A stretch of 64,000 bases of DNA. Source: Brachybacterium tyrofermentans. GTDB lineage: Bacteria > Actinomycetota > Actinomycetes > Actinomycetales > Dermabacteraceae. Position numbers and translations under genes: made by a program. Positions 1-64,000 of this stretch are shown piece after piece. Below the pieces are notes generated by a model, which was not told the DNA's origin, ran no database searches, and saw nothing but the letters and a program-made list of their open reading frames with translations. Location of the stretch: positions 62,001 through 126,000 of the forward strand of contig NZ_JABUXW010000011.1 of NCBI RefSeq assembly GCF_014897585.1, read 5' to 3'. The stretch's first letter is position 1, and the number at the start of each line of letters is the position of its first letter.

Positions 1-42
1 TGCGGGTACCGCTGGCCCCCTCTCCACCAGGAGCGAACGACG

Positions 43-1836
43 ATGACGCTGCGCGCCACCACGCATGACGGCACCCACCCCCGCCCCACGATGATTCGCG
101 AGGACTGGACGCTGCTCGACGGCGCCTGGGGATTCGCCCATGACGACGACGGCGTGGGCCTTGCCGAGCGCTGGTTCGAGCCTGCCCGCGACGAGCACTT
201 CGATCGCGAGATCACCGTGCCCTTCGTGCCCGAGTCCGAGGCCTCCGGGATCCACGACACCGCCTTCCACCCGGTGGTCTGGTACCGCCGCACGATCACC
301 GCGTCGGCCGCTGCCGGCACGCGGCTCCTGCTGCACATGGGCGCCGTGGACCACGAGGCCCACGTGTGGGTGGACGGGCACCTGGCCGGGCATCACGTGG
401 GTGGGCAGACCGCTTTCACCTGCGATCTGACCGACCTCCTCACCGAGGGCACGGAGCACGTGCTCGTGGTGCGCGCCCACGATGATCCGCACGACGTCGA
501 GCTGCCCCGGGGGAAGCAGGACTGGCGCGAGGAACCGCACGGCATCTGGTACCACCGCTCCACCGGGATCTGGCGCAGCGTGTGGCTCGAGACCGTGGCC
601 GAGCAGCACGTCACCGGATTCCACTGGGACTTCGACATGCCGCGCGCCCGTGTCGACGTGACCCTGCGCCTGGCCCGTCGGCCCGAGCCCGGCACCACCG
701 TGCGGATCGCCTTCGCGGGGGAGGAGCAGAGCCTGGGCGCCGTCGAGGTCGCCGCGCACGACCCGCGCGTGCAGACCACCATCGACGTGCCCGCGGTGCG
801 CAACACCCAGGACCGCGACCGCCTGCTGTGGAGCCCCGAGCATCCGCACCTCGTGGACGTCACCCTGCAGGTGCTCGTCGACGGAGAGGTCGTCGACGAG
901 GCCGCGAGCTACCTCGGCCTGCGCACCACCGGCATCGACCGCGGCCGGTTCCTGCTCAACGGGGAGCCGTACTTCGTGCGCTCCGTGCTCGAGCAGGGCT
1001 ACTGGCCCACCTCCCAGCTCACCGCACCGACCCTCGCGGCGTACAAGGAGGAGGTGGAGCTGATCAAGGAGCTCGGCTTCACCGCGGCCCGTATCCACCA
1101 GAAGGTCGAGGATCCTCGCTTCCTGTTCTGGGCGGACCGGCTCGGCCTGCTGATCTGGGGCGAGACCGCCAACGCCTACTCGTACTCACCCCGCGCCGTC
1201 GCCGCGATCACCGCGGAGTGGACGGAGATCGTCGAGCAGGTGCGCGCCCATCCGTCGGTGGTCACGTGGGTGCCGATGAACGAATCCTGGGGCGTGCGCG
1301 ACCTCGCCGACCACGCCCCGCAGAAGGACCTCACGATCGCGCTGACCGCGATCACCCGGGCCCTGGACCCGAGCCGGCCCGTGGTCGCCAACGACGGCTA
1401 TGAGATCACCGGCGGGGACATCCTCGCGCTGCACGACTACACGACCGACGCCGCGACCCTGGAGCGTCGTTATGCCGATGACACCGCGGTGCAGGACGTC
1501 CTGGAGGGCCGGGGTCCGCAGGGTCGGCGCCCGGTCGACGACGCCGCCCAGCACGTCACCGAGGGTGCCCCGGTGATGCTCACCGAGTTCGGCGGGATCG
1601 CCTACGCCGCCGAGAACACCTGGGGCTACGCGACGGTCACCACCCCGGAGGAGTTCGAGGCGAAGGTGGGCGGGCTGTTCGCCGCGCTCAACGCCAGCCC
1701 CGTGCTCGCCGGTCACTGCTACACGCAGCTCACCGACACCCTCCAGGAGGCCAACGGCCTCGCGGACGCGGACCGTCGGCCCAAGCTCGACGCGGCCACG
1801 ATCCGGGCGTTCGTGACGGGGCGCGCTGAGCGGTGA
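43..1836 (+). CDS. Glycoside hydrolase family 2 beta-glycosidase
   Basis: This 597-residue protein is a glycoside hydrolase family 2 enzyme of the beta-galactosidase/beta-glucuronidase type, and its length matches bacterial beta-glucuronidases. The N-terminal sugar-binding jelly roll (about 20-190) contains the GIWYHRSTGIWRSVWLE signature. An Ig-like domain (about 195-295) and a TIM barrel follow. The acid/base Glu is E414 in MNESWG and the nucleophile is E515 in TEFGG. I see no signal peptide, so it should act in the cytoplasm on an imported glycoside. The ATG follows CAGGAG at 28-33. The aglycone and sugar specificity cannot be read from the sequence. Confidence 0.9.
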   Translation: MTLRATTHDGTHPRPTMIREDWTLLDGAWGFAHDDDGVGLAERWFEPARDEHFDREITVPFVPESEASGIHDTAFHPVVWYRRTITASAAAGTRLLLHMGAVDHEAHVWVDGHLAGHHVGGQTAFTCDLTDLLTEGTEHVLVVRAHDDPHDVELPRGKQDWREEPHGIWYHRSTGIWRSVWLETVAEQHVTGFHWDFDMPRARVDVTLRLARRPEPGTTVRIAFAGEEQSLGAVEVAAHDPRVQTTIDVPAVRNTQDRDRLLWSPEHPHLVDVTLQVLVDGEVVDEAASYLGLRTTGIDRGRFLLNGEPYFVRSVLEQGYWPTSQLTAPTLAAYKEEVELIKELGFTAARIHQKVEDPRFLFWADRLGLLIWGETANAYSYSPRAVAAITAEWTEIVEQVRAHPSVVTWVPMNESWGVRDLADHAPQKDLTIALTAITRALDPSRPVVANDGYEITGGDILALHDYTTDAATLERRYADDTAVQDVLEGRGPQGRRPVDDAAQHVTEGAPVMLTEFGGIAYAAENTWGYATVTTPEEFEAKVGGLFAALNASPVLAGHCYTQLTDTLQEANGLADADRRPKLDAATIRAFVTGRAER

Positions 1837-1918
1837 TCGCACGACGGTGAACGCACAACGGTGCACGCACGATGTGATGGTGAAGGCGCTGCTCGGGACG
1901 CGCTGGTCCGGTGACCAC

Positions 1919-1947
1919 TTGGACATCTGACCGAAAGTTCCTACGGT
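1919..1947 (+). promoter_or_regulatory. Promoter for leaderless micro-ORF
   Basis: A -35 box TTGGAC (1919-1924), a 17-base spacer and a -10 box TACGGT (1942-1947) are followed after six bases by ATG at 1954. The transcript should therefore start on or next to the ATG. This is the best-formed sigma-A-type promoter in the window. Confidence 0.6.
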
Positions 1948-1953
1948 GAGGCC

Positions 1954-2025
1954 ATGGAACCCGTCCCCGCGTCCCGTGCCCGCCCGCCGATCCATCGGAC
2001 CCGTCGGACCGGAGAAGGCCGATGA
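1954..2025 (+). CDS. Leaderless 23-residue upstream peptide
   Basis: This is a short ORF of 23 codons. It begins MEPVPASRA, ends RRTGEGR and is rich in Arg and Pro. Its ATG lies six bases after the -10 hexamer TACGGT, the geometry of leaderless actinobacterial genes. Its TGA (2023-2025) overlaps the ATG (2022-2024) of the next gene in an ATGA junction, and the Shine-Dalgarno-like GGAGAAGG of that gene lies inside its last codons. I infer a translated leader peptide that couples or attenuates translation of the downstream membrane protein. No homologue is recognised and coding is unproven. Confidence 0.45.
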   Translation: MEPVPASRARPPIHRTRRTGEGR

Positions 2026-2201
2026 TCGCGCTGCTGAGCGCGGTCGGGGCCCTCGCGGTCCTCTCCTTCGTGCTCTTCGTCGCGCTGGGCCTGCTCAAGG
2101 GCTGGCACGACACGACCGCCCGGACGCTGCTGCGCGTCGCGGGCGGTCTGGGCATCGTGTGCGCCGTGATCGGCGTGCTCATCCCCGTCGTCATGCCCTG
2201 A
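2022..2201 (+). CDS. Small two-segment membrane protein, 59 residues
   Basis: I do not recognise this family. The product has 59 residues with two hydrophobic stretches, about 3-25 (ALLSAVGALAVLSFVLFVAL) and about 37-58. They are joined by a short polar loop, KGWHDTTARTL, so a helical hairpin in the membrane is expected. GGAGAAGG at 2011-2018 is a possible ribosome site. The gene is probably translated from the leaderless transcript starting near 1954 through the ATGA overlap. It ends 19 bases before the convergent peptide transporter. It could be an ordinary membrane protein of unknown role. A small membrane toxin with a coupled leader peptide is conceivable but unsupported. Confidence 0.6.
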   Translation: MIALLSAVGALAVLSFVLFVALGLLKGWHDTTARTLLRVAGGLGIVCAVIGVLIPVVMP

Positions 2202-2220
2202 CGGCAGGGGAGCGGGGGCG

Positions 2221-3726
2221 TCAGAGGACGCCGCGCATGCCCTGGTGCACCGGCTTCGAGATCGCCAGCATGATCAGGCCGATCGCGATGGTCACCGCGC
2301 CGAGGATGCCGAAGTAGGCGCCCTCGGTCTCGGCGGAGTAGAACTGCGCGAGCGCACCGGAGAGCGACGTGCCCAGGGCGATCGACAGGTTGTACAGCGC
2401 CATCATCATCACCGGGAAGGCCGCGGGGGCGAGCTTCGTGGTGAGCGAGAGACCCACCGGGGACAGCGAGAGCTCGCCGAGCGTGGCGACCAGCATGATC
2501 AGGGCGATCCACAGCACCGGCACCGAGGCCACCGGGACCATCGGCAGGAACAGCAGGAATGCCGCGCCCATCAGCATGATGCCCAGGGCGAACTTCTTCG
2601 GGGTGGTGGGCTGGCGGGTGCCGAGCTTCGTCCACAGCGCCGCGAACAGGGGTGCCAGCGTGATGATGAAGAACGGGTTGAAGGACTGCGCCCAGGAGAT
2701 CGGCATCTCCCAGCCGAACAGGTTGCGGTCCAGCCGGGTGTCCGAGTACAGCGTGATCACCGTGAACTGCTGCTGGAAAAGCGCGAAGAACGCCGCGGTC
2801 CCGACGAACAGCGGGATGAAGGCGACCACGCGCGAGCGCTCGTCGCCGGTCACCTTCTTCGAGGTCAGCAGCAACGTGAAGATGACGACCGCGCCGACCA
2901 CCGACAGGCTCACCATGATGGTCGCCAGGTTGCCGGGATTCATCGCCCCGGTGAGCACGAGGATCAGCACCACCAGCACCACGACCACGGCGATCGCGGC
3001 CCACAGCGGGTACTTCGAGCGCGGCAGGGGATCGGGGACCACGTGCACGGTGCGCGGCAGCGACCTACGGGTGAGCAGATACTGCGTGAGCCCGACGGCC
3101 ATGCCGATCGCGGCCAGCCCGAAGCCGAGGTGGAAGCCCCATTCCTTCTGGGCGAAGCCGGTCACGAGCGGACCGAAGAGCCCGCCGATGTTGACGCCCA
3201 TGTAGTAGATGGAGAAGCCGGCGTCGCGCCGGGTGTCCTGGAGGTCGTACAGCGAGCCGACGAGAGTCGCGGCGGTGGCCTTCAGGCCGCCGGAGCCGAT
3301 CGCGACCAGCAGCAGTCCGGCGACCAGGCCTGGCACTCCCGGCACGAGGGCCAGGGCGAGGTGGCCGATCATGATCATCACGGCGCTGCCGAACAGGGTC
3401 TTCTCCGGGCCCAGCAGCCGGTCCGAGACCAGCGCGCCGAGGATCGAGAAGATGTACACCGAGCCGCCGTACGCACCGACGATGCTGAGGGCTACGCCCT
3501 CGTCGATCCCCAGGCCACCGGCCGTGGCCGAGAAGTACATGTAGATCGCGAGGATGCCCTGCATGCCGTAGAAGCTGAAGCGCTCCCACAGCTCCACGCT
3601 GAACAGGTTCGCCAGCGGCCGGGGCTGGCCCATGAAGGTCTTGCCGGAGGGATTGTGCAGATCCGCCTCACGACTCTCGGCCGCGGGGGCCGACGGGGTC
3701 GGAGCGGAGGGGTCTGAAGAATTCAC
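2221..3726 (-). CDS. POT/PTR2-family peptide:H+ symporter
   Basis: This proton-coupled oligopeptide transporter of the major facilitator superfamily has about 501 residues. The family signature ELWERFSFYGMQGIL lies in the first membrane helix, and 12-14 hydrophobic helices follow. It should import di- and tripeptides across the cytoplasmic membrane. I prefer the GTG at 3726 because AGGA lies nine bases upstream. A TTG two codons earlier (3732) is the longer alternative. The soluble N-terminus (about 35 residues, rich in Ser, Pro and Ala) is longer than usual. The gene converges on the small membrane protein gene at 2022-2201. Confidence 0.9.
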   Translation of the reverse strand: MNSSDPSAPTPSAPAAESREADLHNPSGKTFMGQPRPLANLFSVELWERFSFYGMQGILAIYMYFSATAGGLGIDEGVALSIVGAYGGSVYIFSILGALVSDRLLGPEKTLFGSAVMIMIGHLALALVPGVPGLVAGLLLVAIGSGGLKATAATLVGSLYDLQDTRRDAGFSIYYMGVNIGGLFGPLVTGFAQKEWGFHLGFGLAAIGMAVGLTQYLLTRRSLPRTVHVVPDPLPRSKYPLWAAIAVVVVLVVLILVLTGAMNPGNLATIMVSLSVVGAVVIFTLLLTSKKVTGDERSRVVAFIPLFVGTAAFFALFQQQFTVITLYSDTRLDRNLFGWEMPISWAQSFNPFFIITLAPLFAALWTKLGTRQPTTPKKFALGIMLMGAAFLLFLPMVPVASVPVLWIALIMLVATLGELSLSPVGLSLTTKLAPAAFPVMMMALYNLSIALGTSLSGALAQFYSAETEGAYFGILGAVTIAIGLIMLAISKPVHQGMRGVL

Positions 3727-3765
3727 GGTCAATCATCCTGCGACACAGGACGTCCGCCGTCACGT

Positions 3766-5304
3766 TCAGGAACGCGGATGTGACGGGTCAGTCGCGGAGC
3801 CTGTCACGTCGGCCGTCTGCGGGGACAGGTCCGGCAGCTCGTGGATCCCGAACTCGTGGCGCAGCACCCGTTGCGCGGCGTGCCAGCCGTTCATGCCGTG
3901 CACGCCCGGGCCGGGCGGCGTCGCGGCGGAGCACAGGTACCAGCCGGTGTCGGCGAGCCGGTACGGATCCCAACGGGCGGTGGGTCGGGCGATCATGCGC
4001 CACATGGTGACCTGCCCCAGCGAGATGTCCCCGCCCACGAGAGCGGGATTGTGGTGGGGCATGTCTGCCGCGCTCACCCCGCGAGAGGCGACCACCACGT
4101 CGCGGAATCCCGGCGCGAAGCGCTCGATCTGGCGCGTGACCAGCTCGGTGGGGTCCGTGGTGTCGCCGGTGGGGACGTGGGCGTAGGCCCACAGCGGTCG
4201 CAGGCCGGCCTGGATGCGGGAGGGGTCGCCGACGGACGGGTCGCTGACCAGCGTCACCGGATGCTCGGGGACCCGGCCAGCCGCGACCTCGGCCTCGGCG
4301 GCCGCCATCTGCGCACGGGTCCCGCCCAGGTGCTGCGTGCCGGCGCGGCCCACCTCCGCATCGCGCCACGGCACCGGGCCGGACAGCACGAAGTCGACCT
4401 TCGCGGCGGCGTTGCCGTGCCGGAAGCGCCGCAGCGAGTCCTCGAGGGACCGGGGCAGTCGGTTCGCGAGGATGTCCGCCGCGGCGCCGGCGGTCGTGTC
4501 CAGCAGCACCGCTCGCGCCGACGGGACATCGCGCCAGGTGCTCACGTGGTGACCGGTGACGATCTCGCCGCCATGGGCGCGCAGGTCGGCGACGAGGGCG
4601 TCGATGATCGCCTGCGAGCCGCCGACGGGGATCGGCCAGCCGGTGCCGTGCGCCAGGGTGCCCAGCAGTGCGGAGGTGGCGCCGAGGGCGAGGGACGGAA
4701 GATCCCCGATCGCGTGGGAGGCGACCCCGGTCAGGAGGGCCCGGGCCCGCTCCGTGCGGAAGGGCAGGTTCCAGGCGGCGGTGCCCTGCAGGCCCAGCAG
4801 AGCACCGAACATCGGCGCCGCGGCGAGGGTGCGGGGGCTCAGCAGCGCCGACGGCACGGACCGCTTGTCGCCCAGGGACAGCTCGACCACCAGGTCCCAG
4901 TGGGCCGCGAGGGTGCCGAGGGTGGCGCGCCAGGCGGCGGCGTCGGCCCCGAGGCCTGCGGCGGTGCGCTCCACGTCCCGCCAGGCGATCGCCGCGGGCT
5001 CGTCGTCCAGGGGCTGGGCGTAGGACGCCTCGGGGGTGCGCAGCTCCACCCCTCGGGCCCTCACGTCGAAGGCACGGAAGAACGGGCTCGCCAGGGCGAG
5101 CGGCTGCACGGCCGAGCAGATGTCATGGGTGATGCCGGGGGCGAGGCCGAGATCCAGGGTGCGGGCGCCGCCGCCGATCGTGTCCTGCGACTCCAGCACC
5201 TGCACCCGCAGCCCGGCGCGGGCGAGGGTGACGGCGGCGGCGAGGCCGTTGGGCCCCGAGCCGACGACGACGGCATCGAGCTCGGCGAACCGCTGTGCAC
5301 TCAT
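3766..5304 (-). CDS. Phytoene-desaturase-like FAD oxidoreductase
   Basis: This 512-residue flavoprotein is of the CrtI/phytoene dehydrogenase-related NAD(P)/FAD oxidoreductase family. The dinucleotide fold starts at once with VVVGSGPNGLAAAVTLARAG and continues to the ribose-binding E in LESQDTIGGGARTL. The C-terminus ends in the family GVHGMNGWHAAQRVL segment. No other carotenoid gene is nearby, so a carotenoid role should not be assumed; family members include generic all-trans-retinol or lipid oxidoreductases. The ATG lies six bases downstream of TAAGCT (TANNNT), so the mRNA is probably leaderless. It diverges from the siderophore-interacting protein gene. Confidence 0.85.
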   Translation of the reverse strand: MSAQRFAELDAVVVGSGPNGLAAAVTLARAGLRVQVLESQDTIGGGARTLDLGLAPGITHDICSAVQPLALASPFFRAFDVRARGVELRTPEASYAQPLDDEPAAIAWRDVERTAAGLGADAAAWRATLGTLAAHWDLVVELSLGDKRSVPSALLSPRTLAAAPMFGALLGLQGTAAWNLPFRTERARALLTGVASHAIGDLPSLALGATSALLGTLAHGTGWPIPVGGSQAIIDALVADLRAHGGEIVTGHHVSTWRDVPSARAVLLDTTAGAAADILANRLPRSLEDSLRRFRHGNAAAKVDFVLSGPVPWRDAEVGRAGTQHLGGTRAQMAAAEAEVAAGRVPEHPVTLVSDPSVGDPSRIQAGLRPLWAYAHVPTGDTTDPTELVTRQIERFAPGFRDVVVASRGVSAADMPHHNPALVGGDISLGQVTMWRMIARPTARWDPYRLADTGWYLCSAATPPGPGVHGMNGWHAAQRVLRHEFGIHELPDLSPQTADVTGSATDPSHPRS

Positions 5305-5310
5305 GTCGCC

Positions 5311-5316
5311 AGCTTA
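5311..5316 (-). promoter_or_regulatory. -10 box TAAGCT, leaderless start at 5304
   Basis: On the minus strand TAAGCT is followed by GGCGAC and then the ATG at 5304, so transcription should begin at the initiation codon. No clear -35 box is seen. Confidence 0.45.
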
Positions 5317-5383
5317 GACGTCGTGATCCGAGAGCCGGCAGAGACCAGCAGAGACCAGCAGATGAGATCCCAGCTGCCGTTCA

Positions 5384-5411
5384 TTAACGAAACGCAGGTG
5401 TCGCGTAATGT
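5384..5411 (+). promoter_or_regulatory. Promoter TTAACG-16-TAATGT, leaderless start at 5418
   Basis: A -35 box TTAACG (5384-5389), a 16-base spacer and a -10 box TAATGT (5406-5411) lie six bases before the ATG at 5418. There is no Shine-Dalgarno sequence before that ATG, which fits a leaderless mRNA. No DtxR/IdeR-type 19-bp iron box is visible although the gene is an iron-handling type. Confidence 0.55.
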
Positions 5412-5417
5412 GGAGAC

Positions 5418-6254
5418 ATGGAGACCACGCCTGCCCCGTCCGCCCCCGCGAAGCGCCCCCGGAAGCAGGCGGTGCTCGAGGTGACGGGCAAGACCCGTCT
5501 CTCCCCGCGCCTGCTCCGAGTGACCCTGGGCGGGGAGCAGTACGACCACCTGAACCGCAACGAGAACGCCGACGCCTACGTCAAGCTGCTGATCGCGGAT
5601 CCCGCCTCCGGCCTGCACCCGCCGTACGATCTCGACGCCCTCCGCGAGGAGCAGCCCGAGCTGCTCCCGGCACGCCGCACGTACACCGTGCGTCATTGGG
5701 ACGACGAGGCCCGCACCCTCGACCTGGATTTCGTGCTGCACGGCCACGGCGAGGACAGCGGGATCGCCGCCCGCTGGGCGGACGAGGCCCTGCCCGGCGA
5801 CCTGATCGCCCTCTCCGGAGCCGGCGGCGGCTACACCCCGCAGCCCGGCACCAGGACCCACCTGCTGATCGGCGACCACGCCGCGCTGCCCGCGATCGCC
5901 GCGTCCCTCGAGGCCATGGACGAGCAGGCCGAGGGTCTCGTGCTCCTCCACCTCGACCACGAGGAGGACGCGCTCGAGCTCCCACGGCCCGCCGGTGTCG
6001 AGCTGCGCTGGATCGTCGGTGAGCGCGAGCAGCTGCTCGAGGCCGTGCGCGGTCTGGACCTGTCCCGCACCGAGGGCCTGCAGGTGTTCTGCCACGCCGA
6101 GCGCGGCCTGACCAAGCAGCTGCGCCGGCTCCTCGTGAAGGACTCCGGGATCCCGCGCGAGCAGATCTCGGTCTCCGCGTACTGGGCGCTGGGTCGGATC
6201 GAGGACCAGTTCCAGGCCGAGAAGCGCGAGATCATCGGGAAGATCGACGACTGA
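5418..6254 (+). CDS. Siderophore-interacting protein (ferric-siderophore reductase)
   Basis: The 278-residue product belongs to the siderophore-interacting protein (SIP/ViuB) family, FAD-dependent reductases that release iron from imported ferric siderophores in the cytoplasm. The N-terminal FAD-binding barrel includes RRTYTVRHWD near residue 93. The C-terminal NAD(P)H-like domain ends in the family motif VSAYWALGRIEDQFQAEKRE. The start is fixed by the leaderless promoter and the lack of other in-frame starts nearby. Its stop overlaps the ATG of the Tag gene by one base (TGATG), so the two are cotranscribed. No siderophore transporter is present in the window. Confidence 0.88.
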   Translation: METTPAPSAPAKRPRKQAVLEVTGKTRLSPRLLRVTLGGEQYDHLNRNENADAYVKLLIADPASGLHPPYDLDALREEQPELLPARRTYTVRHWDDEARTLDLDFVLHGHGEDSGIAARWADEALPGDLIALSGAGGGYTPQPGTRTHLLIGDHAALPAIAASLEAMDEQAEGLVLLHLDHEEDALELPRPAGVELRWIVGEREQLLEAVRGLDLSRTEGLQVFCHAERGLTKQLRRLLVKDSGIPREQISVSAYWALGRIEDQFQAEKREIIGKIDD

Positions 6255-6901
6255 TGGCCGACGGTCTCGTCCTCGGGCCCGACGGGCTCCACCGGCCGGC
6301 CTGGGCCTCCGTGCACGAGGACCTCCGCCACTACTACGACACCGAGTGGGGCCTCCCGGTGCGTGACGAGCACGGAGTCTTCGAGCGCCTCGCCCTCGAG
6401 GGGTTCCAGTCCGGGCTGTCCTGGGCGACGATCCTGCGCCGACGCGAAGGGTTCCGGCGGGCCTTCGCCGGATTCGAGATCGAGGTCGTGGCCGATTTCG
6501 GTCCCGAGGACGTCGAGCGGCTGCTCCACGACGAGGGCATCATCCGCCATCGCGGCAAGATCGAGGCGACGATCTCCAACGCGCGGGCCACGATCGCCCT
6601 GCGCGACCTCGACGGGCTCGGCCCGCGCGGCGAGCTCGGGCCCGGCGCCGATCTGGCGGATCTGGTCTGGTCCCACCGGCCCGAGCGCACCCCGATGCCC
6701 GCGACCGCGCAGGACGTCCCCACCACCAGTGCCGAGTCGATCGCCCTGGCGAAGGAGCTCAAGCGTCACGGGTTCCGTTTCGTCGGCCCCACCACGATGT
6801 TCGCGCTCATGGAGGCTCTCGGCGTGGTCGACACCCATCTGCTGGGATCGCACCGCCGCGGATCCTCGCAGGTGTGGACGCAGGACGGCTCTCCCGCCTG
6901 A
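6254..6901 (+). CDS. tag: DNA-3-methyladenine glycosylase I, zinc site lost
   Basis: This base-excision enzyme removes 3-methyladenine from alkylated DNA. Its 215 residues include the family segments YYDTEWGLPVRDE, LEGFQSGLSWATIL (with the catalytic Glu) and GIIRHRGKIEATISNARA. It is slightly longer than E. coli Tag. The protein has no cysteine at all. Of the four E. coli zinc-snap ligands (Cys4, His17, His175, Cys179), only the third seems to be kept, as His in VVDTHLLG. The position aligned to His17 is Tyr. Catalysis should not need the metal, so I infer a zinc-free but functional enzyme. It is coupled to the upstream gene. Confidence 0.88.
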   Translation: MADGLVLGPDGLHRPAWASVHEDLRHYYDTEWGLPVRDEHGVFERLALEGFQSGLSWATILRRREGFRRAFAGFEIEVVADFGPEDVERLLHDEGIIRHRGKIEATISNARATIALRDLDGLGPRGELGPGADLADLVWSHRPERTPMPATAQDVPTTSAESIALAKELKRHGFRFVGPTTMFALMEALGVVDTHLLGSHRRGSSQVWTQDGSPA

Positions 6902-7034
6902 CATGACGGTGCGTGACCCGGTGCGACGTGAAGCCCGCGCACGGCCACAGTCCGTCACACTCCTCGCGCGCACTGCGCGGTCTCCCCGAAGCTGAGCAGG
7001 ATTCCGCACAGGACGACACCCCCGGGGAGGCCAC

Positions 7035-8357
7035 GTGAGCACGTCAGCGATCCACGCAGGCTGGAGCGGCGGCGACATGCACGGCGCCGTCACACCCCCG
7101 ATCTACGCGACGAGCGCCTATGCGCACCCGGACCACGATTCCCTCAAGGAGCTGTTCGCCCGGCGCCGCAGCGGCTTCGCCTATGCCCGTTCCGGCAACC
7201 CCACCACGGCGGTGCTCGAGCAGCGCCTCACCGCGCTCGAGGGTGGGATCGGGGCGATCGCGGTGGCCAGCGGCCAGGCCGCCACCACGATCGCCCTGTG
7301 CGCGCTGCTCGAGCCGGGCAGCCACGTCGTCGCCTCCGCGCTGCTGTACGGCGGCACCACCGAGTTCCTCGACGACACCCTGGCCGACCTCGCCGTGACG
7401 ACCACGACGGTGGACCCCTGGGACCTCGATGCCTGGGAGCGCGCGATCACCCCGAGCACCCGCGTGGTGCTCGTCGAATCCATCGCGAATCCCGGCGCGC
7501 AGCTCGTGGACCTCGACGCGATCAGCGCGATCGCCCACGCCCATGACGTGGCGGTGGTCGTGGACGCGACGCTGTCCACCCCCGCGCTGTACCGGGCGGG
7601 CGACCACGGGGCCGACGTCGTCGTGCACTCCGCCACCAAGTACCTCTGCGGCCACGGCACCACGATCGCGGGGATCATCGTGGACACAGGGCGCTTCGAC
7701 CCGCGGCGATGTCCGCAGCGCTGGCAGCGGCTGACCACCCGCAACCGGCGTTTCGGCGTCGTCTTCGCCGACGACTACGAGCGCGGCGCCTCGGGGCTGC
7801 TGTCGTACGCCCGCGCGAAGTACGTCACCGACTTCGGGACCACGCTGCCGGCGACCAGCGCGCAGCAGATCCTGGTGGGCATCGAGACCCTCGACCTGCG
7901 GATGCGCAAGATCAGCGCCGATGCCGCGACGCTCGCCGGGCGCCTGCATGGCAGCGCCGGGATCGCCCGGGTCAACCATCCGAGCATCCCGGGCCGTCCC
8001 GACGCGCACCTCGTCCGTCGCGACTTCCCCCACGGCACCTCCGGCGTGTTCTCCGTGGACCTCGCCGGGGGAGAGGAGGCGGCCGCCGCCTTCTGCAACG
8101 CCCTGGAGCTGTTCACCCTCGCCGTGAACATCGGCGATGCCCGATCGCTGGTCTGCCACCCCGGGACCACGACGCATTCGCATCTGACCGAGCCCCAGCG
8201 TCGGGCCTGCGGGGTGCACCCGGGCACGGTGCGCCTCAGCATCGGCCTCGAGGACCTCGAGGACCTCTCCGCCGATCTCGAGCGGGGCCTGGCCGCCGTC
8301 GAGGCGGTCGCACCCGGGACCGATCGAGCGGCGCAGGAACCGGCTCTGCTGAGCTGA
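7035..8357 (+). CDS. Cys/Met metabolism PLP enzyme, O-acetylhomoserine sulfhydrylase-like
   Basis: This 440-residue fold-type I pyridoxal-phosphate enzyme is of the cystathionine gamma-synthase/methionine gamma-lyase superfamily. The Schiff-base lysine is K202 in HSATKYLCGHG. Internal segments SAQQILVGIETLDLRM and CHPGTTTHSHL resemble MetY, so direct sulfhydrylation of O-acetylhomoserine is my preferred role; methionine gamma-lyase is the alternative. The cofactor-ring motif, usually VDNTFATP, reads VDATLSTP (Asn to Ala at about 178). The start is GTG after a strong GGGGAGG. No metX is adjacent. The upstream gap (6902-7034) shows no riboswitch I can recognise. Confidence 0.82.
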   Translation: MSTSAIHAGWSGGDMHGAVTPPIYATSAYAHPDHDSLKELFARRRSGFAYARSGNPTTAVLEQRLTALEGGIGAIAVASGQAATTIALCALLEPGSHVVASALLYGGTTEFLDDTLADLAVTTTTVDPWDLDAWERAITPSTRVVLVESIANPGAQLVDLDAISAIAHAHDVAVVVDATLSTPALYRAGDHGADVVVHSATKYLCGHGTTIAGIIVDTGRFDPRRCPQRWQRLTTRNRRFGVVFADDYERGASGLLSYARAKYVTDFGTTLPATSAQQILVGIETLDLRMRKISADAATLAGRLHGSAGIARVNHPSIPGRPDAHLVRRDFPHGTSGVFSVDLAGGEEAAAAFCNALELFTLAVNIGDARSLVCHPGTTTHSHLTEPQRRACGVHPGTVRLSIGLEDLEDLSADLERGLAAVEAVAPGTDRAAQEPALLS

Positions 8358-8448
8358 TGCCGCACAGGCCGCGGTGATGTCCGACGCGTCGGGGAACACC
8401 CCGGGCATGCTCGGAGTTCGACCGGACATGTGGATCCCTGGAGGCAGC

Positions 8449-9579
8449 GTGGACGGCGTGGTGGACGTCGTGGTGATCGGCGCCGGCCAGGCCGGGCTCT
8501 CGGCCGCCCATCATCTGCTGCGCCGGGGCGTGCGACCGGCGGCGCTGGCGGCACCGGGAGAGCGCAGCGTCGTGATCCTCGACGCCGGGAGCGGCCCGGG
8601 CGGGGCGTGGAGGCATCGCTGGGACAGCCTGACCATGGCCACCGTCAACGGGATCCGGGAGCTGCCCGGGATGCCGGTGGTCGAGGCCGATCCCGCCGAC
8701 CCCGCGAACCGTGCGGTGCCCGAGTACTTCGCCGACTTCGAGCGACGGTTCGAGGTCCCGGTCCAGCGGCCGGTGCGTGTGGTCCGGGTCGAGGACGACC
8801 CGGAGACCGCCGCCCAGGGAGGAACAGCACTGCTCCGGGTGCACGCCCTCGGGCCCGATGACGTCCCGCTGCCGCCGCTGCGCACCCGCGCGATCCTCAA
8901 CGCCACCGGGACCTGGACGAGACCCTTCCTCCCCGCCACTCCGGGTGCTGCCGACTTCCGCGGCCGGCAGCTGCACACCGTGGACTATGTGCGGGCCGCG
9001 GACTTCGCCGGTCAGCGCGTGGGCATCGTCGGGGGAGGGATCAGCGCGCTCGGCTTCCTCCAAGAGATCGCCGACGTGGCCGAGACGTTCTGGTACACGC
9101 GGAGTGAGCCCGTGCTCGAGGACGGCCCGTTCACCCAGGAGGACGGGCGCGAGGCGGTCGCCGGGGTCATCGAGCGGGTGCGGCAGGGGCTTCCGGTGGG
9201 CTCCGTCGTCTCGAACACCGGCCTGCGCTGGACCCCCGCGCTGCGGGACGCGCAGCGTCGCGGGCTGCTCGAGCGCCGCCCGATGTTCGTGCGGACCACC
9301 CCCGACGGGGTGCGCGAGGCCGACGGGACGGAGACCGGGCTCGACACGATCCTGTGGGCCACCGGGTTCCGCCACGAGGTGCGCCATCTGCGGCCGCTGG
9401 GCCTGCACAACGCCGCCGGCGGCATCGCCCTGGACGGCACCGCCGTGGTCTCGGACCCGCGCATCCACCTGCTGGGCTACGGCCCCAGCGCCTCGACGAT
9501 CGGCGCCAATCGTGCCGGTCGCGCCGCGGTCACCGCGCTGCTCGCCGCGCTCGAGCGCGAACCGGCGGTCTCTGCCTAG
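8449..9579 (+). CDS. FAD/NAD(P)-binding monooxygenase-like protein
   Basis: This is a flavoprotein of the flavin-containing monooxygenase/CzcO-like group. The FAD motif VVVIGAGQAGLSAAHHLL comes directly after the start. A second Rossmann motif, VGIVGGGISALGFL, near residue 190 binds NAD(P)H, and LGYGPSASTIGANRAG closes the protein. I chose GTG 8449 because GGAGG sits at 8440-8444 and the FAD motif normally lies at the N-terminus. An in-frame ATG at 8374 would add 25 unlikely residues. The product has 376 residues. The substrate is unknown. It follows the PLP enzyme by 91 bases and precedes the LmbE gene by 38, so an operon is possible. Confidence 0.82.
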   Translation: MDGVVDVVVIGAGQAGLSAAHHLLRRGVRPAALAAPGERSVVILDAGSGPGGAWRHRWDSLTMATVNGIRELPGMPVVEADPADPANRAVPEYFADFERRFEVPVQRPVRVVRVEDDPETAAQGGTALLRVHALGPDDVPLPPLRTRAILNATGTWTRPFLPATPGAADFRGRQLHTVDYVRAADFAGQRVGIVGGGISALGFLQEIADVAETFWYTRSEPVLEDGPFTQEDGREAVAGVIERVRQGLPVGSVVSNTGLRWTPALRDAQRRGLLERRPMFVRTTPDGVREADGTETGLDTILWATGFRHEVRHLRPLGLHNAAGGIALDGTAVVSDPRIHLLGYGPSASTIGANRAGRAAVTALLAALEREPAVSA

Positions 9580-9617
9580 AGTGGGCAGGGACCCGCCACC
9601 AGCCCAGGAGGATCCCG

Positions 9618-10379
9618 ATGACCGACACCGACGCCCAGCCGCTGCCGCCCCTGCCGGAGCACGGGATCCGTCGGGTGCTGTGCGTGGTCGCCCACCCCGA
9701 CGACATGGAGTACGGCGCCTCCGCCGCCGTCGCCGCCTGGACCGCGGCCGGCATCTCCGTGACCTACCTGCTGCTCACCCGCGGCGAAGCGGGGATGGCC
9801 GAGGACCCCGAGCTCGTCGCCCCGCTGCGCGCGACGGAGCAGCGCGGCGCCTGCGACGTGGTCGGCGTGGAGGATCTGCGGATCCTCGAGCATCCCGACG
9901 GCATGCTCGAGGCGACTCTCGGCCTGCGCCGCGACATCGCCCGCGTGATCCGCCAGGTGCGCCCGGATCTCGTGCTCACCACGAACTTCGACCTCGAGGC
10001 CTACGGATCGCTGAACCAGGCCGATCATCGCGCCGCCGGCCTCAGCGCCGCCGACGGCGCCCGCGACGCCGCCAATCCATGGGTGTTCCGTGAGCTGCGT
10101 GAGCAGGAGGGACTGGAGCCATGGAGCGCCCGCGCCCTGCTCGTCGTCGGCCATCCCGCCCCGACCCACGCCAAGGCGGTCGGGCCCGAGCAGGTGCAGG
10201 CGTCGGTGGACTCGCTGCGCGCCCATGCCGCGTATCTCGCGCACGTGACCGGGCACCCGGTGCCCGAGGAGTTCATCCCCGAGATCCTCCGCGACGGCGG
10301 CGAAGCCGCCGGGACCGAGCACGCCGTGACGATGCGGGTCCACGACCTCGGTGGGCTCCGGAGCACCGAGAGCGACTGA
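9618..10379 (+). CDS. LmbE/PIG-L family zinc deacetylase
   Basis: The 253-residue product is a metal-dependent N-deacetylase of the LmbE/PIG-L family, which includes mycothiol enzymes MshB and Mca. The zinc and catalytic motif AHPDD is at about residues 25-29, followed by TYLLLTRGEAG. Later His residues (NQADHRA, VVGHPAPTH) may complete the site. The start is ATG 9618 behind AGGAGG at 9606-9611. Which sugar amide or conjugate it cleaves is not evident, and no other mycothiol gene is nearby. A mycothiol S-conjugate or generic N-acetylglucosamine deacetylase role is possible. Confidence 0.85.
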   Translation: MTDTDAQPLPPLPEHGIRRVLCVVAHPDDMEYGASAAVAAWTAAGISVTYLLLTRGEAGMAEDPELVAPLRATEQRGACDVVGVEDLRILEHPDGMLEATLGLRRDIARVIRQVRPDLVLTTNFDLEAYGSLNQADHRAAGLSAADGARDAANPWVFRELREQEGLEPWSARALLVVGHPAPTHAKAVGPEQVQASVDSLRAHAAYLAHVTGHPVPEEFIPEILRDGGEAAGTEHAVTMRVHDLGGLRSTESD

Positions 10380-10415
10380 CCACCGCACTTCTGGACCGAG
10401 TGGTCGTCAGCACCC

Positions 10416-10444
10416 TTGTCGTCCTCCGGGCACGCTCCTAAGGT
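10416..10444 (+). promoter_or_regulatory. Promoter TTGTCG-17-TAAGGT for transketolase
   Basis: TTGTCG (10416-10421) and TAAGGT (10439-10444) are separated by 17 bases. The leader to the ATG at 10524 would be about 73 bases and contains GAAGGAG (10511-10517). Confidence 0.5.
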
Positions 10445-10523
10445 GATGACCACACAGGACGATGAACATCGGCGCCCCGGCGCGGTCACGTCTCCGCACC
10501 CGGGCTCCGGGAAGGAGCAGTCC

Positions 10524-12392
10524 ATGACCACCACCCAGCACGAGGGACTCGATCTCTCGCAGGTCCCCGAGCTCGCCGCCCAGCTGCGCGTCGACTCGAT
10601 CCGCGCCTCCACGAGCGCCGGTTCGGGACACCCCACCTCGAGCATGTCCGCCGCGGACCTGCTCGCCACGCTGATGAGCCGCCACCTGCGGTACGACTGG
10701 GACGACGCCGACGCCCCCGGCAACGACCACCTCGTCTTCTCCAAGGGACACGCCTCCCCGCTCCTGTACGCCGTGTACAAGGCCGCCGGCGTCGTCTCCG
10801 ACGAGGAGCTCATGACCGGCTACCGCCGCTTCGACGAGCGGCTCGAGGGCCATCCCACCCCGGTGCTGCCCTGGGTGGACGTCGCCACCGGCTCGCTCGG
10901 CCAGGGTCTCCCCGACGCGGTCGGCATCGCCCTGTCCGCGAAGTATCTCGAGAAGGCCCCGTATCGCGTGTGGGTGCTGTGCGGTGACAGCGAGATGGCC
11001 GAGGGCTCCATGTGGGAGGCCCTCGACAAGGCGTCCCTCTACGGCCTGACCAACCTGATCACGATCGTCGACGTCAATCGGCTCGGACAGCGCGGCCCCA
11101 CCGATCTCGGCTGGGACCTCGAGGCCTACCAGCGCCGCGTCGAGGCGTTCGGCGCCCGGGCGATCGTGCTCGACGGGCACGACCTCGACGCGATCGACGC
11201 CGCCCTGGCCGAGACGGACGGCGACCTCGACAAGCCCCTGGTCATCCTCGCGAAGACCATCAAGGGCAAGGGATACCCCGAGGTCGAGGACGCCGAGGGC
11301 TGGCACGGCAAGCCGCTGCCCGAGGACAAGGCCGCCGAGGCCATCGACGGCCTCGGCGGCGAGCGCCACCTGCTCGTGCGCGGGCCGAAGCCTCCGGAGG
11401 TGGAGCGTGCGGCGCCCGAGGTGGGCACCGCGAGCATGCCGACCTTCGAGAAGGGCGAGGAGGTCGCGACGCGGAAGGCCTACGGCGCCGCACTCGCCGC
11501 ACTCGGTGATGCTGATCCCCGCATCGTCGCCCTGGACGGCGAGGTCTCCAACTCCACGGGGACGGGCACCTTCGTCGAGAAGCATCCGGATCGCTTCTTC
11601 GAGATGTTCATCGCGGAGCAGCAGATGGTGGCCGCCGCCACCGGGCTCGCCACCCGCGGCCACATCGCCTTCGCCTCCTCCTTCGCCGCGTTCCTCACCC
11701 GTGCGGCGGACTTCCTGCGGATGGCCCCCGTCTCCCGTGTCGACCTGCGGATGGTCGGCTCCCATGCGGGCGTCGAGATCGGGGCCGACGGACCCTCCCA
11801 GATGGGCCTGGAGGATCTGGCGATGTTCGCCGCCCTCCAGGGCTCCACGGTGCTCTACCCCTCCGACGGCACCTCCACCGCGGCTCTCGTGCAGCAGATG
11901 GCGGAGACCTCCGGGGTGAGCTACCTGCGCACCACACGGGGCGAGTACCCGGGGCTGTACGAGGCAGGGGAGGAATTCCCCGTCGGCGGATCCAAGACGC
12001 TTGTGGAGTCCGCGGATGACGACGTCACGCTGATCGGCGCGGGCGTCACCCTCCACGAGGCGCTCTCGGCGGCCGCCGCTCTCGCGGAGCAGGGCACCCG
12101 GGCGCGGGTCGTGGACGCCTACTCGGTCAAGCCGATCGATGCCGAGGGCATCCGTGCCGCGGTCGAGGCGACCGGCGGACGGGTCGTCGTCGTCGAGGAC
12201 CACCACGCCGAGGGCGGACTCGGAGCCGCGGTGCTCGCCGCGCTGGCCGCGGAGCCGATCACGGACCTGCGCTTCAGCCACCTCGCGGTGGACGGCGTCC
12301 CGGGATCCGGCACCCCCGCCGAGCTTCTCGACTGGGCCGGGATCGATGCGGCCCACATCGCCGAAGCGGCCCGCAGCCTGCTCGAGGCCTGA
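10524..12392 (+). CDS. tkt: Transketolase, short form
   Basis: This thiamine-diphosphate enzyme of the pentose phosphate pathway moves two-carbon ketol units between sugar phosphates. The 622-residue length and motifs such as STSAGSGHPTSSMSAADLL and DHLVFSKGHASPLLYAVYKAAG resemble the shorter animal-like transketolases more than the roughly 660-residue E. coli type. The ThDP/metal segment LCGDSEMAEGSMWEAL and the pyrimidine-domain segment FIAEQQMVAAATGLA are intact. The ATG follows GAAGGAG by six bases. It stands alone, without transaldolase or zwf, and ends before a strong terminator. A housekeeping actinobacterial tkt may exist elsewhere. Confidence 0.9.
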   Translation: MTTTQHEGLDLSQVPELAAQLRVDSIRASTSAGSGHPTSSMSAADLLATLMSRHLRYDWDDADAPGNDHLVFSKGHASPLLYAVYKAAGVVSDEELMTGYRRFDERLEGHPTPVLPWVDVATGSLGQGLPDAVGIALSAKYLEKAPYRVWVLCGDSEMAEGSMWEALDKASLYGLTNLITIVDVNRLGQRGPTDLGWDLEAYQRRVEAFGARAIVLDGHDLDAIDAALAETDGDLDKPLVILAKTIKGKGYPEVEDAEGWHGKPLPEDKAAEAIDGLGGERHLLVRGPKPPEVERAAPEVGTASMPTFEKGEEVATRKAYGAALAALGDADPRIVALDGEVSNSTGTGTFVEKHPDRFFEMFIAEQQMVAAATGLATRGHIAFASSFAAFLTRAADFLRMAPVSRVDLRMVGSHAGVEIGADGPSQMGLEDLAMFAALQGSTVLYPSDGTSTAALVQQMAETSGVSYLRTTRGEYPGLYEAGEEFPVGGSKTLVESADDDVTLIGAGVTLHEALSAAAALAEQGTRARVVDAYSVKPIDAEGIRAAVEATGGRVVVVEDHHAEGGLGAAVLAALAAEPITDLRFSHLAVDGVPGSGTPAELLDWAGIDAAHIAEAARSLLEA

Positions 12393-12405
12393 CCGCCCCG
12401 TCCGG

Positions 12406-12447
12406 ACGGCCCTGTCCGAACGGCCCTGCCCGAACGGCCCTGTCCGA
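12406..12447. repeat. 14-bp tandem repeat, three copies
   Basis: ACGGCCCTGTCCGA is repeated three times head to tail (12406, 12420, 12434). The middle copy differs by one base. It lies between the transketolase stop and the terminator hairpin. Confidence 0.85.
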
Positions 12448-12450
12448 CAG

Positions 12451-12489
12451 CGACGGCCGCCCCTGATCTCGGATCAGGGGCGGCCGTCG
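12451..12489 (+). terminator. Strong hairpin terminator after tkt
   Basis: An 18-bp perfect inverted repeat, CGACGGCCGCCCCTGATC with its complement, has a three-base loop. No long T-run follows, as is common in high-GC genomes. It also lies beyond the 3' end of the convergent MFS gene and could serve both. Confidence 0.75.
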
Positions 12490-12556
12490 TCCGTGCGGAG
12501 CGACTGTCGGTGCAGGCGCCAGGAGGCCGGTCGGCGGAGCCGGCTCGCGTCGGGGT

Positions 12557-12607
12557 CGTCTACGTCGTCGTCTTTGTCGTCGTGTTTGGCGTCTACGTCG
12601 TCGTCTT
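12557..12607. repeat. 18-bp direct repeat spanning the MFS stop codon
   Basis: CGTCTACGTCGTCGTCTT occurs at 12557-12574 and again at 12590-12607. The second copy contains the stop codon of the minus-strand transporter (TAG, 12593-12595) and its last codons. The first copy is a duplicate 33 bases downstream that also carries the stop triplet. Confidence 0.8.
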
Positions 12608-14056
12608 CTTCGTCCGTCCCAGCTGCAGGTCCTCCATGTCCTCGAGTTCGCGGTCCTTGGTCTCCGGGACCCACAGGAACACGAACAGCAGGCTGAGCAG
12701 GGCGAACAGGGCATACAGGCCGTACGCGAAGCTCAGGCCGACGGTCGACAGGGACGGGAACGTGGCGGAGACCGCCCAGTTCGCGGCCCACTGCGCAGCA
12801 GCGGCGACGGCGAGGGCCGAGGCCCGGATGCGGTTGGGGAACATCTCGCCCAGGAGCACCCACACCAGCGGGCCCCAGGTGGTCCCGAAGAACATCACGA
12901 AGGCGTTGGCGCTGATCAGCGCGACCGTGGACCAGGGATCCGCGAGGGTGATGGCATCGGTCCCCGGGGCGATCTCCCCGAAGGAGAACGCGAGCGCCAT
13001 GAGTCCGAGGGAGACGGTCATGCCGGCCGAGCCGACCAGGAGCATGAGGCGGCGTCCCACCCTGTCGACCAGGAGGATCGCGATGATCGTGGCGACGATG
13101 TTCATCACCGAGGTGAACGTGCTGGTGAGCAGGGCCTGGGATTCGTCGAAGCCGACGGACTGCCACAGCGTCGTCGAGTAGTAGAAGATCACGTTGATGC
13201 CCACAAGCTGCTGGAACAGCGAGAGCAGGATGCCGATCCAGACGATGGGCTTCAGCCCGAAGCGTCCGCCGACGAGATCCCGCAGGCTCGCCTTCTCCTC
13301 CCGCTCGAGGGTGCGACGGATCTGCTCGATCTTCAGGTTGACGTCGAGCTCACCGGTGAAGTCGTAGAGCACCCGCGAGGCCTTGTCGAGCTCGTTCTTC
13401 GCGATCAGGTAGCGCGGGGACTCCGGCAGGAACAGCGCCATGACCCCGTAGACCGCGGCGGGGATGGCCTCGATCATGAACATCCAGCGCCAGGCGTCGA
13501 CCCCGAACCAGAAGGACTCGGCCGCACCCCCGGCGGTGTTCGCCAGCAGGGCGTTGGAGAGCAGCGCGGTGAAGATGCCCAGCACGATCGCGAGCTGCTG
13601 GAGGGAGCCCAGGCGGCCGCGGTACCTGGCCGGGGCGACCTCCGCGATGTAGGCCGGAGCGATGACGCTCGCGGCGCCCACGCCGAGACCGCCGACCACG
13701 CGCCACACGATGAGGTCCCACACCCCGAAGGCGAGACCGGAGCCGATCGCGGAGATGAAGAAGAGGATCGCGGCGATCACCATGACCGGGATGCGTCCGA
13801 AGCGGTTGGACAGGCTGCCGGCGAACCAGGCGCCGACGGCGCAGCCGATCAGCGCCGAGGAGACCGCGAAGCCGGTGAGCCCGGCGCCGAGGGCGAACTC
13901 GTCGGACAGCGCATTGACGGCACCGTTGATGACGGAGGTGTCGAAGCCGAACAGGAAGCCGCCGATCGCGGCGGCCACGCTGATGACGACGACCTTGGGG
14001 TTCAGATGCTGGGCGTGCTGCGCCGTGGAGCCGGCGGACTGCTCGGATGTGGACAT
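12593..14056 (-). CDS. Sugar-porter family MFS transporter
   Basis: This 487-residue protein with 12 expected membrane helices belongs to the sugar porter family (XylE/GLUT/GlcP type). Diagnostic motifs are FGFDTSVINGAV in helix 1, SNRFGRIPVMV in the 2-3 loop, FLPESPRYLIAK before the central loop, DRVGRRLML between helices 8 and 9, and WVPETKDRELEDME after helix 12. It should import a hexose or pentose with protons. The ATG at 14056 follows GGGAGG on the minus strand. The very end (RTKKTTT) is encoded by low-complexity sequence, part of which is duplicated downstream. Confidence 0.92.
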   Translation of the reverse strand: MSTSEQSAGSTAQHAQHLNPKVVVISVAAAIGGFLFGFDTSVINGAVNALSDEFALGAGLTGFAVSSALIGCAVGAWFAGSLSNRFGRIPVMVIAAILFFISAIGSGLAFGVWDLIVWRVVGGLGVGAASVIAPAYIAEVAPARYRGRLGSLQQLAIVLGIFTALLSNALLANTAGGAAESFWFGVDAWRWMFMIEAIPAAVYGVMALFLPESPRYLIAKNELDKASRVLYDFTGELDVNLKIEQIRRTLEREEKASLRDLVGGRFGLKPIVWIGILLSLFQQLVGINVIFYYSTTLWQSVGFDESQALLTSTFTSVMNIVATIIAILLVDRVGRRLMLLVGSAGMTVSLGLMALAFSFGEIAPGTDAITLADPWSTVALISANAFVMFFGTTWGPLVWVLLGEMFPNRIRASALAVAAAAQWAANWAVSATFPSLSTVGLSFAYGLYALFALLSLLFVFLWVPETKDRELEDMEDLQLGRTKKTTT

Positions 14057-14164
14057 GGGAAGGACGCCTCCCGTTCGGTATCGGTGTCGCGGTCGCGGAT
14101 GCTGACACGCTATACCCGGCGTGACCAGCGCGTCGGACCGGGCGGTCGCTCCCGGGTCCGGCGG

Positions 14165-15413
14165 TCAGCCCTGCCGGCGCACCTGGGCGGCGTACTCGTC
14201 CAGCACCCCGAGGATCTCGGTGTGCTGCCACACCCGGTTGCGTGAGCGCCCGGTCGCCTCGGTGAGCCCCCAGGACTCCGTGAGCTGGGCGAGGGCGCTG
14301 CGCGGTCATCGCGGTCACGCCCAGGTTCCGCTGGAGGTGCGCGGCATGGACGATCGGCTGTCCCACCAGCAGGGGCGGCACCCTCCATGCGAGCGCATGG
14401 CGGCGCACGCCGGCCAGACGCTCCCGATCCCGCTCCAGCTGCGCGGCGAGATCGTCGACCAGCTGCGTCCCGGTGACGGCGGCGTAGCGGGCGGCCTGCG
14501 CGAACTGCTCGACGACGGGTCGGGCGTTCCCCTCCCGGTAGGCGGTGAGGGCTTCGGTGTAGCCGAGCAGGTCCGTGAGCAGACCGGCCGAGACCGGGGC
14601 CGTGGTGCCCGTCAGCAGACCCTTTCCGGTGAGCATCGCGTGCACGAGGGCACGTCCGGTACGGCCGTTGCCGTCGGTGAAGGGATGGATCGTCTCGAAC
14701 TGGGCGTGCGCGATCGCCGCGTGGAGCAGCACCGGGAGGTCGTCCCGGGCGATGAAGGTGAGCAGATCCGCCATCGCGGCAGGCACCAGCTCCGCCTCCG
14801 GGGCGATGTGCACAGCGCCGAGCGGGCTGTGCCCGCTGCGTCCCACCCAGACCAGCCGCTCGCGCAGACGGCCCGCTGTCGGGTCCGGGGCGAGCAGCTC
14901 TGCCTGCATGCTCAGGACGGCCTGGAGATCGAGGTCCGAGGCGAGTCGCAGAGCCGCCTCCATCGTGCGCACGTTCGCGACCACGGCGCGGGCGTTCGCG
15001 CTGCGGGATTCCTCGAGCTCCGCGAGGGCGAGCTGCCGCGCCCCGACCGTGAGGTCCTCGATCTGCGAGGAGGAGGCCGACTCCGTGCGCAGCAGGATGC
15101 TGCTCATCGGGCCGAGGGCGGGGTTGTCCGCACCGAGTCGGGCAGCGGCGTGGAGCCCGAAGGTGGTCAGGGCACGCTCCCCGTCGGCGACATCGGCGGC
15201 GAGATCCCCGGGCAGGGCGAGATCGAGGAGGTGGTCGAGGTCGTGGTCGGCCGCCCCGGCGGGACGGGACAGCACCGCGGGCACCGTGGACTCATAGGGT
15301 CCGGTGCCCCGGGACCGGGCTGACCGCGAGACCAGGCCGTCATCGGGCACGACCCAGGTCCCCGCACGCCGGGTCGTGGCGGGGACGGGCAACGGCGCCG
15401 GATGTGTGGGCAT
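14165..15413 (-). pseudogene. Fic-family protein with C-terminal frameshift
   Basis: The intact N-terminal part (about 370 residues) is a Fic domain protein, probably an AMP-transferase. It has the active-site loop HPFTDGNGRTGRAL and an N-terminal segment SSSQIEDL that resembles the inhibitory (S/T)xxxE(G/N) helix but ends in D. Near 14297 the frame breaks inside the C-terminal winged helix. Up to HLQRNLGVTAMTAQR it is in one frame. Another frame then gives LAQLTESWGLTEATGRSRNR and WQHTEILGVLDEYAAQVRRQG, ending at TGA 14165-14167. Loss of one GC pair from a GCGCGC run would explain it. Without correction the frame runs on into the neighbouring transporter gene. It may be a real mutation or an assembly error. 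The start is leaderless. Confidence 0.8.
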
Positions 15414-15419
15414 GCCGCC

Positions 15420-15450
15420 AGTGTAGTAACACTTCGGGAAGGAAGTGTTA
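15420..15450 (-). promoter_or_regulatory. Leaderless -10 box with 9-bp palindromic operator
   Basis: On the minus strand TACACT (15425-15420) lies six bases before the Fic ATG at 15413. Directly upstream is a perfect inverted repeat, TAACACTTC-N6-GAAGTGTTA (15427-15450), covering the spacer and -35 region. The placement suits a repressor operator. The winged helix of the Fic protein itself is a candidate ligand. Confidence 0.6.
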
Positions 15451-15514
15451 TCTGGCGGCGAGGGCCGTGCACATCCGGCGGGAAGGACAGCCGTCGGGAT
15501 CAGCCCTCCGAGCC

Positions 15515-15550
15515 AGCCCTCTGGATCAGCCCTCTGGATCAGCCCTGCGG
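15515..15550. repeat. 13-bp repeat overlapping the metG stop codon
   Basis: AGCCCTCTGGATC occurs at 15515-15527 and 15528-15540 and continues as AGCCCTGCGG at 15541. The minus-strand metG stop (TGA, 15541-15539) lies in the repeat, and each unit carries a TGA on that strand. A further degenerate copy starts near 15499. Confidence 0.75.
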
Positions 15551-17350
15551 TTCGGCCGCGGTCGTGGCCTCGAGCCGCTCGAGCTCCTGCTCCGCGATGA
15601 CCGGATCGAGCTTCACGAAGATGCCGGTGGGCTTCACGACCTTCTGGCCGACGCCCACCGGGTGGTGCTCCCAGGCCGGGACGCCCGTGTAGTCGCCGGT
15701 GATGATCGGGTATCCGGGCCCGCCGTCGAGGTCGTCGACCTCCACGATCGAGGGCATCGGGGCGATCAGCCGTTCCCCGCCCAGCGCCTTCTCGACCTCG
15801 TTGGCCGAGTGCGGCAGGAAGGGAGCCATCATCGTGTTGAGGTCGGTGACGGCCTGCGCGAGGACGTGCAGCACGGTGAGCAGGCGGGGCCGCTGCTCGT
15901 CGGCCTTCATCTTGAAGGGCTCGGTCTCGGAGACGTAGCGGTTCGCCTCGCCGACGAGACGCATGACCTCGGCGATCGCGGCGCGCTGCCGGTGCGCCTC
16001 GATGAGACCGCCGACGGTGTCGAAGCCCTGCCGGATCGCGCCCAGGAGCTTCTCGTCGACCTCCTCGAGCTCCCCGGCAGCAGGGATCTCCCCGACGTTC
16101 TTGGCGATCATCGCCGCGGTGCGGTTGACCAGGTTGCCCCAGCCGGCGACCAACTCGTTGTTGGTGCGCGAGACGAAGTCGACCCAGGTGAAGTCGGCAT
16201 CCTGGTTCTCCGGACCCGCGGCCGAGATGTAGTAGCGCAGCGCATCGGGCTGGTATCGCTCGAGCATGTCGCGCACGTAGATCACGATCTTCTTCGACGA
16301 GGAGAACTTCTTGCCCTCCATCGTGAGGAACTCGCTCGAGACGACCTCGGTGGGGAGCTTCAGCTCGCCGAACCTCCCGGGCTCGCCGCCCTTGTCGCCC
16401 TTCCCGTTCTGGGCGATCATCTCCGCCGGCCAGATCTGCGAGTGGAAGACGATGTTGTCCTTGCCCATGAAGTAATAGGCGAGCGTCTCGGGGTCGTTCC
16501 ACCAGGCGCGCCACGCTTCGGGGTCGCCGCTGCGGCGCGCCCACTCGATCGAGGCGGAGAGGTAGCCGATCACGGCGTCGAACCACACGTACAGGCGCTT
16601 GTTCGGCTGGTCCTCCCAGCCCGGCACCGGGATGCCCCAGTCGATGTCTCGGGTCATCGCGCGCGGCTTGATGTCGTCGAGGATGTTCTGGCTGAAGCGG
16701 ATCACGTTCGGGCGCCACAGGCCCGTGGCCTCGCGGTCGTCGAGCCAGCGGCCCAGCTCGCCGGCCAGGGCCGGGAGGTCGAGGAACCAGTGGGAGGTCT
16801 CGATGAACTCCGGGGTCTCCCCGTTGATGCGGGAGATCGGGTCGATGAGGTCCGTGGGGTCGAGCTGGTTGCCGCAGTTGTCGCACTGGTCGCCGCGGGC
16901 GCCGCCGGCGCCGCAGATCGGACAGGTGCCCTCGATGTAGCGATCGGGCAGGGTACGGCCGGTCGACGGGGAGATCGCGCCGGAGGTCAGCTTCTCGACC
17001 ATGTAGCCGTTGTCGCGCACGGTCACGAACATGTCCTGCACCACCTGGTAGTGGTTGCGCGTCGTGGTGCGGGTGAACAGATCGTAGGACAGTCCGAGCG
17101 CGACGAGGTCCTCGACGATGAGGCGGTTGTTGCGGTCGGCGAGCTCGCGCGCGGTGATGCCCTCGGAGTCAGCCTCCACGAGGATCGGGGTGCCGTGCTC
17201 GTCGGTGCCGGAGACCATGAGCACGTCGTTCCCGGCCATGCGCATGTAGCGGGAGAAGACGTCGGAGGGGACGCCGAAACCGGCGACATGGCCGATGTGG
17301 CGGGGACCGTTGGCGTACGGCCAGGCGACCGCGGACAGGACTGTGCTCAT
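15539..17350 (-). CDS. metG: Methionyl-tRNA synthetase
   Basis: This essential enzyme charges tRNA-Met. Its 603 residues carry the class I HIGH signature in [15 protein letters not shown] (about 12-26). A zinc knuckle CPICG...CDNCG is near 145-162, and a KMSKS-type loop is written KFSSSKK near 345-352. The C-terminal EMAP-like tRNA-binding domain of some MetRS enzymes is absent. The ATG at 17350 has TAGAAT eight bases upstream, so any leader is at most one or two bases and no ribosome site is visible. The end of the gene lies inside a 13-bp tandem repeat. Confidence 0.96.
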
Positions 17351-17421
17351 AGCAGTCGATTCTAGGGGAGTGCGGGTGGGTTCTCCGACGGGTCCTCCGA
17401 TATCGGGCCCGCGGTGCCCGC

Positions 17422-18081
17422 TCAGGCAGGGGCGGACGGGGCGTGGTGGAGCACGGCCCGCCATCCGAAGCGGACAGCCTCGCCCACATGCCGGGAGGAG
17501 TCGTCGAGGAAGGCGACCTGGTCGGGGCGCAGCGACGTTCCGAGCTCCTGCTCGATCCGGGCATGGGCGCGGGCGTAGGCCTCCTGGTCGGGCTTGGCCG
17601 CGCCGAGATCTGCGGTGTTCAGCAGGAAGCGTCGGCCCGGACCGAGGAAGGGCGTCATCCCCAGCTCCTCGAGCTCCTCGGGCACCCGGTCCGTGCCGTT
17701 GGTCAGCACGAACACCCCGAGTCCCGCGGCGCGCAGTGATTCGAGCTGCGTCAGGACCCCCTGGTCGATGCGGGCGGGGGAGGCGAGCCAGGCGGCGATC
17801 GCGGCGTCGGCCGCCTGCGGGCTGCTGCCTGCCGCGACCAGTGCGGAGGCGGCGTGCTCGCGCCATCGGCGATGGGTGCCGCGCCCGCGCACCACCTCGT
17901 CCAGGAACGGATGACCGAGCACCGCCTGATACGCCGTGCCGGCGGGAGTCCCGGTGATCCCGTCGAGCTCGCTCCACAGCGACCCGTCGAAGATTCGCAG
18001 CACGCCGTCGAGATCCGACACCACCGCCCGGATGTCGTGGTCGCGGACCAGCTCGCGCAGCTGCTGCAGGGAGGTGCTCAT
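17422..18081 (-). CDS. HAD-superfamily hydrolase
   Basis: This 219-residue phosphatase-like protein of the haloacid dehalogenase superfamily contains the four motifs: SDLDGVLR (motif I, with the nucleophile Asp), FVLTNGTD (motif II), [13 protein letters not shown] (motif III Lys) and [11 protein letters not shown] (motif IV). Motif I has Val where DxDGT enzymes have Thr, as in many epoxide-hydrolase-like and beta-phosphoglucomutase-like members. I chose ATG 18081 because TACGAT sits exactly six bases upstream. A longer in-frame start near 18171 would overlap the divergent gene. The substrate is unknown, but the neighbour makes UDP-glucose, so a sugar phosphate is plausible. Confidence 0.85.
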
Positions 18082-18087
18082 CGCGCC

Positions 18088-18157
18088 ATCGTACGAAGGC
18101 GGGGCGAGAGGCTCCTGGAGGAGAACGGAGCGGAGCACCCGCCCGCCCCGATACCCT
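18088..18157. promoter_or_regulatory. Divergent pair of leaderless -10 boxes
   Basis: TACGAT on the minus strand (18093-18088) is six bases from the HAD ATG (18081). TACCCT on the plus strand (18152-18157) is six bases from the pyrophosphorylase ATG (18164). Both mRNAs should start at their initiation codons from this 82-base gap. Confidence 0.5.
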
Positions 18158-18163
18158 GGACCC

Positions 18164-19552
18164 ATGAGCACCGAAGGACTTTCCGCAGCGCAGAAGAAGA
18201 TGGCCGACGAGGGGGTCGCACAGACCGCGATCGACGTCTTCTCCCATTACTACGGGCAGCTCGAGGACGGGGTCACCGGCTCCATCCCCGAGGACACCAT
18301 CGAGCCCTACCTCGACCCGCCGCTGCTCGAGGACGTCTCGATCGATCCCGCGCACGCCAAGCAGGTCTTCGACCAGCTCGCGATCATCAACCTCAACGGC
18401 GGCCTGGGCACCTCGATGGGCCTGGACCGTGCCAAGTCGCTGCTGCCGGTGCGCGAGGGGAAGACCTTCCTGGACCTCATCGTCGAGCAGGTCCTCGCCG
18501 CCCGCCGCGGCACGGGCTCGCGCCTGCCGCTGATCTTCATGAACTCCTTCCGCACCCGCGAGGACACCCTCGAGGTGCTCGCGAAGTACGAGGACCTGCC
18601 CGTGGGCGACCTGCCCCTGGACTTCCTGCAGAACAAGGAGCCCAAGCTCCGGGTCGACGACCTCACCCCGGTGGACTGGGAGGCGGACCCGACGCTCGAG
18701 TGGTGCCCGCCCGGACACGGCGACATCTACACCGCTCTGCAGACCTCCGGCCTGCTCCAGCAGCTGCTGGACGCCGGTTTCAAGTACGCCTCGGTCTCCA
18801 ACTCGGACAACCTCGGCACCGTGCCCAATCCGGTGATCGCCTCCTGGTTCGCCGCCACCGGCGCGCCGTACGCGGCAGAGCTGTGCCGTCGCACCCCCGC
18901 GGACCGCAAGGGCGGCCACCTCGCCGTGCGCAGGTCCGACGGCCGCCTCATCCTGCGGGACACGGCCCAGACCCCGGCGGAGGAGATGGACTACTTCACC
19001 GACGAGCACCGCCATCCGTTCTTCCACACCAACAACCTGTGGTTCGACCTTGAGCAGATGGCGGCCGTGCTCGAGAAGCAGGGCGGCATCATGGGCCTTC
19101 CGCTCATCCGCAACGAGAAGACTGTGGACCCCGCCGACAAGACCAGCACGCCCGTCTACCAGATCGAGTCCGCCATGGGCGCGGCGATCGAGGTGTTCGA
19201 CGGGGCGACCGCCATCGTGGTGGGGCGCGACCGCTTCCTGCCGGTGAAGGCCACCAGCGACCTGCTCCTCATGCGGTCGGACGTCTATGCGCTCGATGAG
19301 CGCGCGGCACTGGTCCAGCAGGTCGAGTCGGTGCCGACGGTGTCGCTCGCCCCTGACTGCTACAAGCTGATCCAGGACTTCGAACCGCGCTTCCCGCAGG
19401 GTGTGCCGTCCCTCAAGGAGGCCACCAGCCTCGACGTGCAGGGCCGCTGGACCTTCGGTGCGGACGTCTCCGTGTTCGGCGACGCCGTGCTCGGCGACGA
19501 GGGCGGCGAAGTCCCCGAGGGCGCCCGGGTGGGCACGGCCAGCACCTCCTGA
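18164..19552 (+). CDS. UTP--glucose-1-phosphate uridylyltransferase, eukaryote-type
   Basis: The 462-residue enzyme makes UDP-glucose from UTP and glucose 1-phosphate. It belongs to the UDPGP family typical of eukaryotes and some actinobacteria, not the GalU family of most bacteria. The nucleotide-binding loop is [20 protein letters not shown] (about 76-95). Other family segments are [14 protein letters not shown], the sugar-site region SNSDNLGT and [12 protein letters not shown]-terminal part rich in beta structure follows. The start is set by the leaderless TACCCT box. It should feed glycan, trehalose or glycolipid synthesis. A 17-bp tandem array follows right after the stop. Confidence 0.9.
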
Positions 19553-19559
19553 CTTCCCG

Positions 19560-19638
19560 CACCGCCCGCCCTCCAGCACCGCCTGCCCTCCGGCCCGCCT
19601 GCCCTCCGGCACCGCCTGCCCTCCAGCACCGCCTGACC
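19560..19638. repeat. 17-bp tandem repeat, about 4.6 copies
   Basis: Units of CACCGCCTGCCCTCCRG run from eight bases after the pyrophosphorylase stop to 19638. One unit is a base short and the last ends in CACCGCCTGACC. From here to 20045 I see no supported gene, only the repeats and hairpins listed separately. Confidence 0.85.
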
Positions 19639-19718
19639 GCAGTTACCCGCATCCGTGTCCGTGCGATCGTTCGGTCGTCGGGACGGCTTCCCCGCAGGGC
19701 TGCCTGGTGCGATGCCTA

Positions 19719-19777
19719 TCGAGTGCGTCCTTGGCGTTGCCCTAGGACTGCTTATCCAGCTCCAAGGACGCACTCGA
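19719..19777. repeat. Long-loop hairpin, copy 1 of GTGCGTCCTTGG family
   Basis: A perfect 16-bp inverted repeat, TCGAGTGCGTCCTTGG (19719-19734) and its complement (19762-19777), surrounds a 27-base loop. A related hairpin lies at 21319-21375, on the other side of the nuclease-like gene. It may act as a terminator or be a small repeated element. Confidence 0.7.
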
Positions 19778-19893
19778 CGAGGGCACGGGGGTCTGGCGCC
19801 TCTGCTGAGAGCGGCGCGCTTCCACTGAGGGCGGCGCGCTTCAGCGTCTCGCGATCGACAGCCGAGGCACGTCGACAGTTGGCGCTGACGGTA

Positions 19894-19939
19894 TCTGTGT
19901 TCCTCTGTGTTCCTCGGTGTTCCTCTGTGTTTCTCTGTG
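19894..19939. repeat. 10-bp tandem repeat, about 4.6 copies
   Basis: TCTGTGTTCC is repeated head to tail from 19894, with one or two changes in the third and fourth units and a partial fifth. It lies 150 bases upstream of the nuclease-like gene and is noticeably T-rich for this genome. Confidence 0.8.
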
Positions 19940-19956
19940 CGCCGCGGACCCGCGTC

Positions 19957-19991
19957 GTCAGCTGGGGAGGAAGGGTTCGTCCCCAGCTGAC
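19957..19991. promoter_or_regulatory. 12-bp inverted repeat upstream of nuclease-like gene
   Basis: GTCAGCTGGGGA (19957-19968) and its exact complement (19980-19991) enclose an 11-base loop, 55 bases before the next start codon. It could be an operator or a terminator. No T-run follows. Confidence 0.45.
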
Positions 19992-20045
19992 CTGCGATGT
20001 GTGCACAACCCGACGAGCCGCGTTCAGGTGTTCGATGCTGTCGGT

Positions 20046-21068
20046 ATGCCGAGCCGACCGCGTCCCCTTCCTCCAGATCTGCCCTTCGCCGCCTTCACGA
20101 CGGAGGAGGCGACGGGGCTCGATGTCTCCAGCGCTCGGCTGAGGGCGTCAGATCTGCGCTCCGTGGCCCGTGGGCTGTGGGCTCGTCGCGACCTCCCGCT
20201 CACCGAGCTGGATATCGTCGCCGCGTACTGCCGCCAGGACCCCGCGGTCTTCGCCGCCGGGCTCACGGCTGCTCGACTCTGGAAGTTCCCGCTGCCCGGC
20301 GCCCTGTCCGAGGACGTCGTCGAGCCTGTCAGGTCGACCGGGCATAGGTCGGGTCGATCCGTGTTCAGACCGCGCGGGAACTGGGTGGACACCCGTATCC
20401 ATCTGGCGACTGCCGGCGTACGGCGTCGGGAGACGGCACTCCTGAGGTGGAGCCTCCTCCCGATGGAGCCGACCCTGCTCGGCAGCGACTCCGGAGTACG
20501 GATCACCTCGAGGATCCGGACATACCTCGATCTGGCCGGGACACTGCGTCAGGACGCGCTCGTGGCCATCGGCGATCATCTGGTGCGGAGGCCGCGCTCG
20601 AAGTTCGAGGGTCGCGCCGAGCCCTACACCACGTGCGTCGATCTCGCGGACGCAACGCAGCGGTTCTCGGGCCGTGGTGCCCGGAAGCTGCGTCGGGCGG
20701 TGGATCAGGTCCGAACCAGCAGTGATTCTCCCGCGGAGACCAGGCTCCGCCTCGCCCTCGTCGCTGCTGGCCTGCCGGAGCCGCTGGCCAACGTGCGCAT
20801 CTCGGGGCCGGTGGAGGCGGACGAGGGGCCATGCGATCTGGGCGAGCCCGACCTGCACTGGCCGCAGTGGAAGGTTGTCGTCGAGCATGAGGGCCCGCAC
20901 CATCTCCGGGCCGAGCAGCTGGCCAAAGACATCTCACGGGGAGATCGCCGTCGAGCGGCAGGATGGCAGGAGGTGCGGACCACAGCGGACGATCTGTCCT
21001 TCGGCTGCCGAAAGGCGGTGGCGCGCGTTCGCGCCGCCCTCGTCGCAGGAGGGTGGAGACCGTCGTGA
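20046..21068 (+). CDS. DUF559-type (PD-(D/E)XK-like) nuclease-domain protein
   Basis: This 340-residue protein fits a common actinobacterial architecture. An N-terminal part with helix-turn-helix character (residues about 12-60, AFTTEEATGLDVSSARLRAS) resembles AbiEi-type proteins. A C-terminal DUF559-like domain carries D269 and then E280-H-E282-GPHH, an arrangement like the Asp/Glu metal site of Vsr and PD-(D/E)XK nucleases. ATG 20046 has GATGCT six bases upstream, an imperfect leaderless box. The role is unproven. Such genes are often called antitoxin-like or endonuclease-domain proteins. It stands alone inside a repeat-dense island and is flanked by two related hairpins, suggesting an accessory gene. 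Confidence 0.7.
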   Translation: MPSRPRPLPPDLPFAAFTTEEATGLDVSSARLRASDLRSVARGLWARRDLPLTELDIVAAYCRQDPAVFAAGLTAARLWKFPLPGALSEDVVEPVRSTGHRSGRSVFRPRGNWVDTRIHLATAGVRRRETALLRWSLLPMEPTLLGSDSGVRITSRIRTYLDLAGTLRQDALVAIGDHLVRRPRSKFEGRAEPYTTCVDLADATQRFSGRGARKLRRAVDQVRTSSDSPAETRLRLALVAAGLPEPLANVRISGPVEADEGPCDLGEPDLHWPQWKVVVEHEGPHHLRAEQLAKDISRGDRRRAAGWQEVRTTADDLSFGCRKAVARVRAALVAGGWRPS

Positions 21069-21125
21069 GCCCGTGAGCCCGTGAGCCCGTGAGCCCGTGA
21101 GCCCGTGAGCCCGTGAGCCCGTGAG
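21065..21125. repeat. 8-bp tandem repeat GTGAGCCC, 7.6 copies
   Basis: Seven perfect head-to-tail copies and five further bases start on the stop codon of the nuclease-like gene (TGA 21066-21068). Each unit carries a TGA, which falls in a different frame each time because eight is not a multiple of three. Confidence 0.92.
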
Positions 21126-21318
21126 GAGTGGCCCGTGGCCGGTGGCCCGTGAAGAGCGGTACGCGAGACCAAGCAGGGGACGCGGACCGTGGAGTGCGGT
21201 ACACGTGACCAGACAGGGACGCGGCTCGTGGAGAAGATCGATGGGCACCGGGCGGGCTTGAGCGGGATCCGGGCAGGACCCAGCCGCGCACCTCGGGCGG
21301 ATGTCAGATATCGCTCTT

Positions 21319-21375
21319 CCAGTGCGTCCTTGGCGCGCCCTCCGCTGGTCGAGGACAGCGCCAAGGTCGCACTGG
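21319..21375. repeat. Long-loop hairpin, copy 2 of GTGCGTCCTTGG family
   Basis: CCAGTGCGTCCTTGGCG (21319-21335) pairs with 21359-21375 with one mismatch around a 23-base loop. The core GTGCGTCCTTGG is identical to that of the hairpin at 19719-19777. Confidence 0.7.
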
Positions 21376-21650
21376 GACCGCTGGGACCGCTGGGACCGCT
21401 GGACCGCTGGACCGCTGGACCGCTGGTCCGCTGGTCCGCTGGTCCGCTGGTCCGCTGGTCCGCTGGTCCGCTGGTCCGCTGGTCCGCTGGTCCGCTGGTC
21501 CGCTGGGCTGCTGGGGCCGCTGGGGCTGCTGGGCCGCTGGAGCCGCTGAGTTGCTAGAGCCGCTGGGGCCGCTGGGCCGCTGGGCCGCTGGGCCGCTGGG
21601 CCGCTGGGCCGCTGGGGCTGCTGGGCCGCTGGGCCGCTGGGCCGGCCCTG
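21376..21650. repeat. 8-9-bp minisatellite, about 32 units
   Basis: Units run head to tail from the second hairpin almost to the end of the convergent mannanase gene. First come CTGGGACCG and CTGGACCG types, then ten perfect copies of CTGGTCCG (21423-21502), then degenerate CTGGGCCG types. ORFs across it are low-complexity artefacts. I see no gene between 21069 and 21652. Confidence 0.92.
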
Positions 21651-21652
21651 GC

Positions 21653-22966
21653 TCAGCTCAGGTGCGTCCACTGCCGCCGCGGGGTGGCGGCGAGGGCGAG
21701 GGTGCGGGCGAAGCCGGCCTGGTCGAGCAGGTGGGTGCCGACGTCGGTCTCGCGGGAGCCGATGACCAGGTCCGTCTCCGGATCGCGCCGGTCCTCCCAC
21801 AGCCGCTGAGCGTAGGCCTGCGTGATCTTCCGACCCTGGACCCGAGCGCCCAGGATCGACTCGGCCATCAGGAGGTTCGACAGCAGGATGGCGTTGAACT
21901 GGATCGGCTGCTCGTCGAATCCCGCCCCCGTGGTGTAGGGGTCGTAGTAGGCGACGATCGATCGGGCCAGCGCCAGCGCGTTGTCCCGGTGCGTCGCATC
22001 GCCGGTGAGCTCGTAAGCGAGAGCCTCGCAGCCCAGCGGGACCCCCTGGTTGTAGGTCCAGAAGGTCCTGTCGATCTTCCCCTCGAGATCGATGTTGTCC
22101 CAGAACAGCCCGACGTCGGGATCGAGCAGGGTGTCCCGGCCCCAGGCCATCCAGCGCAGGGCGTCCTCGAGCGCGCTCTCGTCGCCGGTGAGCTGATGGA
22201 TGCGCAGCGCCACCTTCGCCGAGGGGAAGGTCGAGACCGTGTTGCGGGAGTGGTTCCAGTCCCCCTGGGTCCAGAAGATCCCGCCGGGGGAGGGCAGCGA
22301 GGGATCGGTCGACTCCCCGGAGCGGAACAGCTCCAGGAGTTCGACCGCCCGATCCAGGTCCCCGGCGGCGCCGCCGCTGACCAGGTGCTGCTCGATCTCG
22401 AGCAGGGCGATCCAGTCGTTGTCGTCGTAGAAGAAGTCGCCGTTGGCGCCCTGCTGCGAGTCCGTGGCGGCGGTGTATCCCGGCACACCGGTCGTCCCGC
22501 CCTGCGGGTACCAGTAGTGCTCCTGGGCGCGGATCAGCGCCGCGTCGGCGGCGTCGAGATCGAGATCGCCGAGATCGGCCGACGGGCCGCCCGCGTCCAG
22601 TGCGGTGATCAGCTCGGTGACGGCGGCGCGGGCCTGGGAGAGCGGCCAGACGTAGGTGAACTCCGGGTCGTCCGCCTGGCGGGGGAAGCGTTCGATGAGC
22701 ATGTCCGGATCGGTCTCGGCCGGGAAGTTCGTGAGCAGGGCGCGGGTCGCGTCGACCGCGCGCTGGGAGGTCTCGCGCGGCGACGGGGCCTTGCCGCCCT
22801 CGGGGTCCATCTCGGTCACGGCAGGATCGGTCCTCTCGGTCGGTGCGGGGAGGGCGGGCGCGGCCAGGGCAGGTGCGGCCAGAGCAGGCGCAGCGCTCAG
22901 CGCCCCGCCTCCGAGCGCGGTGGCAGCGAGGACGGTGCGCCGTGACGGCGCGGACGGGATGGGCAT
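21653..22966 (-). CDS. Secreted GH76 alpha-1,6-mannanase-like protein
   Basis: The 437-residue protein starts with a twin-arginine-type signal, SRRTVLAATALGGGALSAAP, followed by an Ala/Pro-rich segment. It is therefore exported, and no cell-wall anchor is seen. The rest is a GH76 alpha/alpha barrel. The catalytic Asp pair is D181-D182 in FFYDDNDWIALLEIE, where the family has YDD(E/Q)xWW. Downstream family segments are FWTQGDWNHSRNTVST and TFWTYNQGVPLGCEAL. It probably degrades alpha-1,6-mannan, either fungal or from actinobacterial lipomannan. AGAGGTG precedes the ATG. A minisatellite abuts its 3' end. Confidence 0.86.
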   Translation of the reverse strand: MPIPSAPSRRTVLAATALGGGALSAAPALAAPALAAPALPAPTERTDPAVTEMDPEGGKAPSPRETSQRAVDATRALLTNFPAETDPDMLIERFPRQADDPEFTYVWPLSQARAAVTELITALDAGGPSADLGDLDLDAADAALIRAQEHYWYPQGGTTGVPGYTAATDSQQGANGDFFYDDNDWIALLEIEQHLVSGGAAGDLDRAVELLELFRSGESTDPSLPSPGGIFWTQGDWNHSRNTVSTFPSAKVALRIHQLTGDESALEDALRWMAWGRDTLLDPDVGLFWDNIDLEGKIDRTFWTYNQGVPLGCEALAYELTGDATHRDNALALARSIVAYYDPYTTGAGFDEQPIQFNAILLSNLLMAESILGARVQGRKITQAYAQRLWEDRRDPETDLVIGSRETDVGTHLLDQAGFARTLALAATPRRQWTHLS

Positions 22967-23088
22967 GACGAGGCACCTCTGTGCGGTCGGAGCGGGATCG
23001 GTCCCGCCCTACGCTAGCCGCGGGCGTGACCTGTCGCACAGCGTTTGGTCGAGAGTCTGGAACGGGCCACGGCAGAGCGCCCCTCGGG

Positions 23089-24234
23089 TCAGGACCTGGC
23101 AGTCGTCGGGCGCGACGAGGCGTCCGGCTTCTCCTCCGGCTTCTCCTCGGGCTTCACCAGCAGGTGCCCGATGGGTGGATCCGTCACCCAGCGCGTCAGC
23201 CGGCCCACGATCCCCGAGCCCAGGATCGCCGTGAGGAGCAGCGCTGCGACGACCAGGCCGAGGGTTCCCCACCAGGTCGAGGTGATGTCCGGCACCTCGT
23301 CGGCGTACCGGAACGAGACCAGGACGAGAGGATGCAGCAGATACACGGTCAGCGAGCGTTCACCCAGCGTCGTCAGCGGTGAGCGGCCCCGCGGCGTCAC
23401 GATCAGCAGGGCGAGGGCGCCGATCACCCCGACTGCGAGGACGGCGAGGCGCAGGACCATGCCGATGAGCAGCCCGTTGTCCTCGTCGTACGCCTCGCGG
23501 AGGAAGAAGATCGACGTGCTGAAGTCCTCCCGCATCAGAACGGTGCAGACGAGGGCCCCCAGCAGCACGAGCGCTCCCAGCCAGCGGTGGCGGAAGGCCT
23601 TGAGCCGCTCGAGCATCTGCGGCGTGCACACGAGGCCGACCACGAAGAACGGCAGCATGCTCACCAGCCGGCCCACGGTGAGGGTCGAGTCGAGTCCCGG
23701 ATCGAGCGGGGAGATCACGGCGATCGCGACGGCGAACACCAACGGGTGGCGCAGCTGGCGCAGCACAGGGGTCGCCAGACGCCACAGCATCAGTGCCAGC
23801 AGGAACCACAGCGTCCAGGCCGGCAGGAAGAGCTGGAGGTGGTACTGGTCGCCGAGCAGGACCATCTTGGCGAACTCGTGGATCAGCTGGAAGATCACAT
23901 ACGGCACGACCATCGAGGTGAGCAGACGGCGCACCTGTCGGGGCTCATTGCGGTACGAGCGGGAGAGGAACCCCGAGATCATGACGAAGCCCGCCATGTG
24001 GAACGAATAGATCCAGGTGTAGATGGTGTCCGGGAGCATCTCGGAGGACTGGAAGAAGCTCTCGATCGTATGCCCGACGACCACCAGGGTGATCAGGATG
24101 CCGCGCGCATTGTCGAGGAACGGGTCCCGGGGCGGACGGGCCGCCGTCGTACGGGACGTCGTCGTGCGGGCCCCCGAGGTCGAGGCATCGCCCGGGGTCT
24201 CGGGGTGCGGGGATGCCGGGTCGCCGTCGGGCAT
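23089..24234 (-). CDS. Acyltransferase 3 family membrane protein
   Basis: This 381-residue integral membrane acyltransferase is related to fucose 4-O-acetylases and OatA-like enzymes. The catalytic-type His is in NARGILITLVVVGHTIESFF (about 43-62). About ten hydrophobic helices follow. The N-terminal 35 residues and the C-terminal tail, EEKPEEKPDASS, are charged and cytoplasmic. It should O-acetylate a cell-surface sugar, but the acceptor is unknown. The ATG at 24234 has GAAGGAG upstream. It lies between the mannanase and putA on the same strand, with gaps of about 100 bases on either side. Confidence 0.82.
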   Translation of the reverse strand: MPDGDPASPHPETPGDASTSGARTTTSRTTAARPPRDPFLDNARGILITLVVVGHTIESFFQSSEMLPDTIYTWIYSFHMAGFVMISGFLSRSYRNEPRQVRRLLTSMVVPYVIFQLIHEFAKMVLLGDQYHLQLFLPAWTLWFLLALMLWRLATPVLRQLRHPLVFAVAIAVISPLDPGLDSTLTVGRLVSMLPFFVVGLVCTPQMLERLKAFRHRWLGALVLLGALVCTVLMREDFSTSIFFLREAYDEDNGLLIGMVLRLAVLAVGVIGALALLIVTPRGRSPLTTLGERSLTVYLLHPLVLVSFRYADEVPDITSTWWGTLGLVVAALLLTAILGSGIVGRLTRWVTDPPIGHLLVKPEEKPEEKPDASSRPTTARS

Positions 24235-24332
24235 GGAGCTCCTTCGAGCTGGTACTCAAGAATGACGGGAGCAGAGTACGACCTCGTGCTGCTGTCGTCC
24301 CCCAGGTGCGCCCGGCAGGCTCCGGACGTGTC

Positions 24333-27300
24333 TCAGGCGTCGCCGCGCAACCACCCTCGGCCGCCGGTGAGGTCCAAGGGTTCGGGCAGCGGGTTGCCGT
24401 AGCGGTGGTTCGTCGCGCTGATCGCCTGCTCGTGCAGGAAGGTCAGCATTTCGACCCGTGCGGAGACCACGACGGCACCGGTGAACAGGGCGACCGTGAT
24501 GTGCTCCGCGATGGCGGACCGCAGGGCAGGGTCCGCCTCCCCGATCAGCCGCACGCGGGCCTGCTCCAGATCCGGGATGCGCAGCGCGAAATCCGCGGCG
24601 CCCTCGACGAGGACCTGGGTGGATTCGAGGCCCGAAGCGGTGGCGACCGCCGCCAGCTCGGCATCGGCGACCGAGACCTCCACGTCGGCACCCACGGTCG
24701 CCGCGGCGTGCAGTACGCGGGTCAGCTCCGCCGGCGCGGTCCCGGGAGCGGCGCGCACCAGGACCGGCAGGGGCAGGTACCGCAGCACGTTGATCTCCCC
24801 GTGCAGCTGCTGCAGATCGCGCGGTGCGAACGCGGAGGACCAGTGCTCCCGGTCCGAGTGGCGGGCGCGCTCGAGCCACGCCTCGTCCTGGCCCGGAACG
24901 CGCGGCGCGGCATCGGCGGCGTCCATCAGGTGCACCAGGTAGTTGGGGCCGCCGGCCTTCGCCGTCTGACCGATCGCGGAGCGCTTCCAGCCGCCGAAGG
25001 GCTGGCGCTGCACGATCGCTCCGGTGATCCCGCGATTGACGTACAGGTTCCCGGCCTCCACGTGCTCCGTCCACCAGGCGACCTCGGCAGGCTCCAGGGA
25101 GTGCAGGCCGGCGGTCAGCCCGAAATCGGTGCCGTTCTGGATGCGCATCGCCTCCTCGAGGGAGCCGGCGTGCATGATGCCCAGCACCGGACCGAAGTAC
25201 TCGGTGCGGTGGAAGGCGGAACCCTCCTCGACACCGGTGCGCACACCGGGGGTGAAGAGGCGGCCGCTGTCGTCCAGCTGCCGGGGGCGGGCGAGCCAGG
25301 ATTCGCCGTCGCCGAGCTCCGTGAGACCCGAGGCGAGCTTCTCGCCGGGCTGCTCGATGACCGGTCCCATCTGCACGGTCGCATCCGTCGGCTCGCCCAC
25401 GTGCAGGCTGAGCACGGCGTCGGCGAGCTGGGCGGAGAAGCGGCGGGACTGGGACACGGAGCCGACGGCGATGACCAACGACGCCGCCGAGCACTTCTGG
25501 CCGGCATGGCCGAAGGCGCTCGCGGCGACATCGTGGGCGGCCAGGTCGAGATCGGCGTGCGGAGTGACGATGATGGAGTTCTTGCCGCTGGTCTCGGCCA
25601 GGATCCGCAGCTCGGGCCGCCAGGAGGCGAACAGCGCGGCCGTGTCCGATGCTCCGGTGAGGACGAGCTGGTCGATGCGGGGGTCGGAGATCAGCGCCCG
25701 CCCCACCTCGTCCTCGGGGACATCGACGAGCGTGAAGACGTCCTGCGGCACTCCGGCCTCGTGGAAGAGACGGCCCAGGAGGGCTCCGCAGCGGCGGGCC
25801 TGGGGCGCCGGCTTCATGATCACGGCGCTTCCGGTGACGAGGGCGGCGAGGGCGCCTCCGGTGGGGATCGCGACCGGGAAGTTCCACGGCGGGGTGACCA
25901 GCGTGAGCGGTCGCGGGGAGAAGGTGACGTCCTTCAGGGCGGCGAGCCGCTCCGCCTGCTCCGCGTAGTAGAGGGCGAAGTCGATCGCCTCGCTGACCTC
26001 GGGGTCTCCCTGCTCGAGGGTCTTGCCGGTCTCCGAGGCCATCACTTCGAGCAGGTCGCCGCGATGCGCGGAGAGCGTGCCGGCGACGCGGCGCAGGATC
26101 AGGGCGCGCTTCTCCACGTCGAGGGCGGCCCACCCCTGCCCCGCGGCGAGCGCCCGCGTGATCGTGCTGCGGACCCCCTCCACCGTCTCGATCCGCGCCG
26201 CACGCGCCTCGTCCTCCCCGAGCGAGGAGCTGCGGATGCGATGCGTGATCTGCTCGGCCCATTCCTGGTTCGCGGGAGTCGAGAGGTCGGTGTCCGGGGT
26301 GTTGCGGAAGGCGCCGGGAACGGAGGGCAGGGCTGAGCTCCCCAGCTGGGCGAGGGCGCCCTGCGTCTCGGTGGAGCGGTCCTGATCGCGATGGGTGGGC
26401 AGCGAGGATTCCCGGAGGGCGCGGTCCAGCGCCCTGGCGAACCGCTGCTGCTCCCGCTCGAACAGGTCCGCCTGGGTGTCGAGCTCGAAGGCCGCCGAGA
26501 GGAAGTTCTCCGAGGAGGCGTTCTCCTCGAGGCGACGCACGAGGTAGGACACGGCGACGTCGAAGTGCTGCGGGTGGACGACGGGCACGTACAGGCGCAT
26601 GGTGCCGGTCGCCTCCCGGACCACGGCCTGCTGACCGGGAGCCATCCCGGCGAGCATCTCGAACTCGACGCCGCTGCCGGCCCCCGCAGGGATCCCGCGC
26701 TCTCCCATGAGCAGATGCGCGAAGGCGACGTCGAACAGGTTGTGGCCGGCCACCCCGAGATGCACGGCGGCGAGCTGCTCGGGATGGAGGGCGTCCAGGA
26801 GCACCCGCTTGTACTGGGCGTCGGTCTCCTCCTTGCTGAGCAGCGGCGCCTGCATCCAGCCGTGCACGGAGGCGTCGACCTTCTCCATCGCGAGGTTCGC
26901 GCCCTTGACCAGGCGCACCTTGATCGGAGCGCCGCCGTCGGCCACCCGGCGCTCGGCGAAGCGTCGCAGCCGAGCCATCGCCGACGGGGCGTCGGGGAGG
27001 TAGGCCTGGAGCACGATGCCGGCAGGCATCCGGGAGAGCTCGGGACGGTCCAGGAGCTTCTCGAAGACCTGCAGGGTCAGCTCGAGGTCGCGGAACTCCT
27101 CCATGTCCATGTTCAGGAACGTGGGATGGTCCCCGTGAGCCGCCTCGAGGTACAGCGGGAGCAGCGTCTCGACGATGTGGTCGACGGTCTGCGCGGCCGC
27201 CCACAGCGGCAGATGATCCACGATCGAGGAGACCTTGATCGAGGCGTAGTCGACGTCGTGCCGGGCGACGAGCTCGCGCACGCCCTGCAGCCGACGGGTC

Positions 27301-27788
27301 GCCTCCTGAGCGCCGAGGACGGCCTCGCCGAGCAGGTTGATGTTGAGCGCGGTGCCATCGGCGGTGAGCCGGGTGATGGCCGTGGAGAGCGGGCCGCTGC
27401 GGGCGTCGAGGATGAGGTGGGAGACCATCCGGCGCATCGCCGCCTGGGCGGTGGGCACCACGAGGGACGGCGCGATGCGCGAGCCGACGCCGCCCAGGTA
27501 GACCACCCGACGCAGCGCGGGCGGGAGGAAGGCCGGCGGATCCTGCGCGAGACGACGCAGCTCGACGGCCGCGGCCTTCGGGTCCTCAGGGCGGATCACG
27601 CGATCCACGAAGGCGAGGGTGAAGTTCAGACCCTGCGGATCGCGCAGGAGATCCGACAGCATCTTCGCCGGCCCCGGGACGGAGCGGGTGGCGGCGGCAT
27701 CGACCCAGGCGCGCACCTGTGCGGCGACGTCCTCGATGGTCAGCGTGGTGGTCATGCGCTCATCGAGCGGGAACTGCGACGTGGACAA
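24333..27788 (-). CDS. putA: Bifunctional proline dehydrogenase/P5C dehydrogenase
   Basis: This 1151-residue enzyme oxidises proline to glutamate in two steps. The FAD-linked proline dehydrogenase barrel (about 60-480) contains VRLVKGANLAMEKVDAS and ends in the family YLVRRLEENASSENF. The aldehyde dehydrogenase domain (about 540-1020) has the general base E732 in LAETSG and the nucleophile C766 in GHAGQKCSA. There is no N-terminal DNA-binding ribbon-helix-helix, so it is not a self-repressing PutA. The start is TTG 27788 behind GGAGAAG. An ATG 11 codons later (27755) lacks a good ribosome site. A dyad overlaps the upstream -10 region. Confidence 0.93.
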   Translation of the reverse strand: MSTSQFPLDERMTTTLTIEDVAAQVRAWVDAAATRSVPGPAKMLSDLLRDPQGLNFTLAFVDRVIRPEDPKAAAVELRRLAQDPPAFLPPALRRVVYLGGVGSRIAPSLVVPTAQAAMRRMVSHLILDARSGPLSTAITRLTADGTALNINLLGEAVLGAQEATRRLQGVRELVARHDVDYASIKVSSIVDHLPLWAAAQTVDHIVETLLPLYLEAAHGDHPTFLNMDMEEFRDLELTLQVFEKLLDRPELSRMPAGIVLQAYLPDAPSAMARLRRFAERRVADGGAPIKVRLVKGANLAMEKVDASVHGWMQAPLLSKEETDAQYKRVLLDALHPEQLAAVHLGVAGHNLFDVAFAHLLMGERGIPAGAGSGVEFEMLAGMAPGQQAVVREATGTMRLYVPVVHPQHFDVAVSYLVRRLEENASSENFLSAAFELDTQADLFEREQQRFARALDRALRESSLPTHRDQDRSTETQGALAQLGSSALPSVPGAFRNTPDTDLSTPANQEWAEQITHRIRSSSLGEDEARAARIETVEGVRSTITRALAAGQGWAALDVEKRALILRRVAGTLSAHRGDLLEVMASETGKTLEQGDPEVSEAIDFALYYAEQAERLAALKDVTFSPRPLTLVTPPWNFPVAIPTGGALAALVTGSAVIMKPAPQARRCGALLGRLFHEAGVPQDVFTLVDVPEDEVGRALISDPRIDQLVLTGASDTAALFASWRPELRILAETSGKNSIIVTPHADLDLAAHDVAASAFGHAGQKCSAASLVIAVGSVSQSRRFSAQLADAVLSLHVGEPTDATVQMGPVIEQPGEKLASGLTELGDGESWLARPRQLDDSGRLFTPGVRTGVEEGSAFHRTEYFGPVLGIMHAGSLEEAMRIQNGTDFGLTAGLHSLEPAEVAWWTEHVEAGNLYVNRGITGAIVQRQPFGGWKRSAIGQTAKAGGPNYLVHLMDAADAAPRVPGQDEAWLERARHSDREHWSSAFAPRDLQQLHGEINVLRYLPLPVLVRAAPGTAPAELTRVLHAAATVGADVEVSVADAELAAVATASGLESTQVLVEGAADFALRIPDLEQARVRLIGEADPALRSAIAEHITVALFTGAVVVSARVEMLTFLHEQAISATNHRYGNPLPEPLDLTGGRGWLRGDA

Positions 27789-27858
27789 CGTGTCTTCTCC
27801 TCGGTCGCCGTGCAGGACGGCGGAAACAGTCGGCGCAGGGCTTCATCGCCCTCCTGTG

Positions 27859-27887
27859 ATGGTAGATCCTCCGCACCGCCGCGGAGG
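27859..27887 (-). promoter_or_regulatory. Putative putA promoter with dyad
   Basis: On the minus strand TACCAT (27864-27859) could be the -10 box. Immediately upstream is CCTCCGC-N6-GCGGAGG (27868-27887), positioned to block polymerase. The rest of the 286-base divergent gap (27789-28074) shows only TAGGAT at 28001, a possible -10 for the plus-strand gene. Confidence 0.35.
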
Positions 27888-28074
27888 CTCACCGGTGCTC
27901 CGATTCGTGGAGGTTGTGTAACCGGGATGGGACCATTCCGGGACGACGCGGGATCTGCCTGGACGCCCCTCGTCGGGCGCGCTGTGCTGAACCAGTCGGT
28001 AGGATCCGCAGGACGTTCGTGACCGGGCTGTGACACGATGCGGGCACGACACCGACGTTCTGAAGGAGGCAGTG

Positions 28075-28452
28075 ATGAAGAAGTTCATTTTCCTGGCCGG
28101 TCTCGCGGTCGGATTCGTGGTCGGTTCCCGTGCGGGTCGCGGCCCGTACGAGTCCCTCGAGCGCACGGCACGGCAGGTCGCCGATGATCCTGAGGTCCAG
28201 CGTCGCGCCACGCAGGCCAAGGAGACCGCGGGTCGTGTCGCGCAGGACACCGCGACCACCGTGAAGGACAAGGCTCCGGAGGTCGCTTCTGCGGCCAAGG
28301 GCGCTGCCTCGGGTGCTGCCGCCTCGGCCTCGGGGGCCGCGGCGTCCGCCAAGGAGCGGCTCAGCAGTGGGCAGCAGGACGACTTGGACGCGGAGTCCAC
28401 GAGCGGTGGCGGCGATGCCGAGGTCGGCGACGACCGCCCGCTCAGCTCCTGA
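28075..28452 (+). CDS. YtxH-like small membrane-anchored protein
   Basis: The 125-residue protein has one N-terminal hydrophobic segment, KKFIFLAGLAVGFVVGSRAG. A Lys/Ala-rich amphipathic stretch (RRATQAKETAGRVAQDTATT, then Ala-rich repeats ASAKG AASGAA) follows, with an acidic tail ending DDRPLSS. This is the pattern of YtxH/general-stress envelope proteins. The second half may form a helix or coiled coil. GAAGGAGG (28062-28069) fixes ATG 28075. It converges on tdk and ends before a strong hairpin. The function is unknown; a membrane stress role is only an analogy. Confidence 0.65.
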   Translation: MKKFIFLAGLAVGFVVGSRAGRGPYESLERTARQVADDPEVQRRATQAKETAGRVAQDTATTVKDKAPEVASAAKGAASGAAASASGAAASAKERLSSGQQDDLDAESTSGGGDAEVGDDRPLSS

Positions 28453-28459
28453 GTCGCCG

Positions 28460-28512
28460 ACGACGAGACGCGCCGCGGTTCCCGATCCGGGAGCCGCGGC
28501 GCGTCTCGTCGT
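28460..28512. terminator. Bidirectional hairpin terminator
   Basis: A perfect 19-bp inverted repeat, ACGACGAGACGCGCCGCGG (28460-28478) with 28494-28512, is extended by an inner CCCG/CGGG pair. It sits between the convergent YtxH-like and tdk genes. Confidence 0.85.
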
Positions 28513-28535
28513 GCTGCTGTCGGAGCAGGAGGGCG

Positions 28536-29144
28536 TCAGCCGAGCACGGCGACTCCGGCGGCGTCCTGCTCCTGGAGGAAGCAGGGACCGCACAGGGAGA
28601 CGTAGGTGACGTCGGTTCCGTCGATCGCGACCTGCTCGCCCTCGAAGACGAAGCGTCCCTCGATGTTGCGGCAGTTGAACTCCGCCTGGGATCCGCAGCG
28701 GCACATCGTCGGCAGCTTCTCGACGTTGTCGGCGAGCTCGAACAGGCGCGTCGCGCCGGGGAACATGGCCGTGCGGAAGTCGGTGCGCAGCCCGTAGCAG
28801 ATCACGGAGATGCCATCGAGCTTGGCGATGCGGAAGAGATGGTCGATCTGGACGGGCTCGAGGAACTGCGCCTCGTCCACCAGTACGCAGTGCAACGGCC
28901 GCAGGCCCCGCTCGTCGGCCATGGCCGCCACCCGCTCACGGAGATCCTCACCGGGATGGGCGAGCACGTCCACCTGCCGTCTGGCGCCGCCCCGGGCGAC
29001 GACCCAGTTCTCGCCCTTGGTGTCCAGCGCCGGCTTCACCGTGAGGGTGGCCAGGCCCCGCTCGTCGTAGTTGTACGCCGTCTTGATGAGGGTGTCGGAC
29101 TTCCCGGAGTTCATCGCTCCGTACTTGAAATGCAGCTTGGCCAT
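28536..29144 (-). CDS. tdk: Thymidine kinase
   Basis: This 202-residue type II thymidine kinase is the salvage enzyme that makes dTMP from thymidine and ATP. The P-loop is YGAMNSGKSDT (about 7-17). The Walker B-like segment is VLVDEAQFL, and the lasso/zinc domain has CRCG and CGPCF cysteines. The thymidine-binding YGLRTDFRTAMFPG is present. A GGAG lies just before the ATG. It shares a bidirectional terminator with the convergent gene. Confidence 0.95.
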   Translation of the reverse strand: MAKLHFKYGAMNSGKSDTLIKTAYNYDERGLATLTVKPALDTKGENWVVARGGARRQVDVLAHPGEDLRERVAAMADERGLRPLHCVLVDEAQFLEPVQIDHLFRIAKLDGISVICYGLRTDFRTAMFPGATRLFELADNVEKLPTMCRCGSQAEFNCRNIEGRFVFEGEQVAIDGTDVTYVSLCGPCFLQEQDAAGVAVLG

Positions 29145-29231
29145 GCGTGAGTGCTCCGGGGTGGTGAGGGGGGTGGGGCAGGGTGCCCAGCGTACGGGCC
29201 GACGGAGGCGGGCCGGGGCGGGGCGCCCTGC

Positions 29232-30458
29232 TCAGAAGGCGTCCAGCACGCTGGGCCGGGGCCCGGCGAGGAGGGCGTCCAGGAGACGCCCGGCCTCGGC
29301 GTCGGCCTCGACCTCCAGTCCCAGTCGGCGGGCGTCGGCGATGGTCCGGCCGCCCACCAGCAGGAGCGACGCGGCGTGGATGCTGAGGCGGACGGTTCCG
29401 CCGTCGGCCGTGCCGGCGTCCTCCGTGGGCTCCGCGGAGATCGTCCCGTCGGCGGCCGTGACGACCCACGCGCCCCCCGCACGGCAGATGCCGGCCGGGA
29501 CGGTGGCGTCCTCGACCACGAGCCGGAAGGACCCGGCGAGCCCGGCCGGGGCGCGGCGGGCCTCGAGGGCCGCCGCCGTATCGATCACGCGCATCATGAG
29601 CAGCGGGATCGGATCCGGGGTCGGTCGGGAGCCGGCCCCGGGCAGCACGTCGAGCACGGGATCGTCCGTGCGCAGGCGCAGGCAGACCTGTTCGAGGACC
29701 GTCGACCAGGAGGCGAGGGAACCCAGCAGGGCGATCCGGTCCTCCCGGGTGCGGCCCAGGAGCTCGTGGATCTGCAGCCCGTACCCCCGCTCGGAGGAGG
29801 GGACCCGGTTCCAGGAGACGTATCCGTGATCCGTGCCGGTGTCGTCCTCGAGCAGCAGCGCCGACCAGCCGTCGCTCGGCAGACCCTCGGGGAACAGCGG
29901 TCCCTCGCGCAGCAGCATCGCGTTGTCGCCGGCCGTGAGCTCCCGGTACAGGGCGCGCACGCGCGGCATGGTCTCCTCGGTGACCGGGACCAGGCGCCTG
30001 CCCGGGACCCGAGGCAGCTGCTGCAGGTCCAGCAGCGGGACGATGATGCTGTGCAGCGAGGCGACCACCTGGTAGCCGAAGCGGCGGTAGATGGACGGGT
30101 TCGAGGGATACAGCATCGAGACCGGCATCCCCTCCGCGTCGCAGCGGGCGAGGATCTCCATGATCAGCTCGCCGAAGAGTCCGCCGCCGCGATGCGCAGG
30201 GTGCACGGCCAGGCCCCCGATGCCGCCGCAGGCGATCTCCGCGCCCTCGCCCCACGTGATGCGGTCGCGTCGGATCCTCGCGCCGGCGGCGATCACGCCG
30301 TCGGCGCCTCCCGGCAGGGCGGAGGAGTCGACACCGATCGGGATCTCGCCGGGGGTGAAGGGACGCGGCTCCGGATCGGGCGGCGACCCGCCGAAGGCGC
30401 CGGAGGAGAGCCTCCGATAGGAGACATGGTCATCGGACGTGAGGTCGCGGACAGGCAT
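29232..30458 (-). CDS. Eis-like GNAT N-acetyltransferase
   Basis: The 408-residue protein has the size and arrangement of Eis-type enzymes, with tandem GNAT folds and a C-terminal sterol-carrier-like domain. The acetyl-CoA signature is GGLAVHPAHRGGGLFGELIMEI (about 84-105), followed by LYPSNPSIYRRFGYQV. Family members acetylate aminoglycosides or protein lysines; the substrate here is unknown. TAGACT lies seven bases before ATG 30458, so the mRNA is probably leaderless. It diverges from the sugar-epimerase gene that precedes the olefin cluster. The same minus-strand frame stays open far upstream, but that part is an antisense artefact. Confidence 0.82.
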   Translation of the reverse strand: MPVRDLTSDDHVSYRRLSSGAFGGSPPDPEPRPFTPGEIPIGVDSSALPGGADGVIAAGARIRRDRITWGEGAEIACGGIGGLAVHPAHRGGGLFGELIMEILARCDAEGMPVSMLYPSNPSIYRRFGYQVVASLHSIIVPLLDLQQLPRVPGRRLVPVTEETMPRVRALYRELTAGDNAMLLREGPLFPEGLPSDGWSALLLEDDTGTDHGYVSWNRVPSSERGYGLQIHELLGRTREDRIALLGSLASWSTVLEQVCLRLRTDDPVLDVLPGAGSRPTPDPIPLLMMRVIDTAAALEARRAPAGLAGSFRLVVEDATVPAGICRAGGAWVVTAADGTISAEPTEDAGTADGGTVRLSIHAASLLLVGGRTIADARRLGLEVEADAEAGRLLDALLAGPRPSVLDAF

Positions 30459-30524
30459 GGCGATGAGTCTAGGTCGGGTGCTGTTGCATACTGACAGCGC
30501 CGTACCCAACGTTGAGGAGCTGCT

Positions 30525-31496
30525 GTGAACCCACGCCGTGATCATCCATCGGCGAGCGCGCCACGTGAGGGGGCCCGCAAGCCCCTGACCCGTCCCAACA
30601 GCGCCCAGCACTCCCATCGCGAGTCCCTGTTCAAGCGGCTCTCCGCCGGGGATCCTCGCAGCGACCAGGACCCGCAGCGTCGGATCCCGGTGGGGCTGTC
30701 GACCTCCTCGGTGTTCCCCGCGGGCGTCGAGGAGTGCTTCCGCCTCGCCGCCGAGATCGGCTACGACGGGGTCGAGGTGATGGTGTCCTATCCCAAGGAC
30801 AGCCAGGACCCGAAGATCCTGCGCGAGTACTCCCAGCGCTACGACCAGCCGATCCTCTCCCTCCATGCGCCGACGCTGTTCTTCCTGCAGGGGCTCTGGG
30901 GCCGTGACGCCTGGGTCAAGATCGAGCGCACCGTCGAGATCGCCAAGGAGCTCGGGGTGCCGACGGTCGTCGCGCATCCTCCGTTCCGGTGGCAGGGGAA
31001 GTACGCCCGGGAGTTCGTCACCGGGGTCGCCGCCCTGGAGGAGAAGCACGGGGTCGCGATCGCGGTCGAGAACATGTACCCGTGGCGGCTCGGTGTACGC
31101 GAGCTGCTCAACTATCTTCCCGACCACGACCCGACCGATGAGGACTACGCCCACGTCACCGTCGATCTCTCCCACGCCGCGACGGCGGGGGACGACGCCC
31201 TGGAGATGATCGACCGCCTCGGCGACCGGCTCACCCATCTGCACCTGGCGGACGGCTCCGGCCGTACGACGAAGGACGAGCACCTGCCGCCGGGGGAGGG
31301 CAACCAGCCCTGCGCCGAGGTGCTGCGGCGCCTGGCCAACCGCGGCTGGGAGGGCTCCGTGCTCCTGGAGGTCAGCACCAGCGGCGACGCCGAGCATCGC
31401 GAGCAGATCCTGCGCCAGTGCCTGCTCTTCGCCCGCCATCATCTTGGTCACCACCTCCCGGACGCCCTCGATCCCGGGGACCTGCCGGAGGGCTGA
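30525..31496 (+). CDS. Xylose isomerase-like TIM-barrel protein (sugar phosphate isomerase/epimerase)
   Basis: The 323-residue protein has a Ser/Arg-rich N-terminal extension of about 45 residues and then an AP-endonuclease-2/xylose-isomerase-like TIM barrel. It starts RIPVGLSTSSVFPAG and continues through EIGYDGVEVM, LHAPTLFF, VAHPPFRWQ, AIAVENMYPW, VTVDLSHAA and LHLADGSG. These are the usual metal-site His, Glu and Asp positions of the sugar phosphate isomerase/epimerase family. The start is GTG 30525 behind GAGGAG. It lies 177 bases before oleA on the same strand. I cannot say whether it belongs to the olefin pathway. Confidence 0.78.
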   Translation: MNPRRDHPSASAPREGARKPLTRPNSAQHSHRESLFKRLSAGDPRSDQDPQRRIPVGLSTSSVFPAGVEECFRLAAEIGYDGVEVMVSYPKDSQDPKILREYSQRYDQPILSLHAPTLFFLQGLWGRDAWVKIERTVEIAKELGVPTVVAHPPFRWQGKYAREFVTGVAALEEKHGVAIAVENMYPWRLGVRELLNYLPDHDPTDEDYAHVTVDLSHAATAGDDALEMIDRLGDRLTHLHLADGSGRTTKDEHLPPGEGNQPCAEVLRRLANRGWEGSVLLEVSTSGDAEHREQILRQCLLFARHHLGHHLPDALDPGDLPEG

Positions 31497-31673
31497 CCGG
31501 ACGTGGCATCCGCCACCTCGGCAGACAGCCCACAGGTGTCGGTGGGAGACTGGCCGTCGCATGTGCTCGACCCGGTTCTCGACGCCCCTCGGGGCGCGCC
31601 GATCAGGGTCGGCGTCCGTCCGGCGGCCATGCCCACCACGAAATGCACGAGACGAACGAGGTATCGCACGCAG

Positions 31674-32705
31674 ATGGGGAACGGGAACACAGCATTCGTC
31701 CACAGGAACGCGAGCCTGCTCTCGGTCGAGATGACTCTTCCGCAGGTCACGGTGACCTCCGACGAGATCGACGAGATGCTCGCTCCCGCCCGCAAGCGAC
31801 TGCGCCTGCCCAAGGGCGTGCTGCAGCGGGTGGCAGGGGTCTACGAGCGCCGCTGGTGGCGTGATCCGCAGAACGGCTGGAAGCAGGGCGTCGTGCTCGC
31901 CGCCGAGCGCGCCATGGCCAAGGCCGGGATCATGCGCGACCAGGTCGGGCTGCTGATCAACGCCTCGGTCTCCCGCCAGCATCTGGAGCCCGCGGTCTCC
32001 ACCGGTATCCATCACTCGCTCGGGATGCCGTCCAGCTGCATGAACTTCGACATCACCAATGCCTGCCTGGGCTTCGTCAATGCGATGACGATGGCCGCCG
32101 GCATGATCGACGCCGGGCAGATCCAGTACGCGCTGATCGTCGGGGCGGAGGATGTCGAGCAGGTCCAGCGCGGCACGATCGACCGCCTCAACTCCAAGAC
32201 CTCCACCCGGGCGGACTTCAACAACCAGTTCGCGTCCCTGACCCTGGGGTCGGGAGCCGCCGCCGCCGTCATCGGCCCGGCGGATCTCCACCCCGAGGGC
32301 CACCGGCTCAAGCACACCCAGTCCCGCGCCGGCACCGAGCACCATGAGCTGTGCGTCGCGGACATGCAGGACATGCGCACCGACTCCGCCGGGCTGCTCG
32401 AGAACGGGATCCAGCTGATCCTGGACACCTGGAAGGGCGCCAACGAGGCCGGTCTCGACTTCAAGAGCATCGACCACGTGATCCCGCACCAGGTGTCTAT
32501 GGTCTACACCCGCAACTTCTCCAAGATCACCGGAGTGGGGATGGAACGCATCCCGGTGAGCTTCCCCGACTGGGGGAACATCGCCGCCGAGGCGGTGCCG
32601 ATGACTCTCGCGAGCATCCAGGACGACGTGAAGCGGGGTGAGCGCGTCCTCCTCATGGGCGTCGGCTCCGGACTGAACACCGCGATGATGGAGGTCCAGT
32701 GGTGA
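31674..32705 (+). CDS. oleA: OleA, thiolase-fold fatty acyl condensing enzyme
   Basis: OleA joins two long-chain acyl-CoAs head to head to give a 2-alkyl-3-ketoacid, the first step of long-chain olefin synthesis. The 343-residue protein has a FabH-like fold with C131 (DITNACLGF), H272 (IPHQVS) and N302 (WGNIAAEA). E105 in SRQHLEPAV matches the OleA-specific glutamate absent from FabH. I chose ATG 31674 to match family N-termini (NTAFVHRNASLLSVE); the ribosome site is weak and an in-frame ATG at 31629 is an alternative. The oleBC start overlaps its stop, so the three ole genes form one operon. Confidence 0.92.
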   Translation: MGNGNTAFVHRNASLLSVEMTLPQVTVTSDEIDEMLAPARKRLRLPKGVLQRVAGVYERRWWRDPQNGWKQGVVLAAERAMAKAGIMRDQVGLLINASVSRQHLEPAVSTGIHHSLGMPSSCMNFDITNACLGFVNAMTMAAGMIDAGQIQYALIVGAEDVEQVQRGTIDRLNSKTSTRADFNNQFASLTLGSGAAAAVIGPADLHPEGHRLKHTQSRAGTEHHELCVADMQDMRTDSAGLLENGIQLILDTWKGANEAGLDFKSIDHVIPHQVSMVYTRNFSKITGVGMERIPVSFPDWGNIAAEAVPMTLASIQDDVKRGERVLLMGVGSGLNTAMMEVQW

Positions 32706-35404
32706 ACACCAGCACCCGGAGCACGGGCCGCCGCCGTGCGGCGACGCCCGACGTCCCCGGCATGCCCGAGGTCGACCCCCGTCTCAGCCGCACTCTCGAG
32801 GTGCGCGACCACGCCGGGGAGCAGCGCCGCTGGCACCTGCTGGACTCCGGCCCGCTGCTGGCCGAGCGCGGCATCACCCCGCAGGGCACGCTGCTCGCCG
32901 TGCACGGCAACCCCACCTATTCGTTCCTGTTCCGCTCGCTGGTGCGCGAGGACATCCCGTGGCGCCTGATCGCCGTGGACCAGCTGGAGATGGGCTGGTC
33001 CGAGCGCACCGGGGTCACGCGCCGCCTGCAGGACCGCATCACGGATCTGTCGCTGCTCACCGATGCGCTCTCGATCCGCGGTCCCGTGGTCACCGTCGGC
33101 CACGACTGGGGCGGCATCGTCTCCGTCGGCTGGGCGCTGGACAACCGCCATGACCTCGCCGGCATGATCCTCACCAACACCGGCATCCACCAGGAGCTCG
33201 TCGAGAAGCTGCCCAAGGCGCTGCAGCTCGCGACCACGCCGGCGTTCCTGCCCGCGTCGACCTCCCTGACCGACACCTTCCTGCGAACCACCCTCGCGCT
33301 GTCGCGGCCGCCGCTGCCCAAGGAGGTCCAGGACGCCTACCTCGCGCCGTACCGCACGCGGGCCCGACGCAAGGGCATCGAGCAGTTCGTCGCCGATATT
33401 CCGCCCCATGCCTCGCACCCCTCACGGCCGACCCTCGAGCGCCTCGCCGAGGGCATCCGCGACCTCAAGGTCCCCACCCTGTTCGCCTGGGGCCCACGCG
33501 ACGTCACCTTCTCCGACCGGTACCTGCGCGATCTCATCGAGCGCGTGCCCCATGCGGACGTGCACCGTTTCGAGAAGACCTCCCACCTGGTCTGGGAGGA
33601 CGCCGACGTCGCCGGGCTGGTCTCGCAGTGGCTGCGCACGCGGCTGAGCCCGTCGGCTGCGGAGCTCGAGCCCGCCCAGCGGATCACCGCGCCCCGCCCG
33701 GTCTCCTCCTACGCGGAGCCCGCCCCGGAGCGCCACGTGGGCGAACCGATCGCCCGCCTGGCCGCCGATCCCGCTCATGCCCACCGACCCGCCGTGGTCG
33801 AGATGGCCGGTCCGGATGGCGAGCGCCGGGAGATCTCATGGTCGCTGCTGAACCGCCGGGTCGATGACATCGCCGCCGGTCTGCTCGGGCACGGGGTGCG
33901 TCCCGGTGACCGGGTGAGCATCCTCATCACCCCCGGTGCGGACCTCACCGGCGTGCTCTACGCGTGCCTGCGCATCGGTGCGGTAGCGGTCATCGCGGAC
34001 GCCGGTCTGGGCATCCCGGGCCTCACTCGAGCCGTCATCGGATCCCACCCGGACTGGCTGATCGGCATCAAGACCGCCCTGGTCGGTGCCCGCACGATGG
34101 GCTGGCCCGGTCGCCGGATCAGCGTCGAGCAGCTGCCCACGCTGGATCGAGCCGCCCTCGGCGTGGAGTCCTCGATCGCCCAGCTGGCGACGTCCGGGTC
34201 GATGATGCGCGACCTCGGCGCCCCGCTCGACGCCGCCTGGCCCGATGCGGACGCCGACGCGGCGATCCTGTTCACCTCCGGCTCCACCGGGCCGGCCAAG
34301 GGCGCCGTGTACACCCACCGCCAGATGAGCGCCATGTTCACCGCGGTGGGGGACACCCTGCAGCTGGACCCGGAGCGCGGCCTGGTCGCCGGCTTCGCGC
34401 CCTTCGCCCTGCTGGGGCCCGCGCTCGGCGCGCCCACGGTGGTGCCCGACATGGACATCACGCGACCCGGCGAGCTCACGGCCCCGGCGCTCGCGGAGGC
34501 CATCGCGGCACTCGGCGAACCCGCCGTGTTCACCGCTCCCGCCGCGCTGCGCAACATCCTGGACACCGCCGGCCAGCTCGATGAGTTCGGGCGCGGTGCG
34601 ATCGCGAGTGCGGCGAGCTTCTTCTCCGCCGGTGCACCGATCCCGGCGCATCTGCTGCGCGAGCTGCGCGGCCTCATGCCGCACGCGAGAGCGCTCACCC
34701 CGTACGGGATGACCGAATGCCTCGCCGTGGCCGCCATCGACCTCGAGGGCATCGAGGCCGCCGGTGAGGGATCGGGAGTCTGCGTGGGCAGGCCTGTGCC
34801 GCGCACCGAGATCGCCATCGCCGTCATGGACGAGGACGGCCGCACCACCGGGGAGATCACCAAGGACCCCGGGACGACCGGGGAGATCCTGGTGCGCGCC
34901 CCGCACGTGCGCGACCGCTATCTGATGCTGTGGGGGACCACCCACGCCTCGATGCGCTTCGAGGGCTGGCACGCCACCGGCGACGTGGGCCATCTCGACG
35001 CCGAGGGCCGCCTCTGGGTCGAGGGCCGTGCGGACCACGTGCTCGCCACCGCCGAGGGGCTGTTCACCCCGGTGCAGATCGAGGACGCCGCCGAGACGGT
35101 GCCGACGGTGCGTCGCGCCGGAGCCGCCGTCGTCGGCCCCCGCGGCACCCAGCAGGTCGTCGTGATCCTCGAGACCGAGGACGGCTACCGGCCCGGCAGG
35201 CCCGGGAAGCCGCGCGCCGCCGCGACCTCCCTCCAGGAGGCCGTGCGCCGCGCCGTCCGTGAGCGGTCCGGGGCCGAGGTGGTCGCGGTGTTCACCACCA
35301 GCGCGCTGCCCACGGACATCCGCCACAACTCGAAGATCGACCGGGCGGCGCTGTCCCGCTGGTCCGGCCAGACCCTGCGCGGGGAGAAGGCCGGGTCGCT
35401 GTGA
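32702..35404 (+). CDS. oleBC: OleBC fusion: beta-lactone decarboxylase plus beta-lactone synthetase
   Basis: One 900-residue polypeptide carries two olefin enzymes. Residues about 40-320 are an alpha/beta hydrolase like OleB, with nucleophile D135 (VGHDWGG) and H295 (KTSHLVWED); OleB converts the beta-lactone to the cis-olefin and CO2. Residues about 350-900 are an AMP-ligase-fold OleC with TSGSTGPAKG at about 525-534, YGMTECLA, and GWHATGDVGHLD; OleC closes the beta-lactone. The fusion is known in Micrococcales such as Micrococcus luteus. The start is GTG 32702 after GGAGG (32690-32694), overlapping the oleA stop. The C-terminus overlaps oleD. Confidence 0.92.
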   Translation: MNTSTRSTGRRRAATPDVPGMPEVDPRLSRTLEVRDHAGEQRRWHLLDSGPLLAERGITPQGTLLAVHGNPTYSFLFRSLVREDIPWRLIAVDQLEMGWSERTGVTRRLQDRITDLSLLTDALSIRGPVVTVGHDWGGIVSVGWALDNRHDLAGMILTNTGIHQELVEKLPKALQLATTPAFLPASTSLTDTFLRTTLALSRPPLPKEVQDAYLAPYRTRARRKGIEQFVADIPPHASHPSRPTLERLAEGIRDLKVPTLFAWGPRDVTFSDRYLRDLIERVPHADVHRFEKTSHLVWEDADVAGLVSQWLRTRLSPSAAELEPAQRITAPRPVSSYAEPAPERHVGEPIARLAADPAHAHRPAVVEMAGPDGERREISWSLLNRRVDDIAAGLLGHGVRPGDRVSILITPGADLTGVLYACLRIGAVAVIADAGLGIPGLTRAVIGSHPDWLIGIKTALVGARTMGWPGRRISVEQLPTLDRAALGVESSIAQLATSGSMMRDLGAPLDAAWPDADADAAILFTSGSTGPAKGAVYTHRQMSAMFTAVGDTLQLDPERGLVAGFAPFALLGPALGAPTVVPDMDITRPGELTAPALAEAIAALGEPAVFTAPAALRNILDTAGQLDEFGRGAIASAASFFSAGAPIPAHLLRELRGLMPHARALTPYGMTECLAVAAIDLEGIEAAGEGSGVCVGRPVPRTEIAIAVMDEDGRTTGEITKDPGTTGEILVRAPHVRDRYLMLWGTTHASMRFEGWHATGDVGHLDAEGRLWVEGRADHVLATAEGLFTPVQIEDAAETVPTVRRAGAAVVGPRGTQQVVVILETEDGYRPGRPGKPRAAATSLQEAVRRAVRERSGAEVVAVFTTSALPTDIRHNSKIDRAALSRWSGQTLRGEKAGSL

Positions 35405-36396
35405 GCGCGCCGACGGTCCTGGTGACCGGGGCCTCCGGCATGCTCGGGGGCGCCGTCGCGACGACCCTGCGCGATCGGGGCGCACGGGTGCGCGCCTTCC
35501 AGCGCCGTCCCGCCCAGATCCCCGGCGTCGAGGACGTCACCGGATCCCTCACCGAGGCCGCCGACGTGCGGCGCGCCGTCCAGGGGGCCGACGCGGTCAT
35601 CCACCTCGCCGCGAAGGTGTCGATCTCCGGACCGGAGCACGAGTACCGCGCGATCAACATCGACGGCACCCGCCACGTCGTGGACGCCCTGCGCGCCCAG
35701 GGCGGCGGGACGCTCGTGAACGTGTCCTCCCCGTCGGTCGCCCACCTGGGACGCGCCATCGAGGGGCTCGACGCGACCCCGGCCGATCCCGCGCGCGCCC
35801 GCGGGCATTACTCCCGCACCAAGGCCGCCGCCGAGCTGCTCGCCATGGGGGCAGACGGCGAGGACGGCCTGCTGGTGACGACGGTGCGACCGCACATCGT
35901 GTGGGGGCCGGGGGACACCCAGCTCGTGGGACGGATCGTGGACCGTGCTCGCAGCGGCCGCCTGCCGCTGCTTGACGAGGGCATGGCGCTGATCGACACT
36001 ACCTACGTCACCAACGCCGCCGAGGCGATCGTCGCCGCGCACGATCGCATCGAGGACGTGCACGGCGAGAGCTTCGTGATCACCAACGGCGAGCCGCGCA
36101 CCGTGCGCGACGTGTTCAACGGCTGGTGCGACGCCGCCGGTGTGCGTCGGCCCAGCCTCCGGATCCCCGGCAGCGTGGGCCGCCTCGCGGGCCGCGTCGT
36201 GGAACGGATCTGGGAGGCACGGCCCGGGCACGACGAGCCACCGATGACCGAGTTCCTCGCCGAGCAGATGTCGACCGCGCACTGGTTCGACCAGCGCCGC
36301 ACCCGTGAACGCCTGCAGTGGACGCCGCGCGTCACGATGGACGAGGGCAACGAGCACCTCGCCGCCTGGTTCCGCGAGCACCCGGTCACCGACTGA
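35401..36396 (+). CDS. oleD: OleD, 2-alkyl-3-ketoacid reductase
   Basis: This 331-residue short-chain dehydrogenase/extended epimerase-fold enzyme reduces the OleA product with NADPH before beta-lactone formation. The nucleotide motif is VTGASGMLGGAV (about 7-18). The catalytic pair is Y137 and K141 in GHYSRTKAAAE. LAAKVSISG and VRPHIVWGPGD are the further family segments. Its GTG (35401) overlaps the oleBC stop in a GTGA junction, so translation is coupled. The conserved order oleA-oleBC-oleD makes the assignment firm although this fold alone is generic. Confidence 0.88.
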   Translation: MSAPTVLVTGASGMLGGAVATTLRDRGARVRAFQRRPAQIPGVEDVTGSLTEAADVRRAVQGADAVIHLAAKVSISGPEHEYRAINIDGTRHVVDALRAQGGGTLVNVSSPSVAHLGRAIEGLDATPADPARARGHYSRTKAAAELLAMGADGEDGLLVTTVRPHIVWGPGDTQLVGRIVDRARSGRLPLLDEGMALIDTTYVTNAAEAIVAAHDRIEDVHGESFVITNGEPRTVRDVFNGWCDAAGVRRPSLRIPGSVGRLAGRVVERIWEARPGHDEPPMTEFLAEQMSTAHWFDQRRTRERLQWTPRVTMDEGNEHLAAWFREHPVTD

Positions 36397-36465
36397 GCGC
36401 TCGGGGTGCAGCGCACTTCGCGCTCGCCCCTCCCATCCCTCCGCACGGAAGATCCTGGACCTGAC

Positions 36466-37167
36466 ATGAACCAGCACTCCTCCCTCCCCGGCCCCGACGG
36501 GGCGCAGGACGCGGATCCCACCGACCAGGCCCTCCTGGCGGAGATCGACGCCGAGCTCGCCGCCGAACGCACCGCGACCCGGCGTGCCGGCGTGCGGAGG
36601 ACCGGTGGAGTGCTCCTGATCGGCTCCGTGCTGGGATGGATCGCGGCGCTCGCGCTGCTGCTGGACAAGGAGATCCTGCTCAAGAATCCCGATGCCGCGC
36701 TCGGCTGCGACGTCAATCCTTTCATCTCCTGCGGCGACGTGATGATGACCTGGCAGGCGTCGGCACTGGTTCTTCCCAACCAGGCCATCGGTCTGACGGG
36801 CTTCGCGATCATGGGCGTGGTCGGGGCGCTCATGCTCAGCGGCGTCGCGCTGCCCGCCTGGTTCCGCTGGGCCCGCCTGGGCGGGGTGGCGTTCGCCTTC
36901 GGCTACGTCCACTTCCTCGCGATCTCGGCGATCTACGTCATCCATGCCCTGTGCCCCTGGTGCATGGTCGTGTGGACGGTGAGCGCCCCGATGTTCTTCG
37001 CGACGTTGGCCCGCAGCATCGAGGGCGGGGATCTGCGCCCGCCTGCGCCGCTCGCGAACCTGCTGCGGCACTGGGTGATCCTGAGCCTCGCGTGGTACCT
37101 GCTGGTCGTGCTCGCGATCCTCACCGGGTTCTGGCGCCAGTGGCTCGCGGTGGCCGGACTGTACTGA
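36466..37167 (+). CDS. Vitamin K epoxide reductase (VKOR) family protein
   Basis: This 233-residue membrane protein has about five helices and a charged cytoplasmic N-terminus. The active-site pair is CPWC (C163, C166). The loop cysteines are C81 and C89 in GCDVNPFISCGDV, the four-Cys pattern of bacterial VKOR. It recycles the partner thiol oxidase with a quinone to make disulphides in exported proteins. Unlike some actinobacterial VKORs, it has no fused thioredoxin domain, and no DsbA gene is next to it. It lies 69 bases after oleD on the same strand, possibly in the same transcript. Confidence 0.88.
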   Translation: MNQHSSLPGPDGAQDADPTDQALLAEIDAELAAERTATRRAGVRRTGGVLLIGSVLGWIAALALLLDKEILLKNPDAALGCDVNPFISCGDVMMTWQASALVLPNQAIGLTGFAIMGVVGALMLSGVALPAWFRWARLGGVAFAFGYVHFLAISAIYVIHALCPWCMVVWTVSAPMFFATLARSIEGGDLRPPAPLANLLRHWVILSLAWYLLVVLAILTGFWRQWLAVAGLY

Positions 37168-37273
37168 CCCGACGAGCCGTCGCTCGCCTCACCGTTCCTC
37201 CCCAAGGCCTCGTCGTCCCCACTGCGGGGGCGCCCGCTGACCGGGCAGGGGCCTGCTCCTTACAGTCGCGGGC

Positions 37274-38137
37274 ATGGGAGCACATGAGGAGTCCTCGCCG
37301 ACGCCCCGCGGCGCGGCAGGTCGTCACCGCCGCCACGGCCAGGCGCTGATCGAGCGTCGCGACCACACGGAGCCGACCACCCGCCGCCGGCTGTCCCTGC
37401 CGTTCCCGCCGCCGTCCGCCCTGGTGGGCATCGCGGTGCTCGTGCTCATCGCGGTGGGGGTCATCCATCTGTCCGGCTCGGGCACCGCGGTCCCGCTGCA
37501 GGGCGAGGAGATCGCCGGCCAGCAGGCGGACGGGCAGCCTGCCGAGGACCAGGAGGCCGAGGCAGGCTCGGAGGTCGCCTCGGCGGACTCCGGGAACGGC
37601 TCCGCCCCCACTCCAGCCTCCGCCTCGCCGGCCGACGGTGCCGACGGAGTCGCGAGCGGCCAGGAGGAGGTGGTGGTCCACGTCTCCGGAGCCGTGAAGT
37701 CCCCGGGCGTCGTGCGCCTGCCGCCGGGATCCCGGGTCGAGGATGCTCTGCAGGCCGCGGGAGGCACCACGGAGGAGGCCGACCTCGCGGCCATCAACCT
37801 CGCCCGTCCCGTCGCGGACGGGGAGCAGATCCATGTGCCGGTGCCGGGGGAGGAGGCACCGCCCGTCCCCGCGGCGGGTGGCGCCGGGGACGGGAGCGGG
37901 GGCGGCGAGGGCACCGGCGCCGATGCCGGGGAGGGCGCCGACGGCGGGACGATCGACCTCAACACCGCGAGCGCCGCCCAGCTCGAAGAGCTGCCGGGAG
38001 TGGGCCCGGCCATCGCCCAGCGGATCCTCGAGCACCGGGAGAAGAACGGTCCCTTCACCTCGGTCGACGGCCTCCTGGAGGTCTCCGGGATCGGCCCGGC
38101 CACGCTCGAGAAGATCCGGGAGCGGGCGCGCGTATGA
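37274..38137 (+). CDS. comEA: ComEA-family DNA-binding protein
   Basis: The 287-residue protein has a basic cytoplasmic N-terminus, one membrane helix (ALVGIAVLVLIAVGVIHLSG, about 54-73) and a Gly/Ala/Glu-rich linker. An SLBB domain (VVHVSGAVKSPGVVRLPPGS) and a C-terminal double helix-hairpin-helix (INLNTASAAQLEELPGVGP type, here IDLNTASAAQLEELPG) follow. It should bind incoming DNA at the cell surface. TACAGT at 37261-37266 lies seven bases before the ATG, giving a leaderless mRNA. It precedes comEC. Many non-competent actinobacteria also keep this pair. Confidence 0.9.
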   Translation: MGAHEESSPTPRGAAGRHRRHGQALIERRDHTEPTTRRRLSLPFPPPSALVGIAVLVLIAVGVIHLSGSGTAVPLQGEEIAGQQADGQPAEDQEAEAGSEVASADSGNGSAPTPASASPADGADGVASGQEEVVVHVSGAVKSPGVVRLPPGSRVEDALQAAGGTTEEADLAAINLARPVADGEQIHVPVPGEEAPPVPAAGGAGDGSGGGEGTGADAGEGADGGTIDLNTASAAQLEELPGVGPAIAQRILEHREKNGPFTSVDGLLEVSGIGPATLEKIRERARV

Positions 38138-38183
38138 GCGGCCGCGAGGGGTCTCGTCGCGGGGCACGAGGGGCGGCGCGCCC

Positions 38184-40565
38184 ATGAAGCGCTCCGACCT
38201 GCGCCTGCTCCCGGCGGCGACCTGTCTCTGGGCCGTGGCGGTCCTCGGAGTCACGGCGGGGGCCGCCGCCGCCGTGGCCGCGACGGCGGCGATCGTGGCG
38301 CTCGCGCTGACCGCGATCCTGCTGATCGGCGATCCCCGGGTCCGGCACGGGATCTTCGCCCATCTCGGCATCCTGGCACTGGCCGGGGTGCTCCTGTTCC
38401 CGGCGCTGCTGCGCCACGGCGACGCGGCACAGCTCCTCGAGGAGGCGGCGCGCGACGAGCTGGTCGTCGAGCTCACGGTGATCGCCTCCGCGGATCCTGC
38501 CGTGCCCGATTCAGGCCCGCAGTGGTCCCGCGGCGGGATGCAGGTCATGGCCCGCACCGCCCGTGGCACCGCGCAGCTGGGACGGGAGGAGAGGGTCCTT
38601 CCCGCTTCCCTCCCGCTGCTGCTGCGAGCCGACGGGGAGGCGGCCGACGGACTGGAGCGGGCGCGCGACGGCGACCGGGTCCTCGTGCGCGGCACGCTGC
38701 GCACGAGCGGAGACCTGATCGTGCTCCGTGCCTACGACGCCACCCCGGTGCCGGGCTCGGTCTGGAGGGAGCAGGCGCAGGATCTGCGGCACGAGCTGCG
38801 CCGCCAGGCCCGCGCCGCGACCGCGCACCTGCCCGTGGACGAAGCCGCGCTGGTGCGCGGCATGACCACGGGGGACACCTCGGGACTCCACGAGGAGACC
38901 GAGGAGATCATGCGACGAGCAGGGATATCGCACCTGGTCGCCGTGTCCGGGGCGAACATCGCGCTGGTCCTGGCCGCCGTGCTGGGCCCGCTGCTGCTGG
39001 CCGGGGTGCGGCGGAGGCCAAGGATCGCGATCGCCGCCGGGGTGCTGCTCGGCTACGTGTGGCTGGTCGGCGACGAGCCGAGCGTGCAGCGGGCGGCCAC
39101 GATGGCGGTTCCCCTGCTGGGCGCGCGCTTCGCCGGGGTGCGGGCCTCCCCGGTCGCGGCCCTCGCCCTGACCGTCGCCGTCTGGTCGATCCTGGATCCG
39201 GTCACCTCCGCGTCGATCGGATTCCTGCTCTCCGCGGTGGCGACCGCCGCGATCCTCATCGCCGCCCCGCCCCTAGCGGCGGCTCTCGTCGAGCTGAGCG
39301 GGAAGAGGCTGGGGGAGGGCCTCGCACTGGTGATCGCGGTGCCCATGGTCGCCCAGCTGGCATGCACCCCGCTGCTGATCCTGCTCACGCCCGAGATCTC
39401 CCTCTGGGCGGTGCCGGTGAACCTGCTGGTCGGTCCGGTGGTGGGGCCGACCACTGTGATCGGGCTGCTCGCACTCCTGATCGGCATCCTCTGGCCGGGC
39501 GCGGCCTCGATGCTCAACACGGTCGCCGCCGGCGGCGCGCACCTGGTGCTGCTGATCGCTCGGACCGCCGATGCGCTCCCGGGATCACGGATCGCGGTGC
39601 CCGGAGGCGCGGTCGGTGTGCTCCTGGTGGTCGCGGTGCTCATCGGGCTGACCATCGCCGTCGCCGCTCGGAAGGCGCCCCTGGTGCGGTGGGCGGTGGC
39701 CGCCGTCCTGGTCGCCGCGCTCGCCCCGACTCTGGGCCGCCTCGTCCCCGGCGGGAACGTGCCCGCGTGGACGGTCGCCGTCTGCGCCGTGGGGCAGGGG
39801 GACGCCCTCCTGCTGCGTGCCTCCTCAGGATCCACCGGATCGGCGGCGACGGCACCGCCCCCGACGGTGCTGATCGACACCGGCCCGGAACCGGAGGCCC
39901 TGCGCGCCTGCTTGGACCGTCTGGGTGTGGACCGGATCGACCTGCTCGTGCTCACCCATCCCCACGCCGATCATGTGGGCGGCCGCGCTGCCCTCACGGG
40001 AGCACGGGTGCCCGCCGAGCAGTGGATCTGCCCGCTGCCCGAGGCGGGCGACGAACGGGTGGGTGCCACGCCGCCGACGGTTGTCACCACCGGGCAGGCC
40101 TGGAGCGTGGAGGGACTCCGCCTGGACGTGCTGTGGCCGGGCTCGGCCCAGGACGCGATCGCCATGACGGCCCAGGAGGACGGCTCCGGGGAGGGGGACG
40201 CCGCGAACGACTGCTCGGTCGTCGTGGCCGGCACCTGGCCGGACGGCACCCGCCTGGTGTCCCTGGGAGATCTCGAACCCGCGGCGCAGGCGGCCCTGGG
40301 GGAGACGGGCCCCGGGACCGCGGACATCATCAAGGTCGCCCACCACGGGTCACGACGTCAGGACCCGGCCCTGTACGACCAGTTGGACGCGGATCTCGCG
40401 CTGATCACCGTTGGCCAGGACAACACCTTCGGGCATCCCACCGAGGATCTCCTAGACCTCCTGCACGACGCCGGCACCGCGACGATCCGCACGGACGTCG
40501 ACGGCACCGTCGTGCTGCCCGTCGAGGACCCTGCGGCGGCTCGATCCGTCGGCCCGGCCAGATAG
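38184..40565 (+). CDS. comEC: ComEC/Rec2 DNA-uptake channel
   Basis: The 793-residue polytopic protein is the presumed channel for single-stranded DNA entry. It has an N-terminal soluble DUF4131-like part after two or three helices. The competence domain has MTTGDTSGL and GISHLVAVSGANIALVLA, with about ten helices in all. A C-terminal metallo-beta-lactamase-like domain has AVGQGDALLLR, LTHPHADHVGG and VAHHGSRRQD. The start is ATG 38184, 46 bases after comEA. Its TAG stop overlaps a possible TAGGAT -10 box for holA. Confidence 0.9.
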   Translation: MKRSDLRLLPAATCLWAVAVLGVTAGAAAAVAATAAIVALALTAILLIGDPRVRHGIFAHLGILALAGVLLFPALLRHGDAAQLLEEAARDELVVELTVIASADPAVPDSGPQWSRGGMQVMARTARGTAQLGREERVLPASLPLLLRADGEAADGLERARDGDRVLVRGTLRTSGDLIVLRAYDATPVPGSVWREQAQDLRHELRRQARAATAHLPVDEAALVRGMTTGDTSGLHEETEEIMRRAGISHLVAVSGANIALVLAAVLGPLLLAGVRRRPRIAIAAGVLLGYVWLVGDEPSVQRAATMAVPLLGARFAGVRASPVAALALTVAVWSILDPVTSASIGFLLSAVATAAILIAAPPLAAALVELSGKRLGEGLALVIAVPMVAQLACTPLLILLTPEISLWAVPVNLLVGPVVGPTTVIGLLALLIGILWPGAASMLNTVAAGGAHLVLLIARTADALPGSRIAVPGGAVGVLLVVAVLIGLTIAVAARKAPLVRWAVAAVLVAALAPTLGRLVPGGNVPAWTVAVCAVGQGDALLLRASSGSTGSAATAPPPTVLIDTGPEPEALRACLDRLGVDRIDLLVLTHPHADHVGGRAALTGARVPAEQWICPLPEAGDERVGATPPTVVTTGQAWSVEGLRLDVLWPGSAQDAIAMTAQEDGSGEGDAANDCSVVVAGTWPDGTRLVSLGDLEPAAQAALGETGPGTADIIKVAHHGSRRQDPALYDQLDADLALITVGQDNTFGHPTEDLLDLLHDAGTATIRTDVDGTVVLPVEDPAAARSVGPAR

Positions 40566-40600
40566 GATCGTCCAGGTCCCCGAACACCAGAGGAGTTCCC

Positions 40601-41587
40601 GTGAGCGATGTCGAGTGGCACAGCGTCGCCCTCGCACCGATCGTGCTCATCCACGGCACCGAGGCGCTGATCGCCGACCGCGCCGTGCAGCGGCTGCGCA
40701 CGCTCGCCAAGGAGGCCGATCCGTCGGTGGCCTTCCACGATCTCGTGGGGGAGAACGCCGGTGCCGGGGCTCTCGCCCAGGTCACCAGCCCCTCCCTGTT
40801 CGGTGAGCCGCGCTTCGTGATCGTGCCGGAGCTGCAGGCCGCCCCGGACGCGATCGTCCTGGAGCTCCTGGATTATCTGCGCAGCCCCGAGTCGGACGTG
40901 ACCCTCGTGCTGGTCCACCGGGGAGGCAATCGGGGCAAGAAGCTCCTGGACGCGCTGAAGAAGGCGGGCGTGCCGCGCGTCGATGCCAGCCCCGTCAAGC
41001 GCGCCGGGGACAAGCAGACCTTCGTCGCCGCCGAGTTCGCACGGGCCGAGCGGCGGATCCACCCCGAGGCGATCGCCGCCCTCGTCGACGCCTTCGGCGC
41101 AGATCTCGCAGAGCTCGCCGCGATCAGCCGGCAGCTCATCGAGGACACCACCCCGGAACAGGGCCAGCAGGCCCCACAGCTCTCGCTGCAGGACGTGCAC
41201 GCCGTGACGGCGGGCCGGGTGGAGTCCACCGCCTTCGCCGTGGCCGACGCCGCGATCGCCGGGCGCGAGCAGGAGGCGCTCCAGCTGCTGCAGCAGGCGC
41301 AGCTCGCCGGCGCCGATCCCGTCCCGATCGTCGCCGCGATCGCGTCGAAGATGCGGTCCCTCGCGAAGGCGTCGTCACCCGGCGCGAGCGCCCGCACCCT
41401 CGGCATGCCCGACTGGATGCTGCGCAATCTCACCCGCGAGGCCCGGAACTGGAACGACCGCTCACTGGCCCGGGCGCTGGAAGCCGTGGCGCGCGCTGAC
41501 CACGAGGTCAAAGGCGCCGGTCGTGACCCGAGATGGTCCGTGCAGCGCATGGTCATGGAGATCTGCCGGGCCCGCCGCGCCCGCTGA
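40601..41587 (+). CDS. holA: DNA polymerase III subunit delta
   Basis: This clamp-loader subunit opens the beta clamp. The 328-residue protein has the HolA N-terminal domain (PIVLIHGTEALIADRAVQRL), the segment TLVLVHRGGNRGKKLLDALK and the C-terminal collar region ending WSVQRMVMEICRARRAR. The start is GTG 40601 behind AGAGGAG (40590-40595). TAGGAT at 40563-40568, overlapping the comEC stop, could supply a separate promoter. A hairpin terminator follows. The comEA-comEC-holA-rpsT neighbourhood is typical of Gram-positive genomes. Confidence 0.9.
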   Translation: MSDVEWHSVALAPIVLIHGTEALIADRAVQRLRTLAKEADPSVAFHDLVGENAGAGALAQVTSPSLFGEPRFVIVPELQAAPDAIVLELLDYLRSPESDVTLVLVHRGGNRGKKLLDALKKAGVPRVDASPVKRAGDKQTFVAAEFARAERRIHPEAIAALVDAFGADLAELAAISRQLIEDTTPEQGQQAPQLSLQDVHAVTAGRVESTAFAVADAAIAGREQEALQLLQQAQLAGADPVPIVAAIASKMRSLAKASSPGASARTLGMPDWMLRNLTREARNWNDRSLARALEAVARADHEVKGAGRDPRWSVQRMVMEICRARRAR

Positions 41588-41620
41588 TCTCGTCGACCCC
41601 GGCACTGGTTCCGGACAGCA

Positions 41621-41656
41621 GAAGGCCCGGTGCGGACGGATCCGCACCGGGCCTTC
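41621..41656. terminator. Bidirectional terminator, holA/rpsT
   Basis: A perfect 16-bp inverted repeat, GAAGGCCCGGTGCGGA (41621-41636) with 41641-41656, has a four-base loop between the convergent holA and rpsT genes. Confidence 0.85.
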
Positions 41657-41694
41657 ATCACCTCGTCAGACGAGGATGCAGCGAAGCTGCGATG

Positions 41695-41961
41695 TCACTT
41701 GGAGGCGCCGGCAACCAGCTTGGCGAGACCGGACTTGCGGTTCGCTGCCTGGTTCTGGTGGATGACGCCCTTGGAGACTGCCTTGTCGAGCTTGCGGGAC
41801 GCGGCCGAGAGGGCCTCACCGGCGGCGGCGGCGTCGCCGGTCGAGACGGCGGCCTTCACCTTGCGGGTGTACGTCCGCAGCTCGGACTTGACGGCGCGGT
41901 TCCGCAGACGGGACTTCTCGTTCGTCTTGTTCCGCTTGATCTGGGACTTGATGTTTGCCAC
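41695..41961 (-). CDS. rpsT: 30S ribosomal protein S20
   Basis: This 88-residue basic helical protein of the small ribosomal subunit shows the diagnostic N-terminus [20 protein letters not shown] and C-terminal [19 protein letters not shown]. The start is GTG 41961 behind AGAAGAG, not the ATG usual for rpsT. The frame stays open upstream for over 60 codons, but that part is non-conserved Ser/Pro/Arg sequence and is the untranslated leader. A leader of about 180 bases would reach the AT-rich dyad at 42145-42159. Confidence 0.95.
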
Positions 41962-42144
41962 GAAGACTCTTCTCTTGTGCTGCTCTGGTGGATCATCCGG
42001 GACGGCCGAGGACGGATCCGACGGGGACGGCGGTGGGGACTCGCCTGGAGACGTCGGTACCGGGTCGCTGCCACGGGTACTCGCCCGGGTCGCACGAGCC
42101 GTCACCCCTGACACGGCGGGATCACGGCATGCGCACACCGAACG

Positions 42145-42159
42145 GTATGTCACACATAC
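42145..42159 (-). promoter_or_regulatory. AT-rich dyad GTATGT-N3-ACATAC upstream of rpsT
   Basis: This perfect 6-bp dyad lies in the most AT-rich stretch of the rpsT upstream region, near TTGCCCC and a CATACC that could be promoter elements on the minus strand. The 295-base gap 41962-42256 has no other supported feature. Confidence 0.3.
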
Positions 42160-42256
42160 GGGGCAAGACTTTACCAGAAGCCCCTCCCAGGACGTACCCG
42201 GTGTGCGGCGTGTCTCCTGCGATCCGGGCGGGAGCGGGGGGCAGCGGGAGCGGGGG

Positions 42257-42919
42257 TCAGGAGCGCCAGCCGTGCACGGCGCTCACCGCGGCGGCGACCC
42301 GGCCGAAGGTCTCCTCGTCCAGGCGCCCGCCCTCGCGGCGGACCGTGGCGGGGACGATGCGCAGCAGACGGTCCGCACGCACCTCGGACGGGCGGTCCTT
42401 CCGGTCCCAGTCCCCGGTTCCGATGTCCACCCAGGTCGCGCCGTGCTGATCGGTGATGACCTGGTCCGACTCCGCGCGGTCACGGGAGGTGAGCATCAGC
42501 GCCACCAGCACCGACCCCGTCCCGTCGGCTCCACCGGCCTCGGCGCTCTCCTCGGCGAGGACGAGCACCGGGCGGTCCTTGCCCTGGGAGGCGTCCTCCT
42601 CGTAATGCACCCAGGTCCACACGATCTCCCCGGGGTCGGGCCGGCCGTCTGCGTGGGGCGCGTAGGAGATGGCGACCGCACGGGAGGGATCGCGGTCGGC
42701 GAGCACCTGCCCGCCGCCGCCCCCGGAGGGCGCACGCTCGGCAGGGCTCGCACTGCGGGGGTCCGCGCTGCGGGGGCTCGTGCTGCGAGGGGTCGAGCCC
42801 CTCTGTCCCTCCCGCACCGCACGCACGGCGGCGCGGCCGAGGCCACGGGCGCTGCGGCGCACGGACGGGGAGCGGATCGCGGATCGGAGGAGTGAGGACA
42901 GGCTGGAGCCCAGAGACAT
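42257..42919 (-). CDS. PemK/MazF-family protein with long disordered N-terminus
   Basis: The C-terminal 120 residues are a PemK/MazF-like barrel. Family segments are [26 protein letters not shown], which holds the usual Arg-Pro near the nuclease site, and [12 protein letters not shown], followed by WVDIGTGDW. The N-terminal 90 residues are Arg/Ser/Pro-rich and probably disordered. No antitoxin-sized ORF adjoins it. Stand-alone members of this actinobacterial subgroup are common and may not be toxins. The ATG follows AGGAAACGAG. It diverges from the ATP-grasp gene. Confidence 0.72.
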
Positions 42920-42972
42920 GGTTCTCGTTTCCTGGGCGTTGTGCGCCCGCGTCGGGAGGGGGACGGTGTTAG

Positions 42973-44730
42973 ATGGTAGGCATGCCCTCCACCTCCTTGT
43001 TCCAGAATGTCGAGGCGGGAGCGGGCGGCGACGAGATGTTCGCGCCCGACGCCTCGGTGCGCCCCACCTATGCGGCCCTGCACGACGCCCTCGCCGGCCT
43101 CGGGCCCGAGGAGTTCCGCTCGCGCTCGGAGTCCCTCGCCCACAGCTATCTCGACCAGGGGATCACGTTCGACTATGCGGGCGAGGAGCGCCCGTTCCCG
43201 ATCGACGCGATCCCGCGGGTCATCGATGCGCAGGAATGGTCCCGCGTCTCGCGCGGCGTCGCCCAGCGGGTCCAGGCCCTCGAGCGCTTCCTCGATGACC
43301 TCTACACCGACCGTGCGGCGATCACGGACGGCGTGATCCCCCAGGAGCTCGTCTCCTCCTCGACCTACATCGTCGACGCGATGGTGGGATACCGGCCGCC
43401 CAACGGGGTGCGCATCCACATCTCCGGCATCGACCTCGTACGCGACGGCGCAGGGGAGTTCCGCGTGCTGGAGGACAACGTGCGCACCCCCAGCGGGGTG
43501 AGCTACGTGCTCTCGAACCGTCGCGCCATGGCGCAGGCCTTCCCCGAGCTGTTCGCGCCTCGTCCAGTGCGGCGCGTGGGCGAGTACCCGGGGCGTCTCC
43601 TGAGCGCGCTGCAGGCCGCGGCGCCGGACGTCGCCGATGAGGACCCCACGGTCGTGGTGCTCACGCCGGGCCGCTACAACAGCGCCTACTTCGAGCACTC
43701 GCTGCTGGCCCGCACGATGGGGGTCGACCTGGTCGAGGCCGGGGACCTCGTCGAGCGCAACGAGCGCATCTACATGCGCACCACTGCCGGACTGCGTCGC
43801 GTCGACGTCATCTATAAGCGCACCGACGATGATTTCCTCGACCCCGAGGTGTTCCGGCCCGACTCGATGCTCGGCGTCCCCGGGCTGGTGCGTGCCGTGC
43901 TGGCGGGCACCGTGGTGGTCGCCAACGCGATCGGCAACGGGATCGGCGACGACAAGCTGACCTATACGTATCTCCCGGACCTGATCCGCTACTACCTGCA
44001 CGAGGAGCCGATCCTCCCCAACGTCGACACCTGGCGGCTGGAGGAGCCGGAGTCGCTGACCGAGGTGCTGGACCGGCTCGACGAACTGGTCGTGAAGCCG
44101 GTGGACGGCTCCGGGGGCAAGGGCATCGTCATCGGCCCCGCGGCCTCTGCGCAGGAGCTCGATGCGCTGCGGGGGCGGCTGCTCGCCGACCCTCGAGGCT
44201 GGATCGCGCAGCCGGTCGTGCAGCTGTCCACCATCCCGACCCTGGTCGAGGGCGGGCCCGAGTGCCGCCATGTGGATCTGCGCCCGTTCGCCCTGAACAG
44301 CGGCGACGACATCTGGGTGCTGCCCGGAGGGCTCACGCGCGTGGCGCTCCCGCGCGGCGAGATGATCGTGAACTCCTCGCGCGGCGGGGGATCGAAGGAC
44401 ACCTGGGTGTTCGCGACCGACCGGCCGGCACCCGCCGGGACCGGCACGGCCTCCGCGCAAGCGCAGTCGCAGTCCTCCGCCGAGGAGGAGCGGATCGAGG
44501 ATCCGCTGGACGAGAACTACGAGGAGTACGACGATCTCCCCGAGGACCACTCGGAGGAGCCGACGCGCGAGCCCGACCCGGTGACGTCCGCGATCCCGCT
44601 CCTGGACCTGCAGGATGCGCCGGATCCCGAGGACGACCGGAACGTGCCGGATCCCGGCGCTGGGCCGGCAGGGAGCGGCGCGGACGGGATTGCCGCAGCA
44701 GGCGAGGAGGAGGCCGATGATGCTCAGTAG
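42973..44730 (+). CDS. Circularly permuted ATP-grasp type 2 protein with acidic tail
   Basis: This 585-residue protein belongs to the circularly permuted ATP-grasp family (CP_ATPgrasp_1/2), predicted ATP-dependent amide ligases. The core (about 20-490) contains FDYAGEERPFPIDAIPRVI, LVRDGAGEFRVLEDNVRTPSG, IYKRTDDDFLDPEVF and VKPVDGSGGKGIVIGP. The last 95 residues are an unusual low-complexity acidic tail, for example EEERIEDPLDENYEEYDDLP, likely disordered. The start is ATG 42973 or the ATG at 42982. The 3' end overlaps the alpha-E gene by 14 bases. Substrates are unknown, and the partner transglutaminase-like and protease genes found in similar loci are absent here. Confidence 0.85.
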   Translation: MVGMPSTSLFQNVEAGAGGDEMFAPDASVRPTYAALHDALAGLGPEEFRSRSESLAHSYLDQGITFDYAGEERPFPIDAIPRVIDAQEWSRVSRGVAQRVQALERFLDDLYTDRAAITDGVIPQELVSSSTYIVDAMVGYRPPNGVRIHISGIDLVRDGAGEFRVLEDNVRTPSGVSYVLSNRRAMAQAFPELFAPRPVRRVGEYPGRLLSALQAAAPDVADEDPTVVVLTPGRYNSAYFEHSLLARTMGVDLVEAGDLVERNERIYMRTTAGLRRVDVIYKRTDDDFLDPEVFRPDSMLGVPGLVRAVLAGTVVVANAIGNGIGDDKLTYTYLPDLIRYYLHEEPILPNVDTWRLEEPESLTEVLDRLDELVVKPVDGSGGKGIVIGPAASAQELDALRGRLLADPRGWIAQPVVQLSTIPTLVEGGPECRHVDLRPFALNSGDDIWVLPGGLTRVALPRGEMIVNSSRGGGSKDTWVFATDRPAPAGTGTASAQAQSQSSAEEERIEDPLDENYEEYDDLPEDHSEEPTREPDPVTSAIPLLDLQDAPDPEDDRNVPDPGAGPAGSGADGIAAAGEEEADDAQ

Positions 44731-45634
44731 GATCGCGGATTCGATGTTCTGGATCGGGCGCTACGTCGAACGCGCCGATCAGACCGCCCGCATCCTCGAT
44801 GTGATGCTGCAGTCGATCACGGAGGACGCTCCGCAGGACGTTCCCGCCGCCTGCTCCCGGGTCTACGAGCTCTTCGGAAGCTGGGCGGCGGACGACGCGG
44901 ACCTCACCGTGCAGCGGGTGCTCGACCGTCTCGTCACCGACCGGCAGAACCCCTCGTCGGTCGCGGGCGCTCTGCGGACCGCCCGCGAGAACGCACGCGG
45001 AGCGCGCGAGGCGCTGTCCACCGAGGTCTGGGAATCGCTGAACACGACCAGCATGGGCATGCCGCGCGGCGTGCGCCCCTCGCGGATGCACGGGGCCTTC
45101 CAGTTCGCGAAGGACCGCTGCGCCGTGGTCAACGGTCTGGTCGACTCCTCGATGACCCGCGACGAGGCGTGGCTGTTCCTGCGGATCGGCCAGCTCCTGG
45201 AGCGGGTCGACATGATCGCCCGGATCCTGCAGACGCACGACCTGGCGGATTCCTCCGATGCCGCCACTGTGATGCTGCTGCGCAGCTGCAGCGCCCACGA
45301 GGCATACATCCGGTCCTACCGCGGCCGGGTGCGCGCCTCCCACGCCATCGAGTTCCTGCTGCTGGACTCGATCTTCCCGCGCTCGGCGGCGCACTGCCTG
45401 CTGGAGATCGACGAGGCGCTCGAGACCCTCGCCAAGCTGCACGGCAGCTCCTTCGACCGGATGGGCACGGCAGAGCCGGGCCGACGGATCGTGGGGCGGG
45501 CGGCGGCGAGTCTGCGGTTCCGCTCGCTGGACGACATCGTCGCGGACTTCGAGGACGAGATGGAACAGCTCCAGAAGGTCACCGGGGCGGTCACCCGCGC
45601 CCTGGGCACGACCTACTTCCACCCCGCCACCTGA
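44717..45634 (+). CDS. Alpha-E domain protein (DUF403)
   Basis: The 305-residue all-helical protein is of the alpha-E family. It begins [21 protein letters not shown], the conserved signature, and has the family segments [26 protein letters not shown] and [17 protein letters not shown] lies before two tandem ATG codons (44717, 44720), and the gene overlaps the ATP-grasp gene, so the two products are made together and probably work together. The pair is predicted to build a peptide or amide of unknown identity. A 19-20-bp tandem repeat begins in the last codons and crosses the stop. Confidence 0.87.
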
Positions 45635-45695
45635 CGTCCACCCTGCGACCTGACGTTCCGCCCCGCGACCTGACTTCCGCCCCGCGACCTGATCT
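45619..45695. repeat. 19-20-bp tandem repeat over alpha-E stop codon, four copies
   Basis: Copies at 45619, 45638, 45658 and 45677 share CCRCCCYGCGACCTGA-like units, for example CCGCCCCGCGACCTGACTT. The first copy encodes the C-terminus and stop of the alpha-E protein, so the TGA is repeated in every unit. The rest of the gap to lepA (45696-45855) shows no clear feature. Confidence 0.85.
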
Positions 45696-45855
45696 CGGCA
45701 CCGCCTTCCCGACCGCCCTCCGGACCGCGCGCCGAGGTGTGACGTCGGTCCATGGGCGACGGCGGGGCGGGACGGGGCGCGGCCCCCATGAGACGATGAA
45801 CCGATTGCCCTGCGCAGCCGCGCAGCGGCTCGCTGTGATGAGAGGACGTAAGCCG

Positions 45856-47730
45856 GTGACCCCGAGGATCGCGGCCGATGAGGCCCGGGACATCCTTCCC
45901 GCGTCGACACCCCAGGAGCGGCTGCGGAACTTCTGCATCATCGCGCATATCGACCACGGCAAGTCGACGCTCGCCGATCGCATGCTCCAGATCACCGGGG
46001 TGGTCGAGGCACGCGCCATGCGCGCCCAGTACCTCGACCGGATGGACATCGAGCGCGAGCGCGGCATCACTGTGAAGAGCCAGGCCGTGCGCATGCCCTG
46101 GCAGGTCGACGGCACGAACTACGCCCTGAACATGATCGACACCCCGGGCCACGTGGACTTCACCTACGAGGTCTCCCGGTCGCTCGCCGCCTGCGAGGGC
46201 GCGATCCTGCTGGTCGACGCCGCGCAGGGCATCGAGGCGCAGACGCTCGCGAACCTCTACCTCGCGATGGAGAACGACCTCACCATCATCCCGGTGCTCA
46301 ACAAGATCGACCTGCCCGGTGCCGAGCCCGAGAAGTATGCGGCGGAGATCGGCCAGCTGGTCGGTGTCGAACCGGACGACGTGCTGCGGGTCTCCGGCAA
46401 GACCGGCCTCGGCGTGGAGGACCTGCTGGACCACGTCGTCCGGACCCTCCCGCCCCCGGTGGGCGATGCCGACGCGCCTTGCCGCGCGATGATCTTCGAC
46501 TCCGTGTACGACACCTACCGCGGCGTGGTCACGTACATCCGCATGATCGACGGATCCCTGAAGTCCCGTGACCGCATCGACATGATGTCCACCGGCGCGC
46601 ACCATGAGCTGCTCGAGATCGGCGTGAGCTCCCCGGAGCCCCATCCCACCCCGGGCATCGGTCCCGGCGAGGTGGGCTACCTGATCACCGGCGTGAAGGA
46701 CGTGCGCCAGTCGAAGGTCGGCGACACCATCACCACCTCGATCCGCGGTGCGACCGAGGCGCTCGAGGGCTATGCGGACCCCAAGCCGATGGTGTACTCC
46801 GGGCTGTTCCCGATCGATGGCTCCGACTACCCGGTGCTGCGCGACGCCCTGGACAAGCTCAAGCTCAACGACGCCTCGCTGAACTACGAGCCGGAGACCT
46901 CCACCGCGCTCGGCTTCGGCTTCCGCGTCGGCTTCCTGGGCCTGCTGCACCTGGAGATCGTCCGCGAGCGTCTCGAGCGCGAGTTCAACCTCGACCTGAT
47001 CTCCACCGCCCCGTCCGTCGTGTACCACGTGGTCATGGAGGACGGCACCGAGGTGGAGGTCATGAACCCCTCCGACTTCCCCGAGGGCAAGGTCAGCGAG
47101 ATCAGCGAGCCGATCACGAAGGCCACGATCCTGGTGCCCGCCGAGTTCATCGGCGCCGTCATGGAGCTGTGCCAGTCCAAGCGCGGCAACCTCGGCGGCA
47201 TGGACTACCTCAGCGAGGACCGTGTGGAGCTGCGCTACACGCTGCCTCTCGCGGAGATCGTCTTCGACTTCTTCGATCAGCTGAAGTCCAAGACTCGCGG
47301 TTACGCCTCCCTGGACTACGACGTCTCCGGCTCCCAGACCGCGGATCTCGTGAAGGTGGACATGCTCCTGCAGGGCGAGCCCGTCGATGCCTTCAGCGCG
47401 ATCGTGCACCGCGACAAGGCGTACAACTACGGCGTCGAGATGGCCGGGAAGCTCAAGAAGCTCATCCCGCGCCAGCAGTTCGAGGTGCCGATCCAGGCCG
47501 CCATCGGTGCTCGGATCATCGCCCGCGAGAACATCCGCGCCATGCGCAAGGACGTGCTGTCCAAGTGCTACGGCGGCGACATCTCCCGCAAGCGCAAGCT
47601 CCTGGAGAAGCAGAAGGAGGGCAAGAAGCGCATGAAGAACATCGGATCCGTCGAGGTCCCGCAGGAAGCCTTCATCGCCGCGCTCTCCTCCGACGAGGGC
47701 GACATGCCCAAGGACTCCAAGAAGAAGTAA
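45856..47730 (+). CDS. lepA: Elongation factor 4 (LepA)
   Basis: This ribosome-bound GTPase can back-translocate stalled ribosomes. It has 624 residues from the GTG at 45856, which has AGAGGA upstream; an ATG at 45838 would add six residues. G motifs are [16 protein letters not shown] (G1), ERGITVKSQ (G2), DTPGHVD (G3) and NKIDLPGA (G4). The LepA-specific C-terminus is intact, with [20 protein letters not shown] and the lysine-rich end. It is followed after 73 bases by the MOSC gene. Confidence 0.96.
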
Positions 47731-47803
47731 GACTCCACGAAGAAGTGAGGACCGACGGGGAGCCCAGCCCCCACCGGACCCTGTCCCGCCTCAGGAGGTA
47801 CTC

Positions 47804-48502
47804 GTGACCAGGAATCCTTCGTCCACGGAGCCGGTGGCCACCCTCGCCGTCGGTGACGCCGGCAGCGTCGCCGCGGTCTGCGTCGTCTCCGCGCTGCATC
47901 CCGACGCGGGCGGCGTGGGCACCACGGCGATCGACAAGCGCCCGGTCGACGGACCGGTGCAGATCGGCGAGCTCGGCCTCTACGCCGATGTCCAGGCCGA
48001 CCGCGCCCACCACGGCGGGCCCGATCAGGCCGTCTACGCAGTGGATGCCGCCGAGCCCGCCCACTGGTCCTCGGAGCTCGGCCGCGGGGTGCCCGCGGGC
48101 TCCCTCGGGGAGAACCTGCTGATCGAGGGGCTCGCCGTCGACGACCTCGAGATCGGTGCCCGGCTGCGCGTGGGCACCGCCCTGCTCGAGGTGACCGCCC
48201 CGCGCACTCCATGCATGACCTTCCAGCGCTGGATGGGCACCGACGACTTCCGTGCGCAGTACCACCGCCGCGGCCGCACCGGCGTCTACTTCCGGGTGCT
48301 CGTGCCGGGTGAGGTGTGCGTCGGGGACCCGGTCGTCGTCGAGCTGACCCCCGGCCACGGCGTGAGCGTCGCCGCGGCCTATGGCGGTGCCCGCGACCGG
48401 GACCTCAGCCGGGCGCTCGACACCTGGTCGCGGAGCAGCGGCGTGGCATTGCACCGCGAGCTCGCCGCACGCGCCGAGCGGCACCTGGCGGGTGAGCGAT
48501 GA
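47804..48502 (+). CDS. MOSC domain protein (YiiM-like)
   Basis: This 232-residue molybdenum-cofactor-sulfurase C-terminal domain protein is close to YiiM. Key segments are VQADRAHHGGPDQAVYAVD, GSLGENLLIEGL and the conserved cysteine in TAPRTPCMTFQRWMG, the expected molybdenum or sulphur carrier. YiiM-like proteins reduce N-hydroxylated compounds. The start is GTG behind AGGAGG. The stop overlaps the hemW ATG (ATGA), so the two genes are translationally coupled. Confidence 0.88.
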   Translation: MTRNPSSTEPVATLAVGDAGSVAAVCVVSALHPDAGGVGTTAIDKRPVDGPVQIGELGLYADVQADRAHHGGPDQAVYAVDAAEPAHWSSELGRGVPAGSLGENLLIEGLAVDDLEIGARLRVGTALLEVTAPRTPCMTFQRWMGTDDFRAQYHRRGRTGVYFRVLVPGEVCVGDPVVVELTPGHGVSVAAAYGGARDRDLSRALDTWSRSSGVALHRELAARAERHLAGER

Positions 48503-49668
48503 GTTCTGGACCCACCTCCGGGCGCGATCTCTCCGTCTACATCCACGTCCCGTTCTGCGCGGTGCGCTGCGGGTACTGCGACTTCAACACCTACACCGCG
48601 ACCGAGCTCGGCGGCGGCGGATCCCAGGCGGAGTATCCGCGCAACGCCATGCGGGAGATGGACCTGACCCTCGCCGCGGACCGCGACGCCGGGTATGACT
48701 ACGACCGTGTCTCGACGGTCTTCTTCGGCGGCGGCACCCCGACGCTGCTGCCCGCCGATGACCTCGTCGCGATGCTCGACCACCTGCGCACGCTGATCCC
48801 GCTCGCGGACGACGCCGAGGTCACCACCGAGGCGAATCCGGACTCCGTCACCCGTGCCTCCCTGTCGCGCCTCGCCTCCGGCGGCATCACCCGGGTCTCC
48901 TTCGGCATGCAGTCCGCCGTGCCCTCGGTGCTGCGCACCCTGGACCGCACCCACGATCCCGAGCGGGTGCCACAGGCCGTGGGCTGGGCCCGCGAGGCAG
49001 GTCTGTCGGTGAGTCTGGACCTCATCTACGGCACGCCGGGGGAGACTCTCGCCGATGTCGAGACCTCCGTGAAGGCCGCGCTGGCCTGCGATGTGGACCA
49101 TATGTCCGCGTACTCGCTGATCATCGAGGGCAACACCGCGATGGCCCGCCAGCTGCGTCGCGGCGAGCTCGAGGCCCCCGATCCGGACGACATGGCCGAC
49201 AAGTACGAGCTGGTCGACGACCTCGCTTCGTCCGACGGGCTCTCCTGGTACGAGGTCTCCAACTGGGCCCGCACCGAGGACCAGCGGTCCCGGCACAACC
49301 TCGCCTACTGGCGAGGCGGGGACTGGTGGGGGATCGGCCCCGGGGCCCATCGCCATCGCGATGGAATGCGCTCCTGGAACCTGAAGCATCCCAGCCGCTA
49401 TGCGGCGGCGATGACCGACGGCTCCCTCCCGGTCGCGGATTCCGAGCTGCTCTCCGCTGAGGATCGCCTGCTCGAGCGGATCATGCTCGAGCTGCGGATC
49501 GTGGACGGCCTGTCCGTGGAGGAGATCCCCGAGGAGACCCGCCCCCAGCTGGCAGTGCACCGGGATCGCGGCCATCTCGACGCCGACGCCCTCGCCGCCG
49601 GCCGCGCGGTGCTCACCCGCCAGGGCCGCCTGCTGGCCGACGCCGTCATCCGGGATCTCGTGCCCTGA
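48499..49668 (+). CDS. hemW: HemW, radical SAM heme chaperone
   Basis: This 389-residue HemN-like radical SAM protein is better regarded as a heme chaperone than as coproporphyrinogen oxidase. The cluster motif is CAVRCGYCDFNTY, the HemW type. Further segments are VFFGGGTPTLL, TEANPDSV, RVSFGMQSA, SLDLIYGTPGET and HNLAYWRGGDWWGIGPGAH. The start overlaps the MOSC stop. hemW near lepA and hrcA-dnaJ is a conserved Gram-positive arrangement. An 8-bp repeat array follows about 40 bases after the stop. Confidence 0.92.
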   Translation: MSSGPTSGRDLSVYIHVPFCAVRCGYCDFNTYTATELGGGGSQAEYPRNAMREMDLTLAADRDAGYDYDRVSTVFFGGGTPTLLPADDLVAMLDHLRTLIPLADDAEVTTEANPDSVTRASLSRLASGGITRVSFGMQSAVPSVLRTLDRTHDPERVPQAVGWAREAGLSVSLDLIYGTPGETLADVETSVKAALACDVDHMSAYSLIIEGNTAMARQLRRGELEAPDPDDMADKYELVDDLASSDGLSWYEVSNWARTEDQRSRHNLAYWRGGDWWGIGPGAHRHRDGMRSWNLKHPSRYAAAMTDGSLPVADSELLSAEDRLLERIMLELRIVDGLSVEEIPEETRPQLAVHRDRGHLDADALAAGRAVLTRQGRLLADAVIRDLVP

Positions 49669-49710
49669 GGTGCTGACCCGTTGAGATGCTGGCCTGCTGA
49701 TCTGTTGCTC

Positions 49711-49742
49711 GCTGACTCGCTGACTCGCTGACTCGCTGACTA
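49711..49742. repeat. 8-bp tandem repeat GCTGACTC, four copies
   Basis: Three perfect copies and one with a final A occur 42 bases after the hemW stop. Each unit carries a TGA. The preceding bases (49670-49710) contain loosely similar GCTGA and TTGA motifs. Confidence 0.85.
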
Positions 49743-49810
49743 GCGTTGCACCCGATCCGCGTCGGCTCGTCGCCCTCGACACGCCGCTGCCGTGAGGCGA
49801 CACTGGGGCG

Positions 49811-50182
49811 ATGACGAAGCCCACGAGCATCGACGAGTTCATCGCCGCGCATGACGAGCCGGCGCGCGCGCGACTGCAGGAGCTGCACCGCCTCGCCCTG
49901 GAGGCCGCACCCGAGGCGATCGAGGCCATCAAATGGGGACATCCTGCCTACCTGCACTCCCAGGGAACGATCCTGTTCATCATCAGCGCCCACGCGAAGC
50001 ACACGAACGTCACCGTCACCCCCAGCACGCGGGAAGCGTTCGATGATGAGCTCGGCGATCTCGAGACCGGGCTGGGCAGCGTGAAGATCCCGTATGACCG
50101 CGATGTTCCGAGCGCTCTGCTGAGGCGGATGATCGCGTACCGGATCCGCGAGTTCGAGGACGACGGCGTGCTCTGGAAGTAG
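49811..50182 (+). CDS. DUF1801 (YdhG-like) protein
   Basis: The 123-residue protein is of the DUF1801/YdhG family, with the family segments IKWGHPAYLHSQGTILFIIS and VKIPYDRDVPSALLRRMI. The fold is small and possibly ligand-binding, and the biochemical role is unknown. GACACT lies exactly six bases before the ATG, close to the TANNNT leaderless pattern, and no ribosome site is present. It stands alone between hemW and a strong terminator. Confidence 0.8.
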   Translation: MTKPTSIDEFIAAHDEPARARLQELHRLALEAAPEAIEAIKWGHPAYLHSQGTILFIISAHAKHTNVTVTPSTREAFDDELGDLETGLGSVKIPYDRDVPSALLRRMIAYRIREFEDDGVLWK

Positions 50183-50287
50183 CGGGGCGAGCGGGGGAGG
50201 GGACGGACGGTGCTCGTCGTCGGTCGGCGATCGGCGTCGTCTGCCGGCGTCGACCGGCGTCGACCGACGTCCTTCTCCTCGAACAGC

Positions 50288-50327
50288 GAGGAGGGCCCGA
50301 CGATCGATGGATCGTCGGGCCCTCCTC
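50288..50327. terminator. Bidirectional terminator
   Basis: A perfect 18-bp inverted repeat, GAGGAGGGCCCGACGATC (50288-50305) with 50310-50327, has a four-base loop. It lies between the convergent DUF1801 and DUF4870 genes. Confidence 0.85.
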
Positions 50328-50361
50328 GGTGCTGCCTGTGCGTCTCAGACCAGTCGGCTGG

Positions 50362-51285
50362 TCACTTCACCAGGCGGATGTTCAGCGGGTAGCTCCACCA
50401 CTGTCCCTGGTTCGCCTTGACGGCGCCGAGGATCGAGAAGATGAACTGGACGAGCGCCGGGATCGGCACCAGGGCCAGCAGGGGCGAGCCGATGCCGAGC
50501 GTGACGATCGCGAAGATCCCCAGCACGATGCTGAGCACGACCTGGGCGATGAGCACGGTGATCGCCCCGTTGAGCGCCTCTGCCGCGTGGAAGCGGACGA
50601 AGCGGCTGCGGTCCTTGTAGACCAGGAAGATGATCAGCGGCCCGACCCAGCCGAGGAAGCCCCAGCTGACCACGTGACCGAGCGTGACGGTGAGCTGGGA
50701 GAACATCGCCCACATACGGGTGTCGGAGTCCGTGAGGGGCTGGCCCGAGAGCGGACCGTCGTAGACGCCCTTGGTGCCGGGCGGGGGCACCTCCGTGCTC
50801 TGCGGGCCGGCGTGCGGAGCCTGCTGCTGGCCGTAGCCGCCCTGTTGGCCATAGCCGCCCTGCTGGCTCTGGCCTCCCGGCTGCTGGTACGCACCCTGCT
50901 GGGCGTACCCGTCCTGCGGGGCGTACCCGCTGGGTTCTGTGTAGCCGTTGGTCGGTGCCTCGCCGAACGGCTGCCCCGCGGCACCTGCCGACGCTGCGGA
51001 GGCTGGGTCGCCGTAGGGCGATCCCTCAGAAGCCTCTGCGGCGGATGATCCTGACGCGTACGGCGCCGGACCGGCCGAGGCGGCCGAGTTTCCGGACGCT
51101 GCCGGGCCAGCTGAGGCGCCGGCGGGCTGGGCGCTCGCGGCGTAGGGGTCGTGCGGGTGCAGGGCCGGGTCGGAGGTCGGGCTCGCCATGTCCTCGGAGG
51201 ACGGAGCAGAGGCGTCCGACTGCTCGGGAACGCCGGTGCTGGGCTCGTTGCCGAACGGATCGTGCGGGTGCGGAGTCTGGCTCAT
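50362..51285 (-). CDS. DUF4870 membrane protein with long disordered N-terminus
   Basis: The C-terminal third (about 190-307) is a DUF4870/Tic20-like membrane domain with three or four helices. It starts DTRMWAMFSQLTVTLGHVVS and includes the conserved loop FLVYKDRSRFVRFHAAEALN. The first 180 residues are low complexity. They are rich in Ala, Ser, Pro and then Gln/Gly (for example GGYGQQGGYGQQQAPH) and contain two HPHDP motifs. GAAGGAAT precedes the ATG. The function is unknown. Confidence 0.8.
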   Translation of the reverse strand: MSQTPHPHDPFGNEPSTGVPEQSDASAPSSEDMASPTSDPALHPHDPYAASAQPAGASAGPAASGNSAASAGPAPYASGSSAAEASEGSPYGDPASAASAGAAGQPFGEAPTNGYTEPSGYAPQDGYAQQGAYQQPGGQSQQGGYGQQGGYGQQQAPHAGPQSTEVPPPGTKGVYDGPLSGQPLTDSDTRMWAMFSQLTVTLGHVVSWGFLGWVGPLIIFLVYKDRSRFVRFHAAEALNGAITVLIAQVVLSIVLGIFAIVTLGIGSPLLALVPIPALVQFIFSILGAVKANQGQWWSYPLNIRLVK

Positions 51286-51436
51286 GATTCCTTCTTCGAC
51301 GGGGCCGGCCTCGAGGGTCGACCGCTGGCTGATGCAGACAGCCTAACGAGACCGCCCTGGCGGATCACGGGAGTGGACCGCCGAATCACCTGGGGGTTTT
51401 CCCCCGGGTGCGGGGAGCCGGATCGGTGTAGGCGAG

Positions 51437-52324
51437 TCAGGCGGGGTCCACCGTCACGAAGTCGATGAGCTCCTCGATGCGTCCGGACAGCGACGGCTCG
51501 ACGTCCGCGTAGGAGCGCACCGTGGACAGGATCCGCTTCCAGCCCAGCCCGATGTCGGACTTGTCCGCATGAGGCCAGCCGAGCGCGGCGAGCGAGCCGA
51601 CCTTGATGTCGGTCCCCTTGGGGATGTGCGGCCATTCCCGCAGCCCCACGCGCGCCGGGCGCACTGCCTGCCAGACATCGACATAGGGGTGGCCGAGCAC
51701 CGCGACATTGCCTCGAGCGCCGCCCAGCTTCATGACCTCGGCGGCGATGCGGGACTCCTTCGAGCCCGGGACCAGGTGGTCCACGAGGATCCCGAGGCGC
51801 CGCCCGGCCGACGGGCCGAACTCCTGGACCCGCTCGACGAGGTTGTCCGCACCCTCCAGCTGCTCGACGACGATGCCCTCGATGCGCAGGTCATGGCCCC
51901 AGACCTTCTGGATGAGCTCTGCGTCATGGGTGCCCTCGACCCAGATCCGTGAGGCGCGGGCGGTGCGTGCGGTGGCGCCTTCGACGTACAACGACCCGCT
52001 CGCGGAGCGCTTGCGCACCGGCGCCTGCGCACGGGGCGCGGCGCGGGTGAGGACGACGGGCTCGCCGTCGATCATGAAACCGGGTCCGAGGGGGAAGGTG
52101 CGTCGGGCCCCCCGGCCGTCCTCGAGCTCGACGATCATCTCGCCGGCGATCTTCTCGACCCGGGTGATGGCACCGGTGAACGCGGTCGAGGCCTCCTCGA
52201 CGACGAGATCGCGCTGCGCGGGGACCTCGCGGGCCACCGGGCGGCGACGGTGATGGGCAGGGGGACCGGAGGACAGCACGTCGTGGCCGTACCGGTCGGG
52301 GAAGTGATCGGATGCTGCAGGCAC
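51437..52324 (-). CDS. DUF3097 family protein
   Basis: The roughly 295-residue actinobacterial protein is of the DUF3097 family, recognisable from FPDRYGHDVLSS, SRIWVEGTHDAELIQKVWG, LEGADNLVERVQEF, RRLGILVDHLVPGSKES and a C-terminal IEELIDFVTVDPA. The IWVEGTHDAE segment resembles the Toprim-like nucleotide-handling fold reported for such proteins, but the function is unknown. I place the start at GTG 52324, where TAAGGT lies seven bases upstream. A second GTG three codons earlier is an alternative. It diverges from hrcA. Confidence 0.75.
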   Translation of the reverse strand: MPAASDHFPDRYGHDVLSSGPPAHHRRRPVAREVPAQRDLVVEEASTAFTGAITRVEKIAGEMIVELEDGRGARRTFPLGPGFMIDGEPVVLTRAAPRAQAPVRKRSASGSLYVEGATARTARASRIWVEGTHDAELIQKVWGHDLRIEGIVVEQLEGADNLVERVQEFGPSAGRRLGILVDHLVPGSKESRIAAEVMKLGGARGNVAVLGHPYVDVWQAVRPARVGLREWPHIPKGTDIKVGSLAALGWPHADKSDIGLGWKRILSTVRSYADVEPSLSGRIEELIDFVTVDPA

Positions 52325-52380
52325 GCGCGACACCTTACCCTCGTGGCGAACACCTCTCCGCGAGCATCGCCGGGGACGCG

Positions 52381-52412
52381 TAGGATTGGCACTCGGCGCG
52401 GGCAAGTGCCAG
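52381..52412 (+). promoter_or_regulatory. hrcA promoter -10 box with CIRCE operator
   Basis: TAGGAT (52381-52386) is followed at once by TTGGCACTC-N9-AAGTGCCAG (52386-52412). This has the CIRCE spacing of exactly nine bases and a 7-bp perfect core, TGGCACT/AGTGCCA. HrcA should bind here and repress its own operon until heat shock. Confidence 0.75.
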
Positions 52413-52443
52413 CGGTCCCGGTGGCTGCGGTCAGCCCCGTCGG

Positions 52444-53487
52444 ATGAGACCCGAAGCATCGACGGAACGCAGGGAGGTGAGGGACACGGACGCCCGGAAG
52501 CTGCAGATCCTCGGCGCGATCGTCGAGGACTACGTCTCCACCCGTGAGCCCGTCGGCTCCAAGTCGCTGCTGGACCGCCATGAGCTCGGCGTCTCCGCGG
52601 CGACGGTGCGCAACGACATGTCCTCGCTCGAGGAGGAGGGGCTGATCCATCAGCCCCACACCTCGGCTGGCCGGATCCCGACCGACAAGGGATATCGCGC
52701 CTTCGTGGACCATGTCGCGACCGTCAAGCCGCTGTCGGCCCCCGAGCGCCGGGCCATCCGGACGCTGCTGGAGGACGCCGGCGACGTCGAGGAGCTGCTG
52801 GGCCGGACCGTGCGCCTGATGGCGCAGCTGACCCAGCAGGTCGCCATGGTGCAGTACCCGGCGCGGCGCCAGGCCCGCATCCGTCACGTCGAGCTGGTCA
52901 AGGTCGCCGACTCCCTGCTCCTGGTCGTGCTCATCACCGAATCCGGCCGGGTCGACCAGCGCACGGTCCCCGTGCTCTCACCCCGACCCACCGAGTTCTA
53001 CGCCGACCTGCGCGATCAGCTCAACCGGGCCGTCTCCGGGCGTGAGGTCACCGACCTGCAGCGCCCGCTGACGGATCTCTGCGAGACCCTGCCGCTCGTC
53101 GACCGGGCGGCTGCCACCGAGGTGGCGGAGGCGCTCGCAGCCCTGGCCGCGACCCGCGCGGAGGACCGGATCATGCTGGCCGGAACCTCCAATATCGCTC
53201 GTTCGGCCCAGGACTTCGCCCGGGACGTGGAGCCGTTGCTCGACGTCCTGGAGGAGCAACTGGTGCTGATGCGTCTGTTCACCGAGATGCATGCCTCACC
53301 CGGTGCGGTCGAGGTGCGCATCGGATCGGAGCTGCGCGATCAGGCGCTGCACCAGGCGGCGCTCGTGGGCGCCGGCTACGGGGCAGGATCGCACCTCGCG
53401 ATCCTCGGTCCCAGCCGCATGGACTACGTCGCCGGCATCTCGACCGTGCAGGCCATCGCCCGGTACGTGTCGCGCTATCTCGAATGA
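52444..53487 (+). CDS. hrcA: Heat-inducible transcription repressor HrcA
   Basis: This repressor of class I heat-shock genes has 347 residues. An N-terminal winged helix has ILGAIVEDYVSTREPVGSKS and LGVSAATVRNDMSSLEEEGL, then the wing HTSAGRIPTDKGYR. The GAF-like and dimerisation domain ends in YGAGSHLAILGPSRMDY. ATG 52444 gives an N-terminal extension of about 15 residues; a GTG at 52477 is the alternative start. A CIRCE site lies in its leader, so it is autoregulated. It is followed by dnaJ and rsmE in the usual order. Confidence 0.94.
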   Translation: MRPEASTERREVRDTDARKLQILGAIVEDYVSTREPVGSKSLLDRHELGVSAATVRNDMSSLEEEGLIHQPHTSAGRIPTDKGYRAFVDHVATVKPLSAPERRAIRTLLEDAGDVEELLGRTVRLMAQLTQQVAMVQYPARRQARIRHVELVKVADSLLLVVLITESGRVDQRTVPVLSPRPTEFYADLRDQLNRAVSGREVTDLQRPLTDLCETLPLVDRAAATEVAEALAALAATRAEDRIMLAGTSNIARSAQDFARDVEPLLDVLEEQLVLMRLFTEMHASPGAVEVRIGSELRDQALHQAALVGAGYGAGSHLAILGPSRMDYVAGISTVQAIARYVSRYLE

Positions 53488-53613
53488 CCCGGTGGCGCGC
53501 ACGCATGGCGCCCCGGCTCCCCGCAGGACCCCACAGCATCCATCACTGACCGTGCCCGTCCGCCGCCTGCCGCGGCCCCGGGCGCCCCGACTCCCCGGTA
53601 AGGATCCTTCACC

Positions 53614-54747
53614 GTGAACGACGACTACTACGAGCTCCTCGGCGTCTCCCGCGACGCCTCGACCGAGGAGATCAAGAAGGCGTACCGGAAGCTCGCCCGG
53701 ACCCTCCACCCGGACGTCAACCCCGACCCCGAGGCCTCCGAGCGCTTCAAGAAGGTCTCCCAGGCCTACGAGACCCTGTCCAATGCGGACAAGCGCCGCC
53801 AGTACGACATGGGCGGCGGCCCCGGCATGGGCGGTGGCGGCGGATTCGGCGGCTTCGGAGGCGGAGCCGGATTCGACGTCAACGACATCTTCGACATGTT
53901 CGCCGGGGCGACCGGCATGCGGGGTCGCAACCAGGGCCCCGTGCCCCGCCAGCGCCGTGGCGGAGATGTGCTGCGCCGGGTGAAGATCGACCTGCGCGAC
54001 GTGGTCTTCGGCACCGAGAAGGAGGTCTCCTTCCGCACCGCGGTGCTCTGCGAGCACTGCCACGGTGCCTGCGCCGAGCCCGGCACCAGCCCCACCCGAT
54101 GCACGGCCTGCAACGGCAGCGGCCACGTCCAGCGCGTCGCCCAGTCACTCCTGGGCCAGATGGTGACCATGGCGCCATGCCCCACCTGCGAGGGCCACGG
54201 CGACGTCATCGAGACCCCTTGCACCGGCTGCTCCGGCCACGGCCGCACACCGTCCGAACGCTCCGTCACCGTGCGCATCCCCTCCGGCGTCGAGAACGGC
54301 ACCCGGATCCAGCTGCGCGGCGAGGGCGAGACCGGTGAGGCCGGCGGCCCCTCCGGTGACCTCTTCGTGGAGCTCGCCGTCGCCGAGCACGAGATGTTCG
54401 TGCGTGACGGGGAGGACCTGGTGATCACCATGGCCGTGCCGATGACCTCGGCGGCGCTCGGCGCGACCATCCCGCTGGAGACCTTCGACGGCACCCAGGA
54501 GATCGATGTGAAGCCGGGCGCTCAGCCCGGGGACGAGATCACCCTCAAGGGCCTCGGCGTCACCCCGCTGCGCCGCGAGCGCCGCGGCGACGTGCGCGTC
54601 GTGCTCGATGTCGCCGTGCCCACGACGCTCAGCGACGAGGAGCGTGAGCTGCTCCAGCAGTTCGCGGATCTGCGAGGCGACGAGACCACACGGCGCAAGG
54701 GCCACGGTCCCTTCGCCAAGCTCCGCGACCGCCTGCGCGACCTCTGA
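53614..54747 (+). CDS. dnaJ: Chaperone DnaJ (second, hrcA-linked type)
   Basis: The 377-residue co-chaperone stimulates DnaK. The J domain (1-66) has HPD in [13 protein letters not shown] Gly/Phe region follows ([11 protein letters not shown]), then the zinc domain (about 140-220) with [16 protein letters not shown] and CTGCSGHG. The first repeat reads [12 protein letters not shown], so its second half is degenerate, but the cysteines remain. The C-terminal substrate-binding domains are complete. The start is GTG 53614. It lies 126 bases after hrcA, a typical actinobacterial hrcA-dnaJ2 operon. Confidence 0.94.
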
Positions 54748-54756
54748 GGCGCTGAT

Positions 54757-55545
54757 ATGCCCACCACCCCGCCCGGGTTCCTGATCCTCGACGCCGCTCT
54801 CGAGACGGCGCGCGAGGGCGACACGCTGACCCTGGGTGGGGACGAGGGCAAGCACGCCGCCAAGGTGGCCCGGATCGGGGTGGGGGAGCAGATCCTGCTC
54901 ACCGACGGCCCGGGTCGCCAGGTGCTCGCCGAGGTGACCGTGGCCCGCAAGGAGGCCCTCGACCTGCGTCTGCTCGAGGAGCCGTCGCCTGCTGTCCAGC
55001 GCCTGCCGAGGCTGGCGCTCGTGCAGGCGCTCGCGACGGGCGGTCGCGACGAGCAGGCCGTCGAATCCGCCACCGAGCTCGGGGTGGACCGGGTGGTGCC
55101 GTGGATCGCCCGGCGCTCCGTCTCGGTGTGGCGGGGCGACAAGCTCGTCAAGGGGCGTGCCCGCTGGACCGGCACGGTACGGGCCGCTGTGAAGCAGTGC
55201 CGTCGGCCCGGGATCCCCGCGGTCGACGCCCCTGTCACGACCCGCGAGCTCGTCGCCGATCTGCGTGAGCGCTCCGCCGCCGGCACCCTCGTGCTGGTCC
55301 TCCACGAGCAGGAGTCCGTGGGTCTCATGGAGCTCGCCGACGAGCTGTGGGCCGCGAGCGAGCACGGGGTCGAGGAGATCGTCGTGATCGTGGGCCCCGA
55401 AGGCGGCATCGCCCCCGAGGAGCTCGACTCGCTGCGCGAGGCCGGAGCCCGCTCGGTGCTGCTGGGCCCCGAGGTGCTGCGCTCCTCGACCGCAGGGCCC
55501 GCGGCGCTCGCGGTGCTCAGCGGGCTCCTCGGCCGCTGGGGCTGA
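54757..55545 (+). CDS. rsmE: 16S rRNA (uracil1498-N3)-methyltransferase RsmE
   Basis: This 262-residue SPOUT-fold methyltransferase modifies U1498 of 16S rRNA. An N-terminal PUA-like part is followed by the trefoil knot with VIVGPEGGIAPEEL (about 211-224) and LGPEVLRSSTAGPAAL. The ATG lies nine bases after the dnaJ stop, so it is the third gene of the hrcA operon. The order dnaJ-rsmE is common in Gram-positives. Confidence 0.93.
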   Translation: MPTTPPGFLILDAALETAREGDTLTLGGDEGKHAAKVARIGVGEQILLTDGPGRQVLAEVTVARKEALDLRLLEEPSPAVQRLPRLALVQALATGGRDEQAVESATELGVDRVVPWIARRSVSVWRGDKLVKGRARWTGTVRAAVKQCRRPGIPAVDAPVTTRELVADLRERSAAGTLVLVLHEQESVGLMELADELWAASEHGVEEIVVIVGPEGGIAPEELDSLREAGARSVLLGPEVLRSSTAGPAALAVLSGLLGRWG

Positions 55546-55631
55546 GCCTTTCTCGCCCTGCCCTGAGCTTCCATCGCCTAGCGCGCGTCGCCGCTCAGAT
55601 CGGAGCTCGGACGTCTCGCACGCCCCGAATC

Positions 55632-55865
55632 CCTCGATTCGTGTCGCTCGTGGGACGTTTCTGAGGAATCGGTGCTGAGGAATCGGTGCTGGGGAATGCG
55701 TGCTGTGAGGCGAGCAGGGGCTGTGGTGCCGTTTTCCCTCGATTCGTGTCGCTCGTGGGACGTTTCTGAGGAATCGGTGCTGGCGGCGTCTGGCTCGGGG
55801 TGAGCAGGGGCTGTGGTGCGGTTTTCCTTCGATTCGTGTCGCTCGTGGGATGTTTCTGAGGAATC
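55632..55865. repeat. 39-bp interspersed direct repeat, three copies
   Basis: Copies lie at 55632-55670, 55737-55775 and 55827-55865. The first two are identical and the third has two differences. Each begins near GATTCGTGTCGCTCG and ends TTTCTGAGGAATC, so GATTC and GAATC form short inverted ends. Copies 2 and 3 also share about 25 bases upstream, GAGCAGGGGCTGTGGTGC. Spacing is irregular (66 and 51 bases between copies). No supported gene lies in 55546-56006. Confidence 0.88.
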
Positions 55866-55930
55866 GGGACAGAGGTAGGGGCAGAGGTGGGGAGCGACGC
55901 CGGGACGTCGCGTCGTCGGTCCGCGTGAGG

Positions 55931-55948
55931 CCCGTGCCGCGGCACGGG
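55931..55948. promoter_or_regulatory. Perfect 18-bp palindrome
   Basis: CCCGTGCCGCGGCACGGG has no loop. It lies about 45 bases upstream of the TAGTGT box that serves the ABC-exporter leader ORF, so a dimeric regulator site is possible. A chance GC-rich palindrome is the alternative. Confidence 0.4.
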
Positions 55949-56006
55949 TCCCTCCGACCCCTGTTCGCCGTGTGAGGCAGGCCACGGTTGTGTAGTGTCA
56001 TCCGCT

Positions 56007-56072
56007 ATGCGCCGCGTCGACACCTGCCACGAGTCCCCGGCGACCGCTGATGGGTCCGGTGAGCGGCGATGA
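56007..56072 (+). CDS. Near-leaderless 21-residue upstream peptide
   Basis: This short ORF begins MRRVDTCHE and ends SGERR. TAGTGT (55993-55998) lies eight bases before its ATG, so any leader is one or two bases. Its TGA (56070-56072) overlaps the ATG (56069-56071) of the exporter ATPase as ATGA. This matches the arrangement at 1954-2025. I infer a leader peptide that couples translation to the transporter operon. Coding is unproven. Confidence 0.42.
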   Translation: MRRVDTCHESPATADGSGERR

Positions 56073-57109
56073 TCCTCGCCGAGAACCTGGTCAAGGAGTT
56101 CAGCAGGCCCCGTCGGGTCGAGGGCAGGATGTCCGGCCTGCGATCCTTCTTCAGCACACAGAAGATCACCACGCGAGCGGTCGACGACATCTCCCTGCGC
56201 ATCGACGACGGGGAGATCGTGGGCTATCTCGGCCCCAACGGCGCCGGGAAGTCCACCACCATCAAGATGCTCACCGGCATCCTCGTGCCCACGTCCGGAC
56301 GCATCGAGGTCGAGGGGATCGTGCCCTGGAAGGACCGGCGCACCAACGCCCGCACCATCGGTGCCGTGTTCGGCCAGCGCACCCAGCTGTGGACCGATCT
56401 TCCGCTGCGGGAGTCCTTCGACCTGATCGCGAAGCTCTACGGGCTCTCGCCCGAGGACTATCGCCGATCGCTCGACGTCTTCGTGGACCTGCTGGACATG
56501 GGCCCCTTCCTCGACACCGCCGTGCGGTCGCTGTCGCTCGGGCAGCGGATGCGCGGGGACATCGTGGCCGCGATGCTGTACCGGCCGCCCGTGCTCTACC
56601 TCGACGAGCCCACCGTCGGACTCGACGTGGTCGCCAAAGCGCGGATCCGGGACTTCATCGGGGAGCAGAACCGCTCCGAGGGGACGACGGTGCTGCTGAC
56701 CACGCACGACATCTCCGATATCGAGCAGCTCGCCCGGCGCGTGATCATCATCGACGAGGGCCGGATCCTCTACGACGGCGGGCTGGACAGCCTCCGGGCC
56801 CGCTACGCGCCCTTCCGAGAGATCCAGGTGAGCGCCCCCGAGATCCCGGAGTCCCTCGAGATCGAGGCGCTCACGCTGACCACCCTGGTCCCGGCCGGTG
56901 AGGAGATGCGCGCGACGTTCCGCTTCGATCCGGCGCAGATCCCGGCACCGGCGGCGATCGGCCGGCTCACCGCCGCGCTGGAGATCACTGATCTGTCCTC
57001 CCGCGAGCCGAGTGTCGAGGACGTGATCCGCCGGATCTACACCGACCGCGGGATCGAACCGCCTGTGGAACCGGCCGCCGCGGGACCGGGCGCCCCGGGA
57101 CAGCGGTGA
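56069..57109 (+). CDS. ABC-2 type exporter ATP-binding protein
   Basis: The 346-residue ATPase has Walker A GPNGAGKST (about 55-63), the signature LSLGQRMRG, Walker B VLYLDEPTVGLD and the H-loop TTHD. It resembles the NatA-like ATPases paired with DUF990 permeases, with a C-terminal extension of about 90 residues. The ATG overlaps the leader ORF and has only a weak ribosome site (GGTGAG), which fits translational coupling. The stop overlaps the first permease (GTGA). The substrate is unknown. Confidence 0.9.
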   Translation: MILAENLVKEFSRPRRVEGRMSGLRSFFSTQKITTRAVDDISLRIDDGEIVGYLGPNGAGKSTTIKMLTGILVPTSGRIEVEGIVPWKDRRTNARTIGAVFGQRTQLWTDLPLRESFDLIAKLYGLSPEDYRRSLDVFVDLLDMGPFLDTAVRSLSLGQRMRGDIVAAMLYRPPVLYLDEPTVGLDVVAKARIRDFIGEQNRSEGTTVLLTTHDISDIEQLARRVIIIDEGRILYDGGLDSLRARYAPFREIQVSAPEIPESLEIEALTLTTLVPAGEEMRATFRFDPAQIPAPAAIGRLTAALEITDLSSREPSVEDVIRRIYTDRGIEPPVEPAAAGPGAPGQR

Positions 57110-57933
57110 GCGCCCCCGCGCAGCGGCTGTCCGCTCCGCAGGTCCGCGTCGCGCTGCGGGCCTCGGTGGGCCATGCGGCGCGGTCCCAGTTCGCCTTCCG
57201 GGCCTCGACCTGGACCGGGATCGTGGCCTGCGTGCTCCAGGTGATCCTCGTGCACCTCGTGTGGACCGCCGTCTACGGCGGGCGTCCGGACGTCGCGGGC
57301 GTCGCCCAGGTCGACGCGGTCACCTATGCCGTGCTCGGTGTGCTCACCACCACGCTGTTCCAGCCGTTCATGTTCGACTCCCTGCTGGGGAGGCTGCGCA
57401 CCGGGGCCATCGCCTTCGACGTCATGCGGCCCGTCTCCGCCGTCCCCGTGGCGCTGGCCCGGCAGCTGGGCGGCACGATCGCGCAGCTGCCGGCAGCGGT
57501 CGCGGCCCTCGTCGTAGGCCTGGCGCTCGGCGCGATCGCCCTGCCCGGCTCCTGGGCCTCCGGCCTCGCGTGCCTGCTGTCGCTGGTCCTCGGATTCGCG
57601 ATCGCCCTGATCGTGAACTTCACCGTGGGGCTCGTGGGCTTCTGGACTCTGGAGACCGGCGGCGCCTTCCTCATCTACCGGATGCTCGCGCAGTTCTCCT
57701 CGGGCGCCCTGATCCCGCTGTGGTTCATGCCGGACTGGCTCACCGGCATCCTCACCCTGCTGCCGTTCTCCGCCCAGGTCTTCGTCCCGCTGTCGATCTA
57801 CGTGGACCGAGATCCCGGCTGGCACACCGTGCAGGCGATCGGGCTGCAGGCCCTGTGGATCGCGATCCTGCTCGCCCTGGCAGCCCTGGTGTGGCGGCGA
57901 GCGATCCGCCGGCTGGTGATCTTCGGTGGCTGA
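57106..57933 (+). CDS. ABC-2 family permease, DUF990-like, first subunit
   Basis: The 275-residue membrane protein has about six helices and belongs to the ABC-2 group with DUF990 (ABC2_membrane_6). Segments include AFDVMRPVSAVPVALARQLG and ALIPLWFMPDWLTGILTLLPF, the typical proline-rich late loop. GTG 57106 overlaps the ATPase stop, and its end overlaps the second permease by eight bases. It should form a heterodimer with that protein. Confidence 0.85.
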   Translation: MSAPAQRLSAPQVRVALRASVGHAARSQFAFRASTWTGIVACVLQVILVHLVWTAVYGGRPDVAGVAQVDAVTYAVLGVLTTTLFQPFMFDSLLGRLRTGAIAFDVMRPVSAVPVALARQLGGTIAQLPAAVAALVVGLALGAIALPGSWASGLACLLSLVLGFAIALIVNFTVGLVGFWTLETGGAFLIYRMLAQFSSGALIPLWFMPDWLTGILTLLPFSAQVFVPLSIYVDRDPGWHTVQAIGLQALWIAILLALAALVWRRAIRRLVIFGG

Positions 57934-58783
57934 GATCCCGATGACCCTGGACGACGGCCCCCGCCGGTCCCTCGCCCGTTCCGTCCCGACCTGGCGCACC
58001 TACGGCATCCTGCTGGGGGCGACCTGGCGCAGCATGCGCGTGCACCGCATGAACCTGATCCTCACCTTCCTGGGCAGCGCCGCGCTCCAGGGAACCCAGC
58101 TCGCCTTCATCGGTGTGCTGCTGGGAGCGTTCGGCACCATCGCCGGCTGGGACGTGGCCGAGGTGGCCTTCCTCTACGGCCTGCGGCTCACGGCGCACGG
58201 CGTATGCACCATCAACTTCGGGCAGCACCGTGCCAGCGCCCAGGTGGTGCGCAACGGCGACTGGGACCGCTATCTGCTGCGCCCGGCTCCGCCGCTGCTC
58301 CAGCTGCTCACCCGCTTCTTCAACCCCGGGACGATCGGGGACCTCGTGCTGGGCGTCTCGATCCTGTGCGTCGCAGCGACCGCGATCGATATCCGCTGGA
58401 CCCCGTGGATCGTGCTGTACGTGGCGCTCGCGGCGATCAGCGGCGGGCTGGTCGAGGCCGGCCTGCAGATCGGGATCTCCGGTCTCGACTTCACGATGGG
58501 GCCCACGACCCGCGTGAAGGACACCATCGACCGGGTGCTGACGGATTTCGGCGCGTATCCGATGACGATCTTCGGTACCGCGGGCGCCTGGCTGCTGACC
58601 TTCCTGCTGCCGCTCGCGTTCATGGCCTATCTCCCGGCCGCGCTCGTGCTCGATCATGCCGAGGAGCTGGTCGTGCCGCTGTGGCTGGCCCAGCTCTCGC
58701 CGGTCGTGGGCCCGTTGGTGCTCATCGGCGGGATCGCGGTCTTCCGGTATCTCTCGAGGTACTACGCGAGCCCCGGGCACTGA
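57926..58783 (+). CDS. ABC-2 family permease, DUF990-like, second subunit
   Basis: The 285-residue partner permease has about six membrane helices. Family segments are VVRNGDWDRYLLRPAPPLLQLL, matching the first subunit's DVMRPV region, and ISGLDFTMGPTTRVKDTIDR. GTG 57926 overlaps the preceding gene. Together with the ATPase it forms a complete exporter. It ends before an imperfect hairpin shared with the convergent reductase. Confidence 0.85.
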   Translation: MAEIPMTLDDGPRRSLARSVPTWRTYGILLGATWRSMRVHRMNLILTFLGSAALQGTQLAFIGVLLGAFGTIAGWDVAEVAFLYGLRLTAHGVCTINFGQHRASAQVVRNGDWDRYLLRPAPPLLQLLTRFFNPGTIGDLVLGVSILCVAATAIDIRWTPWIVLYVALAAISGGLVEAGLQIGISGLDFTMGPTTRVKDTIDRVLTDFGAYPMTIFGTAGAWLLTFLLPLAFMAYLPAALVLDHAEELVVPLWLAQLSPVVGPLVLIGGIAVFRYLSRYYASPGH

Positions 58784-58815
58784 GCAGCTGGTCCGGGGCC
58801 CCGGGCACGAGAAGA

Positions 58816-58842
58816 CCCCGCCGACGCGATGCGCCGACGGGG
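58816..58842. terminator. Imperfect hairpin between convergent genes
   Basis: CCCCGCCGACGC pairs with GCGCCGACGGGG with two mismatches around a three-base loop, between the permease and the FMN reductase. Confidence 0.5.
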
Positions 58843-58861
58843 CCCGGAGAACGGGGTCGGA

Positions 58862-59404
58862 TCAGCCGACCGGAGCGAGCGCTGCCTGCTCGAGGGCGGC
58901 GAAGGCCTCCTCGAGGGCGGCGGACTTCTCCTCGGTGACGAACAGCTCGCCCTCGACCGAGAGGTCCTCGCGGAAGCCGAGGCCGATGCTGCCGATCACC
59001 TCGGCGTCCAGACGACGCATGAGGGCCTCCAGGAGCGGGAGCACCTCGCCCGCGGCGCCCCAGCCGTAGCCGACGAGCAGGGTGGGCAGCGCCGACCATT
59101 CGGCATAGAGGAAGTCGATCGCGTTCTTCAGGGCGCCGGGGTAGGAGCCGTTGTACTGCGGGGTGAGGATCACCACGGCATCCAGGGCGGCGATCCGCTC
59201 GCCCCAGGTGCGTCCGTGATCGGTGGTCTTCTCCGCACCGGACTTCGGGCTGGTGGGCTCGTCGAAGGACGGCAGGGCCACGTCGCGCAGGTCGATGAGG
59301 TCGAGGTCGAACCGGTCGCCGGCGGACTCGGCGACCCACCGGGCCACCTTCTCCCCGACGCGGTTGGGGCGGGCGCTGCTGATGATGATGCCAAGTGTCG
59401 TCAT
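58862..59404 (-). CDS. NADPH-dependent FMN reductase family protein
   Basis: The 180-residue flavodoxin-fold protein has the FMN-phosphate loop IIISSARPNRVGEKVARWV at the start and the family motif LTPQYNGSYPGALKNAIDFL near 100-119. Homologues reduce quinones, azo dyes or chromate with NADPH. The ATG has GAGAAG about 11 bases upstream, and the region before it is relatively AT-rich (GTTTTAAG). It diverges from the HIT gene. Confidence 0.86.
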   Translation of the reverse strand: MTTLGIIISSARPNRVGEKVARWVAESAGDRFDLDLIDLRDVALPSFDEPTSPKSGAEKTTDHGRTWGERIAALDAVVILTPQYNGSYPGALKNAIDFLYAEWSALPTLLVGYGWGAAGEVLPLLEALMRRLDAEVIGSIGLGFREDLSVEGELFVTEEKSAALEEAFAALEQAALAPVG

Positions 59405-59481
59405 GATGCTTAAAACTTCTCATATCAGTCCCGGACTCCCAAACGGGATGTGCGCAGACTCGCTCCCGTAGACTTCCCGCT

Positions 59482-59844
59482 ATGGGAAACACTGCTGCCG
59501 CACCGTCGGATCCGGACTGCGTCTTCTGCCGGATCGTGGCCGGGGAGATCCCGGCGGAACTGGTCCACGAGGACGATCAGGTGATCGCCTTCCGTGACCA
59601 GGCTCCGCAGGCTCCCGTGCATGTGCTCGTCGTCCCGCGAGAGCATCGCCGCGACGTGCTCGAGCTCGTCGAGCAGCCGGAGCTGCTGGGGCATATCGCC
59701 TCCGTCGGCGGAAAGATCGCCTCTGACCTGGGCGATAATGACTTCCGCATGATCTTCAACACCGGCGCCCATGCCGGACAGACCGTATTCCACGTGCACG
59801 CGCACGTCCTGGCGGGCGGGCCGCTCGCAGAAGGAGAGATGTGA
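59482..59844 (+). CDS. HIT family nucleotide hydrolase
   Basis: The 120-residue Hint-type protein has the triad HVHAHVL (H104, H106, H108) and an N-terminal zinc-like CVFCRIVAGEIPAELVHED. Family enzymes hydrolyse nucleoside phosphoramidates or adenylylated intermediates. TAGACT lies seven bases before the ATG, so the transcript is probably leaderless. It is the first gene of the phoH-ybeY-CNNM-era run, six bases before the phoH start. Confidence 0.92.
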   Translation: MGNTAAAPSDPDCVFCRIVAGEIPAELVHEDDQVIAFRDQAPQAPVHVLVVPREHRRDVLELVEQPELLGHIASVGGKIASDLGDNDFRMIFNTGAHAGQTVFHVHAHVLAGGPLAEGEM

Positions 59845-59850
59845 CGGATC

Positions 59851-60897
59851 TTGGCTGATGCCCTGACCCCGACGCCCGGCCGCGCCCCCGAGGTGCTGGA
59901 GCGGAAACTGGCGATCCCAGACGATCTGAGTCCGTTCCAGGTGCTCGGTGAGAACGATCAGGCACTGGCGGCGCTCGAGGATGCGGTGCCCGACACAGAT
60001 GTTCATGTGCGCGGTCACGAGGTCATCCTGCGCGGCACCCAGGACGCCCTGCGGCGCTCCGAGCACATCATGCGCAGCCTCATCGACCTTGCCGGCACCG
60101 GTCAGGCCGTCACCACCGAGGTCGTGCAGCGCGCCGCGAACCTCTACGGCGACGACCGCGGTTCGGGCCAGAAGCTCGAGAAGGTGCTCTCGCGCACGGT
60201 GCTGTCCTCCCGGGGGCGCACGATCCGGCCCAAGACGCTGGGCCAGCAGAAGTACATCGAGACGATCGAGTCCTCGACGATCACCTTCGGCATCGGCCCC
60301 GCCGGCACCGGCAAGACGTACCTCGCCGTGGCGATGGCGGTCCAGCAGCTGCTAAACAAGCAGATCACCCGGATCATCCTCACCCGGCCCGCCGTCGAGG
60401 CGGGGGAGAAGCTGGGCTTCCTGCCCGGGTCCCTCAACGAGAAGATCGATCCGTACCTGCGGCCCCTCAACGACGCGCTGCACGACATGCTCGACCCGGA
60501 CTCGATCCCGCGCCTCATGGCCGCGGGGACGATCGAGGTCGCGCCGCTGGCCTATATGCGTGGGCGCACCCTGAACGACGCCTTCATCATCCTGGACGAG
60601 GCGCAGAACACCACACCCGAGCAGATGAAGATGTTCCTCACCCGCCTCGGGTTCAACTCCACCATGGTGGTCACGGGCGATGTCACCCAGGTCGACCTCC
60701 CGGGCTCCCAGCAGAGCGGCCTGCGGGTCGTCGAGCAGGTGCTCTCGGGGATCGACGACATCTCCTTCTGCCGGCTCTCCTCCCGGGACGTCGTGCGCCA
60801 CAGCCTGGTCAGCGACATCGTCGATGCCTACGGCCGCTGGGAGATCCGCCCCGGCGGCAGCAGGGACTCGCGCCATCGTGGCTCCACCGCGACCTGA
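59851..60897 (+). CDS. phoH: PhoH-like ATPase
   Basis: The 348-residue PhoH family ATPase has the P-loop [19 protein letters not shown] (about 148-166), [15 protein letters not shown] and Walker [23 protein letters not shown]-like N-terminal part contains [20 protein letters not shown]. It probably acts in RNA metabolism with YbeY. The start is TTG 59851; the nearest ribosome site, AAGGAG (59831-59836), lies in the HIT gene end and is rather far. No better start is visible before residue 15. Confidence 0.92.
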
Positions 60898-60967
60898 TCC
60901 CGGACCGGCCGTCGATCACCGATCCCCGAGCATTGAGCACCGAGAACCGAGAGCTGAGCAGCCAGAC

Positions 60968-61429
60968 ATGACCATCGAGATCCGCAACGAGACCACCTAC
61001 GTCGTCGACGAGAACGAGTTCGTCGACTGCGCCCGCTTCGTCTTCGAGGCGATGCACCTCAACCCGGCCACCGAGATGTCGATCCTCTTCGTCGATGAGG
61101 ACGCGATGGAGAAGCTCCACGTGCAGTGGCTGGACCTTCCGGGGCCGACGGACGTCATGAGCTTCCCGATGGACGAGCTCACGCCCGGCAGCGCCGAGCA
61201 TCCCGCTCCGGAGGGCCTGCTCGGCGATGTCGTGCTGTGCCCGAGCGTCGCCGCGAAGCAGGCCGCCGAGGCCGGGCACAGCGCCGTCGAGGAGATGCTG
61301 CTGCTGACCTGCCATTCGATCCTGCACCTTCTGGGCTATGACCACATGGAGGAGGACGAGCGGAAGGTCATGTTCGACCTCCAGCGCCAGCTGCTGCTGA
61401 CGTTCCTCGCCTCCCGGGGGAAGAGCTGA
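60968..61429 (+). CDS. ybeY: Endoribonuclease YbeY
   Basis: This 153-residue zinc-dependent enzyme works in 16S rRNA maturation and ribosome quality control. The metal site is H116, H120 and H126 in CHSILHLLGYDHMEEDE, preceded by TDVMSFPMDE and LLGDVVLCP. ATG 60968 follows a run of GAG/GAGC motifs without a strong ribosome site. The gene lies between phoH and CNNM as in most Gram-positives. Confidence 0.95.
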   Translation: MTIEIRNETTYVVDENEFVDCARFVFEAMHLNPATEMSILFVDEDAMEKLHVQWLDLPGPTDVMSFPMDELTPGSAEHPAPEGLLGDVVLCPSVAAKQAAEAGHSAVEEMLLLTCHSILHLLGYDHMEEDERKVMFDLQRQLLLTFLASRGKS

Positions 61430-61502
61430 GCGCCATCGCCATGCCTGATCAACCTCCGCAGCGCGCCCTCGGCATGAGCAGTCCGGACAGAGCGGGCCTC
61501 CC

Positions 61503-62897
61503 ATGCTGAGCACCGCGCTGCTCGTCCTCATCCCGCTGGGCCTGGCCTCGCTGGTCGTCTCGTCCCTGCTGATGGCCGTGGACGGCGCCTACCTCACGGT
61601 CTCCCGCGGTGCGCTGGAGAAGAGCCTGGCCGAGCATCCCGAGTCCGTGCGGACCCGGGTGCTCGGCCAGCACTCCGACACCGCCCGCACCCTCCTGTCC
61701 GTGTCGCTCGGGAGGATGCTCGCCGAGGCGGTGACCGTCACCGCGATCGCCGGCATCGCCTTCATGGGGGCCGACCGTCTCGGGATCGGCGCCAGCTGGC
61801 TCGCGCCGACGGTGGTGACCGTCGTCGGGGCTGCGCTGCTGCTGCTCGTGATCCTCGTGATCTCGCCGCGCACGATCGGCCGCAGCCGCCCCGAATCGGT
61901 GCTCATCTCGAGCCGCTCCGTGGTCGCTGCGGCGCGGGGAGCGCTCTGGCTGCCGGTGAGCGCGCTGACCGCGGTCGGCGCGAACCTCGCCGCCCGTCCC
62001 GGCGCGCAGGACCGAGCCGAGGACGGCGCCGAGAAGGCCCGCCAGAACGTGGACCGCGCCCTCGAGGACGAGCACGTCCAGGACGGCGAGCGGGACATGA
62101 TCCAGGGCGTCTTCGAACTGCGCGATCGGATGGTGCGCGAGCTGATGGTGCCGCGCACCGACATGGTCGCCCTCTCCTGCGATGCCTCTGCCGAGTCGGC
62201 GGTCCAGCTGTTCGTGCGCTCGGGCTTCTCCCGGATCCCGGTCATCGGCGAGAGCGTCGACGACCTGCAGGGGATGCTGTACGTCAAGGACGTCATGAAG
62301 GCGATCCACGCTCCCTGGGACCCGCGCCCGGAACGTCCGGTCTCCGAGATCATGAGGCCGGCGCGCTTCGTACCGGAGTTCGTCATGGCCGACGAGGTGC
62401 TGCGGCAGATGCAGACCAGCCACGTGCACATCACCATGGTGGTGGACGAGTACGGAGGGGTCTCCGGCATCGTCACGATCGAGGACATCCTCGAGGAGAT
62501 CGTGGGCGAGATCGCCGACGAGCACGATCCCGCCGAACCCGAGATCGAGGACCTCGGCGAGGGCCGCTACCGGGTCCCCGCCCGGGCCGGGCTGTCAGAG
62601 GTCGGGGATCTGTTCGACCTCGAGCTGGACGACGACGACATCGACAGCGTGGGCGGGCTGCTCGGCAAGGTGACCGGCCGCGTGCCGATCGTCGGCTCCC
62701 GCGCCGAGGCCTTCGGCCTGGTGCTCGAGGCGGAGAGCACCTCGGGGCGCCGCCGGCGGCTGAGCACCGTGATCGTCTCCCGGGTGAAGGACGCGCACGA
62801 CGTGCACGACGCGCAGAACCCGCAGGACGCACAGGATGTACAGCACGCGCAGGACGACATGCATGACGCCGATCAGGAGACCGCAGATGACCGATGA
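61503..62897 (+). CDS. CNNM/CorC-type hemolysin-family membrane protein
   Basis: The 464-residue protein of the CNNM/CorC family (UPF0053) is linked to magnesium and cobalt transport. The N-terminal domain has three or four membrane helices. A CBS pair (about 205-335) starts with VRELMVPRTDMVALSCD and includes VDEYGGVSGIVTIEDILEEIVGEI. The C-terminal transporter-associated domain follows. The last 35 residues are an odd Asp/Gln/His-rich repeat (VHDAQNPQDAQDVQHAQDD). The 3' end overlaps the era start by 11 bases. Confidence 0.9.
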   Translation: MLSTALLVLIPLGLASLVVSSLLMAVDGAYLTVSRGALEKSLAEHPESVRTRVLGQHSDTARTLLSVSLGRMLAEAVTVTAIAGIAFMGADRLGIGASWLAPTVVTVVGAALLLLVILVISPRTIGRSRPESVLISSRSVVAAARGALWLPVSALTAVGANLAARPGAQDRAEDGAEKARQNVDRALEDEHVQDGERDMIQGVFELRDRMVRELMVPRTDMVALSCDASAESAVQLFVRSGFSRIPVIGESVDDLQGMLYVKDVMKAIHAPWDPRPERPVSEIMRPARFVPEFVMADEVLRQMQTSHVHITMVVDEYGGVSGIVTIEDILEEIVGEIADEHDPAEPEIEDLGEGRYRVPARAGLSEVGDLFDLELDDDDIDSVGGLLGKVTGRVPIVGSRAEAFGLVLEAESTSGRRRRLSTVIVSRVKDAHDVHDAQNPQDAQDVQHAQDDMHDADQETADDR

Positions 62898-63915
62898 CCT
62901 CGACCCCACCAGCCCGGACGCCGGAGCCCCCGTCCAGCCCGACGCGCTCAGCGGGCCGGACGACCGGTCGGCGGACGGCGAGCGGCCGACGCACCGCTCG
63001 GGCTTCGTCGCCCTCGTGGGCCGGCCCAACGTCGGCAAGTCGACCCTGACCAACGCGCTGGTGGGGGAGAAGGTCGCGATCACCTCCAGCAAGCCGCAGA
63101 CCACCCGTCGCGCCATCCGCGGCATCGTCACCGGTGAGGACGCCCAGATCATCCTCGTGGACACTCCGGGCGTGCACCGCCCCCGCACCCTGCTCGGCGA
63201 GCGGCTCAACGATCTGGTGCGCGAGACCCTCGGCGAGGTCGACGTGGTCGGGTTCTGCCTGCCCGCGGATCAGAAGATCGGCCCCGGTGACCGCTTCATC
63301 GCCGAGGACCTTGTCGAGATGCGCACGGGCCGACGCGGACCGCGCGTGGTCGCGGTCGTGACCAAGACCGACCTCGTGAACCGCGACCTGCTGGCCCAGC
63401 ACCTGACGGCCGTGGACCAGCTGATGGACTTCGACGAGATCGTCCCGATCTCCGCCGTGAAGGGCGAGCAGATGGACGTGCTGCTCGAGGTGATCGCGAA
63501 GCAGCTGCCCGACGGGCCGCAGCTGTACCCGGACGACCAGCTCACCGAGGAGTCGCGTGATGATCGCATCTCCGAGCTGATCCGCGAGGCGGCCCTCGAG
63601 GGCGTGCGCGAGGAGCTGCCCCACTCGATCGCCGTGGTGGTCGAGGAGGTCGTGGAGACGGACCCCGACGACCCCTTCGTGCACGTCGAACCAGGAGAGG
63701 GCCGGCTCGTGGTGCGCGCGACCCTCTTCGTCGAGCGCGACAGCCAGAAGGGCATCATCATCGGCAAGGGCGGCTCGCGTTTGAAGGAGGTCGGCACCCA
63801 GGCTCGCGGGGAGATCAACCACCTCATCGGCCGCAAGGTGCACCTGGACCTGCGCGTCAAGGTCGCCAAGGAGTGGCAGCGCGATCCCAAGCAGCTGGGC
63901 CGCCTCGGGTTCTGA
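62887..63915 (+). CDS. era: GTPase Era
   Basis: This essential ribosome-assembly GTPase binds the 3' end of 16S rRNA. It has 342 residues with an N-terminal acidic extension of about 35. G motifs are GRPNVGKSTLTNALVG (about 45-60), the switch TTRRAIRGIV, DTPGVH and TKTDLV (Thr in place of the usual Asn of NKxD). The KH domain has GIIIGKGGSRLKEVGTQARG. ATG 62887 overlaps the upstream gene. Confidence 0.95.
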   Translation: MTDDLDPTSPDAGAPVQPDALSGPDDRSADGERPTHRSGFVALVGRPNVGKSTLTNALVGEKVAITSSKPQTTRRAIRGIVTGEDAQIILVDTPGVHRPRTLLGERLNDLVRETLGEVDVVGFCLPADQKIGPGDRFIAEDLVEMRTGRRGPRVVAVVTKTDLVNRDLLAQHLTAVDQLMDFDEIVPISAVKGEQMDVLLEVIAKQLPDGPQLYPDDQLTEESRDDRISELIREAALEGVREELPHSIAVVVEEVVETDPDDPFVHVEPGEGRLVVRATLFVERDSQKGIIIGKGGSRLKEVGTQARGEINHLIGRKVHLDLRVKVAKEWQRDPKQLGRLGF

Positions 63916-63982
63916 CCCGGCTCCGGCGTTCGCATGGTGAGCGGATCCTGACGGCCGCGGCGACGGTGCTACCGTGGCGCTC

Positions 63983-64000
63983 ATGCGTGGATCGCTGCTT
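63983..64000 (+). CDS. Start of a gene cut by the window end
   Basis: Only six codons (MRGSLL) are present. TACCGT (63970-63975) lies seven bases before the ATG, with CTGACG (63948-63953) as a possible -35 at 16 bases. That promoter is the only evidence that a leaderless gene begins here. The product is unknown. Confidence 0.35.

Follow-up and report, generated by a model that had tools for sequence, protein, structure and literature searches.

The window, a 64,000-nucleotide stretch of Brachybacterium tyrofermentans DNA, contains an ABC-2 exporter operon on its plus strand. (The genome of the window is called G000 here, and the other G labels are genomes of the same family.) The operon consists of one ATPase gene (56069 to 57109; PF00005) and two permease genes (57106 to 57933 and 57926 to 58783), both of which match PF06182 (ABC2_membrane_6), with all scores above gathering. 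The ATPase and the first permease genes overlap by 4 nt (GTGA), and the two permease genes overlap by 8 nt. Among the best 25 of 183 matched NCBIfam models, none reached its cutoff for the ATPase; the best match was drrA, with 203 bits against a cutoff of 312 bits. The upstream gene is rsmE (16S rRNA m3U1498 methyltransferase; 54757 to 55545, plus strand), which marks a syntenic block and is separated from the ATPase start by 523 bp. Between rsmE and the leader promoter, a 69-nt unit occurs three times at positions 55604 to 55867; measured against the reference copy, the other two have 74% and 94% identity. A 91-nt piece found matches in the window's own genome only among 38 genomes of the genus (E ≤ 0.001), and four weaker partial copies lie elsewhere in that genome, on contigs C89 (twice), C35, and C42.

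Directly upstream of the ATPase gene is a mini-ORF of 21 codons (56007 to 56072), which, like the elements around it, lies on the plus strand. Its ATG (56007 to 56009) is located 8 nt (catccgct) past a -10 element, TAGTGT (55993 to 55998). The 21 sense codons encode MRRVDTCHESPATADGSGERR, and the TGA stop (56070 to 56072) overlaps the ATG of the ATPase gene (56069 to 56071) in an ATGA tetramer (56069 to 56072). This arrangement of box, spacer, start codon, ORF, and overlap had been pointed out in an earlier note on this DNA and was confirmed in the sequence. A weak -35-like hexamer, GTGTGA (55970 to 55975), is found 17 nt 5′ of the -10 element. A sequence resembling a Shine-Dalgarno (SD) element, GGTGAG (56058 to 56063), lies within the mini-ORF, 5 nt 5′ of the ATPase start. 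An alternative in-frame GTG start at 55995 would lengthen the mini-ORF to 25 codons and is located within the -10 element itself.

To judge how unusual these features are, we used a sample of 800,088 bases of G000 (17% of 4,609,434) and 800,000 bases of G024, in each of which a simple home-made gene finder called 697 genes. No other close gene junction came near the 4-nt RTGA overlap in frequency, with 95/697 genes in G000 and 94/697 in G024. Moreover, an ATPase that begins with Met-Ile (ATG ATC) supplies the overlap at the exporter for free. Because RTGA is the most frequent close junction and comes free with a Met-Ile start, the exact ATGA is weaker evidence than it appears. The basic end of the peptide, which the earlier note had counted as part of the design, is a by-product: the final codon is CGA because CG stands before ATGA, and CGA was the most frequent final codon of upstream genes at RTGA overlaps (26/95 and 23/94). 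Over all codons in the samples, CGA makes up about 0.4%.

An orthologue of the ATPase (E ≤ 1e-100) was found in 10 of the 38 Brachybacterium genomes, counting that of the window; the 47 genomes of the family that were searched gave none outside the genus. At the nine other orthologous loci, dnaJ, rsmE, the ATPase gene, and both permease genes stand in unchanged order. Nine of the 10 genomes, again counting the window's own, carry an ATG-started ORF that finishes at the ATPase ATGA. It has 21 codons in six genomes (G000, G021, G029, G009, G001, and G005), 26 codons in G024, and 42 codons in G013 and G011. Shorter in-frame starts (30 or 25 codons) also exist in G013 and G011, and these could be the real ones. 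At 21 to 42 codons in nine of the 10 orthologous loci, these ORFs lie within the 5 to 50 codons of a small-ORF class defined by a position in another frame than the gene and a TGA that overlaps its RTG. The exception is G010, where the ATPase gene starts with a GTG 54 nt past rsmE and 7 nt past a CAGGAT that could make it a leaderless start itself. G010 has no such leader, and the leader is therefore dispensable.

The box at the -10 place was compared across the leaders of the relatives. TANNNT is present in six of the nine leaders, and in all six the ATG follows exactly 8 nt after it. In G005, G013, and G011, the -10 place is occupied by AAGTCT or AAACCT (AANNNT), with TTGTGT 17 nt upstream, an assignment that is weaker since it was made with the expected spacing known. 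The -35 place of the eight other leaders holds GTGACC, GTGATC, GTGAGC, CTGACC, GCAACA, or TTGTGT (three leaders). The earlier note's proposal of a near-leaderless leader ORF joined by ATGA to an ABC-2 exporter gene is thus supported by its counterparts, with one predicted in nine of the 10 orthologous loci.

The leader has otherwise diverged. Pairwise DNA identity among five leaders of equal length was 0.40 to 0.60, and the ATPase genes of the same five genomes agreed at 0.65 to 0.78 of their third codon positions. In an alignment of the six 62-nt leaders, 5 of the 57 interior columns do not vary. The ATG forms the sole run of three invariant columns between positions -120 and -1; one other adjacent invariant pair is the CG directly before the ATPase ATG. 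At the rate of invariance among interior columns, the chance that three given columns would all be invariant is about 0.0007 for the six genomes and 0.004 for the five of the main group, figures uncorrected for kinship, and the relatives are non-independent, with G013/G011 and G024/G009/G021 clustering together. Of the 18 alternative frames of the nine leaders, 10 contain a stop. In sequence of this composition, a random stretch of 20 codons is open with a probability of about 0.80, and an open frame alone is therefore weak evidence. That relatives share the ATG, its spacing of 8 nt past the -10 element, and the coupling frame argues that the mini-ORF at the exporter locus exceeds chance.

The peptide itself shows no comparable conservation. 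In the closest pair of genomes, G013 and G011, the leader differs by four nonsynonymous codon changes and one synonymous change, and the first 324 ATPase codons differ by 8 nonsynonymous and 40 synonymous changes. Identity between leaders had no codon-position pattern (means of about 0.52, 0.47, and 0.50 at positions 1, 2, and 3 in ten pairs), and no conserved codon run was found among the nine leader peptides. In eight of nine leaders, the codon score was highest in the coupling frame, although it stayed close to background or beneath it, a result that a translated but unconstrained stretch might give. A functional peptide was judged unlikely on the grounds of the 4:1 ratio in G013/G011 and the missing codon-position pattern, the codon score in eight of nine leaders being the contrary point. 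At this locus the linkage is conserved and the peptide is not, and from these comparisons selection seems to act on the position and frame of the mini-ORF rather than on its product.

Selection could also act on leader length, a reading that we hold to be unlikely. The distance from the leader AUG to the ATPase AUG is 62 nt, or exactly 21 codons, in six genomes, although identity between their leaders is otherwise no more than 40 to 60% (five compared), and the exceptions are in-frame extensions to 26 codons and to 42, which is twice 21. If length were selected, the path from a leaderless initiating ribosome to the reinitiation site would correspond to a fixed number of ribosome footprints. 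The same data would follow from a low indel rate combined with a need to keep the frame.

Initiation close to the 5′ end of a transcript is plausible in this genus. In the samples described above, TANNNT stood 6 nt before 44 called starts in G000 and 45 in G024; at 7 nt, the counts were 10 and 12, respectively. Together these spacings account for 54/697 and 57/697 starts, about 8% of genes, compared with means of 0.9 (G000) and 1.15 (G024) called starts per spacing at control spacings of 10 to 35. SD pairing at the 6- and 7-nt starts was weak (medians of -3.1 and -3.8 kcal/mol, compared with -6.9 and -7.6 kcal/mol for other genes), as expected for leaderless genes. The distance of 8 nt at the mini-ORF differs from the 6 to 7 nt that is usual in the two sampled genomes. 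A spacing of 8 nt was found before 3 + 6 = 9 called starts, versus 2.0 expected (Poisson P of 0.0003, in a test picked after the locus had been seen). It is a minor but real class beside the 6- and 7-nt spacings, and "near-leaderless" is a fair word for it. As 8 nt is minor beside 6 and 7 nt, the exporter transcript may carry zero to three extra bases, starting on the mini-ORF ATG itself or as much as about three bases earlier. TAGTGT scored 9.2, at the 75th percentile of the 129 leaderless-type gene starts with 6-nt spacing in the two genomes. In that set of 129 starts, C is enriched at -1 and A at +4. A stringent sigma-70 scan found no promoter at the leader, a result that says little for GC-rich actinobacteria.

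The earlier note had paired the exporter leader with a second mini-ORF, at 1954 to 2025, and suggested a recurrent regulatory architecture in this genome. The second site is as described, with TACGGT at 1942, a 6-nt spacer, an ATG, 23 codons, and an ATGA. The broader claim did not hold up. Coupled mini-ORFs of 8 to 60 codons with TANNNT at 6 to 8 nt numbered 2 in the G000 sample versus 1.0 expected and 1 in the G024 sample versus 0.8 expected, or 3 versus 1.9 when pooled, with the expectation taken from spacings 10 to 35. Looser matching of gene starts gave 5 versus 5.1 expected over the 1.6 Mb of the two genomes. A frequency no higher than in controls had been named beforehand as the outcome that would refute recurrence, and on this small sample the claim fails by that standard, with spacings 10 to 35 as the controls. 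The only ATG-started ORFs among the five coupled cases are the two within the window, and the other three are GTG started. Spacings 3 to 5 and 9, which belonged to neither the test nor the control set, hold seven and four coupled cases, respectively, under the looser matching. Spacings 6 to 8 thus have a large excess of ordinary gene starts and no excess of coupled mini-ORFs. The count has low power, given 17% of the window's own genome, the home-made gene finder, and strict TANNNT. Within that power no over-representation in the genome was seen, which is a property of a class and not of a single locus. A modest set of coupled mini-ORFs elsewhere in the genome may exist and is compatible with the 17% sample. 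The negative result warns against making a genome-wide rule from two neighboring examples.

The second mini-ORF is, by comparison with four relatives, partly conserved in its own right. G002 has the same TACGGT, 6-nt spacer, and ATG, with an 18-codon ORF that finishes in ATGA. G029 and G014 instead carry a longer open frame, possibly for a small membrane protein, and in G026 neither the start nor the stop of the mini-ORF is in place.

The start regions of the exporter mini-ORF and the ATPase differ in their potential for SD pairing. The mini-ORF start has little (-1.9 kcal/mol). For the ATPase, the 18 nt that include GGTGAG gave an anti-SD duplex of -11.3 kcal/mol, at the 10th (strong) percentile of other called genes. 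The SD of the ATPase is weak in G001 (-4.7 kcal/mol) and in G013 and G011 (-4.9 kcal/mol), and the dependence of the ATPase on coupling therefore probably differs between species.

We consider it probable that the mini-ORF acts in cis as a ribosome loader for the exporter, by near-leaderless initiation followed by termination-reinitiation. A sigma-A-type promoter would start the exporter mRNA at the mini-ORF ATG or within about three bases of it, and a ribosome would start at the 56007 ATG without an SD sequence. We infer SD-free initiation from the fixed distance between the -10 element and the ATG and from the abundance of leaderless-type starts in the genus. The ribosome would then translate 21 arbitrary codons, terminate at the UGA of AUGA, and restart one base back on the ATPase AUG, aided by the SD-like GGTGAG, after which translation would run on through the overlapping permease genes. 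Judging from the comparison of relatives, selection would keep the start codon near the 5′ end, the open frame, and the overlap, and would let the peptide drift. Because the ATPase owns a strong SD, ribosome loading is probably a boost in this species and not an absolute requirement.

The most serious alternative, which we regard as rather unlikely, is incidental pervasive translation: the transcript would begin near an AUG by chance, the exporter would use its own SD, and the overlap would come free from Met-Ile. Several of the findings given above agree with this explanation, namely, the strong ATPase SD in this species, the lack of enrichment of the coupled class in the sample, the probability of about 0.80 that 20 codons are open, and the commonness of RTGA junctions. 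In addition, most newly found ORFs of Mycobacterium tuberculosis are described as being without purifying selection (PMC9094748). Chance placement does not readily account for an ATG that is invariant in six leaders keeping just 5 of 57 interior columns or for the same distance between the -10 element and the ATG in the six TANNNT leaders. We also count against it that the difference between the 26- and 21-codon forms is a multiple of three.

It is very unlikely that the leader encodes an attenuator or stalling peptide responsive to an amino acid or to the exporter's substrate. The location before an ABC-2 exporter and the single Cys codon would suit such a role, but the peptide is not conserved and bears no sign of purifying selection. 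No terminator-like site was found in 55540 to 56110, Rfam gave 0 matches in 54500 to 57200 at the gathering threshold, and the leader was no more structured than shuffled sequences (fold z of +0.91); on these three results an attenuator, a riboswitch, and a structured leader were rejected. Canestrari et al., in 2020, reportedly described cysteine-rich leaderless attenuator uORFs of mycobacteria in which the Cys codons are kept. The exporter leader resembles these in being a short ORF, predicted here to be near-leaderless, at the head of an operon, but it does not keep Cys codons.

Less probable still is that the mini-ORF replaces a lost upstream cistron, so that an ATPase start that evolved within a 4-nt overlapping pair now needs any upstream translation. 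In the two Streptomyces homologues tested, the ATPase GTGA does overlap an upstream gene, for a class III aminotransferase, and at 1954 to 2025 two of the four relatives carry a longer open frame where the mini-ORF would be. For the Streptomyces proteins, identity is only about 42%, only two loci were tested, and the comparison does not give the direction of change. The least probable explanation, a functional microprotein acting in trans, agrees with the presence of the ORF in nine genomes and with the best codon score in eight of nine leaders but not with the variation in amino acid sequence and length, the four nonsynonymous changes to one synonymous change in the closest pair, or codon scores near or below background.

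The ribosome-loading arrangement has counterparts in mycobacteria. Shell et al. 2015 (PMC4633059) describe leaderless small ORFs that are coupled by RTGA and over-represented, report that RTG at +1 is sufficient for initiation in mycobacteria, and give an example in which such ORFs can keep linkage and not sequence. The exporter locus shares the RTG at or near the 5′ end (predicted here), the size of 5 to 50 codons, the TGA/RTG tetramer overlap, and a conserved architecture with a diverged peptide; it differs in that the Brachybacterium locus is known from sequence comparison only and in that the sample showed no enrichment of its class. In the uPPE2-PPE2 pair of M. tuberculosis (PMC11260477), a uORF with an AUGA overlap drives the next gene by termination-reinitiation. 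The exporter is likewise preceded by a short uORF in a different frame, with an AUGA overlap and, as proposed here, termination-reinitiation. The uPPE2 uORF is described there as having its own SD and B12 riboswitch control, whereas the uORF start here pairs at -1.9 kcal/mol and matches no Rfam family; conversely, PPE2 is described as lacking an SD, and the exporter ATPase has one. A 4-nt overlap is listed in a review (PMC12548453) among the most efficient coupling junctions of neighboring genes. The exporter has this overlap too, but its upstream partner is a nonconserved mini-ORF beside a promoter and not a gene.

On comparative grounds, the exporter locus fits the mycobacterial kind of leaderless coupled small ORF. 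A leaderless, stop-start-coupled small ORF, experimentally described in mycobacteria, is thereby extended to Brachybacterium by comparative evidence, and the literature searched on leaderless uORFs and Brachybacterium yielded no earlier report of the locus. With nine genomes that have the leader and one that does not, the genus offers a natural test bed for the contribution of a mini-ORF to a gene with or without a good SD.

Homologues outside the orthologous group were also considered. Of 39 homologous loci, four lie on contigs already represented by G029, G001, G011, and G005, and each of these was counted a single time; the G001 contig is locus L002, from B. alimentarium. A further 17 loci (L004, L005, and L007 to L021) were inspected in their upstream regions, and L022 to L039 were left out. 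In Streptosporangium (L005), no coupled ORF with a -10-like box in front of it was seen within 300 bp. A tree of concatenated proteins placed the operon of Nakamurella aerolata (L004) among the Brachybacterium orthologues, a position suggestive of transfer or a mixed assembly, and the Nakamurella ATPase is 87% identical to that of the window in the best segment. At L004, a GTG-started ORF of about 60 codons begins 6 nt past CACGGT and finishes in GTGA, with other GTG starts in the same frame. This locus is suggestive and was left out of the nine leader-bearing loci. Its coupled ORF holds an in-frame 18-nt tandem repeat, visible by eye.
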